Of a stretch of DNA of 64,000 nucleotides, positions 1 through 64,000 are shown one piece after another. The notes under the pieces were generated by a model. It searched no databases and was not told the DNA's origin. It saw only the letters and a list, made by a program, of their open reading frames with translations. This DNA comes from Tomocerus qinae (lineage: Eukaryota; Arthropoda; Collembola; Entomobryomorpha; Tomoceridae): positions 5,084,001 through 5,148,000 of the forward strand of contig CM034549.1 in NCBI GenBank assembly GCA_020055645.1, in the 5' to 3' direction. The position numbers and the translations under genes are program-made. The stretch's first letter is position 1. The number at the start of each line of letters is the position of its first letter.

Positions 1-3000
1 TTGGTTGTGTAAAGAAACACAAGACAAGACAATGCAACTTGATGTAGTAGTGAGATAAAGGTATATTTATGTATGTGGCACTGTTGTACGTAGGATAGAG
101 ATTGAAGCATGCCAGACACACATATATAAATACCTTTTAGTATTTACCTACTATTTATGTCCCATTTACATTTCACCTTAAACCTAAATAGATATGCATG
201 TGTTACTGCACACTCGTAAATGTTGATTGCCTTTGTGTATCGCTAATACACGTATGTCTATAGGCTTATCAAGTCTTGGTACAGCATGTGCATGTTTAGA
301 ATGAGAAGACAATACACAATTTCCATTCCACACTCAATTCAAGTCTGCTAACAATGGGCAGATTCGGAATGGTAGGAATGTCGAGTGTAGGAAAGGGAGG
401 ACGAGATGAAATCTTGAAATCTTGAGCTGAGGATAAAAGGAAAAGGCGCCTTTGTAATTGTGGATGGATGGCAGAGTTGCTATTGCTAAACCAAATGTGC
501 TTAATTCTAATAAGTATTTACACTCGTAAGGTTAACTGAAATTACGCACGTCGACTTTCTAGTGATTCTGAATGTTTCTTTATTGGTAGTCAAGACAAGA
601 CACGGCAACTCATCACCATTTCTCGTGAAATCTATTCAGCTCCCATCTCATGTCTTCCACTCCACTACTTTACATACCAAATGGGAGATATGCTCAGTTC
701 GGCTGTACCCACTCCACCATTATTATTATTGCTGACAATGAGGAGCGCATTTCTAATTCCAAGTCGTAAAGAAAAGTTCATCGTGGATGGGAGGCTCGTG
801 TGCAACTTTGTGGTGGATTAAGGCAGCACATCTTTGCTTTCCTTGTTTGCATATTGTACACTCAATTGTGTGCACTCGCTAAGTATTTCCACTCTTAGTC
901 ATTGCGTAGATACAAGAAGGAAGACGGTTGTTTGTGTAGTTATAACTAAAAGTCTTGACATGCCTTGGCTTGCCATGACTTCTATTACTGCATTAACATC
1001 AGTAATTTCCTTTAGTGACTTAGGCCTATGCAAGTTGACGTCCCTGCTTTGTTCCCCGATTTCCCTGACGAGAGCTCCTTTATTAGTATGTACATTGCAT
1101 TAAAATCCTTTATTTTACGTCAGGATCCTTTCATTTGCTCATATGCATAATCTGTCTGATGAAAACAAGAGCTGAGCCTTATTTCAAGGATCCCTACATC
1201 TCTCTCCATCTCTCAAGTGTGTATACATTGTTATGTTAACTTGAGTAAGTGCGCTGAGCAAAATACTATACCTGGTGAACTTGACTGGGGACTGGGAGCT
1301 GTTCGGAGAGTGAAGCTTAGCTAAAGTGTAAAAAGGATTTAATTCACGTTTTACTGACGCACACACTTGAATTGAGACTCAAGTGTGTTTGAGGAGAGTG
1401 GATAATATTCTAGGATTGTAGTACATCTTGTACTAGTAGTCCAAGTGGTTTAAGCTATGTTGAGTGTTTAATATATAGGTTCGGAGAATTCAGATAGTTC
1501 AGTTAGTCAAGTCAGACGAGGACAAGTCAAGTCAGCGAAAACGAGCCTCGCCTTGCCTTGTCTGATGCATGCCTGCCGCCTGCACGTGTGGGAAATTGGG
1601 AATTGTAATTTAACCTCATGAATGTGCTATTAGGCAGGTACACAACATAAAGCAGCTACACACAACAGATACTTTGTGAGTACTACAACTATATAAAGCG
1701 CGCCTGCATCCTACATATACTTAGTACAACTACTTTAAATGCCGAAACACTCCAACTTACATTTGTAGTAGTGAGTGAGCGAGGATATGTAAATGACACA
1801 CAGGCATTTCTGCAGAGGTTCGTTCTGTATTAAGGAGAATGGAAGCGGAGAACGAAGGCTATTTATTCTGTCTCTAAAACTCTTTTGTTCCCATCTCTAA
1901 TATAGTCATATCCATATATTCTCGGGGAAAAGTAGGACCTGCTAAGCCAACAATGAGCGAAATACAAAGATAACCTGTCTGCTTAAACATGCAGCTAGCA
2001 TCCTTCGTAATATGAAGATATACATGCACTTTTTTGCCCAGGCTGCATAAGTAGTAGTAAAAGCATATTAGCAGAGCTTTGAATTATGTTTATGAGTTGT
2101 TGCCTTCAGAGCTGTGTGCTCTATGTGCTAAAGATCACATAGTGGCTAATACTCCGAAGCAAGAATGCTAAAGAATTCATATGCTAATGACTAGAGCTTA
2201 CGCAGGCCAACAAAAGCCAATGGAATTGGGAGGATGCATATGATAATGAAGATCTACCTACAATACTATAAAATAGTATATAACAATATAGCTAGAACTG
2301 GCTATACAGAGTTAATATTCTTGAAGTGCCAGTTGACACAAGAGCAGGACTGCATAATGTATAGGGAAGAGTTTGCTGTTTGCAGTTCGTTGTTTGTAGC
2401 ATAAATTTTATATCAACTCCTGGTCGATACTTAATGTGTTCATCCTGTTATATTGATTTGAATTATGGATTTATTCCCTGCGCGTGGTTGAATAGTAATC
2501 AGCCTTAAGAATTCCGAATTGAATTTAGAGCTCACTTAATCGGATCGTTGGTCCGTCGGCTAGTACACGGCATAGGCAAACGACTTTGCTCTAGTTTACA
2601 GGAGATACATCTCCCAGGAACTGATGAGGGATCTTTTCAAGATAAAGTTGTTTCAGACCCTTTGTTGCTCTTGCTATTGTAATCTCATAAAGAATAGATT
2701 ATTCCTGCGTATAGCAGGTAAGTTCCTAACGCAAGGAACTTAAGTGCATTAAGGAACAAGTGAACCCTGGCTCAAGTTGAACTAATTCTCGTTTATTCCT
2801 TTTTTAAAGTCAAGTCAGTCTATTAGGGTATAGACCTTGTTTGAAAGAAAAAGCTACTTATCATAAGACTGTTGTTTGTTTGTTCTTTGTTTTCTTCTTT
2901 CTTCCAATTCAAGACGTTCTAAATGTAAATGTTCATTTTAACTTGCTGACTAAGAAAGGAAAACTACGAGGGAAGTTTTTGCCTAAACTTGAAGCATGCA

Positions 3001-6000
3001 CCAAAGGAATTAAATTAACGTTAAGTTGAACAGACCCTGCCAGCTACACAGGAAATAGAGTACGCAAAGTTGTTTGGATTAACATTCAAGTACCTTCGCA
3101 TTAGCTCCCTCGTAACATCCACTTTTATTTGGTGTGGAACTTTCTTCGGACCGATTAACTGGCTTTAAAGGTCTTTAAAATTGAGCGAGGGTCTTCTACT
3201 GCGTAGGTAAATATGAAAAGGTTGTTAGCATGTCAAAAGTGTTAAGAATAATTTAAATCTTGTTCAATTATCATAATTATAACATCAGATTCCTTCGAAG
3301 AGATGGGAAGGGGAAACAGACGCTGCCAATGAAAACGTTTCTTATTATCAACTCGCCTTTGGCTTCGAGTTGTGTCTAAATAATAGAATGTATTGACTTG
3401 TGTGAAAATATTTGTTTACTTTAGCCATGGAAAGGAGACCCGAAAGTTAAAGCATTTCAATTACTTGTCTACACACACAATGACTTGTTAAATTTCATAT
3501 TACACGTCTACCTGGGCCCACAGAACTTGAATCTACCTTTCGGGAGTAATTCCGTTGTTAGACACAATAGACAATAATCCAAACAAACGCAACAAAACCA
3601 CAATCATTTACCAACCAGCAAACAGCCATTTATCCCATTGTCCAACCAGAGAAATGACCAAACTGCCAACACCAAATTATAGTTATTCCCAAACTGACTT
3701 CACTCTTTTCAATGCCAATTGTGGCTTACACTTACAGAAACGAGAGACGTAGGCTAATAGTAGGTCGTTAATAGTCTCAATCTCAAGTGCACGTATCTTT
3801 ATCTCCTTTTTATGTGGCTCTTGCTAAAGGCTTTTATTACTCATTATTATTCTCGAGTACTTCACCCAGCATCTTAAAACCAAACGTTTATCATACCTAT
3901 CCAGCAAAAAACATTTTGCACATATACCCTGCTGAATATAGTATATAAAGATCCGTTTGCTAATCTACTACAAGATCATAAAAGCAAAAATGTCAAATAC
4001 CTCAAGCCTTATAGTATTTTGTGTATATCCTTTTAAAATTAGAAGAGTACAAATTCCTTTCTAGAATTTAGAATTTTAATAATATGGGCTACACAAGTCG
4101 ACATAAAGATACAAGCTACATTTATTTTTTTTAAAGCTGGGAGCGGAATCTTGAACATTGCAAAAGAATGATTCCAGGTTCTACGTACTTTACGAGACTC
4201 CCTGCAGGAATGGAGCTATATGGCAGAATGAGTCTCAACTACAGATTTATTATAGAAATGGAACACTGGAGAAAAAAATCATTTGTGTTTTGTAGTACTG
4301 CAGTGATTCAGCACTTGATTCCTTCGTAAATATTTCGCCTGGAGTCTAGGCAGTTCAGGACAAGGAAAATATTAAGCCATAGAGTCAATCCCGACGAAGA
4401 AGAGTTTCATATCTTTATATCACGTACAAATGGAGTTTGTACAGACGTGGGCTATACGCGATAAGGAGTGGTATAGTTCTGGAATTGATTATATGGAGGT
4501 AGAAATGCCTTTGGCCTTAGAGAGATAGAAAAGTCTTGACGACTAGTTCACTCACTCACTCGCTCAATCCAATCAGTCAGAGAGATGTTTGCGAGACTAG
4601 CAAAAAGCACTTTTCTCGCTCAATTGCATTGCATCTTTAAATCTCACGCTTGGAATCAGTCACAGTCCGCATCCACAGCGACTTACACATATCTGTTGTG
4701 TAATATCTATGTCTATTTGCTACTTTGTGTGGCTGTAGGAGTTGAGGAGGCACTCGCCTTGCCCATCAGTTCCTTTCGTTTCAATTTCAATTCAAGAAGT
4801 CCTCAAGTGTCTGTCTGTCTTGTCTTGTCTGTCTGCTATGTACTTTAGACTTCACTCGAGTCAACTCAAGTCAGATCACTCAAACCTAAATTCAATTCAA
4901 CAGAATAAGCCATCTCATGACATGAATATAACATTTTTATATTGCTACTCTAAATACTAAGAATACATTAGCAAAGCCTTCAAGTTACATATCACACCAT
5001 TAAGTAGTTAGTTACATTTTACTATCGTAGAATTATTTTCTTCCAAGAAAATAATCTCATTCAAATCTCATCTCATCAGAATCAACATCAACAACCTTGT
5101 GAATATAATAAACGCATTCGAACGTTATTAGCACTATTTCAACTTACTCTATTGTAATTTTCCAGTTTTTTTGGCATTTAAATTATGTAATAGAATGTAT
5201 TTTATTACGTCTCTGAGATACAACTACGAAGATTGTTTTTTTGGTTCTGGAAAAATTGAAGCGAATTGCTAAAAAGAATTAAAAGTAGAAAAAGCAAACA
5301 TTCAAGTAATCAGGTACTACTTAGCTGGAATTTCAGTAATGGATTTAATGAAGCGAAGTAATGTTTCGTGTTTGCGTGAATAATGTATATTGTAGACAGG
5401 ACAAGACATTATTATTTATTCGTATAGTTAGAAGAGTGGTTAGGTAGAAGATAATATTATAAATAGCAAGTAGGTACATATCTGATGATAGTGTCAGTTC
5501 TCTCGATACGGCAACATCAGATCACGTATATAAATGTTGAGCTGAAGGCTGTAGAGAAAACAAGTGGAGTTAGCATTGGAGGGATAAATTGTACGTGCAT
5601 AGTAGTAATGAATGTGCACCTGCAAAGTAAAAAGTAACACCAGGAGTGCAACCTTAGGGAAGACACTGCTGATGATGCCGATGATGAGAAGATGATGGGA
5701 ATAAATGGAAGTGGAGACGAGAGATTGAAAATTGGAGATTGAGAGATAGCCATGGAAAGAGTTTGGAGATGTGGCTACTTATGCTAACTACCCAGACATG
5801 GCTTAACATTGACCAGCTCTTGTTTAAAGTTTAAAGCCCATGGCTGGAAGGATTTAGAAAAACTGGCCAAGTCAGAAGGATTTGTAATATTATACGTGTT
5901 TGTATAGGTAAATGTTGATTTGGTTTATGTGCCTGTGGCACGTTATGATTTTTCAGATGACCTGACAGTGTCACGGACTCGTGACATGACTTGATGTGAA

Positions 6001-9000
6001 GGGATGAGATCAGATTAGGTCGGATATCTTGTTAGGATGTGAGAGAATGCACATTACGCTGTGGGATGAAGATGAGCTCCGTGGTGTGCGACTGGCTTCT
6101 GCTTAGATTCAATTCAGACTTGGATTATATAGCTACTTGTACTTTGATATTGGTTTTTGTCTGCACTCCATAAATCCCTACGAGTCAAAATGACGTAAAT
6201 ATATAAGTTGTTTGAGATGGGCAGTGGCACTGATTTGTTTGGTCTGAACCATTAAATAGTAAACGGATACGGATTCCAATTCAAATGTTTTACGACTTGG
6301 CATAACTCATAAGCAGAAACATTAGTCTGACTGTGTGGTGAAACGTTAGGCAGGGAAGAAAGCATGGAGATCTGAGATGACCTCCTTGACATGTAATAGA
6401 TGAATGGACGGACAAGATAGATTGCCCAACATTTACTATAAGCAACTATTATTTGAACCTGTATCATAATATTCTCAAGGCGTAGTAGCAGGCTTGATGT
6501 GGAACAGAGCAAGGAGTACATGATTTGTGTGCTAATACTTCTCTAGCTACCTAATCTCTGTTATTTACTTTGATTTTATTCATAAACAATACACATGCCT
6601 GTCTGTCTACGGCAGAATACGAGTTTTCTTTCATTCTTACAGTCAAGTGCTTTGCTGCCACAACTCTTTCATTATCCACTCGCAGATTAGTCAAGTGTCT
6701 TACTATTGATATTTATACAATATGCACACCAAATGAGCTGCTCCTTCCCTTGATTGCATTTATGATACGCATCAATGCATCCAATGTCTAATATATTTTC
6801 CTACCATTTTTTTATAAAGTTTATTTATCTTCCTGGGTTTTTACTAAGTCTTGATTTGAGAGAATAGCGTATAGAGAAAGAGTGGATGTGATGTATGTAG
6901 ACTACAGTTTGAGCATTTTAAGCGCTCCTAATCTAATCTAATCTGATTGTGAATCCGCGTCACGACACGAGTTGAGCCGAGATGAGGGAGCTACATTATT
7001 TTTTATAGGAGGTCAAGATTCAAGAACTCGCACGTGCAACTCACATCACACCATTGCATTGCACGGTCTTCCTAATACCCTATCCTGCATAAACATACAC
7101 ACGCAAGGTACAGCCATACTATGAGACAAAAAATATTATTGCTTGCTTCATCGCAAACACAGATCTGAGTATAGCTAGCACCAAAAAATTCATATAAATA
7201 CGTGATTGCAAGTATCTGCTGGTAGTTTTTACAATTTATTCTACGTGCGATGCAGAGAAATCTAACGAAATTATAGAAATTATGAGTCTCGCAAAGGAAA
7301 AGATTGAACAAACGTATTGAGCGTATAGGATACACACACACGAGTCACATCTTCGGCATAGGCTGACACTTACTTTGTGTTCACAACAGACGCACGAGTA
7401 AAAGAAGAGAGAGACAGACTCGCAGCATCCCATCATCTCAACTCATCTTCTCTCTAACAAGAACCAACAGCCATATAAGCAACAGAACATGCCAAAGTCA
7501 ACGAAGCCGCTATATCTTTTTTCTAAGCTATTGCATCATCAAACAAGATTCGGTATAGGGATATATATTTTTTACATGTGGAGAGAACAAGAGAAGGAAA
7601 ACGGATAAGAAAATAAAGTATGCAAGTGGATAGTAGGCTATTGTAAAGTAGAAGCTGTGGATAAGCAGTATATAATCCCATTGTCTACCTAGTTACTCCT
7701 GTGCGATGTTATATTGACAGATACTAGGCTTGGCTTATCGTTGCTCGGCTTTGAACTCACTGCCAAGTGACAGAATGGATTCTATAGGGATGACATGTCC
7801 TGCAGAGACTTATCTCTCTGTGTATTCAGTCCACACGCATTTCCAATACAAATTTAGACTGGACTCAATAGTACATGCGGAGAAACCTATTTTATTCTTG
7901 ACATGACAAGAGTTCATCAGATCAATCGAGCCAAGAAACAAGAAAGTCGCCTCAACTACTACTAACTCCTATATGTATGCATGTGGATATTACTTTGCTA
8001 CATTTGATTCTGACGGAGTATGGAGTATGGCGAAGGATATAGGAGTTGAAAGTCGAACTAATAAAAGTTAACTCCAGCAGCGGAGTGAGACTGGAGAGGC
8101 AGGCAAAGGAAGCCGAGGAAAGTGAAGTGAACTGTGAAGCCAAGCCAAATAGTAGATCAAGTCAATTGAGCCAGCCAATATACACTTGGAAATGAGAAGT
8201 ACAAGTGCTATGTATATATACAACAGATTAGATATAGCGAGAGCCACGCGCTTCGCATTTGGGCTTGGTTCATTTCGTTTCGTCGATGATGTTCACCAAA
8301 GACTTTGTACTAACTAATGGTAAGAGATATAGTCGTTTCTGGTTTGGCCTAAGTTTGAATTCAGCTGAGTGAGTTGATTCAGAAGAGAGGTCCGTGTGGA
8401 AGACGAAGATGAGGATATGAGAAAGAATTCCTGCCCTGGAGACACGACTGAATGCAAGGAGTGCCAGCCAACTTGTCTGCCTCTGTAATGATTTAAAATT
8501 TAAATAAATAGCCTTTATACCTTGGCACTTGTTCCGCTCCTGCACTCATCTCTCACATCTCCTATTAGCAACTCTATCCCCATTGTTTCTCTATATCACT
8601 ATTACTCCTTTTCTCACTCTATAAGTATAACAACTTATTAACCAACCTAATGTCCTCAGTACCAGAATATACGACCTGTTCGTGAATGCTACTCATTTTT
8701 TTTCAATTTTTTTTTAAAGATGCACTACACGAGAGTTAAATGAAATACAATTTTTATAAATCTTACCGTTTGTATTGTAACTCGGTTTGTATAAAAACAT
8801 TTTTAATCCTTGCGTCCTATTTCAGTTTGCAAATGAAGTCAAATGGATTTGCTAAATTATATACGAAATCTTAGCGAAATTAATTTTATCAGAAATTGGC
8901 TTCACTGAACATCTCTGACAGTTTTATAAGCATTTAGGATGGTATTAATGCTTTCTAGGATGTTTCAATACAACCGGTAGCAATATTATCTAGTTATGGA

Positions 9001-10433
9001 GAGTAAGAATGGGATGAGTAAGTCTTTAGGTACTTGTGTGTGAAGCTAAGTAGGATGACTCCCTCCTATTTCTTTTTATGCATCTCTTTATGTGCTCACG
9101 GGAGGAGACTGAGACAGAGACAGGTGCATCGGAATATTCAATTTGAGAGTGGTCCGTCCGTCGGTCCCTTCTCTGACTTGTACTAATGAAAACTCTTTTA
9201 CTCATTGTGTACTGAATTATGTATGAATAAGGGACCATTATGTATGATTAAAAGTTTCTTCGAGTTGTTCCGTCTTCTCTTCCATCCTGGAAAATCAGGG
9301 GAATTTCCACTCGTATATTAATCCATGCGAGAGAGAATACGTAGTTCACCATTAGTCATCTCGGATACACAACTTTTATGTCCTTCTCTACATCATAATA
9401 CTACCACATGTTATATATATACTCTATTGTATTGCGTAGCAGAGGAAATAGATCTTCTTTTACATATGCAATACTCGTGATAAAAGCAAGTTATAGAAAT
9501 AGATGAATTCTCCTGGAATTGTCTACCATGTAGGTTTCAATTCTTCCTTTGATCTATCTAATGCAGAAGGAAGGGGAGTTGATTTGATAGATGGTCCAGC
9601 TGCTGAAGTGACATTTGACAATTGATTGTGTAAGATTTGTCACTGTCATTTCACATAAGTACTTCACATCAGTCAATTCCTCCTTTCTGAATAAGTACCT
9701 TCCTTATCTGTCTACTTAAATTTCCCTACAATTAGTTCTTCTAATAGATACTCATCTCTAAATTAACCAAAGTTATCTTCGAATCCAGCACAATATTTGA
9801 ACCAGTAATCTATGATTTCAAACAATGGTCAAAAAATTAATGCCGACGAAAATGAAATCAGGTGCCAAACCAAAACAAATGAAACAGCAATCTGATAGAG
9901 TGCTGATAATAAGGACGAATTCATGCTATTACACAGGGGCACAGAAGTTTGTTTGATTTCTCTTTATTGTTCATTTCCAGTTAATTGAAAGTCTATATTT
10001 TTTGATTATCATTATATAAATAATTTGACCGTAAAAAATTCAGTTAAAATATTACCAGTACAATCTGTGAATGCGTTTGTACATGATTAAGAATTAAAGT
10101 TACGTAAAATTGAAACCAAAATTGGCTAATACATTGAAATGTCTGTACAAAAATCTAGAGTAACGCTAAATGAAAGTGGAAAGTTTTGATGAATATTTAA
10201 AGTACGGATAGCCCTCAGACTCATGGCTCTTAGATTTTCAAAATGTGACTTGGTGTCCAAGAAATCAGCACCGTCATTTTCGCGCCTAGTATTTCTACCT
10301 AGTTATTCACTAATAGACCTACATACTTAAACCACAATCTCATACAATGAGATGTTTGTTATTGTAATTTTAAATAAATAAAAATGTAAATAAAGCAGCA
10401 GAAACTTTTTGTCAATTCTAATTACCTACGTAG
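1..10433. other. Gene-free region downstream of the PIAS gene
   Basis: No open reading frame here has recognisable family motifs, splice-linked continuation or codon-like structure. The longest, about 90 codons, look like chance. The sequence is AT-rich, with short simple stretches such as a run of TCAC units near 4550-4566 and TGTC/TCTG units near 4808-4830. The end nearest 10433 must include the 3' UTR of the minus-strand PIAS gene. A repeated TCAAGTG heptamer is described in the findings. I see no transposon open reading frame, rRNA or tRNA. Confidence 0.6.
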
Positions 10434-10719
10434 TTAATTGTTTGGTTTGAACCGTTTGACAGGTTTCTCAAAAATAATTTCTACTGATTGTCTCGCAAGA
10501 CTTTTTTTGTTTGAAGAGGCAGAAACATTCATTGGTAGTGGGTTTATATTTTCATCTTCGTCAATCCCAATAACCGCAATAGGTTTGTTTTCTGTGCAGC
10601 CAGAGCCATACCTTTCGTAGTCCTTTTCTTTGTAGTTCGTAACTGTCCAGTCCCCTTTGGCATTAATAAGAACACGTTGGGTCTCCTTGTCACACGATCG
10701 TATAATGTCTTCAAAATAC
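10434..10719 (-). CDS. PIAS: PIAS last coding exon (C-terminal tail with SIM)
   Basis: This exon follows the acceptor CCCAAG in gene orientation and begins in phase 2, completing a glycine codon split with the SP-RING exon. It opens with YFEDII, matching the helix that follows the SP-RING in PIAS proteins, and includes the INAKGDWTV segment typical of that position. The SUMO-interacting motif candidate lies in its middle. It ends at a TAA at 10434-10436. The exon is separated from the previous one by 4896 bp, nearly all of it DIRS element. Confidence 0.9.
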
Positions 10720-13700
10720 CTTGGGAAACATTATATAAAATTGTACGATTAAGCGAACTTACGTGAAGTTCGATCGTAATTTTATTAAGCAGTGCTTCCC
10801 GAAGGCATCACGTTGATAAATAATTGTAGTAGCTTCTGTCAGAGGCCGCCTTGTCCACTTATGTTTAAAGATCTATAAAGAAAAGAAGCTACACTATGCC
10901 ACGCGCGCCATGATCACGTCATTGTTTTTAAAGCGTTTTTTGTCCAGTATTTGGGTCGGGTAGGGTGGGTGTGATGCCTTCGGGAAGCACTGCTTAATAA
11001 AATTACGATCGAACTTCACGTAAGTTCGCTTAATCGTACAATTTTATGGCAGCAGTGCTTCCCTCTGCATCACGTTGATAAATAATTGTAGATGTTTAAA
11101 GAATATGCCAAGACAAAAAACTGAGCTGCGATAAAATTGAAAATTTAATTAGCATTCCAAGTTCAGGTTGACAATTAATTAGCGTAGCACAAAGTGTCAG
11201 TGATTATAACCCAAAAACTGATCTAGTAAACTCATTATTTTCAATAACAGGTCGATTATAAAACTTTGTGAATACGGATGAAGAATTAGACCATCCCGCT
11301 GTCTTTCTAATTTGATCTAAACTGATTCCATTTTTGAATGCCGCCGAAGTAGCAGCATGCCTACAGCTATGAGACGAAAACATTTTTGTGTCAATTCCAC
11401 TTTTATTTAATACATCTTTAACCCATCGACTTAAGTTTGATTTCCTACTGGTTTATATGGCTTTACCAGACCAATAAACAAACTTTGACAATCATTCTTT
11501 CTCAAAGATTTAGTTCTATCTATATAGGCTATAAGACACATATACAAACAACATTCAGGCTTTTCAGTCAATTTTGGAATGAATAACCGAGGTTGAACTC
11601 TACCAGGAGCACTGGTTTTTATAAGATCCTTTATAAAAATTTCTATACAACTATCTTGGATGTGGATGTCATCCAATTTTATTTTAGAGAATGTCTGCAT
11701 TCGATGCGCTGTTGCTAAGGCCATTAATGTAACACATTTAAACGACAAATCTTTAAATGACAATTGTTCATTTGGCAGCAGAGTACATATATAATTTAGC
11801 ACTACAGCAGGATCCCATGTACGGTCATATTTAGGAGTAGGAGGTCTCATTCTCGCTACTCCTTTTAATATTCTAGTTATAATAGGATGTAATCCTACTA
11901 AATAACCATCGATAGGAGGTAAGATTAAAGAAAGTGCTGAACGTGCCGTATTCAAACTGCTATAGCCAATCCCAGTTGAATATAAATAAGTGAAATAAGT
12001 AGAAAGTTGAGCCAGAGACGAAATAAATGGAGATTGCTTTTCATTGTTACAAAATTCTATCCATGATTTGTATGTTCCGTTGTACTGTGCCCATGTGGAT
12101 ACTGCTAAAGAGTTGAGTAGCATTTCGATTGAATTTTGGTCTAGTCCTCTGCGGACATATCCTTCCCGGACAAAACTCCGGCCATCAGAGAAAGAGTATT
12201 GGACATGGGATGATTCCTGTTTAAATAACACAGTAAATTAGGTTGAGGTGATATAATGAGGCAATGTCCAACAGTCATTGACTTAAAAACTGGGTACCAT
12301 GGTTGACATTCCCAGTTTGGCACAACCACAATACCACGGGCCTTATCAACTCTAATTTTTTGAAGAACTCTTGATATTAAAGAAAATGGTGGGAAAGCAT
12401 AAAAGTTTAACCTAGTCCAACTAATAGTAAATGCATCCACTTTATAAGACTCTGATTCAGGGAACCATGATACGAATAATGAACATTTCGCATTTTGGGC
12501 AGTTGCAAACAAATCAATTTTTTGGGGTACCTAAATTGCTTGTTATGTGCTTATATACATCCCAATTTAATTCCCATTCCGTTTCCATATGTACAGAGCG
12601 TGATTCTGCATCAGCTATAAAATTATCTTTAGTATTAATATAAGTAGCAAAAATAAATATTCGCCTTTCTTCACAAAACGACCAAATGTCTTTGGTGACC
12701 GAATGTAAATGACTGTATTTTACACTACCCATTCTGTTAATACAACTTATTGCAGTTGTATTATCTATGTGCATTAAAATTTTTACATCTCTCAAATTAT
12801 ATGCATACTTATACAGAGCATTATATGCAGCCTGAAGCTCTAAATAATTTATATGCTTTTTGCTTTCTTCACTATTCCACTTTCCACCCCAGGAATTCAT
12901 TTCAAAGGATGCTCCCCATCCAGTATTTGAAGCGTCGGAATATATTTCAAAATCATAAGTATCATTTCGGATTTCCATTTTAGCCAATGGTAATGTCTTC
13001 ATCCACCATTCTATTTCAGATTTTTCACTATTACTAATTGAAATTCGAGTACTATAATTTCCCTCACTGTATTTCAGTGATAAATATTTCTTTCTTTCAA
13101 GAACTTTTGTATACAGCATGCCGTAGGGGACAGCAGGAGAAGCGGCAACTAAAGAGCCAATAAATTCAGCTAAATGGCGAACAGAGCATTTAGTTTTAAT
13201 GCACATTTCATTGCAGCGTATTAAAAGCGCTTTGCGCTTATTTTCTGGCAATGACAAGGTCCATTTGTTGGTGTCAATATCGAAACCTAAGAATTTTATA
13301 GTTTGTGTAGGGACAAGCACAGACTTTGTAACATTTAAAATAAATCCAAGTTCATGAAAAAGATTAGTAGATATCTGCAAGTTTGCTAGACATTCTGCAT
13401 AGCTCTTTCCTATCGCCAAATAGTCATCCAAGTAAATGACGGAAATATACCCCATCCCTCTTAAATAACCAACTACTGGTTTCATAAGTTTAGTGAAAGT
13501 TCTTGGTGCCGTTGATAAACCAAACGGTAAACACGTAAACTCATATAGCTTATTATTCCATTTAAAACGAAGGTATTTCCAGTGTTTCTTTGCTATTGGA
13601 ATTAGGAAATAAGCATCCTTAAAGTCAATGGAGCCCATATACGCTCCTGGTTCTATTAGCCTCAAAGCTGTTTTGAGGTCTTCCATTTTGAATTTTTCAT

Positions 13701-16700
13701 TGTACAAAAACTTATTTAATGCTTTCAAGTTAAAAATAAATCTTTTTGAGCCATCAGGCTTGTCTACTAAGAATATATTAGATAGAAACTGATTTTTCTT
13801 GTATGTACAGACTTTTACTGCGCCTAAATTCAGCAAATTATTAATTGCGTTGTTAATTTCATGTATCTCTATAGGAGAGAACTGCTTGAGTGTAGGTATA
13901 TTTCTTTGTTTGGGTTTGAATAAAAAAGGCAAAGTATAGCCTTTTATTATACTTAAAACGGATTTGTCTGCTCCAATCATTTTCCAATTTTGGATGTATG
14001 TGGCTAGACGACCTGCATGACTTACCTCGTCGTTGTTTAACGCTGTCGGTGTTGTTGCCCGCCTCGAGATTTCTGGTTGTATCGGGTAACTGGAGGCGGG
14101 CGGAATGAGTTTAAATTCCGACGTGGAGATTTCCGACGTTCACGAGTATTGACCTCTCTTGTTCGAAAAGAATTATTGCCCATACTTTTAGATGGCACAC
14201 TCCCAGAGGGTTTAGCTAAATCTCTTCCCGCTTTGGCGATGTTTTCAGCGGCTTTTACTTGACCACTAAGATCGGATCCGAATAATTGAGGATATAGTGG
14301 GGCATTAAATAGCACCTCCTTCATAGAGTAATCTTTAATGTTTGCACGGATTTGTTTACGGCGAAATGTTGATAATGAGAACTGAGTACCCATTAAATAT
14401 CTCCCAGCCGTGCTGAGACCTTTTAAAATTGTCTTTTTATCCACATCCTTCTTATCGTCAAGAAGGTCAGTCATCAGATTACCTAATAAGGTTCCTGTAA
14501 CTGCAATATGATTTTGCATTCGCAGTAAGCTTCCATCTTGATCCTTGGTGTAACCAGGAATTACTTTTCTCAATTCTGGGTTAATGATTGGACCTGAAAA
14601 AACAGTTACCTGGCATTGGATTGGCTTTCAAAATAGAATCTCGTTCATCTTTCTCCAACCCTTTTTGTGCGATAGCAGACCATCTTTGAGCTATTGCGGA
14701 GTGGAAATCTGGACCTGTAGGGTCTTTATTTTTAGGCATTTCTCCTAAAATAGACTGTGTCTCTGCATCCAGAACGTCAATTTCTAAAATGTCGGCATCT
14801 TTCTGAATATTTGCATCGGATCGCACCGAGCTAATATTGTCTCTGGTTTGAGAACAAGGAGAATCTCTACTATGAGATAACGGTGAGCGAGATCTGCTCC
14901 GAGATTTATCATCAGTTTCCGATGAACTGGAAGTTGACTGGTATTTTGCCTTTCTCTTCCTTAATTGCTTAGTTAGCTGTTGAACAGATTTCTCCAATTT
15001 ATCGAGACGCTTCGAGCGTCTTTTATTTTTCTTCGTTTTACGGCAACGACTCCTGTGGCTAGAATCGGATTCTGAGTCACTGGTCATTTTCAAGCAAACC
15101 CTAATACAATTATCAATTGGATATTAATGAAAATCGAATAAATTTAAATAATGTATAAACTTGCAAATCCAATGGGTATTATTGCGTACGTCACTTGTTA
15201 ATGGTTATAAACATTTGCTTACCCAAGTATTTGACACTAGTAAATGTCATAAAGTTAACACTTTTATCGGAAAACCAACAGGTTTCTGGACTTACCAATA
15301 CCAGTTTTACAAAACGAAAAAACCAAAATTTTTCAAAATTTTACCCTTTATGCGCAAAAAAATCGCAGCGAAAAAAGTTGCTGTTGACAGACGGCCACTT
15401 AAAGAAGCAATGACGTGATCATGGCGCGCGTGGCATAGTGTAGCTTCTTTTCTTTATAGATCTTTAAACATAAGTGGACAAGGCGGCCTCTGACAGAAGC
15501 TACTACAATTATTTATCAACGTGATGCAGAGGGAAGCACTGCTGCCATAAAATTAGCTTGTCTATCTATCAAAATGTATTTAAAAAATTACATCTCTGTA
15601 AATTATTACACTTACCCATCGATTCTAATATCGTCATAGTTGATCTGATTAGAGCAAATGGGGCATTTCCAAGTCGGACGTACTTTGGTCATCTGGAGGA
15701 ATGTTTCAATGTCAAAGCAAGAGTAATGTGTACATGTTGTTGCTCTGCAGGGGCTTAACATCCTGCTTTTTCCTAATGGGCATACCAAAGAAACTTCCAT
15801 ATAAGACCCACTCTCCATCACACCATCCGATACAGATCTGTCAATCACCCCTTTGACTGAAAACAAAATAACATTAATATAATTAATATATAATATAATA
15901 ACATAATATGTATTGGTGTCATAATGTATGTAATTTTTATGTAAATAAATTATTTTTATTACCCATATTAATAGTAGACGATTTGTCAATCAAAGGTCTT
16001 CTCAAAACAATCGTTAGCAGCTCGGTGTCAGTTACCTTTTGCACTAAAGCCATGGAAAAATAAAATTCACTGTCCTTTGGCAAAGCATCTACTTCCCATT
16101 CGATTTGCATGCAATTTATTCCTTCGTCAATCATATTGATAGGGACATTTACTGTAGGGTTTAATTGCGGAGCATGCTTGAAATTTAGGATACTCAAGGG
16201 TAAACCATTTATTGAGATTTTCGTAGGGATTCCATATTTTTCCATTATCTTAGCAGTCTTCCTTATTTTCGTCAAACGAATGTCTACCTGGAAAAATCAA
16301 TTATTTCTATATACATATGTACATAGTTATTTACATACTTACTTATTTATATATTGTTTTATATACACATAAACATAATTTAAAGATTCATGATAGCATT
16401 TATCATTTTATTTACATTTATTAAAAGAATCAAGACATAATTTATTATTATTATTATTACCTTAAAGGAACCGTAGTGAGCTTCTAATTGTGGCCTGAAA
16501 TCGCAATTAAAAATAACAATTTTTTTCAAAGGTTCAAAGCTACCTCCATCACCTGAAAAGCAAATCATTTAAGTATATATCCGGAAAACGTACAGGGTGG
16601 GCCTGAATGAACCGGAATTTTAACTTTAACTCTTAATAATTTTGGAATAGGTAACTTTATTGAGACTAAAGTAGTAGCATCTGAAAGAGCATTTAGTCAA

Positions 16701-18569
16701 AATTAAAATTTTGAACACCATTGAAACACAAAAACCGACTAAAGAAGGTCGCGAAAAAATTAAAAACGACAAAATCTTGTAAAATTTACATTTTGTAAAA
16801 TTAAATAGTCACATTTCATGTTTGAAATGAATATGGCGAAATTGACGAAAGAGCGGAAAGTGTAAGGATTAAAGAGGTAAAGAAAGTTCAAATTGAGTTC
16901 CAGCAAAAGTTTAACTTTGTTTCCAAGTTTTACACGTTCCCAAGTCGTTCCCTTTTGGTGTAGGCTAGCATTTGGTCATGAGGCATCTTAGGTCCATCTT
17001 CAAGTTGAACCGTAGTCTTCGGCTTTCTAGCATACGTTCTATCCTTCATCAAACGCCATTCTGAAAAATCCATAAGGCTCAAATCAAGGGAACGCGGGGG
17101 CCATGAAATTGGACCACCTCTACCTGTCCACTTACCCGGGAAATGTTCATCCGCATCCATGCCCAGACATCCAGTCTGAAGTGGGAATGATAGAAGGTCT
17201 TGCATTAGCATAAGGTTTTCATAGTTTGGTAACGTTTGAATTGGGGGCCAGATTTCGTTGTTTAACATGTTTTATTGGCGTTACATGTTTCTGTAAAGAA
17301 AAACGGACCTAAGATACCTCCTGACCAAATGTCAGCCCACACACAAAGGGAACGACTTGGGGACGTGTAAAACTTGGGAACAAAGTTAAACTTTAGCTGA
17401 AACTCAATTTGAACTTTCTTTACCTCTTTATTCCTTACACTTTCCGCTCTTTTGTCAATTTCGCCATATTCATTTCAAACATGAAATGTGACTATTTAAT
17501 TTTACAAAATGTAAATTTTACAAGATTTTGTCGTTTTTAATTTTTTCGCGACCCTTTTTAGTCGTTTTTGTGTTTCAATGGTGTTCAAAATTTTAATTCT
17601 GACTAAAAAACGCATGCTCTTTCAGATACTACTACTTTAGTCTCAATAAAGTTACCTATTCCAGAATTATTAAGAGTTAAAGTTAAAATTCCGGTTCATT
17701 CAGGCCCACCCACACACTGCACAATGCAATAGGTAGGACTATAAAGAATAATTAATTTGGAAACGTATTTACCTTCAAAAATATTATCTTTAACTGCAGT
17801 CGGTTTGATCAAAAATGCCTTTGTTTGATAAAACGGAGTGGATGGAGCCTCCGGGAATCTTGATTCTACGTTCATCGCATCAAGGAGTTCTAAAGACTTT
17901 CTACGAAATTCAATGGGATTTAGCGTCTTGGATGGAACAGTCTTCTCAAACTCAATTCCCTTGGTGCAAATGTTATTTTGTTGAAAAGAATTGCATAAAT
18001 CAGCTGTATCAATTTCAGTATTTGAGTTATGCCTAGCAGTGGCAATCTGCCGTGTGAGTAAAACTGGAGACGTCGGCATCGTCAATTCTGGTCTTAGTGA
18101 ATTATTCTCTGGTATTGGGACCAATACACTTGGTGACCTTTGTGGCCGTCTAGTTGACCACGATGAAAAACGGGCTGGTCGCATAGCATTGGGTGCTGTA
18201 ACTGGTGGGACGATTGGTACTTTTGGTACAGGTCGCACAGGGACACTTCTGCTACTACAAGTAAATGATAAACCGGAAGAGGTAGAGTTACTTACAGACG
18301 ACGGGCTAACTTGTGTTCCCTGCGGACATAATACATTAACAGTTTTGTATTATCCAGGTTTAAAAGTTAGATTTATAATATATAATTAGTGACAGTACAA
18401 GAAAAGCATGACAAAGATGAGTTGTATCAATATAGCCCAAAAATAAATGTTATCAGAAGGAGATACTCACCTCTAATGCCTTGTACGCAAACATCATTGA
18501 TGTTAGAGTCTCCGGAGTCCGACGGTATCTAATGGCTAAAGGATTCGGTGTCTCGTAATAATAGCTCAT
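10434..18569 (-). CDS. PIAS: PIAS-family SUMO E3 ligase, six exons, complete
   Basis: This predicted nuclear SUMO E3 ligase would transfer SUMO from Ubc9 to transcription and chromatin proteins. Coding exons in transcript order are 18569-18471, 18319-17773, 16552-16461, 16287-15963, 15856-15616 and 10719-10434. All junctions are GT-AG and the phases close exactly, giving 529 residues. A Ser/Pro-rich N-terminal part leads into a PINIT domain that starts near a TPFYQ motif. The SP-RING has its zinc ligands at about C391, C396-H398, C401, C419 and C422, following CPLG at 380-383. The C-terminal exon carries a hydrophobic-acidic stretch, AVIGIDED (about 483-490), that fits a SUMO-interacting motif. 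The usual N-terminal SAP domain is absent: the first exon encodes only 33 residues and the second begins Ser/Thr-rich. The last intron is filled by a DIRS retrotransposon and the intron before exon 3 by a foldback element. Family identity is secure; the start codon is less so. Confidence 0.93.
10743..10924 (-). repeat. DIRS left inverted terminal repeat
   Basis: From about 10803 to 10924 this is the exact reverse complement of 15408-15530. The outer part (10743-10802) is specific to the left end and differs from the right terminus: it has CGAAGG where the right end reads CTCTGC in the same orientation. That difference helps show how the internal complementary region was built. Confidence 0.92.
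10971..11091. repeat. DIRS internal complementary region
   Basis: The first half, 10971-11040, is the reverse complement of the left terminus, including its CCTTCGGG segment. The second half, 11041-11091, is the reverse complement of the right terminus, including its CCCTCTGC segment. The two meet at a single AATTTT. This is the head-to-tail terminus junction expected for the region that DIRS elements are thought to use as a template for completing their ends. Confidence 0.93.
11204..12231 (-). pseudogene. DIRS tyrosine recombinase, frameshifted
   Basis: This would be the recombinase that integrates the circular DIRS intermediate. The open part, 12231-11431 with no ATG at its upstream edge, has the N-terminal SAM-like core-binding region and the first catalytic arginine in the motif ATAHRMQTF. 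The frame then closes at TAA near 11431. The catalytic C-terminus continues in another frame down to a TAA at 11204. It carries HSCRHAA (the HxxR box), a conserved tryptophan in TAGWSN and the nucleophilic tyrosine in TKFYNRP. The shift lies near 11440-11455 and is consistent with loss of one base. The 5' end overlaps the methyltransferase frame by about 90 bp, as is common in DIRS elements. All catalytic residues are present but split between two frames. Confidence 0.9.
12141..12512 (-). CDS. DIRS Dam-like DNA methyltransferase domain
   Basis: This frame continues the reverse transcriptase polyprotein after a one-base shift. It opens with a DLFATAQNAKC segment, then DAF...W, then YAFPPFSLI, and later VVVPNWECQPWYP. 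The order resembles the phage/bacterial Dam N6-adenine methyltransferase family reported in DIRS elements, with FPPF in the place of the catalytic NPPY motif. Whether it retains enzyme activity cannot be told from sequence. It has no ATG of its own at the domain start and is most simply the C-terminal part of the polyprotein in 13980-12514. Confidence 0.78.
   Translation of the reverse strand: MFATAQNAKCSLFVSWFPESESYKVDAFTISWTRLNFYAFPPFSLISRVLQKIRVDKARGIVVVPNWECQPWYPVFKSMTVGHCLIISPQPNLLCYLNRNHPMSNTLSLMAGVLSGKDMSAED
12514..13980 (-). CDS. DIRS reverse transcriptase / RNase H
   Basis: The reverse transcriptase motifs occur in order: DKPDGSKRFIFNLK, SIDFKDAYFLIPI, LPFGLSTAPRTF and the catalytic YLDDY box, followed by TIKFLGFDID. 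RNase H follows, with four acidic residues in EIYSDAS, LELQAA, HIDNTT and ADAESR. An ATG lies at 13980, but the frame is open upstream into the gag-like region. The residues just before the ATG (GRLATYIQNWK) also fit the family, so translation may enter by a -1 shift from the upstream frame. The frame ends at a TGA at 12514 directly after an A6 run; the methyltransferase continues one base out of frame. Confidence 0.95.
   Translation of the reverse strand: MIGADKSVLSIIKGYTLPFLFKPKQRNIPTLKQFSPIEIHEINNAINNLLNLGAVKVCTYKKNQFLSNIFLVDKPDGSKRFIFNLKALNKFLYNEKFKMEDLKTALRLIEPGAYMGSIDFKDAYFLIPIAKKHWKYLRFKWNNKLYEFTCLPFGLSTAPRTFTKLMKPVVGYLRGMGYISVIYLDDYLAIGKSYAECLANLQISTNLFHELGFILNVTKSVLVPTQTIKFLGFDIDTNKWTLSLPENKRKALLIRCNEMCIKTKCSVRHLAEFIGSLVAASPAVPYGMLYTKVLERKKYLSLKYSEGNYSTRISISNSEKSEIEWWMKTLPLAKMEIRNDTYDFEIYSDASNTGWGASFEMNSWGGKWNSEESKKHINYLELQAAYNALYKYAYNLRDVKILMHIDNTTAISCINRMGSVKYSHLHSVTKDIWSFCEERRIFIFATYINTKDNFIADAESRSVHMETEWELNWDVYKHITSNLGTPKN
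14037..15087 (-). pseudogene. DIRS gag-like ORF1, frameshifted
   Basis: This is the putative nucleocapsid-like protein of the element. The first part, from the ATG at 15087 to a TAA at 14581, has an Arg/Lys/Ser-rich start with a Lys-rich predicted coiled coil (DKLEKSVQQLTKQLRKRK). The second part, 14573-14037, continues the family pattern (INPELRKV, then a basic Arg/Gly/Gln tail) in another frame. The shift maps to a T6 run (read on the minus strand) near 14605. The tail overlaps the start of the reverse transcriptase frame, and a strong splice-donor-like GAG|GTAAGT sits between them, near 14021-14028. Confidence 0.85.
15408..15554 (+). repeat. DIRS right inverted terminal repeat
   Basis: 15408-15530 is the exact reverse complement of the inner part of the left ITR (about 10803-10924). 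The outermost bases, up to AAAATT at 15549-15554, match the second half of the internal complementary region but not the left terminus. The right end lies 61 bp inside the PIAS intron, measured from the exon ending at 15616. Confidence 0.92.
15616..15856 (-). CDS. PIAS: PIAS SP-RING (MIZ) exon
   Basis: This exon encodes the catalytic SP-RING that binds Ubc9. It contains VSLVCPLGKSRM, PCRATTCTHYSCF and PTWKCPIC, the classic PIAS spacing of the zinc ligands, and ends with a split glycine codon in DIRIDG. Acceptor TTTTCAG| and donor GG|GTAAGT are both strong. All expected zinc ligands are present. Confidence 0.95.
15963..16287 (-). CDS. PIAS: PIAS PINIT-domain exon
   Basis: The exon begins VDIRLTKI and contains ISINGLPLSI, NVPINMIDEG and YFSMALVQKVTDTELL. 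These match the PINIT domain region that recognises substrates and contributes to nuclear retention in PIAS proteins. It is flanked by TTCCAG| and ATGG|GTAATA. The frame joins cleanly to both neighbours. Confidence 0.9.
16461..16552 (-). CDS. PIAS: PIAS short PINIT exon
   Basis: A 92-bp exon encoding a segment around FEPLKKIVIFNCDFRPQ, bounded by TTTTCAG|GT and TTTAAG|GTAATA. It completes the split glycine codon from the previous exon and ends in phase 0. It corresponds to the early PINIT strands in PIAS proteins. Confidence 0.82.
16595..16955 (+). repeat. Foldback element left arm
   Basis: It begins GGGTGGGCCTGAATGAACC and is complementary, with scattered mismatches and small indels, to 17345-17711. 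One indel lies where this arm reads GCATTTAGTC and the other arm reads GCATGCGTTTTTTAGTC. Confidence 0.88.
16930..17268 (-). pseudogene. Mariner-like transposase fragment
   Basis: A 112-codon open frame with mariner/Tc1-type C-terminal motifs: WPPRSLDLSLMDFSEW corresponds to the common WPPRSPDLTPLDFFLW block, which includes the third catalytic acidic residue. Family proteins exceed 300 residues, so this is a truncated remnant. Its 3' end runs into the left inverted arm. Confidence 0.75.
17345..17711 (-). repeat. Foldback element right arm
   Basis: Inverted partner of 16595-16955. It ends in CAGGCCCACCC, the reverse complement of the left terminus. Confidence 0.88.
17773..18319 (-). CDS. PIAS: PIAS Ser/Pro-rich exon ending in the start of PINIT
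   Basis: A 547-bp exon following CCGCAG|. The first two thirds are low-complexity, rich in Ser, Pro and Arg. The end carries TPFYQTKAFLIKPT, matching the PFYD...LIKPT entry of the PINIT domain. An in-frame stop directly upstream of the acceptor supports the exon boundary. The donor is GAAG|GTAAAT. Confidence 0.85.
18339..18464. repeat. PIAS intron 1 segment duplicated at 19285-19406
   Basis: This 126-bp intronic segment recurs in direct orientation at 19285-19406 with about two substitutions and one 4-bp deletion. The copy stops a few bases short of the PIAS donor site. Confidence 0.9.
18471..18569 (-). CDS. PIAS: PIAS first coding exon
   Basis: An ATG at 18569 opens 33 codons (starting MSYYYETPNPL), followed by donor GAG|GTGAGT in phase 0, which matches the next exon. 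It contains no SAP-like helix pattern. An unseen upstream or alternative first exon cannot be excluded. Confidence 0.68.
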
Positions 18570-19604
18570 GTTTAAAGTTGTCAGAAATTGCAATGCTGAA
18601 ATGCAATTTTCGATAATGCGGATTAAAACGAGTTCTTTTAAAGACTAATAAATAATGTGAGTCTATGTGATGTGATTCTACTGGCGACAATCACTGAGCG
18701 TCTTGTTCCTATCATTGGTCCTTTTTGTCCGCTACTCTTGTCCATGCAGCTACCTACGAGAAAGAAAGAAAGAACGACGTGTTATTGGCCTTTATCATTA
18801 TGCCTCACCTATTCAAATTCTACAATATATTAAAATGATTATACATACAATACATAGTCTACAATAATATTACAAAACTACAAAGCAAGTTGTGGAAGGA
18901 ATAGCTAATTTCAATAGTCAAGCCATAATATTATGGATATTGAAATCCATTTCCTAAGAAGACTAGCACAGCTCCTAACTGAAGTTTACTGAATGGAAAT
19001 TGAGGACAAAGAGGACAAAGACGCAAAAATTGAAATGAGATTGTTATCTGCTTGACGTGTTCATACAGGTATTCATACAACCATTTTGATTACTTATCAT
19101 GTCGATTTTGTTACATGGAGAACGACTGGATTTTGTGTAATGTTATTCCCATGCTAAGTTACAATATTATTGACTGGCTGACGGCAGTAATTCATGCAAC
19201 TGCAATCCCATAGGTCAGGTCAACCTACAGATTCATTCAGCTTTCCATATTCCTCATTCTCAATAGACCTTTACCAAGAACTATACAGTTTTGTATTATC
19301 CAGGTTTAAAAGGTAGATTTATAATATATAATTAGTGACAGCACAAGAAAAGCATGACAAAGATGAGTTGTATATAGCCCAAAAATAAATGTTATCAGAA
19401 GGAGATTAAATAAATTGAATGATAATTGATCCCTTCCGACCAGGAGTTATGGAATAAATTAGCTAACCTTTTTGGGCTTTAAAACACTTCGTCTTCGCCA
19501 AGTTTCATTACATTTCACAGAAAACTTTCTGACTTGCAAGAGCTTCTTCTCCTCAGAAAAATATCTTTGAAAATCCAGCTTCTTAGCTACATAAAAATAG
19601 AAAA
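18570..19604. promoter_or_regulatory. Divergent intergenic region, PIAS / zinc-finger gene
   Basis: About 1 kb separates the start codons of PIAS (minus) and the zinc-finger gene (plus). It must hold both promoters and 5' UTRs. No TATA box or initiator stands out clearly. It contains the duplicated intron fragment at 19285-19406. Confidence 0.55.
19285..19406. repeat. Copy of PIAS intron 1 fragment
   Basis: Direct copy of 18339-18464, about 950 bp away. It lacks TCAA after GAGTTGTA and differs at about two other bases. It carries no splice site and no coding sequence. Confidence 0.9.
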
Positions 19605-20838
19605 ATGCTTTTCACCAACCGTTCTGAAACTGTCAACTCTTCAACTAGTCAGCAATCTAACAAACGTAAGATTGGTGACTCAACAAGTGGAGCTTCCGCA
19701 ATTCCCGAAAATTTGTTGGAGGCAAATTCCTTCCAAGAAGATTCTTTCTACATCCAAGTCACAAATTCCATTTCGGAGTTCTGTGCTAATTGCTCTGTTA
19801 GATTCTCCATTTCGGAAACAGGCCACACAAAGACTGTCAAGGAATTCATGTCACTAGATAAAAACACTGGAGAGTTCACCAAAGTATCCGTGTGGAAAGC
19901 TCTTTCTGTCATTTATCAATTGCGGATTCGGATGTACAACAATATTGAGATCGCCACCGCATTCTGCTTGGGGGAAGATGGAAATCGAGATTTGTCTATC
20001 TGCACCAAATGCGCCATGTCCTTGTGTCGTCTCTACAAATCCTACATGGAATTTCAAGACTTTTCGTCCCGGGACTCCTACATTTCCAAATTAATTAAAG
20101 ACAAAGAAAATACTCAACCGTACTCACCTCCGGTTTCCCCGATTTCCAGCGCTAATTCGGTTTCGTCTCCACCTCCGAGTCTTCCTGTCGTCCCACCAAG
20201 GTCCTTGGCAAAGATTGTTATCAGAAGACCGACCCTTATAGTCAGCACAGGCAACTGCTCTCAACGCCCACTCAACCTGATTACAAATAAAAGCAAAGCC
20301 AGCAATAGTTCCAAAATGGACTGGAGCCCGGAGCCGCCCTCTTCATCTCCTCCTCCGAATACTCGCTATTCCACCAAACCTCCAGAGAGCTTTGGACCAC
20401 CGTTATTCAAATGCGGGATTTGTTCAGAGATTTGTCACTCATTGGGTAAGTTTACTTTATTTTTTACTTTTTATGTAATAAATTAATTGCATGCTCTGCC
20501 AACAATTTGTGTGGCCTCTCAACTCAACTATTTGTATTACAATATATGGCAAGAAAAATCTGTTAAAGTTGTGCATTCGTAGACTTTAACTTCATCAACT
20601 TAACAATTAAACTGTATTTTAAGATGAGCTGGAGAGACACAAAGCCATAAGATGTGAAGTTCACCAAGGAAGCCATAAGATGTACATTTGTCACCTTTGC
20701 AGCAGGGACTTCAATGATATAGTGAATTTAAATCAGCACATGAAAATCCACTGGGAGACTCGAATGTTTCACCATCCATGTGTCTGTCATCATGGTTATG
20801 GATCTGCTAGAAAGTGTCCAATTTGCGGAAAGCGATGA
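19605..20838 (+). CDS. ZAD-like C2H2 zinc-finger protein, two exons
   Basis: Exons are 19605-20445 and 20624-20838, joined by TTGG|GTAAGT and TTTTAAG| in matching phase, for 351 residues. The N-terminal part has two CxxC pairs (about C60/C63 and C133/C136, in FCANC and ICTKC) separated by about 70 residues, as in the ZAD dimerisation domain of arthropod zinc-finger factors. A Ser/Pro-rich linker (about 170-260) follows. The C-terminal part has a degenerate finger (FKCGICSEIC...H...C) and one canonical C2H2 finger (YICHLCSRDF...H...H). The protein ends just after CPICGKR, with no room for histidines. A nuclear DNA-binding role is inferred. The ZAD call is moderate; the zinc-finger call is firm. 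Confidence 0.78.
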
Positions 20839-21231
20839 AAGGGATGAAAGTCGTTCTCTTGCTTCTTCCATTTGTTTATTCGTTTTCTTACAGTAGAACC
20901 ACCATTTACACAATACTATATTTATATGGAAATACTACTAATTCCTCTGATATTCTACAACAGGGTTTGTATTTTGGGCTATCACTATCACTTAACTACC
21001 TAGTTCGTACACATATAAATGTATTAGAGTTTTCCTTATTACCTTTAAAAATGTAATTAGTATGATATACTTTTGTGTATTTATACCTAGAATCTACAAA
21101 CTATAGCAGAAATAATATTTAGTACAGTTTTATGAAGCATCATAACATTATTACCATGTGGTATTTGTTATTGTTTAATGGTGGTTTCTGAAACATTGTA
21201 TTGTATATCAAAGTCTTCCTTTTACCAAGTT

Positions 21232-21237
21232 AATAAA
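21232..21237 (+). promoter_or_regulatory. Candidate polyadenylation signal, zinc-finger gene
   Basis: AATAAA about 390 bp after the stop codon, before the TRPM gene. Confidence 0.4.
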
Positions 21238-21464
21238 CAGGTTTGGCAAGCATTTCGAGGTATGACTTCTAGGGTAGCCCAATTTTGGAAATCAAACGAG
21301 TTCGATAGCATCAGTGCTAAAATTCATGTGAAAAGAATCATATCTTATGCACTTTGATCTAATGGAATTACATTTATCGGTTTTTCGGAGGATTTACCTG
21401 CAAATCGGGCTCAGGCAAATACACACACATAGAACCATTCATTTGCATATAGGAATATAAAAAT

Positions 21465-21652
21465 ATGTTGTCATGGGATGATACTGAAATTAATGAAGCC
21501 ATTATTTGCAATCATTCACTATTCTGTAATGATGCAGCATCGAATGCACTCAAAAATTGCATACCACGCCCCGAATACTCAATTCAATTTCCTTTCAGGT
21601 CATTGAGAATGTCACATGATTCCATCCAATTAATAACTATAAATCAAATGTG
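21465..21652 (+). CDS. Possible 5' coding exon of the TRPM gene
   Basis: An ATG-started frame of about 63 codons could splice in phase 0 from a GT at 21653 to the AG before 21735, extending the TRPM N-terminus. TRPM proteins usually have some residues before the WIE...KREC block, which argues for an exon here. The encoded residues have no recognisable homology and the donor is weak. Treat it as a hypothesis. Confidence 0.25.
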
Positions 21653-21753
21653 TGTACCATTAACTTCTCAAGTTGTCGAGTATAAACACTTGACCCACTA
21701 AATAATTTTGTAGTGTTCGATAGGAGGTCTCTAAGGATTTGCATGAAAAGGGA

Positions 21754-24700
21754 ATGGGAGTTCAGGATATTCGTCTGCCTCCTAAGTGGATTGAATTAAA
21801 CTTGACAAAGAGAGAGTGTTTTGTTTTCGTTCCTACAGCGGAAGATGAAACAATGTGTCAATGTGGGCGTCGAAAAACAGATCACGGAGACTATGTGAGA
21901 AGTGCTAGTCATGGTCGAGAAACCTGGAACCCGGCTCATCATACAGAAACATTTCCTACAGACGCATATGGAACGATTCTTTTTGAAGGAGAGCACCATC
22001 CCAACAAAGCTCATGTAAATCCTAAGATTAAATTGATTAGTTGGAATAGCAATCTACAACGGGTCTAGGGATAAAGAATAGATAACGATAGTCCAAAAAT
22101 CCTAATTATTTCTGATAAATGTTTAATATTGGTATTTTAGTACGCGAGATTATCTTACGACACGCATCCGGAGTTAGTTGTTCAATTGATGACTTTAGTA
22201 TGGGGGATAAAAATGCCCAAGTTAATCATATCAGTCCGTGGTGGAGATAACAATTTCGAGTTGACCCCTCGTCTCGGTAAAATACTTCAAATAGGACTAA
22301 CAAGAGCAGCCAAATCGACGTCAGCTTGGATATTTACAAGTGGTCTCAATCGGGGAGTGTCCAAACACATTGGAAATACTCTGGTCATGGGTTATAAACG
22401 AGGTCGAATGGTCAGCGTCGGAATAGCTCCGTGGGGACTGATAGAACACAGAAACGAGTTGATCGGGAAGAACAGGGACAAGGTCTACAATCCATTAGAG
22501 CATGCTTCCTCTAATTTTGTTTTGCTCAATCCAAGACACTCGAATTTCTTATTGGTGGACAACGGAAGTGTAGGGAAAATGGGCGGGGAGAGCTACTTCC
22601 GTCGAAGACTCGAGAAATGCATCGCCAGCTATCCCACCAGCCAGCGTAATTTATTTATGCTAATTCCACACAATTGTCATCGTAGGGTAGTTAAAAGGGT
22701 CTATTGATTAAAAATCTGTTTGATCATGATTTAGATAGAGGCTGTGACACACCTATCATAGTAATTGTAATTGAAGGTGGTTTCTACACTTTAAGAACCA
22801 TTGGCGATTGTTTGTACGATGATCCACCTGTCCCTGTTGTCATTTTTGCTGGAACGGGCCGCACTGCTGATCTAGTTGCAATGGCTATCAGAAAAACAGA
22901 CGTAAATGACGAATTAGAAAGCTTCAGAGACGAAATTTACTCTTGGATGGTTCGATTTTATAACGTGAGTGTTAATCAATGCAGTCTACTTTTCACGGAA
23001 TTAAAAAGGATCTTGTTCAAGAGAAACCTTGTGAGTTTTCGAAATATCGAACCAATTTTCTTGGAAGATTTCATTGAAATACAAAATTAATTTAACTTTA
23101 AAAACAGTAAAATGATTGGATAGATAACGGTGTATAATCCTTACACAACCACTGACGAAGAGTTCGATGCAGTGATCCTGAAGTCCATTTTCCGCTCACA
23201 ACATTGGTCACCTCTTCAGCAACTTTCCCTAGCTCTTGTTTGGGATCGGGTGGATATAGCTGCTAATGAAGTTTTTGTTTACGGCAGGGAATGGTCCAGA
23301 GGTAGACTTCAGAATTTTGCTCCCAGTGAATAAAAAGATTATCCAGAGATTTTTAATATTTTCGTTTTCGATTAAAGATCATCTTGAGCATGCAATGATG
23401 GAAGCTCTTGTTTCCAATCGGTTAGAGTTCGTCCACCTTCTACTGGAACACGGTTTGAATATGCAAACATTTTTAACTGCTACAAGGCTGGAGTCTCTGT
23501 ACAGTGCGGAAAGAACACATTCAAATCTAATGAAAAATCTCTTGTACGAGTTAGCAAAAATTCGGGCATCGTACAGCCGAGTTCAAGGGGCCCAGACAGC
23601 CTACGAGCGAAATTTAACTCTTCACGACATCGGTCTTGCTCTGTCACACATGATGGGCCATGTCTACAAATCAAATTACATTCACATCACGTCAAAAACA
23701 ATGGGAAATAAAAACACATTATTCGGATTGCAAGTCGAAGATTCTCCAGCTCCGACTTTTGCACAACCTTTCGATGATTTATTTGTCTGGGCAGTTCTAA
23801 CACAACGGCATGAGATGGCCCAACTTTTATGGAGACATGGACAAGGTGCCTTAGCTAAAGCTTTAGTTGCTGTCAAATTAAACAAATATTTAGCGATGGA
23901 GATAGCAGAAAAATCTCAGACTAATCTGGCAGAAGAATTCCAGGGTTATGCAACTGTTTGGGAGAATTTATCTTTAGATTTACTGGATACTTGTTTCCGT
24001 AATGACAGTAAACAAGCAAGGCAATTATTAACAATGGAGCTGGAGCATTGGTCTAATCAAACCTGCCTCACGCTTGCTGTGATGGCTAATCACCGAATGC
24101 TGATGGGACACTCATGCTGTCAGATGTTATTAGCTGACCTATGGATGGGCGCTTTGAATATTCGCAGCAATGTAACCTGGAAAGTCATTATTGGGATTTT
24201 CTTTACTCCTTTGGTTTTTTTCTTGGAGTACAAATCGACAGAAGAACTCAAATTATTGCCTCATCAAGAAAAGGAAGGTTTAAATCAAGCAGAGGCGCCA
24301 GTCGTTGACCACAGTCGTAAAAATAATTCGGACTTCATGTACTACAACTCTCATGATAATAGCGTGATGACTTTTAAAACGGATAAAGCCAGTATTGCTC
24401 AGTTAGGTAAAAATACACCAGCGGACAGTGAAAACAGAAAATCACGAATGATTCACGACAAGAAAACGGATTTGGCCCAAGTGGCTCAGAAACTTATTGC
24501 CACTCCCAATAGTAAACATCACCACCACCATGACCATCATTCAAAACATGTGGACATTCGTGAAGGTGACAATATCGCACTGAATCTCCACAGTACCGAA
24601 CCTGAAGATCCTGTCTTCCCTTCTTTCAGGAATTTGCATGAAGATCTTAAACCACAAAATCCCCTTCCCCGTCACGAAAAAGTAGAGCAGTCTAGTTTTG

Positions 24701-26567
24701 TCACCAATCGTCAGATTTTGAGTCCCATGAGCAAATTCTACGAGTTTCAAAAAGCACCAATTACCAACTTCTACCGCCATTCGGTAAGTCTATCCTGAAA
24801 AACTTTTACAAAACACTGGAAAATATAAATTCCCAGAATTTGCAACCTTTTAGATTTTGAGACGTTTGTTTTTAATTTCGGAAAATATTGAATGCTTTCA
24901 GTTGGCGTATATTGTATTCGTATGCTGTTTGGCATACGTTATTCTTGTCCCTCAAAATCCGAAGGAGCCTGGAACATTAGAAATGTACGTGATATCATAT
25001 CTTTTTACTCTCGGCTGTGATGTACTGCGAGAATTCATCAATATCGATGCAGTGAGCATAGTACAGAAGTGGATAGAATTCAAGTCTCATGTTTGGCAAC
25101 TGGCAGATTTTTGTTTGATTATATTTTTCCTCATCGGAGTTTCATTTAGGTTTTGTGGACAGCACGATGTAGGATTCCTCCTCTACAGGGTATCTTCGGT
25201 TTATTGGAATCTAAGACTGTATAAGTACATGGGGGTGCATCGATTCGTTGGTCCGAAAATTGTTATGATGAGTCGCATGATCAAACACATGGTACGTACA
25301 TAATTATACTTTTCTCAGGTGGACAAGGTTGATAAAAGTTATGTTGGATCAATTTAATTCATGTATATCTTTTAAAAAGGCTTATTTTGCCATGATAATA
25401 CTGGTCGTGATAATAGCTTTTGGAGTGGCTCGTGAATCTATCCGATTTCCAGATTTAGCTCCAACGTGGCGAAATATTGCCGAAGCATTTCTTGAGCCGT
25501 GAGCGATAGTATAAATAACATCTTCATCTTCACAGCTGATTTATATGTAACTGCTTTTCGAAATTTTCTAGATATGTAATGATGTTCGGAGAGGTGGACA
25601 CGGATGCATTGTCTCCTCAATGCGGGGAGGAAGGTCAGCCCACCTGTCCAATTGGCTCTTGGATAATTCCATTAACTTGGGCTGTCTACATGATGGTGGC
25701 TAATATCCTCATAGTTAATGTTTTAATTGCCGTGTTCAACGGGATTTATTCGGAGGTCGATGGGATAGCATTAGAAGTAAGTGATTTTATTCGGAGTTAA
25801 AATGACTACCAATTACCAGAACCGGAAAAGATTTAATCTCTATATGTTAATACAGTTGTGGATGTTTCAAAGATTTACTTTCGTCATGGAATTTGAACAG
25901 AAGCCTCTGCTTCCCCCGCCCTTCATAATCCTGTGTCATTTATACTCCATTCTAAAATGCATTTGGAGTCAATGTATGTTATGCATATGTGAAGAGACAC
26001 TCGATATCAAAGGCATGGAATTTGAAGACGGACCTAGAATAATCGTCGGTGATGACCACAGCCTCAAAACCTTTTTAACTAGTGCAGAAGCTAACCAAGT
26101 AATGACGTGGTTTATATTTAATACCTACTGTAATGATCCTATTCATTATTTTCATTATCTTATTCAATTGTCATCAGATATTCGATTTTGAAGAAGACAA
26201 TCTGGACACGATTAATGCTGGAAACGACTCCTTTCAATATAAACTCGGAGAAATGATGGTTCCAATGGACAAAAATGAAAGCCAGCATCCTTTGTTCGAA
26301 TCTAACCGTTTGGACAACAAAGGATTACAACAGTTACGAACTAACTTTAGGGATTTGTATGCAGAAATGGAGAGTCACCGGGAAAAACTTGACAAGTTGA
26401 TTACGTATTGGGAAACTAGCTGTGCGATAAAAGAAACTCTTAATCCAGAAATATCAGAGATTCAGGAAACTGTTATCCCTGTTATGGACAGATCTCTGTT
26501 CAGAGTTCAGACAGTATCGGCGGCAACTTCTACACACGCTTCAGATGTCAAAGGCCATAAGATCTAG
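21754..26567 (+). CDS. Trpm: TRPM-family cation channel, ten exons
   Basis: A plasma- or organelle-membrane, Ca/Mg-permeable TRP melastatin channel. Exons: 21754-22014, 22141-22645, 22735-23030, 23124-23301, 23378-24783, 24902-25291, 25380-25498, 25572-25776, 25856-26098 and 26178-26567. All phases close, for about 1330 residues. The N-terminal TRPM homology (SLOG-like) region has WIELNLTKREC, TDAYGTILF, ISVRGGDNNFEL and VPVVIFAGTGR. The ankyrin-like central region has LSLALVWDRVDIA. The pre-S1 helix is at LLADLWMGA...KVIIGIFF. After S1-S4 come the pore motif MMFGEVDTDA, S6 (VANILIVNVLIAVFNGIYSEV), a TRP-helix WMFQRF...LPPP and a C-terminal coiled coil. There is no C-terminal kinase or NUDT9 domain. 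The loop before S1 has a His cluster (24517-24549). The first exon may be preceded by another coding exon. Confidence 0.93.
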
Positions 26568-26913
26568 TAATTTGTTTTATAGCTATTCGTGTGACGTTTG
26601 TAGGAATTGTTCATTATGCATAACGTGATCAAGTGCAAGTTATCTATGTTTTTCACTAAAAACTGACAATGTGATAAGCTGCAATGCAAATAAATATGTC
26701 ATACAATGTAAATGTGCTAAGTTAATTTCTAATCATTTCGTTACTTCACTAAGCGTATTTTTACTAACAGTTGAGCTAAGAACAGTAGAAATTACATCGT
26801 ATCTAATCTACTGCGTTCATGTAAAATAATGTAAAGCTAATTGTATAAAATAGAGTTTTCTAGAGTTTGTTCAGAGAATTATGTAAAATAGTTTGTATAC
26901 GAATACTGTAAAA
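26568..26913. other. Convergent 3' UTR region
   Basis: About 350 bp between the stop codons of TRPM (plus) and the small membrane protein gene (minus). It contains AATAAA for the plus strand at 26689-26694. The two 3' UTRs may overlap. Confidence 0.6.
26689..26694 (+). promoter_or_regulatory. Candidate polyadenylation signal, TRPM gene
   Basis: AATAAA about 120 bp downstream of the TRPM stop codon. Confidence 0.45.
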
Positions 26914-27703
26914 CTAAAACCTCCTTTCGACTCCATCCATTACACGTCTATTGAAATTGGGGTCGTTAACCACAGCGGCAGATCCTGCAGCAGACGCATG
27001 AATTGGACCTAAATCCACGGCACTTGCACCAGAAATTGCTTTCGAAAAATATTGTCCCCAATTATTTAGAAATCCGCCTTTGGCAATTGCTCCCTTCAGA
27101 ATAGCGAGAATCACAAGAAGTAGAATTCCTCCACCAATTACTAGAATGACCTGAAAAAAGAAGCAAATACGTTCATAAATTACGCCCATCTAAGATTTAT
27201 TTTTGATATAAAAATTAACGAATGGCAAAAAATTATAATTTTGACGTTTTATTTACCTTTTCTATAACTTTAATAATCCCAAAGTCGAAGCCCCATGGAA
27301 TGAATGGTGGGTATGGAGGTGGAGTGGGTGTTCCCGGTGTCGGAGGTGGTGGATAGTGATAGCCCGTGAAAGCAGGTGTAGATTGGGCTCCGTTGCTGGC
27401 TGATGAAATGGCATTGGCGATTGAGGATGCTGATGCGTCGGGATCTTTGTTATTCAAATTTAAACCTTGAATATTTAAACTCTTTAGAAATTCTGGTAAG
27501 GAATTGGCTCCGGAAGCGCTCAATTTGCCAGTAGTGGAAGAGCCAGTTGCATCAGATTTAGATCCATCTTTGTGTTGCACTGATGAAGAGTGGAAGTGAT
27601 TATTCTGGTTGATTTCGTTGGTTTCCTCATCACCAGAAACAATGACGAATAGCAAAGCTACGCAGATGGGAAACAGCCGACTCCCTCCTTTGATTTGATT
27701 CAT
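26914..27703 (-). CDS. Unknown single-pass membrane protein, Pro-rich ectodomain
   Basis: Coding exons are 27703-27257 and 27150-26914, joined by GAAAAG|GTAAAT and TTTTCAG| in phase 0, for 227 residues. The N-terminus is a likely signal peptide (LFPICVALLFVIVSG). A Ser/Asn/Ala-rich low-complexity stretch and a proline/tyrosine segment (PPPPTPGTPTPPPYPPF) follow. One strong transmembrane helix (VILVIGGGILLLVILAIL) is encoded at the start of exon 2, and a short Ala/Gly-rich tail ends in arginines. The ATG sits directly after an acceptor-like TTTCAG, so a 5' UTR intron (27704-27885) is likely. I recognise no family. By analogy it might be a cuticular or epithelial surface protein, but the sequence does not show this. 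Confidence 0.72.
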
Positions 27704-27885
27704 CTGAAACAAAGAGATTAGGCTACAATTACAAATGCTGAATATATTTTAGTTTATACATGCTATCTCAGCATAATTGCTATTTCAGTTCTTACACGAA
27801 TTCATGTTAATGAATCTATTCTTGAGTAAATACGATATGATCACTACTTCAATAAATCATATTAAACGATTGAAAATGATCTTAC

Positions 27886-28094
27886 CTTTTCAAAAATTAG
27901 GGATTTTCCGTGTTCAAATTATTGCTCTGATATAAAATGGATTGTCTTTCAATGAGTGGAGTATTTGTTCTGGAGAATTCGAGCGATAGAAAGGAAGTGA
28001 CCTTTGTTGCTTTGTTTGAGACTGCAGCTTGTTTCCTTCTTATTGCCTTTGGTCTTTGCATACTATAAGACTTTGGAAAGCTTCCATGATTCAT
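27886..28094 (-). other. Probable 5' UTR exon with upstream ORF
   Basis: A donor GAAAAG|GTAAGATC at 27885 lies upstream of the acceptor that precedes the 27703 start codon, suggesting a noncoding first exon ending at 27886. It contains an ATG-led frame of 65 codons, closed by TAA at 27897 just before the donor. This could be an upstream ORF that lowers translation, or chance. Confidence 0.35.
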
Positions 28095-28913
28095 GTTGCA
28101 ATGTAAATTATGTTAGGGAAATCACAATTTGAACTTGCAAATGGTTTCCTGCTTATCTACATGTAAATTAATGAGCTGCCCAGGTACGTCGATTACTAAT
28201 AGACACATATAGAACAACCTTTGTCTACTGTAAAAATAATAGAGTACATCCTAGTATCGTAAGAATATACTTAACAAGAAAATCCACCAATTTACTGTTG
28301 TGTTTAAGGTATCGTTAAATAGTTCTTGATACGATCTTTCGACTGGTATAAGCCTTGATAATGTAGTTGCACGGGAAGTATTTATTTTTGGTCGAGACAG
28401 AATGTAATCATCATAAGCGACGTGGCATAATAAAAGTGACTTCTAATCATATGATCATACACGACAATTTGCTTATTTTCTCTATAAGATATTCTTCAAA
28501 CGTTACATAAACAGGTCAAGCCATAAAATTGCAATTGATAGAGATGTCTTCTAATTTTTTAAGCACAGTGGCTTACTATAAAAATGAATTTTAGGTTTAT
28601 ATACATGTCGAAAGTTGTACATCATATTGCAACCTCAATGTTCCAGAACTGAATGTAATATGTAATAGTATTTGGTATTACGAATAGAATACTTGAATGT
28701 ATGAGTCCGTTATTACTCATCATTGGGCATGAAGCCAACTGTAAACATGATTTTTTCAGCAAAGCAATTTCCACGTTAATTGCCGGAAATACCATTTAAT
28801 ATTATGATGTGCGATGTATTTAATTGCAAAACTTTTGTTTTGATCTACATAATTTGTCCTTGGCACTGTTACAGTTTCATCAGATACATTTAAGGCTTGA
28901 GTTTTGATACAAA
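28095..28913. promoter_or_regulatory. Divergent intergenic region
   Basis: About 0.8 kb between two divergently transcribed genes for secreted or membrane proteins. It presumably holds both promoters. No clear core promoter motif was identified. Confidence 0.5.
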
Positions 28914-31289
28914 ATGTGGGATAACATGATAGCGTCTGTACTACTCTTTACAGCTTGTGCCTGTGTCACTCTAGTGAATTCTTCATTTTCATTTCGTGGA
29001 GAAACACAAGAGGAGTTTGAAACATCTAATATCGACATCTTAATAGAGGAAGCAAAGAAATTGCCCATAGAGGATTTCATAGACGATCCAGAGTTGACTC
29101 AACATATTGATTACATTAATAAAATGACACAGTATAAAAAGATAGAAAAGAATTCACCTGGGGACGACTCTCCAGCAGTTGTTTATGAGCGCAAGGCAGT
29201 TGATAGGGGTAAAATGGTCGTTGTCTTAACTAGTGCAGAGGATAATATTAATATTTTCATCCGAAAACGAACATATGTTGTTCTTCGACAAAATCCCATT
29301 ACTCTTAAGACTTATTTCGCTACTTATGCTTACATAAGGTAACATATTTGGTTATTTATTTTCATCAATTCATAAACAGTACTAGAGCGTAATTGTTACA
29401 TTAGGTACTCCAAAGATTCGAATTGTGCTGACTGGGACGGGGAACTTCGCTGCATAGAATGGGATACATGGGATAATTCCAGAGGAGTCGTGAAGGCCAA
29501 GTCAAAGTATTTTGGATGGACAAATTGTGCGTCCAGCTTTTTAGCTTCGTGTACATTCAATGAATCTCATGAAGAAGACGTTCGAAATCGGAATCAACCT
29601 TCAACACAGAAAGAAAATGAAAATGGTGAAAATGACCCGTTGAAGTCTCCGTCAGTATTTCTCCCTTGTCCTGGCTACGAGGAAGATGACTCTGTTGACG
29701 TGTTCGGCGATCTGGAAGTGGACACGGCAGAAGCACAGTACATTGGCAAAGCTGTTCGATATTCTGCAATTCAAGGAGCTAAAGCTTTACTGGAGAAAAG
29801 TTCGCAAGGGCCAGCTGGGAGAAGTCTTTCTAGCAATCAAAATGTGGACTCTGATATGGATGCTGCGAAGGAAAAGGCGAAGCTCAAAGCCAAAAGTAAG
29901 ACAAAGGGAAAGAAACTTCTGAAAGGGAAATTGCTAACTAGGAATAAATTGATTCAACAGAAAAAGGAAATTAATGCTCAACTAAGGACTATTGCTAAAG
30001 AAAAGCACATGGCAGAATTGTGGAGAATTAAAAAGGATAGGAAACTTATGGACAAGTTTCAAGAAATTAACGGAACTACTGCCCTCTTGGAAAAACTCAA
30101 TACGGTCGAAATGGACTTGAAAAATATATCTTCGAAAACCGAAAAAGACCTCGGAATCGATGACCAGAATGAGCAATTAGCTATCTTGCAGGGAGCCAAT
30201 GAGGAACCAGATGCCGGAGAATTGGCTGAGACAGTCGGTAATACTTTGACAGAAGCAGCTGCAAAAACTCCGGCCGGAAGATCAATCAGCAGCGATGCAG
30301 CCGATGCGATGGGGAAATCTGTAGCAAAAGGTTAACTTCCGAATTAGTTTTTCTAATGTGTACAAGCAGTTTACTATTATTTACAATTTGCAGGTTTACT
30401 ATCAACAACAACGGATATTTTTTCTCATCCTGGTTGGAAAATGCAAACTGTCCATAACTCTGTGGAAAATGTTACGTTGCGATACGAAAATATCACTTTC
30501 TTTGGATTTGGAGGTTGCGATTTCTCAAATATTTCACAAAAGAAGCTCGTGTATGAGGAAGTAGATTTGGAAACACTAGTAGACCGTTACCTTCAATTTC
30601 TGAAAACCAGCTGCACTCCAGAAGTCAAAGCTTACATATATTACCTGTTAAAAAATAAATACTTAAAGAGAAAGGAGAATTTTCTTGATATATCTCATCG
30701 TTTAGCCCAGCTGTTAGTTTTAATACAATTATTACTACAGTTTTCTATTTCCGCATTCTCATTTGTTCAAGAATGACCTGACTGGTTTTAATTTAATTCT
30801 AGGACGAAGCAAAAATTAAATACAACTGAATTACAGCAACTATCAAGTTCATTCGAGTTGAGTGTATTTACGAAAACATTTCAGAGCCAAACTAAATTGT
30901 GGATTTATGAGCCTGTTACTTCGCATGGAGATTCAATTTCCCGCAGTATACATTTCATCGTAATGCTCGGACTAAACTTAATTCAAGAAGCACGACAGAA
31001 AACGCCTCTGCATTTTATAAAATTATGCCGAAATTTTGTCCTCACTTTAAAAATGACGTTTACTAAACTACTTCAGGATTATGAAATACTTCGATCCAAT
31101 TGTCCCAATGCTTGTAAGTTGGATGTAGCCATAAATGAAAACGATAGAAATTACATCTACGGTCTTATGGAGTTTATCATTAGAGGATTGCGTCCAGTTG
31201 AATTAGGAGAAAATCCCCATCGCATTTTCCCCGAATTTTATTCAAGGAATTATCAAGCAGTGAAATACAGAGCAAATCTATATTTATGA
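28914..31289 (+). CDS. Unknown secreted protein, four exons, 718 residues
   Basis: Exons 28914-29338, 29405-30330, 30394-30712 and 30803-31289 join at GT-AG sites with closing phases. The start has a strong signal peptide (MIASVLLFTACACVTLVNSS) and a good context (AAAATG). No other hydrophobic segment stands out in the spliced product, so secretion is likely. A Cys/Trp-rich block follows (CADWDGELRCIEWDTWD, then FGWTNCASSF), with several cysteines that could pair. Next is a Lys-rich, likely coiled-coil middle (KAKLKAKSKTKGKK to about residue 400). The motif PAGRS(L/I)SS occurs twice, flanking that middle. The C-terminal 240 residues are mixed alpha/beta with scattered cysteines. I recognise no family. 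Confidence 0.8.
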
Positions 31290-33800
31290 ATGCAGTCAAA
31301 TAATGACCATGCTGATAGTCACGGATGTCCATATATTATCGTTTCTACAAAATTATTTGTTTCTAGTAACTATAATAAATTCTATCTAGTTTATAAAATA
31401 TGATGAAGATAGCAATGAAAATAGAAGCAACATATTTTTCCCTAAAAGAATTTTCTTAAAAATATCGGAGAACAATAACCATTGTATGCTTTATATACTG
31501 AGAGAGACTTGAGTTTTCTGAATATTTCTGAATAAAAATTTCGAATAGGTTTCTGTTCCTATCTGCATCTACTATTACAATATTATATAATATTTGTTTT
31601 ATATAGGTATTTTTTTTAAATGCATTTTACATTTCAATTTGAAGATGCCTTGAATTACAATTTATGATCCATTCAATTGAGTGTGACAATAATTTTCAGT
31701 ATATATTTATGATTATTTTATTCGACACATCAAACAAAATCTATTTACATTTTCTTTGGAAGATATTACAGTTAAAGTTCTCTGTAGGTAATTATAATTG
31801 ATATTTTGATGCACGTTTGCATAGATTTTCATATTTTCCATAGATAGACATTTATTATGGATGAGCTGTATCAATCAATCATACACTGAAGATTATACAT
31901 ATAACCTAATTTATTTATATCTAATGTAAATTACGCTCTTACCAACTAATACCATACGATTAAAAGCTGAAGCTAAAATGTCACATGAAATGTTCAATCA
32001 AAACCCAAAATCTTTTACAGTTTAAACTTTGAATCACCTAAAAGTTACCTTAAAGGTTTCATGTAGTATAAAATATGTACATTATTTCCTTCAAGCGTTC
32101 TTCTCGAATTTTCGCTACTCTGTAGGAAATACTGATTAATTTTTCAGATAGCTAGTATATGTCCTATTGAGTTGAACCACATTATGGATTTTATCCATAT
32201 TAAAATGTGGCCATCTGTTATTTAGAAAGTGCAATGAAATAATTACAAAACGACTAATTTTAGACTTTTAGTGGACTATAATACATCATTATTACTACAA
32301 TCTAAGTCTATTGATTGATCCACACTTTTATAATTTCCTTAGAACTATATAAAACTACATTTTGTAGGATTAAAGAATAATACCTTAATTTATACACAGA
32401 TGAACACTCTTTACGAATGTAAGCACATCATTTGAAGATATCAATTTGACAGATTTAACGTATTGTCACGTAATTTAATTTCTACACTCTTATAGATGTA
32501 GATTCTAATCTAACAAGGGCAGGAGTAGTAAAAGATTAGCTGATAGTAATACAGTTTATATGTATAAGAAGACTATTCTACTATGGCTCACTACGTAAGT
32601 TCTTAACTCGCTGCCATCGCACATTTCCTATTCAGAACACATAGTATCATCAGTTATTGTTTAAGACTTTAGTAAGAATACGAATGTATACCATAATACT
32701 ATTCTATATCTCCACATAATCTAATTATTTTCTAAAAATCAAACATACTTAACTAAAACAATGTACAATTTTAAAATAAAATGACTACTACACTAAATTA
32801 AAATTTAAAATCATTTTCCCTTAATTTTTCGAGTAGGTACAATTTAAATATTTTTTAAGCACCATTCCCCTATATTATATTATCAGTTTAATACACCACA
32901 GATTTAGAGATATCATTTTAGTTTATAACATTTACATTGTTTTTAGTAAATAGTTACATTTCGTTAAGTACGCTATGTTCTTCCCTATTTTATCTCTATT
33001 CTACTGAAATGAAAAATTAAAACATATATTTACACAAGAATACCCATTTATGAAGTACATACAGGCAATTTAGATGCATCAAGTTAAAATAGCAACCAGA
33101 GCTTGAAGATAGTTACTGCTATCTGACATTCGATCCAACAACAAGCAAGCATACAGACTTGTTACTGAATTTTCCGTAATGCAGTGCAGGTAAGCCCATT
33201 TTTTTTAAAGCATACATTCAATATGCACATTGATACAGTAAATCATTCAGACTGAGATTCTTCTTCATGGGATGCAAAGTTGAAATGAACCTGAAATGAA
33301 CTGAAAGTTGAAATTCGTAGAAAGTAATGATAAGATCTAACTTTATCAACCAGTTAAATTGAAATGATAACTGCAATTTCATTGTTCCATGTTTGTGAAG
33401 TTTGAATTTCTTGTATTTGGACTTTTTCTTAAGTATTTTAACAGTCGTATTTTTAAGAACTCCAGGATTGACTAATTTTATGGAAGTTCTCATTAATTCG
33501 GAATTAGAGTTGCACGATTATATTTACAAATTAGGGGTTTTTGCATTGCAACGTTTATGCAAAAACACAATTTAATACAATTTTGTGACTTGGTTTCGTG
33601 TAGGCTTTGAAAAATGACAAATAAAATCATTTTAGTAGGTAAGGTACTTAATCTTGACTAAAAGTCTATTGTAGTGAGTTTTTAGTAAATAAAGACGAAA
33701 AGAATTTCCGTATCATTATTGAAACTCATTTTGGTTATAAAAACCTGAGCTATTTGATTGCTAGTGCTACACGGGAAGTAAAAATCTCAGAAAACCAGTG
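31290..33800. other. Gene-free AT-rich region between convergent genes
   Basis: The 3' UTRs of the secreted-protein gene (plus; AATAAA at 31531-31536) and the P5 ATPase (minus) fall here. No open frame has recognisable content. The sequence is very AT-rich, with short homopolymers. Confidence 0.6.
31531..31536 (+). promoter_or_regulatory. Candidate polyadenylation signal, secreted-protein gene
   Basis: AATAAA about 240 bp after the stop codon at 31289. Confidence 0.45.
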
Positions 33801-35080
33801 TCAAGGATGACCTTGATCTTTTTGGTGTTGCTGCATCATTTCAATTTCCAGATGAGCTTTTCTCTCCATTGTTGAATTGAGATGATTATTAATACGATCT
33901 GTAATGTGAGCAACATCTTCGCCAAAGGCGAGAGTGTGTGGCCGTGACTTTGGACTGGAGTAGTCTGTCATTGGGATCGGAATGCTTAACCCAGCAGTTT
34001 TTCGACACTGCTCATCTGTAATACTATTACTCAAAAGTGATGAAGACAAAGCTAAGGTGTTGAGTCTTGATTTACTTTTCAGAGTATCTCCACCTCCGGC
34101 GCCCGAAGGAGATTCCAAAGCCGGAGAATTCGCAAAGGATAAGTTAGGAGAGGAAGTCACTGAAGGCCAATCTGTTCTCTTTGATAATTCTTGTTCAATC
34201 TCAAGATATGCTTTCTTTGATTTATTTTCCCCATTGCGTTTTAACCGGCAGTCAAAATTAACTTTTCGCGCCAAAAAGAAATTTATTACTCCATACTCGA
34301 TAAGAAGAGCTACGATAAAATTGGCCAATGGAAAACCTAAAAGTTTGACACGGAAGAAAAAGTCTGTTGGCAACATCATGTCGAACGTTGAGATCAACCA
34401 TGAACAAGGCCACAAGACGAGATAAATTGTGAAGGATGTCATTACTGCGAGGGATATCAAGAGTCGGGGATTTGTAACTAACGATTTTCTATACGGAGCC
34501 CCTTGGGAGAAAACAATGGCCATGATTATATACTGAAAGGTCGATACTGCGAACAAAGTGTAGTTTTCGTAGCCAGCGTATTCGTTGTCTACCTTGTGGA
34601 CGTACGGAGTGAACCACGGTTGTTGGTGGACATAACTAAACGCTAGATTCTGGACAGCTATTATTGTACTCATATGGAGCAAGATGGAAAATACTGGAGG
34701 CAGTGACACCAAACTGGCTGACGGTGGCGTTTTCACCAGAGGACCATCAAAAGGCTCCGTATGTCCAAAAAATAAAGCGAAGACGGAAATGAGGAAAAGA
34801 TCTATGTACAGAAATTGTATATCCGACAAATTAGATGCAATTGTGTAGAGTATGATGACGCTGGAGAATTGAGTCAATGAGTAAACGGCCATGTATTTGA
34901 AGATCCCGAAAGACGTGACCAAGGCAGCTCGACCTTCGCGAATCAAATTTGGCACACATGTTATGTTGGCTTCCTTGGACGTGAACGGGGATGCTACCGA
35001 AGACTCCGCTTCAGAAAGTGACATTCCCGCGTGGGCTGCTTTCAAGGCTCCACAATCGTTTGCTCCGTCGCCACACATCC
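33801..35080 (-). CDS. ATP13A: ATP13A exon: hinge, M5-M10 and C-tail
   Basis: Starts after CAATAG| and completes a split glycine codon leading into MCGDGANDCGALKAA. SLSEAESSVASPFTSK follows, as in P5B ATPases, then hydrophobic helices and a tail of about 150 residues rich in Ser/Pro with SKSRLNTLALSSS. The stop is TGA at 33801-33803. Confidence 0.95.
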
Positions 35081-38000
35081 CTATTGACACACAAAAAAAT
35101 TATCATTAGCTCTAAGGTCGATCAGTAAACATGGAAAAATAGAGATATGTGACACATGTTGCTAATCGCCACTCAGTTTTCTACTCTTGCAGATCAACTC
35201 GATTTGGCACATCTCGCAAATTCCGTTCAGCTTTGCTTGTTCTTAAGTCTCATTTTATTGCTGCAATTCAAAGCAGACTCAGCAACACTTTTCTTTCAAC
35301 ATTTGACCTTGCTCTAAACATTTCCTTTCTGTCTACTATTTATTTACTATTGGTCTATCTGTCAGTAATTGCAAATTGCAAGTCGTTTCAAACAGATACA
35401 CACAAGATATGAGGGGAATTTAACCCGTTAATACACGTCATAAGAAACGCTATACAATCCTCTAGTCAAGTTTCTTTCAAAAATCAACAAAAGAAACCAA
35501 TCGGAAACTCTGATTAATTTTAAATGGCTACCTCTCTACAAAATTCGGATTTGGGCAACCCGAGACGCAGTTGGTCTGAAATACATTGCTAAACTTGTCT
35601 ACCTGACATCCGTTGAAACTACGTAGTACGCAGTAATGGAATATACAAAGGGTAATCATTACATTGAACGAAAGGAAGTGAAACTTAAAAGTAAAGGAAG
35701 TCCAGGAATTAGTGAAACATCCAGCTACTACAATTCACCTGCCTTTCACAAATACAACAATTTATCATCAGTCTTTCATTAGGAACATCGCAGACAGAAA
35801 ATGAAACTGTCCTTGCTCTTGTCTAGATAACTACCATTGAAAGCCCAGGAAAACAATACAATGAATGGTATATCTAGAGAGGATACTTATACTTACATAA
35901 CACAATATAATTTGCTACTATATGCACTATAATGTATTCTCAGCTAATGCGTAATTCCTCTGAACTTAGTTCACCCATCACGTAAACATATACGGAGATT
36001 TCTAAATTGACTAAAGTATTAAATCCCAAAATCTCTTATATTCACGGAATTTCGGCTCATTTTCCTTTACAATACAAAGTATATAATCAAAGCATCGTTT
36101 TAATTACTAAGCACAGTAGTAGCTTATGTTTAGAACAAAGTCAGGTCAACGGCCAAGAAATCCTAAAAGTCCTATACAATTATTAAAACAAAATCAAAAG
36201 GAAATATTAGCCTAAAAGGACACATTGTATCATAGTAATCAGTTTTCTATTCGAGTCAAATTAATTAAAAGGCATTTGTTCACGATTGTATTACTAAAGC
36301 TAACATAACTGAAATAACAAAAGGGGTCGAGAGAATAGGCTAAATGCTATCACAGCATTCCACGTAAAGTAATACCCTATGAAATAGTGCCCTATAATTG
36401 TCTACACTAATTGGAAACATTGCTATCAGCTGCTGGGAAACTCTAATAGGGAGAGTAATGACAATCATAGAACTGACAACTTCCTGCGCGACCCTCCCTT
36501 CTCTGAACAAACACTTTCTCTTTTCTCTAGTTTACTCCATATAAAACTTTCACCAGTACTTTTACCAAAATCCTTGCCTACGACGTACGGAAAGGTTGGG
36601 TGAAAATCTAGCAACATTTGAGCCGATAACTTTCAGTAGGGTTGAATTTCTAATATCATCCAAAAACGTTCAGACCTCTAATTATTTCTTACGCCATATT
36701 TGTTACAGGTTTCATCTGCAGTTATTGTTATGGTCGACCTTCTCCAATAATTAAAACCACAAGCTAGAAGGTTTAATAGAGATAGGAACCAAATGACAAC
36801 TGTTTTCCTTCGTAATTGGGATTTACTATTTAGAGTATAGTCATTTAGTCTACAGTTGAGTAATTTGTTTTTTTGAATAATTCATTGGTTCTTGTTTGTT
36901 GTCGCAATCATCTACTGCATACTGTAAAGGCAGAAACATGCCATTGGTCAAGAAAGTAGGTCCCTATAAACAAAGACAAATTCCGAAGACTGATAATGAT
37001 AGGATGTCTAGTTTGGATCACGCAACTATTATTTGCAGCATGTCATATCAGTAAAAGTTTCCAAAGAATAAATTGGGCAAGATGATACAATAAATAAGAA
37101 TATTATATGAGTCCGCAAGAAATAATGGGGAAGAGTTTTGTTGATAACTTCAGTTTGACCTAGTGAGAAGGAATTCGTGCTATCTGTGTTTGTCTAGTTC
37201 TACTCATACTTGAATACCAAAGTAATATAATTTTTTTGAGTATATCTTTCATTCATGAGCGTCTAATATTATGGCAAATGCAAGAAGTATTATCAGTAAG
37301 CAAATGTCTTTTCTATTGTGTATTTGCTCTTTTCGGGTTTATTTCCGAAACTAAACCTAAAATCTGTGTCTAGCACTCGCATTTAATAAATTCTTATCTG
37401 CTCTCATAATACTACAAAGAGGCGACACGAAGTGCTCTACTTTCTCCGTATAAGTCCCAGTCTGTCGTCGTTACTGTCAGTGACCTGGATTCTATTTTGT
37501 TAGCACTTTCCCTTTTAATACACCATTTTGTATTTACTACATAAACCACCCATCTCAGATTGGGGTAAGAACTAAGTAAGCCCTTAGCAAAAGGGATTTC
37601 ATGTCTGTCGAAAGTGAAAATTGGGAGGATGCGACAAAAGAAAAAGAATGATAAATGTATTTAGGATGACCTGAATGACTTGAGTTGACTTGCCTGACCT
37701 AGATAAAAATACAGATAAGTACCACTAAACTTCGTTGTTAAAAACAAAGTAGTATCAATATCAACAGCAACATATCACATACACGAGCTTCGACATGCTA
37801 CAATAATCAGGAAAATTGAGTTTTTCTTCCTCTATCTCCAATGATTTTCCAAACCAATGTCAAAGTACTTATAAGCTGATCAGCCTAGTCACTTTGTATA
37901 GCGAAATAAATAACAAAACTCCGTTTTCCACTCGCCTGAATGTAATCCTAGAAAACTCGATATTAGTAATGAGGAAATAAAGAGAGTTTTCTCTGACAAA

Positions 38001-41000
38001 GTAGTCTAGCTTTGTCCCTTCATTTGTTTTATGGCTAACCAGGGTATAGTTCTTAAAGTAGAATTCAATAGTGACAAAATTCAGGCTTCATCCAATCCAC
38101 ATAACATTAAATCAGGTAACCCAGATCTAGAGACTATTGTTCCTAGGAGGAAAGTAAAAACGCAATAGAGTAAATAGATAGTTTTGTGGTGGTATGATGT
38201 ACATATGCAATAAACAGTAATCCTTATAAATAGAACACAACTTTACTATTTACAGTAGAAAACAATAATGCATGTGCGGGTTTGTCTGTTTACCTACTTT
38301 GAGACAAAAACATGTTTATTCCATTTTTGGATTACAAACACAAAGCCTTCTGCTACGTTCTATCTATCTGGGCATGGCTTTGAGTTGACTTCAAAAAACT
38401 TTTTTGTTTTACTTGGATATTTCAGTCAACCGCAGAAAACGGTAGCAATAAACCGAGCTAAACTGAACAGAACTCGAGGAAAGCCACGTAAAGTTTAAGT
38501 AAACAAAATGGAGGATTTGCTTTGACAATTTTGGTTTCGTTGTTTTGCCTATACATTTATATCTTGTAGCTGTTTTGACATAAATGTGCAAACAGCACAC
38601 ACAGAATATTATTTGTCATTTGCTTGGTATAAGTTGAGAAACTTTCAGTAACCAAAACTGAAAATCTCAACCGGGTCATATCCTGACATGACTTTAATAA
38701 ATTGGCTGATAGGTTGATACATTTACGGAGATTAACTGAAAAGCAATGAAATTGAAAGGACATTCAACTAACCCACAAAATAGCCAAGAGCTTGAAGTTG
38801 TTCCACAAGTTGTTGCTTCTGGTCTGGGCTCATCCGAGCAAACACTGTACCTCTCACAAGTATTTTCGATAGCAATTCCGGGTAATGGGTTTTCACGACG
38901 GCAAAGGAGTTCCCTGTCACAGCGAAATGATAGCGGTTGACTGGAGACTCGACATCGAACACACTTCCTTCAATCGAACCGTTGTTACCACTCACAATCG
39001 AAATTGGACTTCCTTGACATGTCACTTCCATTGTGTTCTCCTGAAATTAAAATTAGAAATTCAATATAGCCAACACGCATTTATAGTTTTCTAGGACGCT
39101 TTTGAATAAAATCACTGAAATTAATATTTTCCTCTTCCACCTAATACTGCAGATGTTGGTTTCGTCTGCGTGTCTACCCAGATTAAAGACTAGTATGATA
39201 TTCATATCCAGTGGAGTGGATTGCGAATCGGCAACAATTGCATTACTACGCAATCATAATATTCTTGACGACTGTTTTCGGGAAACTCTACGGGTTTTAA
39301 TGGTGCATTGCTAAAATGAACAGTGTTTTAAACTGCGTAGTTGTGGTTGTGGTATGTGAATCCTTATCATGCATAACAAATTACATGCTCAGCTCAACAG
39401 ACAATCCAAAATATAACATTGTCCCCTGACATTTAAATATCAATTGATACAGAAGTTCTGCTTCCAATGAAACTGCCGACTGAATAAACTTATTCATATA
39501 TAGTAGGCATATAAAATATTATTAATATGACTATATTCATTCTACTGGAAGCTCTCTCGAACAAATTGTCTGTCTGATGTGATCCGAATCAGGAACACTT
39601 TAGAGCTCAACCACCCCAACACGCTTATGCCAAACATCCTAAACTTATCACAACCGCATTCAATAATAATATACCTAACTTAAGAATGAGAGAAGCCTTC
39701 TAAGAAAGATATTTGATCTTTGCATTTGGCATCACCATTAATTCTCTACCGAAATTCAATTTCCCCATGAATGTATTCTTATTAACCCAACCATATAAGT
39801 CATCCGCAGCAATCGCAACATTTGCAGTTAGCCTACTTTTACTTTCCATACTTATATAGCCATGCTAACCCTAGTTTGTATAGCACAAGTACGAAATACA
39901 GATACTAGTACCGATACCTAAAATAAGACGGATATTCACGAATAGTCTGTACATATTCCGTACAAGCAATCACTTTCTTTTGTAAACTATCACTTTAAAA
40001 ACTTAATTTTAACTGCAGATGCCATTTAAGGTGTCACTAATGTGTCAGAATCAAAATCCTATTTTTAATCTCAATTGGATGACAGGTGTTAAGAAGAAAG
40101 TCTATTGCTGAGTTGTGAGTTCTGTATTTTGTGTATATTATACAAACTTTCGTTAATTTATTCATTAAGTTTGTTTGCTTTCATGCAAAAAGTGATTATC
40201 AAAACATTCGTAAGAATTTGGCAAATCCGTGATTCTCTAAATAAGCAGAGATGCTAACTAGTAGTACCTAGAAAATGTTTACTTTTCCCTCGAGCTGTTG
40301 AACTACTGTTTAGGAATCTGCAAAAGTTTAAGAAGAGAGTAAAGACCTTACTCATGAAGTGCTTATTTAAACTAAGCATTTCAATAATACTAGAAAATGT
40401 TGTAATACTTTACAGAATCTCATCAAATAGCGACAAAAGTAACGTTCTGTAGGATCTCGTGAACTTTGAATTGATTGCTTCTAATTGCAGACTTACTTTG
40501 AACGCATTTAATTAAATATTATCGCTAATACACTCTTTCAAGCGAAAATTTTTTGTAATTGACGAGAGTTGGAAAGGAAAGAGAAAATGAGTCACAAACA
40601 AGTATATTCACGCGACGACGAAATAATCAATTATATTTAACTTGGTAAGTTCCGACTTCAGAGAGTAATGAGGAACTTTTAAAGAAGGAATAGAAACAGA
40701 GATCAAAGCATTTCCCTTATTTAAGATACTGCGCAATTTTCCAAATAATTACTACTAATTTTTAGCGTGAAGGACATGTATTGTATGCTGAATTAGTAAA
40801 AAGGTCGTCTCTACTCACATTGCTACAGCTTCGCTGCTGGAAACGAGATCAAGAATTTTCAAGAATTTTGATGCTGGTATAAAATGAGATACGGCAAAGT
40901 GAAAGTAAATGACAGAGCAGAAAATCAATTACTTAACTCTAGTATAACCGAATTTCTTATGAAATGCTATTGGCGAATGAGTCCGAGCCTCAAAGTCAAG

Positions 41001-44000
41001 GTTAATTTATTTTGCTATTTTTTCCCGAGAAAAATGTACAATATATTGAGAAGCACATATCTTTGATATACTACTAGTAAATCCATTAAGATTCCTAGCT
41101 GGCCTTGATTAATTAGAAATCATTTATGTAGGGTTATCACAAAGAAGCGATTAATCTTTGTGTAGGCTTATACAAGTAAATAATGGGAGAGATAGATAAG
41201 AAAAAGGACCTTTTCTTCGTGGTGGTATCGAAGCATCATAATAAAATGAGATTATTCTCATCTTAAATGGTGTAATGAATGACAGTGATTTAAGAGACCT
41301 TCCCTCCGAATCGATCAAGAGAGTCACTTATTTTTATAGAAGAGCTCCAAATCCGAACTCCCAAGTGACGCACTACGCTACTTACTGTCAGATGTACTTA
41401 AGCCTTGGACTATTTATTTTTATCTCCAGGTATAAACACTATAGTCACTGAATAATGGATAAACTAGATTATTACTGCCATATAAGTTTAAGCTAAAGGA
41501 CCCATAATATCCATTTAACTTCCCCATGTCCGTCTTTCCAATCCACCAAATTGAACGGGTGTAATATGCAATAAATTAATAGTCCCTACTTATTATGAGT
41601 TCTACGCTCCGATAAATCCTCACGGATTAGTTAGCTAGCATTAGTGCAAAATAGAGTTCAATGGTAAACATACAGAGTACATAGAAAACTCTAAAAAACA
41701 TGGTTTCACATACAAAAGCACTTACCGCTTTGTTGGCCAAATAGAAACTGAGTTTTGGAGTTTTGCTATCCTTAGAAACTCCTCCAGAATCTGCATCAGT
41801 GCCGATGACAATGACTTTATCGGAAGCATTCAGCATCCCACATTCCCGAGCTACACTTATCGCAGTCAGCATATTGTCCCCTAAAGCACATTAAATAGAA
41901 CATAAATTTTTTAAACCAAATTCAAACCAAACTTTCTCTGACGTCCGTCAACTGTAAGGATTCGAAATTAAAAACATGATAGTCTCGTACATCGGGAGAG
42001 ACAGAAGTTGCTTTACAAAGTTTGTCGAAAATTGCCATTAAGTATTTATTAATGCTGTTTTGCTTATTTGGAAGCAATTTGCGGGGGAGGAGTATGTGCT
42101 AATATTTTTTGACATGTATGCACTTTAGACCTGGAGGGATAATGAAGAATAAAATACAGATAATTGCAAAAGACAGTCATAATTAATTCCAGGAACTGCT
42201 CTCCTTAGAAATGTAAAAATAGAGATGACTGCGTACAATGTGCACTCATTAGAAACCTCTGAATGACGTACTTACATTTGATGCGTCAGAGAAGATCAAA
42301 GATAAACAACTTACCAGTAACCATAATAGTCCGAATGTCCGCATTTTTCAGAACACTTATTGCCTCTGTGGATTCAGGCTTAAGACGATTTTCCAAAACT
42401 ATTAGTCCTAAGAAAGTCAAATCGAATTCCACTTCTTCTCTAGTGACACGCTGTACCTTACAGAATTACAATTAGTATTTCAGCTATTAATGCCCTCATG
42501 GTTGCCTTTACAATTCTCTGAATATTACTTCAGAACCAAATTATAGAAAGTCATTCTGTCATACCTTTGCATAATTTTGCTTTGATAGGTGCTTATGCGC
42601 TATAGCAATGACACGGTAGCCTTCTTGAGTGTATCGCTCCAAAACAGCAGGGAAATTCTCGGGAACTGTAAACAATAAATACAGTAATACATTAATTAAA
42701 GTTTCACGATGCAAGAAGATTATGCTTTAATTCAGCACAACAACATTGAGACCACATGTACAGCATAATGCTTCAGAGATGACGAGATGGCAAATATTTT
42801 TCACAAATACTGCCAACAGCTAGAGTTAATCTAAAAGCAAATTCTGTATAAAAGGTCACGTTTCCTCTCACGAGAGACTCATAAGTAAATATAGTAATGT
42901 TATGTGATATTCGAGATAACTCTTGACTCTAATGCAAGCTCGACTTGTCTTTGAATTGCACTACCAACTACTCTCTGTAGAGTTGACTCTCATTTGTTTA
43001 TTTTTAGACCAAGCATTTGTTTTGCTTTTTCAGTCTTCTTTCACTTCTATAAACACTAACTCAACTACGTGTTCATTCATTCTGATATTCGCAAAGCAAA
43101 TTAAAATCTAATTACATATCGAATTCTCTTTACTCTACCTACATAAAAGAAATTCTTCCTTTTCATGACATCTCCTTGTATGCCTAACTACTAAATACAT
43201 GACAAACTAAAAAGTCCTTGAGTCATCAGTAATGAGAATAGGAAAACAATTCTGTAGTCTCATTCCTTATCTTTACTCTACATAAACATAAAGTGGGGCA
43301 TGCGCATGGGATTCTTTCACTATTCTTGAATAAATGTTTGTATCTATGTCCGTAATATTTTGTAATTAATGAGTAAGGGTAATATTTTGTAATTAATGAG
43401 TAAGGGTAATATTTTGTAATTAATGAGCAAGGACTAGGCTATCAGTACTGAGTCCAATCAACGGTCTATGAAATTCGGGCCAATGCGCAGTCGCTAGAAA
43501 TTTACTGATTTCAACATTTTCTAGCACACTTTATGTGCTAGGATTCAACTATTTAAAATAAATATATTAGGGAACTTTGGAATCATAATAATATGTATAA
43601 CAACCGGTATAGAGATAGACTTAAATATAAAATGCCCTAGAACGAAGATAGCAAAACACCGAAAGGAATATCGTTGATGTACATGCAACTGACAGGAAAA
43701 TAGTTATGGTATATAGCAATGGCTGTTTAAGCATCACGTTTTATACTTAGACATTTTATATAGATTACTTCAGCTCATCATTAAATCTTAAAGAAGTGTG
43801 TGAAACAAGCGAGTAGTTTTGTTGCTGAAAGCTGTTCATTGAACGATTGATCATCTCGGGGGATTGAACTTATTTTATCAAGAAACTCTATCATTTGTGA
43901 TTTCGGATTGCCCTGCTTGCCCTACTAGCCATTGCGAAGAAAGTAAATATACGTGTACACACGGCTTTCACCAACTTTCTCACAATAAACTATCGAGGAA

Positions 44001-47000
44001 GGAAGTGAATCCTGTCTAGGAATTCGGCATCCGGCACGAATATCCTATTTTCAAACACGAAAACTAGAGGAAACGAACCGCATCTTATACTTATATGGTG
44101 AGAAATATTTCATCACTCTTAGGCAAACTGTGTCACTCTGGAACACAATCTCACTAAACAATTCTATATATAGAAACCCTCAATGATAAGTATACATGGC
44201 CATTCATATTGTTGGTCGCTTTCTCTCTCGCCTATAGAAATAAAAGAGCCTGTTGTATTTAGTCAGCTATAAATTGTAACTTAGAACACTTAAGGGCAAT
44301 AGGTTCAATGAATTTCATCGCACAATCCCCTAGAAGTATTTCATTCCACTCCAAATAGAATCGTACAAGTATTTGCACTACCACGGCCGTATCATCACAG
44401 CAACTGCTAGATATTTCCGAGCAATAGAGAATTAAAGGACAGGAGCAATAGAATGAAACTTCCTCAATGAAGAGTCGAAGGAACTTTCTTCTTACTCCCA
44501 ATCTCTTGTACAACAAATATCTCTTCCTCGTGTACAACTGTATAGAAGCAGAAGCGGTCATTGACAGCTTACTCTATAGCAAGTATTTCTAACAAGTATA
44601 TTACTGTTACTAATAAATAACACATTCTGCCGAGTATACGTAAGCATATGTTTAATGCCCGCGTGTCTGTCACTCGTGTCAGTTTAATAGAATCTGTACA
44701 TGCTGTGCTCTCCTACAGACAGCCTAGCTTAACATAATGTGCATCCTACATTATTCCAAATAGAAATTTTGGCATACTGATATATTATGTAGTCCAAACT
44801 TCACTAACATAACTTTGAGGTCTTTAGCCTTTCAGTCTCACTATTTCCCTTTACAACTCAAAGAATATGCAACAACTACAATAGGTAACGATAAGTAATG
44901 GAACATGGGCATTTATCATACGCTTCACTTAACTTGCAAATATAGTAAATATAATAGATATACATTCAATAGTATAATAGCTGACTATCTGGAATGCAAT
45001 TCTAAGGTTTCTCAAAAGACTACTACAATAAAATTGGAACGCAAATATGATACTGCATAATATAACATTGACTGTGAATGTCCTGTCGGCTTTTTACTTT
45101 ATTCCACTTCTTCGTTTCAGATACCTTTTCCTATCTCCTCACGTTCCAAAACATCTTGGTCGCATTAACTTGAGAAAATGCATTTTTAGAGCTACAACTC
45201 AATGTATTACATAAACACAAATTACATTTTCTGTACTGCATATTCAAAAGCTATTTTTATACCAACTTGTACTACATATACACTAAAGGATGCATCCGTC
45301 ACATCTTTAAAGGATCAAACGAGCCACATCATATTCTTATACATGAGTAATCTCATCAGTTCGAAAACCCCATGCATGTCAGTGTGACGGAAGAACACAA
45401 TCATGTCATGCTTCAAGTTACTGTACCTTTACAAAAATATCCTCTCCACAATCACTAAATACGATATGAACAAATATGTTTTTCTTTCCCGTCGCCTGTT
45501 CAGAGCCCACACATTGTGTCTCAAATCACAGAACTTCTTTTTGTCAAAAGAAGAGAAAAACACAATCCAATCCTAGTAACTATAATATGCAGGTTGTCAC
45601 TTACATTTATTCTGGCTGACATACTGCATAATTTGTTGTGCAAAGGAAACGAATGCGACATACTTATTGTTCCATCATAGAAAACAAACATCTTATTACA
45701 TCAAACAATTTTTTGCCGAATTTGTTTACCAACTTGAGTACATGACATTGACATGCTCAAACTGGTGAAATAGACGACGCAGAAGAATACGCCTTCTTTT
45801 TCACAACATAAAAGGGGATCCACTTAAATTGTTCAATCATCCTTTCTTAGAACACTCTCACATCTACTTATTGCATTTTCCAACTCATTATACTGCTTAT
45901 TTTTGCCAGCTACAAAATTATAACCTATATTTCCATCTATAACATAATTAATAGGAATCTTCATAAGAATAATTGTCGACGTGTTGTGATAAATGTACAA
46001 ATCAGCAACAATTCAAAAAATTCCATTGATTTCCTTTCTCTAACATTTCCACTTAAAGAAAATAAGGCCAATCCGGAAAATGAAGTGTTTTCTCAGATTA
46101 AGCCGCAGGTGCAACTTAGCCAAAGGATTTGGGTCAACTTCAACAATGGTATAATAGTGAGAAGAAAGCAAGTAGGGCAATGTATAATATCCGATATGAG
46201 TTAATAAATTCATCTGTCATCAGGCAATGTAATCATCATCAACTAAATAGAGAAAGTAGGGGAAAGGTTATAAGGCAACGCATAATGAAACGGCTTAAGA
46301 AGTTTGTAAGGCAACCGAAATAAAGGATCAGAGCTGACACAATGGCACAAATAACAAAAACGGGTCGGAGAGGGGAAGATGGATAATAAACGAGTGCAAT
46401 GCCAAGGAGTCTTGTTGCAGTTCTATCAATAGAAGTTCCCACCCCAAGGCGAGACGCAATTCGAGGATTTTTTCCTGGTTTTATTTCTTACCTGTTTGTG
46501 GAATAGACAAGGAAGTGATCATCTCCGGAGAGCCTTTGCAGAAGAGCTCAAAGTCAGTTCCTCCCAACGTTCGAGTGATGACCGACATCCTTTGAAGAGA
46601 AGATGAGAACGGGAACTGGCGAACAATCCCAACCTCCGTCTCTCCAACCTACAAAACCAGACAAAAAAATGCAAAAAGTAGTTTCATAGCACTGTGATCG
46701 CCACTTATAGCACCAGTAACAAACCCAACCGCCAACTGGGATAATGTACTACGGACAAATACAGACTACCCTTCTATTACTTTTAGTAGAAAATCCTAGA
46801 TTTTTATAGAAGTCTCATTTCATTTCTAAAGAGGATAATAGGAAACAGGGAAGCCCATTTTCTTTTACCTTAGGCCAAGATTTTCTTTGCTACGCCTATA
46901 ATATCAATATAACCTACTTTACTTTATCTCCTGTAACATCTAGAACTTGTATCGCAATCGCCAGGTTCGTTTAGTGGAAGGAAACGAACATTATAATTTC

Positions 47001-50000
47001 CTCATTGCCCTACTGTCTACAATAGAAACTCTAGACACTACTTCAGTGTATTGCTCAGGTATATTTATTATAGGTTGAAAAGGTTGCCCAATTCTCATGA
47101 TTCCTCAGTTCATTTTTCTCTGTCGACTTTCTTTTCGGGTAGTTCCTTTCAGGACTTGGCTACTTCAATTCCTTCAGAAATCTCAATAATGGAAAGGCAT
47201 GGGAATAATCAATGTAAACGCAGAGAAAGGATCTATTCACACTTGAGTCTCATTTAAGCAATGGCAGAATTTATTAGCTACTAACTGGGTAAGTAGGCAA
47301 TGCATACTTTACAGACACTACAGGTAGGGTTACATTGATACATATGGCGAAAGTGTGAATTATTAACACACCCTCTTTTGTCTTTTTAATGCTCTGTCCA
47401 TGTTAACGAATAAATACCTACTCCTTAAAAATGGAAAGACAGACTAGGCAATCTTAAATGCATTACGTTAATGAGAAATTCAACAATAGGTTAAGGATGT
47501 GTTCAAAATATTAATCGAAAATCATACTTCCAATATTTAAGTTTGGTCACGTTCGATTGTACTTTCTCTTGGAACAGTGTTGCGATGATGTTACAAAGAA
47601 AGTTCTGATATACTGTAAAGCGCTATCAAGATAATAAATATGGGAAGCTATGATTTGTGTCAGTGAAAAGAATTATTAGGAAAGAACCACAAAGAACATT
47701 TCAGCTTTGCTTTACATAACTGAAAAACTTTTGTTGTCCACATGATGTTCTACTTTTACAGAGGTTCCTAGTATCCGTAATGCGCAGTAGATACCGAATT
47801 AAAAATATGTGCTCAATCCATTCTTAATGTAGGTATCGATAATGTATGTTTATGTTAATCTTCCTATGATAATATTGGATAGTATGCATTTATTATTGGG
47901 GCGGAAATATTTACAGACAATCTTGCGTTATGATTACCTAAACATATTATGCTGCTATGGACAATAAATTATTGCTATTACAATAGTCAATTAGCAGCTA
48001 ATTTGTTCATTAGGAGTTAATTATTCGGATCGATGAGAGAGTTCAATTTTCTTAACAACGCTAGCACAATGAAAGTGTGACACATTTTAGGAGTCGGTAA
48101 TGAGCACCATCAGAAATTCCTAGTCTTAAATCTACTGGCGGAAGAAATTGAATCAAAGTGGGTAAGAGCCTCATTCTCACGACTATTATGACAATAAGAG
48201 AATGAAACGGAGATTCTACTCCGAGTGTCAGAAAGTCAAGTGCTACAGATGATATTTTATCACTTTGACAATCAGAGTCGTTCAGCGAACTCTCGTTTGC
48301 TCTACTTTATTGGACTGACTTTTCTGTCCCCAGCGCATCCCCAGATACTTATTCATGCCCATTTCTAAAGAATCTTTTAAAACTAGCCCTAGACAGACAT
48401 ACAAACGTCCATATTGCACTTCTCAGTACTTTCTGTGTATTCCATCAGTTCCCTACTGCCTCCTTAGGTTGGTGGTAACAAATAAGTTGCACTCATCCTT
48501 TGACATTTTTGCAGAGAATTGGATTTTATAGGGATTGTCTGAGAGAGTTGACCGACTTGTTTTGAGATAAGGAACCTAACAAGACCTACTTCTGCTACGT
48601 TGCAGAGTAGAGTAAGTAAGTTCCATTTACTCAGTCTGTAGTTAGCGAAGAAAGTTTGAGTCTAAAAGATTTGCGACGGGAAGTGGGGTCAAAAGTGAAG
48701 TGAGGAAATGCCACCTTCTCAAAGATACACAAGCAATAAAAGTCAGAGATGCTGAGAAATAGTATTATTGCTCCAAGTCTAAAGTTTCAGGGGGAATAGA
48801 GAATGTTTAACTCCTTGTGCTTAAACCCCTGGATGCTGTTCCAATTCGACAGTGTCATATGGACATGGAGATGAATTGGTTGCATTCAGCCGCTTAAGTG
48901 ACTAGAATCGTTCCGTTGCACTGCATCCAATCCAACTACCCTAATAACTTACATTACTTATCACTATTATTCAACTCAGAATATTTATCACCTCTGAAAA
49001 TAGAGCGATGCATAAAAACATTCCAATTCTTTCTTTCTGTGGGGAATAGTTATTTTCTTGGCGTTTTCACTAATAGCTTGGCATGCTATCTCTAATTCTA
49101 AGTGAACTGCGGCTTTGGTCTAAGATTGAGTGACTTATGAATGTACGTAACGACTTTTGGCGAGTGTAACTTATTAGGAGAAGAATCGGGAGAGTTCTTT
49201 GACTCCCTTTTTAAAGATAGGGACTAAAAAGGAAAAGAAATAAGGAAGTGCTTTCGGGGGATCGCTAACAGAATATTTAATCCTCTAATAATATGTAACA
49301 AACTTTCGAGACTCTAGGCAGATTTCTCTGTTGCTTTCTATTCTGCCATCCCCTTTTGGCCAGCCTGCGGCCTACCTAACTCGCAAACTTTTTCACGCTG
49401 CTGCTGTCACGTCAATCGATTCATTTTACTTTAATAGATACACATACTTGAAAACTCGGGATGGAAAACTCAAAAGAAAAGTGCATTTGCGAAACTCTGT
49501 CTGTATCTTTATCTCTATTTACATTCAACTCATCTTTGGGACTCAATGGAAACGTTTAGAAAGAGGGTACTTACTAAACCACGGAAGAGTGGTTTGGCAA
49601 TCAATGTTTACACTTTCTCCTTTGTTGACTATTTGCTTAACTCAGAATATGCTTTCTGGGAAGAGATTGCTAAAATCCTGATTCTGCTTCTGCCCAGTCA
49701 TTAAATGTTTGTAAACGAGGTTTTTAAGCCCTATATGCAATAAATACGAAATAATGTTCTTAAGTACTACTACATACACTGCCTTTAGTATTACATTACG
49801 GGGAAATACTTGACCCTTCCTATGAAATAAGGTAAATAACCTAGAGATAAATATCCACGAATTTCTACTATTCCCATGAAGTTTTAGAACTTCATTCTAG
49901 TTTTAGTACAGCTGTAGCTGCTGGTTTTTTAGCAGCATCTTTCATTCAAAAATAATTGCAAAATATTATATTTTTCATTAGATTAGAGTTCGTATGGAAC

Positions 50001-53000
50001 AGACAGAAAGAAATTGGACATAATAAAAAATGAAACTGAAATTACTGTACTGTGATGCATGAAGCACAAGTATCTATATTTACTTACAAAAATATTATAG
50101 AATAATTGTCCCTTATAAGCATACATACCTTGTTTGATTTGGCATCTGAAACATTGCCATTGACCTCACGTCTGGGAGTGCGAACTGTGGTGGGTCCAAT
50201 GATGTCGAATTTCTTGTTTTCTTCTACAACAGGCTCTTCTAAAATCCATTCAGTCCACTCGAACATCTAAAAGTAAAAGTGAAATCATACAGATGTGATA
50301 AAAACCAATTTTTGAGTTGAAAGAAAGCATCTCAAAGTTCCCAACCAAGTCAAGTCAAGCTGATAGTGAGTTCAACTGAGTTCATTGCCTGATACATTTT
50401 AGGTTTCCTTGTTTTTGTTCTGTCTTAGATATGGCATCGTAATCGTAACGAATGGAAAATAATATTAAACCAGACATATATTATATACTTAGTAGTTTGC
50501 AAAAGAAGTCTCGTTTTGAAAAGTCACATTGAGAGTGGGTTAGAGAGAGAGAGAGACAGAGGACTTAACATACATATTGTATATTTTATTTATATATATT
50601 ATATGTACATATATAACTATGCATACACTCTTGACTTATACTGTATTCAGGATGGTTAGACTGAGCCAATCGCACTCTCGCCAGTCACCAAAATGAATTC
50701 GGTGTTTGCCGTAATCATAAGACAAAGTCTAAAATGATGTACGGTGATGCATATTTGAATTAATGAATAGTAACGTTATCGATTTCCTTGCTGTAGAGTT
50801 GTCGGGAGAGTAGCTAACTGAATTGAAGACCCCTCTGAGTACTTAAACCTAACTACATTAAACATCTATATGCTTCTAACAGGATTCTCCTTACGTACTC
50901 AGTTAAACACTGCTACAAGTACAAGTAGGTGTTCAACTATGCACTCCGCTATACACGTTCACTCACTCTAGCAGTTTATCTTTAAGCACTTTGTCCATTA
51001 GCCCCCAGTCATTTTACCCTCAATGTCTTTTTTATATATTAAGCTTAAGTACCGTAAGTACCGAAAAGTAGAACTGACAAGAAGCATGATTATTTTCTTC
51101 TGTCTGTGACATGCCTGGCTTACATAACATTATATTCTGAACCTAATAAATTCTTTTCCTAAGACATTTCCTACTATCATCCTTCCTTCCGACTTCAAGG
51201 AACCATCTTACAGTCATTAGAGGACAGCTATTTTCACAATTGCACAAGAACACTCACTTTTTTCACTTTGAACTCAATTCTCAAAGGTTAATAAACTTTA
51301 ACAGTCCCCATTTAATCTTCTCTCTATTTGGAAACACTATCACTAACTTCTATCTAAGCCTCAACTTAAAACAATGAATACACAACAAAAGGAAAGGAGT
51401 TCACAATTTATCATATAATTTATCATATAGTAGTTGTCCAGTGGAGGATTTATGTTTATTATCATCTCTTAGCACATGAGAGAGAGATAAATAAATAAAT
51501 GAATGAGAGAATAAATGAATTTGCCATTTGCGTTGGTTTAATGGTTCAAATTCATACTACTATGTTACTGTGAATACTTACATCTAAAGCCTATTGCAAA
51601 ATCCAAGAAATCGCCCTTTGATTACGTTCTAATTATTCCATAATCGTCCTTTGATTATGTCCTAATTATTATTCCATAACATTATTACTACTAACCAGAA
51701 AACCAGAACTAGGAAGTAATCTAATTACAATAATAATTGTGTTCAACACCTTCGTTTGATCTTGATCTGCATCAGCCCGACTGATCCTGTTTTTACTTAG
51801 AATTGTTATATAACTAGATTGGAAATCGGATATAGGAATTAGCTGAGTTACTATTTATATATATAAGTAATCCCTATAGACTGATAATTCAAAGAAATAA
51901 TCATACCGTGGATGCATAATGCATAAAAGAGAACTTTGCAGCATAGCCAGGGTTAAGCATCTAGGTGAAAGGCAAAACTTCTTTCGTAGTTTTGCCTACT
52001 ATTTTTCTTTGCGTTTTGCGTAGGAAAGCTCATTCGATGCTCCAAAGGACATTACACAAGAAGTATGCAAAAATAAGATCAAAACTTGAAATCCTTACAT
52101 AAGCTCTTTTTATATGACGTAAAACGAAATCAAAGCTCGGTCAGACTCCGCAATAGTATTATCTCTCTGTGACTGATAAAACTAATCATAAGACCATAAC
52201 CGATATTGAGCTGATTCGTAGAATCACTAATCCCTACTACCCACATTTAAAAGAGTTCAGCACGAGGAAACATCAAAAGACTTCTTAAGTACTGATTTAG
52301 TTTAGTACACGTCTGTACACATTTGCAGGGTTTCAAATGATTACAAAAATAAACAAGCAATGATTTACCTTTCAGACCATTGTATGTGTAGTGGTCCTTG
52401 AGACAGTTTAAATAAATGTACAAAGTATAAAATCGATGGTCTGCCACAAGTAATTATATTCAATATTATAGTTGTAACTAAAGTAGCACATAATATTTGG
52501 CAGTGTAACCATCTGACAGCCCTAAACTATATGATAAATAGAATGAGGTAGTATAGACATAGACAATAGGAAGCCAAACAAAGCTCTAATATCGGAAAAC
52601 TTTCTGGAGCAGCCTTTTGAATTCAATCTTCAATCACTCCTACTACGGTTGAATATAGACTACTTACTGTTATGGAGTTGAAAAATATACTTGCATTAAA
52701 CAGGTTTCCATTTCAACGTAATACCCAAGCGGCTGGGATTGTGATTGCAGGCGAGGATTTCTGTTCTGGGTATTGCATTATGTACAGTTTCGACATTCAT
52801 ACTTCACTTACTATTTGGAAACCTACTTAAGTTTATTTATTTCCAAGAAAGGTCTTAGAATGCCCTATCAGAATAAACATATGAAGCTGGAGGATGCTGT
52901 TTGATGTGCTGCTTCACGGAACTGAATAAATGACAGATGAGAGCGTGGAGTTTGTGTTTTTCATGTACATCTGTTGTACATTTACCAAGTTGGTAACACA

Positions 53001-53663
53001 CAATGTTAGATACAATGGAGTAGAACAGAATAGGACGAGATAATAATGTTGACGGCAATTCTTTTCTTAGTGTATAAAAAGAAGTTACGTGGAAGATTAG
53101 ATTAAGGTACTTTCACTCTGCTTTCACCACCTGTGCCTTTTCCTGGCTTCTTTGTCCGCTCTACTCTATCTCTCTCAGCAGTTGCACAGCAACTACAGAA
53201 ACATTTGTGATTGATTCGTTTACAATTACATTCATTCTATTCTGTATTCCTCGAACTGTAGTCTCAGCTATATTTGCGTCATTGCCTCCTTCTCGATTGT
53301 GTACTCAGACCAAAGAAAACCTTCGGAGTCGCCTTGCTTCATCTCCTTCAGACTTGACAGAGAGACTTGGAGATGCGAAAGAGTCACAAGAAAAATGAAC
53401 GCAGAGATCTCATGCATTTTGATGAGGACCGAAAGACAATTTTGCCTTACCTTTAGATCAAGGGGGTCGCCGATTAAGTTTCCATCAATAAGTGTCAGAG
53501 AGTGGCAAGCCGCCATGCCGACGGACAAAGGTCCGTGAGACAAATGATTCGAAAGTCGTACTGGTGCTTGGAATTCCCCAGTGGCTCCTCCTTCCTGTCC
53601 AAGTCCAACGGTCGTCGGCACTGCTCCCCAAAGGTCTAATCCTTCTTCTGTCAGAGTCCCCGT
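33801..53663 (-). CDS. ATP13A: P5B-type ATPase (ATP13A2/3-like), 3' eight exons
   Basis: The 3' part of an endolysosomal polyamine-transporter-type P5 ATPase. Exons in transcript order: 53663-53451, 50266-50129, 46648-46492, 42665-42565, 42456-42315, 41880-41726, 39040-38773 and 35080-33801. Every junction is GT-AG with matching phase, giving 817 codons before the stop. The visible part starts at TGTLTEEGLDLWG, directly after the phosphorylated Asp-Lys, whose exon was not found. It continues with SLTLIDGNLIGDPLDLK, the nucleotide-binding FCKGSPE, EGYRVIAIAHKH, VTGDNMLTAISVAREC, VFARMSPDQK and the hinge MCGDGANDCGALK. The last exon has six predicted membrane segments and a Ser-rich cytosolic tail. 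No active-site change is visible. The N-terminal membrane and actuator domains are outside the identified exons. ATP13A2 versus A3/A4 cannot be resolved by eye. Confidence 0.95.
35081..38772 (-). other. ATP13A intron, 3.7 kb
   Basis: No coding or RNA feature recognised; open frames here are short and lack family motifs. Confidence 0.7.
38773..39040 (-). CDS. ATP13A: ATP13A exon: P-domain with VFARMSPDQK
   Basis: Bounded by TTTCAG| and GTGG|GTTAGT. Encodes FAVTGNSFAVV, ILVRGTVFARMSPDQK and LQALGYFVG, a canonical P-type ATPase block before the GDGxND hinge. Confidence 0.95.
39041..41725 (-). other. ATP13A intron, 2.7 kb
   Basis: No feature recognised. A 66-codon minus-strand frame near 39053-39253 has no ATPase similarity, and the flanking exons join in phase without it. 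Confidence 0.65.
41726..41880 (-). CDS. ATP13A: ATP13A exon: DNMLTAISVAREC
   Basis: Bounded by CTTTAG| and AAAGCG|GTAAGT. Its first two bases complete the glycine of the VTGDN motif. Confidence 0.95.
42315..42456 (-). CDS. ATP13A: ATP13A exon: LGLIVLENRLK and IRTIMVTG
   Basis: Bounded by GTAAG|GTACAG and TTACTG|GTAAGT. Encodes the segment leading to the conserved VTGDN motif. Confidence 0.93.
42565..42665 (-). CDS. ATP13A: ATP13A exon: EGYRVIAIAHKH
   Basis: A 101-bp exon bounded by TTTACAG| and GCAAAG|GTATGA. Encodes the VPENFPAVLERYTQEG segment of the nucleotide-binding domain. Confidence 0.93.
42666..46491 (-). other. ATP13A intron, 3.8 kb
   Basis: Contains a 27-bp tandem repeat (43352-43432). 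Open frames of up to 100 codons in it have no recognisable content. Confidence 0.65.
43352..43432. repeat. 27-bp tandem repeat, three copies
   Basis: Three head-to-tail copies of a unit beginning GTAATATTTTGTAATTAATG and ending AGTAAGG. Copies one and two are identical; the third has AGCAAGG. Confidence 0.95.
46492..46648 (-). CDS. ATP13A: ATP13A exon: nucleotide-binding FCKGSPE
   Basis: Bounded by TTTGTAG| and AAACAG|GTAAGA. Encodes IVRQFPFSSSLQRMSV and FELFCKGSPEMI, the ATP-binding KGSPE block. Confidence 0.95.
46649..50128 (-). other. ATP13A intron, 3.5 kb
   Basis: Nothing recognised. A 116-codon plus-strand frame at 49331-49681 has no family motifs. Confidence 0.65.
50129..50266 (-). 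CDS. ATP13A: ATP13A exon: MFEWTEWILEE
   Basis: Exactly 46 codons in phase 0, bounded by TTTTAG| and AACAAG|GTATGT. The start joins DPLDLK of the previous exon to MFEWTEW, as in other P5B ATPases. The second half is a variable loop. Confidence 0.92.
50267..53450 (-). other. ATP13A intron, 3.2 kb
   Basis: No gene recognised. It contains AT-rich simple sequence near 50580-50625 and an imperfect tandem duplication at 51611-51679. Confidence 0.65.
51611..51679. repeat. Imperfect 33-36-bp tandem duplication
   Basis: Two adjacent copies of a unit around CCTTTGATTA...CTAATTATTCCATAA. The second copy carries an extra ATT and several substitutions. Confidence 0.8.
53451..53663 (-). CDS. ATP13A: ATP13A exon: TGTLTE after the catalytic Asp
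   Basis: Seventy-one codons in phase 0, bounded by TGTACAG| and CTAAAG|GTAAGG. Starts TGTLTEEGLDLWG and ends NLIGDPLDLK. The phosphorylated Asp-Lys must end the preceding exon, which I could not find between 53664 and 64000. Confidence 0.95.
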
Positions 53664-56600
53664 CTGTACAAGCAAGACAAATACCAAACCATTTAACTCA
53701 CTTTCAAACTTTGTACAATATTCAATTCGACACGCTGTGAAATCAATTACATCCATTACCCATTACATAGAACACTTTTAGTAATTTTAATCATATACGT
53801 ACGAAATTGAAATCTAAATAATTAACTGTTGCAGCAGTTACAACTATCACCTGTCTAAATTAGCTAAGCTAGACTAATGATAATGACTACCAATCCTGAA
53901 AAAGTAACACCATAAGTCCTATTGCAGCAAAACTGCTAAATGCTGAGATTGAAAACGAACCTATGTATATTTCAATTCTGAATATTATGTTCATTGAGAA
54001 CTAATCATAAATACCGTAATTCTATGACTATCTTAAAACTTATAATAAATTGCCTGTAAAATTATTTTTGTCAGCACGGGTACATTCAACCTTCAAAAGT
54101 AGCTTAATAACACAGACGTCATAAGCCGTGCTATAACATTCGACAGTTCATATTTTGTAGTGCCTACTGATAAAGATAAAGACAGAAGCCACGAGGAGCA
54201 GGAGAGCACAAGTTGCAAACGAAACCAATTTCCGTTTATTTTCCCAGGCTCAGCATGAAGTTTGATTTCATCAGCACAGCACGTGTAGAGTGTAGAGAAA
54301 AGAAGAAACAAGTATGAGCCTAGTTTTACTTATCCACGGGCATCTACGGAGCGTTTCGTTTGACTTCCCTTGACACTCTCAAAGCAGTAGCGTGAAAAAC
54401 CATAAATAATCTGAATTGTCGACTGCCAGTTATTTGTATTGTCAGACAAAGATACAAAGATAGTACATGGATTGGCAATTTCCATAAAACAACACATACT
54501 TACTTCATTTGCAGAGATAAGGATAAATGGGAGCCAGACTAAAATAGTGCCACCAGAGGCACAAGATATCCCTCCTGCTGCTTACTTGGCGGAATTCTAA
54601 CAAGTATTTCTATCGAGACAATACACAACGTACCTAAAGAGATATCTCTATTCTATCCCAATGGGAAATTCGGTGAGAAATGGAAATAATCTCTCTCGAT
54701 TGCATTACCACATTACAGGGTCTGAAAAGTAAGTTCCAACGGTGAAAGTATAAGTGCAACAGAATAAGTGCTGATATGAAGATAAAGTGATAAGGTAAGC
54801 AAAATCCAGTTCATTGAACTGCATTGGCTGTGAACTTGGAGAGCAACAGCAAGGACACCTTTTTTGCTACTTTTATTGTGCTGCATTGAAATAGACTATC
54901 AGGGAAATACATATAACTCGATTGTAGTGCTTTGTAAGAAATGAAGTATACTGAGCATTGTACATAGCAGATGGAGGATGACCGTGAGGACGCAAGAAAC
55001 GAACCTTGCCAAAGTAACGCAACGGAAGTTAAGCCAATAGAAAAACAAAAAGAGGTAATGGATCTTCCAAAATTGTACTTTTATATGCATAAAGGAGGAG
55101 AAAAGAGAAAGTTTTCCTTTATTCCCTGACTGAAAGGGATTCTTCGCTTATTTTTATGAATGATGCAGTACTGAAAGTTGAATGTATGGCATCCATTATC
55201 TTTAAGCGTCGCTACTTGTTTTGTTTAGCTTTTATGTGAAGATAAGCCCAAACTCAAATAGATACTCTTCTCTTTATCATTCCACTACCAACTTCCCATC
55301 ATCATCATTCTTCAGCACTGCCGAATAAAAGTTCTTACCTAACAATTTTCTTTCTGAACTCCCTTCGACATCCTATCCATAATTTTCACGTTTTATAAGC
55401 ATGATATGAGTGTGCGAGCAATGTGAACAGAATTGGGTGTATAAATAGCAACCAACAATCATGCCTAATCATCTTACCATTCTTTTGGGAACAATGCCTC
55501 AATAAGTCAATGTCATGGCCAGACAACTTTTCTCGATAAAATTGTGATTCAAAACTATTTTCCTTCAATTGCTAAGCAAATAAATTGACAAGCAGTAAAA
55601 GATGTCAATTCATATCAACACTATTCTAAGCATCGGTAAATAGATTTTTATTTCCAGCTCCCACTTTGTACAAAAATACATCTTAATGACGTAAATGTCC
55701 CCAAAATAGAGATCGTGGTGTAGAATTTATTTGTGCATGTCTTAATGCATACATTAAGAAGTCTATGCATACGTTTATTTCAACTTACTGAGATTATGCA
55801 TTTCAGCACATACCAACTGCATCTTGTTGCGAACCATTTTCTAAGAAAATCAAGAGTTTCTTAATCAGATCCAATTATGCAAATATCAAGAATTGTCACT
55901 CTGTACGATTGCAGAAGTGAATTGCTATATTATACTACGTACTATTTGTGTCTTGCCCATTCTATTGGTGCACTATAAAGAGGAATTGTTAGTGGCCATT
56001 AAAATTCTAATGCAGAAGTGTAAGCGTCGTAGTATACAATATAGTTATGTTAATGACTTAGCAGTAGGAGTGGAATGCCCCACAAAGCGTAAACATGAGC
56101 ATTACACAGCATTACAACGAGTTCTTCTTTGACCCAATTGAGGTGTATCGACTAAAATTAAAATGTCTTCTTATTTCGTTACAACTGATCCATTTTTAGC
56201 CTAGTTTTAGCGAAGAATTTCTGCTTTGGATGGCATTTAGTGAAAATAAGTGTCTACGTTTTGTAGAGCGAAACGTGCCATTCCAACATTAAAAGGTATT
56301 CATAAAATACATTGGCCTTAATCCTATCTAATGTGACAACATTCACATTAACTGCACTATCCATTTCTTCCAAAAACTAATGTTGCTATTTGTAGCACTA
56401 ATTTCATTAAAGCACATACTAACATTAAGTTAATGCTAGGAATTGTTCAGAAAGACATGCACAAATGCCTTCGGCCCTACATATACAAGGACTATAAAGA
56501 AGATATGAGTAAGGCGGAGTTTCTACTCCACTTCACTGCGAATATACTGCTACCCTAGTCTTATCTAAACGTTTTTGGCTGACTTTCACTCACAGGTGTT

Positions 56601-59600
56601 GGCAATGTGTATTTTCCTGAACTGATTATGTGCATCTGTAGTACTTATCGTAATCGTATATTTAACTTACTTTCTATAATATTTCTATCTGCTCAAAAAG
56701 TAGCACAAAGATTATAAAATCGTACATGTTTAAACTTCAGTGCACACGAAAAAATGTACGATGCACTAACATCTGTAATAAACTTGCATAATGACGCATT
56801 GCAAATGATATATACAAAGTGCATAACTGTTTGGGTGAATAAATAATGATTCAACAATTTTCAAATTTTTGTCAAAATATAAATTCTTATATGTATCAAA
56901 ACTTACTGCTCTTAAATTATCTTTTGACTACAGTCTCCTGACCTATAGGTAAGATCGCTGTTTTTGACATTAGAAGTTATGAGGTCATTTACTAGTGATT
57001 AGAGGCATAATAAAGTGAGTTTTGGTACCTACACGTAATCCAATTTAGTAGACTACATGCAATGTCCTCATAATGATTCTGTTTTTCAGCAACATAAATG
57101 AGCAAATAAAATTTGCATGATGAATTGATTATTATTATCTCAATGCCTACTGTATACTGACTATTGGCTTCTTTTTCTTTCGACAACTAACATTTGTACA
57201 TATAGTACACTTACATGTCTAACTACAGTACAAGTTTTGTTGTCTTCTCATTTCCCTATTACAACGCTCAAAATGGCTTTCTCGTATTATTCTGTATTTG
57301 CGTCATTCACCGTTTAGAGTTTCAGTTGACTGCGAACAGAGAGCAAGAACAAAGTATTTTCTTTGCATACAAGCAAAACAGTAGAACAAAGACGGAGAAA
57401 AAACAAATATTTAGAATTTTCATAGTGTATATTACCATTGTTCGTGTTTTTATCATTTATACTTCACAGAGCACAAAGGAAGCTGTTATCCTGTGTTTTT
57501 ATGCAAAATAAAGGCCTGCTTTCAAATTCTAAATTAAAAAACTTGACTGTCAGTCACCAAAAGAAATTCCTGAATGAACAATAGTAAAATGTAGCTCTTT
57601 ATAACTTTTCAAAGAACACAATAGAAAGAGTTCTCTGACTGGGTTAATTATTAACAGAAAGAACTCACATCTGAATGTCATATTTCAATAACAAATGAGT
57701 GGACACCACAGAAAGAGTCAAACAGTAATTAAACGTGCGTATCTTAATTACGAAGGTATAAATTCCTCGAGAAATCAAGTATCCTAGAAATGAGCTCATG
57801 AGCACAAAAGATTCTAAGGAATTTAAGTTGAAAACTCATTAACTTACGACACTTGCCAGTTTTTTAATTAATGCCAAGTCATAGCGTCATCAAAAAAACA
57901 TATACTTAAAAGAACACTTTAATAGTATCATTTACGCTTAATTTCTTTACAGGTGAGTTTGTGACAGAACAGGACGCAAAAAAGTATAATCACTTTGACA
58001 TATTTAATTAAATAACTTTTGCGTGCTAGCTAAATTTGAAGGTAAACAACTTTTGACGTGTTCAAAGTTAAGTTAGGGTGTACAACAATCAAAGGAAATA
58101 GCCGAAAAGGAATTCTCAGTTTCCAACTTCAATCTACAGAGAAAATATTATGAAACAGTTTCACATAACAATACGTAGTAACTAAAGAGTTTTTAAAAAG
58201 TTGCAATAAAAGTCCCAGGTGCCAGGAAAGAGAGTGCTAAGGAATTAGGTTGTACGGTGGTAGTAGAAATTAAATAAGAACTACGAAAACTGGCATTGGA
58301 CTTTGGAACTACATTAAAATCATAATATTTATCATTATCATTACAACGTAGTATTTATAGTAAAATTGCTACTACGATGTTCAAGGCAGTTCATGATGAC
58401 AGTTTCTGCAAATGTACACAGAAAGAAAGGTATAAGAGAAAGAAGCCCTCAAAATTATCTCCGAAATATTGTACCAGTGTAGTTATTTACTTAACTGAGT
58501 TGCATATTGCCACCTACTTTAGTATTCATGCATATCGCGATATTCTCTGAACTTTGTAAACACTCCACCCATGAAATTCGGGAAAGTGGAGTTTTCCATT
58601 TCGTTAATGTCACAAAAATAACAGACTGCGAGTGACGAGGTGCCACTGAATGAGGACAAGTCAATATACAAGTTATGTAATATAGGCAGTACACTTTCAT
58701 TTGTCAACACCAATGTGCATGCACATTGCCCAATATTCTGTTTAAAATAAGTATGGCGAAACAAACTCTCGAATTACCAAATGCGTATGTACTAAAAAAG
58801 GTAGGAAAGCTCTCATAACATTACTCCGAAAAAATTGTAAACAAAAATCCATCAAAAAAACTGTGTCAAACCAATTTAAAAATTCTAAAAACAGAAGGAC
58901 GGAAAAGGTTAAAAGTCACGATTATCCTACGTCCTACACTACAACCTTCAGTAAGCATGGATGATCATTTATTTCAAAAAAATTTATGTAAACGTTTATT
59001 ATTTATTATGTAGACACACGTCATATATTATGTAAGCAGCTAACGTTTTTGATCTACTACACAGCATACATCGCATGAATGAATAAGTACATGTCATTTT
59101 CTCTTGCCTGTGGCCTGTGCTAACCCTTTCATAATAGTAATTATTAACGAAGCAGAAAATACCAGTTTTGGTTTCCTAATTCTATATATTATGTCACCAT
59201 AAATGATCTACTGCTGAAATCCAAGAAATACCATCCCCAACAGCATCCTTAGCAATACATTCATTTTTAATAACAATATTTATAAAAGCTCTTATAAGAA
59301 AGATATAATTAAAACATTGAGTTATACATCGTAAACTCAATGAAGATTGATCTATAGATCACAGGTAAATGAGTTAATGGCCATAGTCTTTCCTTCTAAT
59401 TCTACCACCAAATAGCGCAAAAATCGGTGCTGAGTTTTCATTAGTGTAGCAATGAGCAAAATTAACTAAACAAAAATAGGGCTATATGAACTGTTTGTTT
59501 ATTGAGTACATTCAAATAATTATCACAAAAAATGATGTCAGAGATCACATTTTTCATTCTTCATGCTCTACTCTATCAGTATGACACTGTTCCTGCAACA

Positions 59601-62600
59601 AACATAAATCTTCCTTAATTGACATTAAGCGTATGATAAAACAATCCGCAAAATTGTAGTAAGCCTTTGTTAGTGTTCGTTCATCGTATAATATGACAAG
59701 ATGGCATTAAATCTATGTTAATGTACATAATATCATATCTGTAACTAAAATTCTACTGCTGCTTACAAACAATTCGAGATTGACAGTCATAGGATTTCTA
59801 CCTAGCTCAGTCCTAATTCAACACTTCACTCAATGTCAAAACTGCCAAAATCTCAAAAGCAACCATTTATGCACTCAATAGAAATATTTCTACGGAAGTT
59901 AGTAAATTGACCTACTCTACTTACAAGAGTCTTTCTTTACAAAAGCTATGATAAATGTGCATATGCTTTCACTGCAGCCATTCTTGTTTTCTTTCCGCTC
60001 TATTTTGAAATACTCGTCTGCTTTGACCAAGTCAATAAAATATATCATTGCCTGTCGAAAAACAAACTCTACAGACTCCTAAATGTGTACCGTAAAAACA
60101 ATTAAAATTATAATAAAATTGCGATTTCACTTTTTTACCGTGTATGAAACTTTTCCATGTCGTCCCACATAATACATATTTTATAAGAGAGTAGCACAAA
60201 CTGCAAATTAATTATTTTTAGTATTAATTGGTTTCTGAAACAAAATATCTCTGTAGCATAGATTATAGTTACGCAAGTAAATAATTCTAATCTATATATT
60301 TACACATGCCTACAGTTATTGGAGATTTAAAGTAGAAGATTTCTTCACCAGAATATCCCATGAGAATTTTGCTTAGAAAAATCTTAGACAAGAAGAAAGC
60401 AATCTCTCTACTATGCAATAACAAGAGTCTTTCTTTGGAGAGAATAGAGAAAGTGATAGATGGGGTAATGTGGTATTTGTCAGATGAAATATAGTCAAGT
60501 CCCTCAAATTGCGATACAATAGAGAAATATATTTTGGAAACATCATTAATCCCTCCTTCCTATTGAAGAGCGTCCGTTCCGCTCTAGATGAGTTCGAGTC
60601 CGGATCAGAAGTGAATGGAGAATATTGGTCTAATAGCCCACTAGCCTACATTCATATTTCCCCTGTCGTTAGCAAGTACACCCAATAAGTATGAATTTAA
60701 TATTTACATTCTTTCTTGGTCCCAGGTTGGAAATATGTGGTCGAGCAAATGTAACAAATGATCATACACAGCGACAAAAAATACCAGTCTGCCGGAGAAA
60801 GCGTTTTTAAAAGCAAGGAATGATATGGTTCTAGCACGTTTATAGCCAACTCGACAAGGTATGCGAAAGATATCTGCACTTAAAATAAGTACATCCGGAA
60901 GGCAAAGCTGTGTGTGGTAGGTCCCTATACAAAAAGAAAGCCGAGGAGTTGACAGCACTTTAGCCTTTCCACTTTTTGCCATTTATACTCTTATGAATTA
61001 TACTATAAAAGTATATTGTACAGGGAAAGCTTGAGGAGAAAGTCGTCTGGAACGTCAGCGCAGTCATGTCAGCACTTCTCAAATGAATTTGACTGGAATA
61101 TTATGAAGAGATATGGAAGAAAAATCTGAGGATGGGATCTGTTATAAGGCTTTTCAATTCTAATATCTCAGATTTGCTTGGGAATTCTTTCTCTGAGCGA
61201 CAACGCAAAGACTGCGTCATAGTCGCTGAAAAAGTCTTCTTCTTTCAGATGTTGGGAATATGAAAATTGGGTTTGTCTGTTCTGCATACACGCTCACTCT
61301 ATTTCATATAGGCGCTTAAATTGTCTGTCTCTCTGAGGATGAATCAAATAATAACTTTATTGAAGTCATTCTGCTGGAAAGCGTGCATAAAAAATCGGAA
61401 CCATTTCAGAATTTGATTGAAGCTCTAGGCTAAATTGCGTTTCTAGTAAATAAATACGTACCTAATACTAATTTCTAGTATAGACCGTTTATATAATGAT
61501 TCTTGTTGTGCATCGCAATTTCAGGAGTTATGTAAGCAACAAATTAAAAGCTTTCATTAGCTCATCCAATGAAAACTCTTTAAATTATGTCCTAGAATAC
61601 ACGTCTGTTAATCATTCGCTCCGATTTTACTCTTCAGATTTCCCGTTTGTCGCCCACGTTCCTTATCATGCCATTTTCAATTCTGTTTTACGTGAAGAGC
61701 CATTTGCGTGGTCTTATCATGTAAATCCAAATGTAAATATATTAAACACATTTAGAGAATGTGTTATCATCGTACGGATATTTTCTGCTGAGTGAAACTA
61801 GCATTTCATTAAAGATTCGCAGCAACATTTATCTTTTATCAAGGTACTTTCCCATCTAGTTTATTACTCGTAAACTCGTAACTTTTAACAATCTCATCAC
61901 ACTGCTCGACCACCCACTTCATTCCTATTCAATTTGTTTTCAAGTTGACTCTTCTCAAGTCTTCTGAAATTCGTTTGCTAAATTACTTGACATTTCATCG
62001 TATACATATTCAACAATAGACACGACCAAACAGATACGTGGGTAGGCAGGTATCCTAATGATTTATATGTACCACTTGTACACGTGTACTAATCTAAAGT
62101 ACCGTTTTCCACATCTGCTTTATCAAATGGAAATGAAAGTGGTCCATGATTTTCCCATCATACCATATGTCATACTTCAAAAGATTTTTCGTGTTCAGCA
62201 TATGATGAATAATGTTCCAGAATGTTTGCATCCTTTTGTGACAGTTTATATCAAGGTATGTATATATTTATATTAAGGTATGTATAATAATAATTGTGAT
62301 ACTAAAAGTTACACTTTGCTCTGATAAGGATTATAATACGCAAGATGTTTTGACATTGAATTATGACACACTTGCTAAATAGACTTTTTACCCGAGTATA
62401 TCATCATCCTCTGCCAATCTCACATGGATACGTGTTGTGACTATCTATCAACATTATATGCCTTTCCTAAGAAAATTATGAAGCTAACTCAATTATCATC
62501 AACCTTGACACTTTGAGTTTGAGACAGAAAGGAAGTCTTTGGTTTCCGTTTTGTCAAACGTGCTAGACACCATTACATTTAGCTACAGATCCGTCTTAGT

Positions 62601-64000
62601 AAGAACAGACATTTATATAAGACACTGCGACACATTTTCTTAATCAAACCGGAGATAAGTTACCAAGACTTGAATATAGGATTATTATATATTCATAGTC
62701 ACGGCAAGAACGATATTAAAAAAGACAGCCACCAAAATTCTCTAACGTTCTTGAAAACAAATGACTCAGTAAATGAAAATTCTATTCTGGGTTTATCATG
62801 ACTTCAAAAGTGATCATAAGTAATCATGCTTTACGTATTTTCATTCTGCGCATCAGTCTTTCCAGATAACTACCAGGGACAGTGTGATATATGACTTTGT
62901 TAACCCAACGAACTACTCCTACATATCTCTTACATTTATAGCCACATTATAAAGTAAGGCAGATTGAATTGTAACTAAAAATAGCCTGGGTAATTTATTT
63001 CCTTTACAGGCTAATGCTGTATAATCACATTTAGACAGCCACATTACTAGTATTACCACAGTCAATTAAGGACTGGTTTAACGTTATATTATAGTAAATT
63101 ATGAGATTTTCTGTTCAAAGCTGCGGTCCACATCCACTTCACAATAGCTCTATCTTCCGAAAACAGTGGCAGGAGAAAAACGATTTTACATAACATGGAA
63201 AATGAATTCTTGCACTTCCGATAAATACAACGTAAATGAGTCCAAAGGAATCAAGTCAATGGCCGAGGAATCTGGCCCTACTATGCACAAAGCTGCTCTT
63301 GACAGATATAAATGACTTTCAGCTCAGTAGCTAAACTGAATATGAAACTTCAGGGAATGCTTCAGAGTTGGAAACTATAGCTGTTTATTTCCTTGTGCCT
63401 GATTATGTAGAACACGAATGAAAGTTATATAAACAATCGAGGGCACTAAATGCATCGCTACAGGACATTGTTATTGCTTCTCTATTAAATGATGGGACAG
63501 GTAGTAAAATAACATACTATTAAAACCATTAGAGCTAGCAAATTAGAGTACTTACTTATTATGCATCGCTATATAATAAACATAGCAGAACAAACCTGTT
63601 CGTAATTTACATGACATTTACTATGTCGTCACTGAAATAAGGAACATGTAAATTAAAACCCATTGTCTTGATATGCACTACTCTATTTTATATAAACGCT
63701 CACTACTATATAGTCCAAATACTATATAATGTATATCTATGCATATGACATACATTCTGCTATATATATACCCTTTCTCCCATGCTCAACGTTTTGCATG
63801 AGAAATGCCTCCAGGAAGATGAGATATTAAATATTGTAATGTCATATCCCAACTCCCAAAGCGAGCAATGAACTCTTAAAGAGTCTCCCTCAACGTACTC
63901 AGATGCAATTCATTTTCTCCAGAAGGAAAATTATTTTCGGAAAGGGAACTAAATAAGGAAGTTTGTACTCCACGAGCTGGTACAATTGAGTTGTTTCTAG
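53664..64000. other. Probable upstream ATP13A intron or flank
   Basis: No exon with P5 ATPase motifs was found on the minus strand, and no other gene on either strand. Two plus-strand frames of 99 and 72 codons (61496-61795 and 62058-62276) lack recognisable content. If the preceding ATP13A exon lies beyond 64000, this intron exceeds 10 kb. Confidence 0.5.

Follow-up and report, generated by a model that had tools for sequence, protein, structure and literature searches.

Can an intron still be spliced correctly when a retrotransposon has inserted tens of bases from its acceptor, in what appears to have been its branch point? This question is raised by the last intron of a PIAS-like gene in the collembolan Tomocerus qinae (GenBank assembly GCA_020055645.1, contig CM034549.1). 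The window analyzed here is a stretch of 64,000 nt (contig positions 5,084,001 to 5,148,000), part of a genome of 334 Mb in 115 contigs; positions given without a contig are those of the window, and all features located by them in the gene and in the element lie on its minus strand. A first-pass annotation of the window had proposed that a DIRS element displaced the host branch point and that host splicing may now depend on sequence of the element.

The Host Gene and Its Paralogue

Six exons on the minus strand join into a PIAS-like frame of 529 residues, which is open to its end. In a Pfam search the predicted protein matched zf-MIZ, the SP-RING finger (1.6e-17), and its residues 193-484 aligned with PIAS2 (3.1e-26) on both sides of the finger. 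SAP and PINIT gave no Pfam match at E up to 1, and the PIAS2 alignment starts well upstream of the finger. The exon with the finger (15616-15856; zf-MIZ 1.8e-18) reads GATGG before the donor, and its frame runs on to 10719, the first base of the last exon, whose coding part (10436-10719) encodes the C-terminal region from YFEDII to KPNN and the stop codon and is covered by the PIAS2 alignment. The intron between these two exons, the last of the gene, carries the element; it is 4896 nt long, with the donor GG/GTAAGT at 15615 and the acceptor CCCAAG/G at 10720. The acceptor and exon start named in the first-pass annotation are confirmed: the AG is at 10721-10720, and both the unbroken reading frame and the PIAS2 alignment extend over the 15616/10719 join.

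The naming of the gene as PIAS is supported by the SP-RING finger and the PIAS2 alignment, but it has to be qualified, as sequence comparison indicates that the window gene is a diverged PIAS paralogue and not the sole PIAS of the genome. Another PIAS gene is located on contig C2 (locus L084, G000:C2:39997000-40003000); it is 41% identical to the window gene over 86 residues, and its counterpart of the DIRS-bearing intron, which agrees with it in codon and phase, measures 87 nt. The SP-RING finger of L084 is closer to canonical PIAS than that of the window gene, and two C-terminal acidic stretches resembling SUMO-interaction motifs were seen by eye. The protein search gave five matches, three of which are the window gene and two diverged, and no empty copy of the insertion site was among them. 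The Drosophila PIAS homologue has reportedly been linked to piRNA silencing.

Further repeats are found in the surroundings. In the PIAS-like gene, the long intron before the DIRS-bearing one (16553-17772) contains a pair of inverted repeats of 201 bp with 93% complementarity (within 16800-17500), and a short frame inside this pair resembles a fragment of a Tc1/mariner-type transposase. Most of the 151-nt first intron recurs almost identically, as read by eye, some 950 bases upstream (18330-18470 and about 19290-19440). The neighboring genes at 22141-26567 and 33801-35099 look like a TRPM-type channel and a relative of the polyamine-transporting ATPase 13A2, respectively.

The DIRS1-Like Element

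The retrotransposon occupies 10739-15554, a net insertion of 4812 nt, and its orientation is sense to the PIAS-like gene, as had been annotated. Its inverted terminal repeat arms of 123 nt, located at 15405-15527 (left) and 10805-10927 (right), are 99% complementary and are predicted to pair in a duplex of -231 kcal/mol. The internal complementary region (10971-11091) contains the fused-end sequence GTAC-AATTTTAT-GGCAG and comprises an arm of 77 nt for the right end and an arm of 52 nt for the left end, each 100% complementary, which overlap on AATTTTAT. A gag-like region (14037-15123) is divided into two frames in the window copy and matched no Pfam family, and the reverse transcriptase/RNase H frame (12514-14139) matched RVT_1 above the curated cut-off (7.9e-19). 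The methyltransferase-like frame (12141-12530), which is separate from the reverse transcriptase frame in this copy, matched the PHROG DNA methyltransferase family (phrog_111) with an E-value of 0.019, and the shortened tyrosine recombinase frame (11431-12237) is a piece for which no Pfam family was matched. In another copy of the element, L076 on contig C2, the corresponding frame matched Phage_integrase (PF00589) at 2.2e-13, above the cut-off, which identifies it as a tyrosine recombinase; matches of L076 to RT_RNaseH_2 (0.016) and Dam (4e-4) were both under the curated cut-offs. An alignment of the two copies over 4820 positions has 7 mismatches and 5 gaps (99.6% identity), and because of this near identity the insertion is regarded as young and may be polymorphic.

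By its sequence, the window element belongs to the DIRS1-like retrotransposons, which, according to PMC3266345 (Piednoel et al., 2011), recombine at a short circular junction with a core of 3 bp and produce no target-site duplication, a model with which the junctions read here agree. It shares with the elements characterized in that paper the reverse transcriptase, the tyrosine recombinase (in the sister copy), the inverted terminal repeats, the internal complementary region with the fused-end junction, and the insertion at a short shared core. Unlike them, the window copy has interrupted frames, and the core is the 4-bp AATT, perhaps extending up to 8 bp.

Junctions and the Empty Site

Fourteen distinct right junctions could be read from 20 fetched end regions and the window; excluded were L017, which duplicates L016, the left ends L010, L013, and L015, the truncated L014, L024, which had no match, and L028, which contains the internal region only. 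The core AATT is present at 13 of the 14 sites, with free host sequence directly after it, and the remaining site reads AAGT. All five left ends begin with AATTTTATGG after the host sequence. At two of the 14 right junctions (the window and L012), AATT is followed by TTAT, which also stands in the fused ends; the sequence common to element and host may therefore extend to 8 bp in some insertions.

In the window, the upstream host part of the intron consists of 61 nt (15555-15615), which begin with the donor GTAAGT at 15615 and end in GACAAGCT. The left copy of the core (15551-15554) follows, and the right copy (10739-10742) is followed by the host remainder TTATATAATGTTTCCCAAG, 19 nt including the acceptor (10720-10738). 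The host side of the acceptor had been given as 17 bp; as judged from the junctions of other copies, it is instead 19 nt plus the shared AATT; with AATTTTAT as the shared sequence, it would be 15 nt plus 8. Both junctions share AATT (or AATTTTAT) alone, and there is no target-site duplication beyond this short core. Because the right junctions of other copies reveal the core, the empty site can be read as 61 + 4 + 19 = 84 nt, ending in CAAG-CTAATTTTATATAATGTTTCCCAAG, and this reading is the same for either core length. The 87-nt intron of the paralogue is independent support that the ancestral intron was short and that few host bases, if any, were lost. On these junction sequences, the anatomy of the insertion is near certain.

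Branch-Point Signals in Host Introns

The consensus of the branch point is yTnAy, and an AG-exclusion zone extends upstream of the acceptor. Hexamers of the ctaat type are the most frequent branch hexamers in Drosophila (PMC2483917), and scanning for the AG has been described (PMC10946897). The signals of the host were collected from 39 introns of the genome: 25 kept from 34 called in chaperonin genes (PF00118), 6 from 12 called in proteasome genes (PF00227), and 4 each of the window gene and the paralogue, which were read by eye. The introns of duplicated genes (L063-L065, L073/L074) were all counted, and the 39 introns are not fully independent. Their median length is 119 nt; the shortest, read by eye, has 65 nt and the next 80 nt. 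A YTAAY motif whose A lies 15-32 nt before the last G is present in 22 of the 39 introns, against 5/39 at 33-50 nt and 8/38 at 45-62 nt; as the sample grew, the count for the first zone went from 14/29 to 17/33 to 22/39. The 25 YTAAY motifs within 10-35 nt of an acceptor have distances of 16-31 nt. YTAAY is an unreliable marker of the branch point, because 17 of the 39 introns lack it in the 15-32 nt zone. AAG acceptors are in use and not rare (6/39).

The Split Motif and the Motif Offered by the Element

The AG-free zone of the empty intron contains a single YTAAY, CTAAT, whose A lies 21 nt from the last G; the zone begins immediately upstream of this motif, which is the putative ancestral branch point. 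The insertion core overlaps CTAAT, and the motif was split. At the left junction, host CT and the core together still read CTAAT (15556-15552), with A15553 as the candidate old branch adenosine. At the right junction, the two bases ahead of the core are AC in place of CT, and the former position of the motif, still 21 nt from the last G, is now taken by ACAAT (10740-10744) with A10741. Displacement of the predicted host branch point, which had been suspected, is thus likely and more sharply defined, since the predicted motif was cut at the core itself. The annotated argument that the host remainder is too short for a normal branch point does not hold strictly: A10736 (TTTAT, 16 nt) remains on the host side and A10741 at the core, and YTAAY motifs occur at 16-17 nt in other host introns.

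The occupied intron has a single YTAAY in its AG-free zone, the TTAAT of the element at 29 nt. It is part of CTTAATC (10747-10753), which the first-pass annotation had placed about 30 nt upstream of the acceptor as a fair match to a branch point; the candidate adenosine, A10749, lies within the 16-31 nt range of the genome. TTAAT stands at the same place in 13 of 14 right ends and is therefore a property of the family, not particular to the window copy. Among 1419 arbitrary segments placed upstream, 252 (18%) would supply a YTAAY in the AG-free zone at 18-33 nt, and so would 21% of 20,000 random 25-mers; the replacement motif on offer is lucky yet unremarkable, with a chance of about 20%. The element end also contains the donor-like GTAAGT (10757-10762), likewise annotated before and the top-scoring donor of the scored region, but it was rejected as a donor for the acceptor at 10720, as the intron would have 43 nt with the branch adenosine 13 nt from the donor, which is too short.

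These observations suggest the following course. A young DIRS1-like element would have inserted through exchange by its tyrosine recombinase, and the AATT core used would have belonged to the CTAAT branch-point motif in the 84-nt intron of the PIAS paralogue. The intron would thereby have grown to 4896 nt, and the change from CT to AC ahead of the core would have weakened the old motif, leaving as the best remaining motif the CTTAATC of the element, 8 nt farther upstream. The exon at 10719 would still be joined in some transcripts via A10749, with reduced efficiency. We assign to this reading, in which the element split CTAAT and correct splicing uses the element-borne A10749 less efficiently, a tentative probability of about 45%. 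If 10719 is used, the candidate A10749 is the most likely single branch choice. The efficiency of correct splicing is probably reduced by three factors: the weakness of the acceptor, the location of the motif in a predicted perfect hairpin, and competition from better acceptors inside the element. The suggestion that splicing depends on element sequence is tenable with respect to the distance of CTTAATC and is weakened by the predicted burial of A10749 and by these competitors.

Acceptor Strength and Competing Outcomes

The host acceptor at 10720 scored 2.8, and 36 of the 39 host acceptors scored higher in leave-one-out scoring. When a first matrix was applied to the 29 introns used to train it, all of them scored above the host acceptor; with leave-one-out scoring 7 of 33 introns and then 3 of 39 were lower, and the 39-intron version is used here. 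Among the AGs of the occupied intron alone it ranks 52 of 283; the earlier ranks of 27/294, 40/294, and 52/291 took in about 120 exon bases, and the first two also covered sites near the donor. The top of the 283 AGs is an element-internal acceptor at 12217-12251 (9.0), with CTAAT 21 nt upstream; another, at 11126-11160 (8.8), has CTAAT 23 nt upstream. Those at 13824 and 11895 also outscore the host acceptor with YTAAY in place, below these two, and 15101 ties with it; such a ranking cannot foretell the choice of acceptor, and cryptic sites of this kind are common in AT-rich DNA. Splicing to 12216 or 11125 would end the protein 24 or 26 residues past RIDG, respectively, in hypothetical tails, and with retention of the intron a stop follows RIDG at once; in each case the C-terminal part of the PIAS-like protein would be lost.

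It is quite possible, although we do not favor it, that splicing to 10719 largely fails, that the intron is retained or spliced to 12217 or 11126, and that the cut-off protein is tolerated through the second PIAS gene; the insertion may then be a polymorphic loss- or reduction-of-function allele. Intron definition has a size limit, and the growth from 84 to 4896 nt argues in this direction, as do the two internal acceptors that outscore the host acceptor with branch motifs in place. In dogs, exon skipping results from a SINE that lies 15-16 bp away from an acceptor (PMC3976383). The 99.6% identical copy elsewhere also fits, as a young insertion need not yet have left traces; the absence of visible decay in the six-exon frame, open throughout, speaks against failure to that extent only, and the limits of acceptor scores noted above apply to this alternative in particular.

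An improbable alternative is that the branch adenosine is A10736 in the host remainder or A10741 in the shared core, so that splicing to 10719 would be independent of element-specific bases. The host YTAAY motifs at 16-17 nt and the old distance of 21 nt kept by A10741 are consistent with it. Zones of merely 14-19 nt without AG occur in 5 of the 39 called introns, but these very short zones may come from wrongly called introns. Neither adenosine belongs to a YTAAY motif: in ACAAT the base two positions ahead of the adenosine is not a T, and TTTAT is at the short end of the range.

Predicted Folding of the Intron

The right end and the internal region are predicted to form a 77-bp hairpin (-135 kcal/mol), in which A10749 is wholly paired, and the left end pairs with its internal arm at -92 kcal/mol. 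In a joint fold, the two adenosines of the left CTAAT are unpaired with probabilities of 0.83 and 0.70 and A10749 with 0.00, in a calculation that used a strand break, leaves the long loop without an energy cost, and has the acceptor partly paired with the exon as well. The internal region has one copy of the core, and the left CTAAT could therefore stay open if both ends were paired with it. In fission and budding yeast, the effective distance from branch point to acceptor is reduced by folding of the sequence between them (PMC9508853). In PMC2773006, the complementary repeats in large introns are different SINEs or LINEs in opposite orientation, for the most part in vertebrates, and the present intron resembles those introns in that complementary repeat copies are predicted to fold the intron and bring the splice sites closer; the difference is that separate repeats do so there and the ends and internal region of a single element here. 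That the element folds itself out in this way, with the internal region pairing both ends, as has been proposed for replication of the element, and so keeping the two host flanks together, and with the old CTAAT (15556-15552) used near its old effective distance, is nevertheless hardly to be expected, since some 4.4 kb would have to be looped out from branch point to acceptor and the pairing of the terminal repeats (-231 kcal/mol) competes with it. We know of no precedent for a folded loop of that size at this place.

Related Cases and Significance

An element near an acceptor that displaces the branch point is a known kind of event, of which the window provides a new instance. In PMC3976383, dog SINEs are located near the acceptors of FAM161A (at -15/-16), SILV (9 bp), and HCRTR2 (35 bp). 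The likeness lies in a mobile element tens of bases from the acceptor and a putative branch point pushed away. Exon skipping was proven by mRNA for FAM161A, whereas the window case is read from DNA sequence; in contrast to the dog SINEs as described there, the motif itself was split here and the element end provides a substitute. Among titles and abstract openings in one open-access collection, no DIRS element in a branch point was found.

Beside the other right junctions no exon was evident by eye. L016/L017, with TTTTTGCAG 19 nt past AATT, were considered as a second case and rejected, as a TATA-like box precedes a start codon there and no exon was shown. At these loci, which are two copies of one duplicated right end, and at L029-L032 (contig C1, at about 139.587 and 139.685 Mb), the right end of a related DIRS element lies just upstream of a TATA-like box and start codon in two copies of a duplicated gene. 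The identity of these copies is 97% over 1142 bases, the element end included.

The outcome of splicing at this locus is a prediction, and the stakes are lowered by the divergence of the gene and the presence of a second PIAS gene in the genome. Nevertheless, the insertion of a retrotransposon into a predicted branch point can be read cleanly in the window, where the empty site, a replacement motif, an uninterrupted paralogous intron, and a near-identical sister copy are all known. Whether the end of an element can take over as a branch point, and what becomes of an 84-nt intron enlarged to 4.9 kb, can thus be tested cheaply and precisely. A broader idea, very unlikely in our judgment and built from one insertion and the positions of motifs, is that the DIRS family is pre-adapted to branch points, with its AATT core falling within CTAATT and the TTAAT of its right end replacing the motif 8 nt upstream. 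If this were true, an AATT-targeting family would tend to strike the branch points of AT-rich introns, and its internal complementary region may also fold the element out and restore the old effective distance of the split motif. Sense insertions would then return a replacement branch point, and the element would be a guest that spares its host gene.
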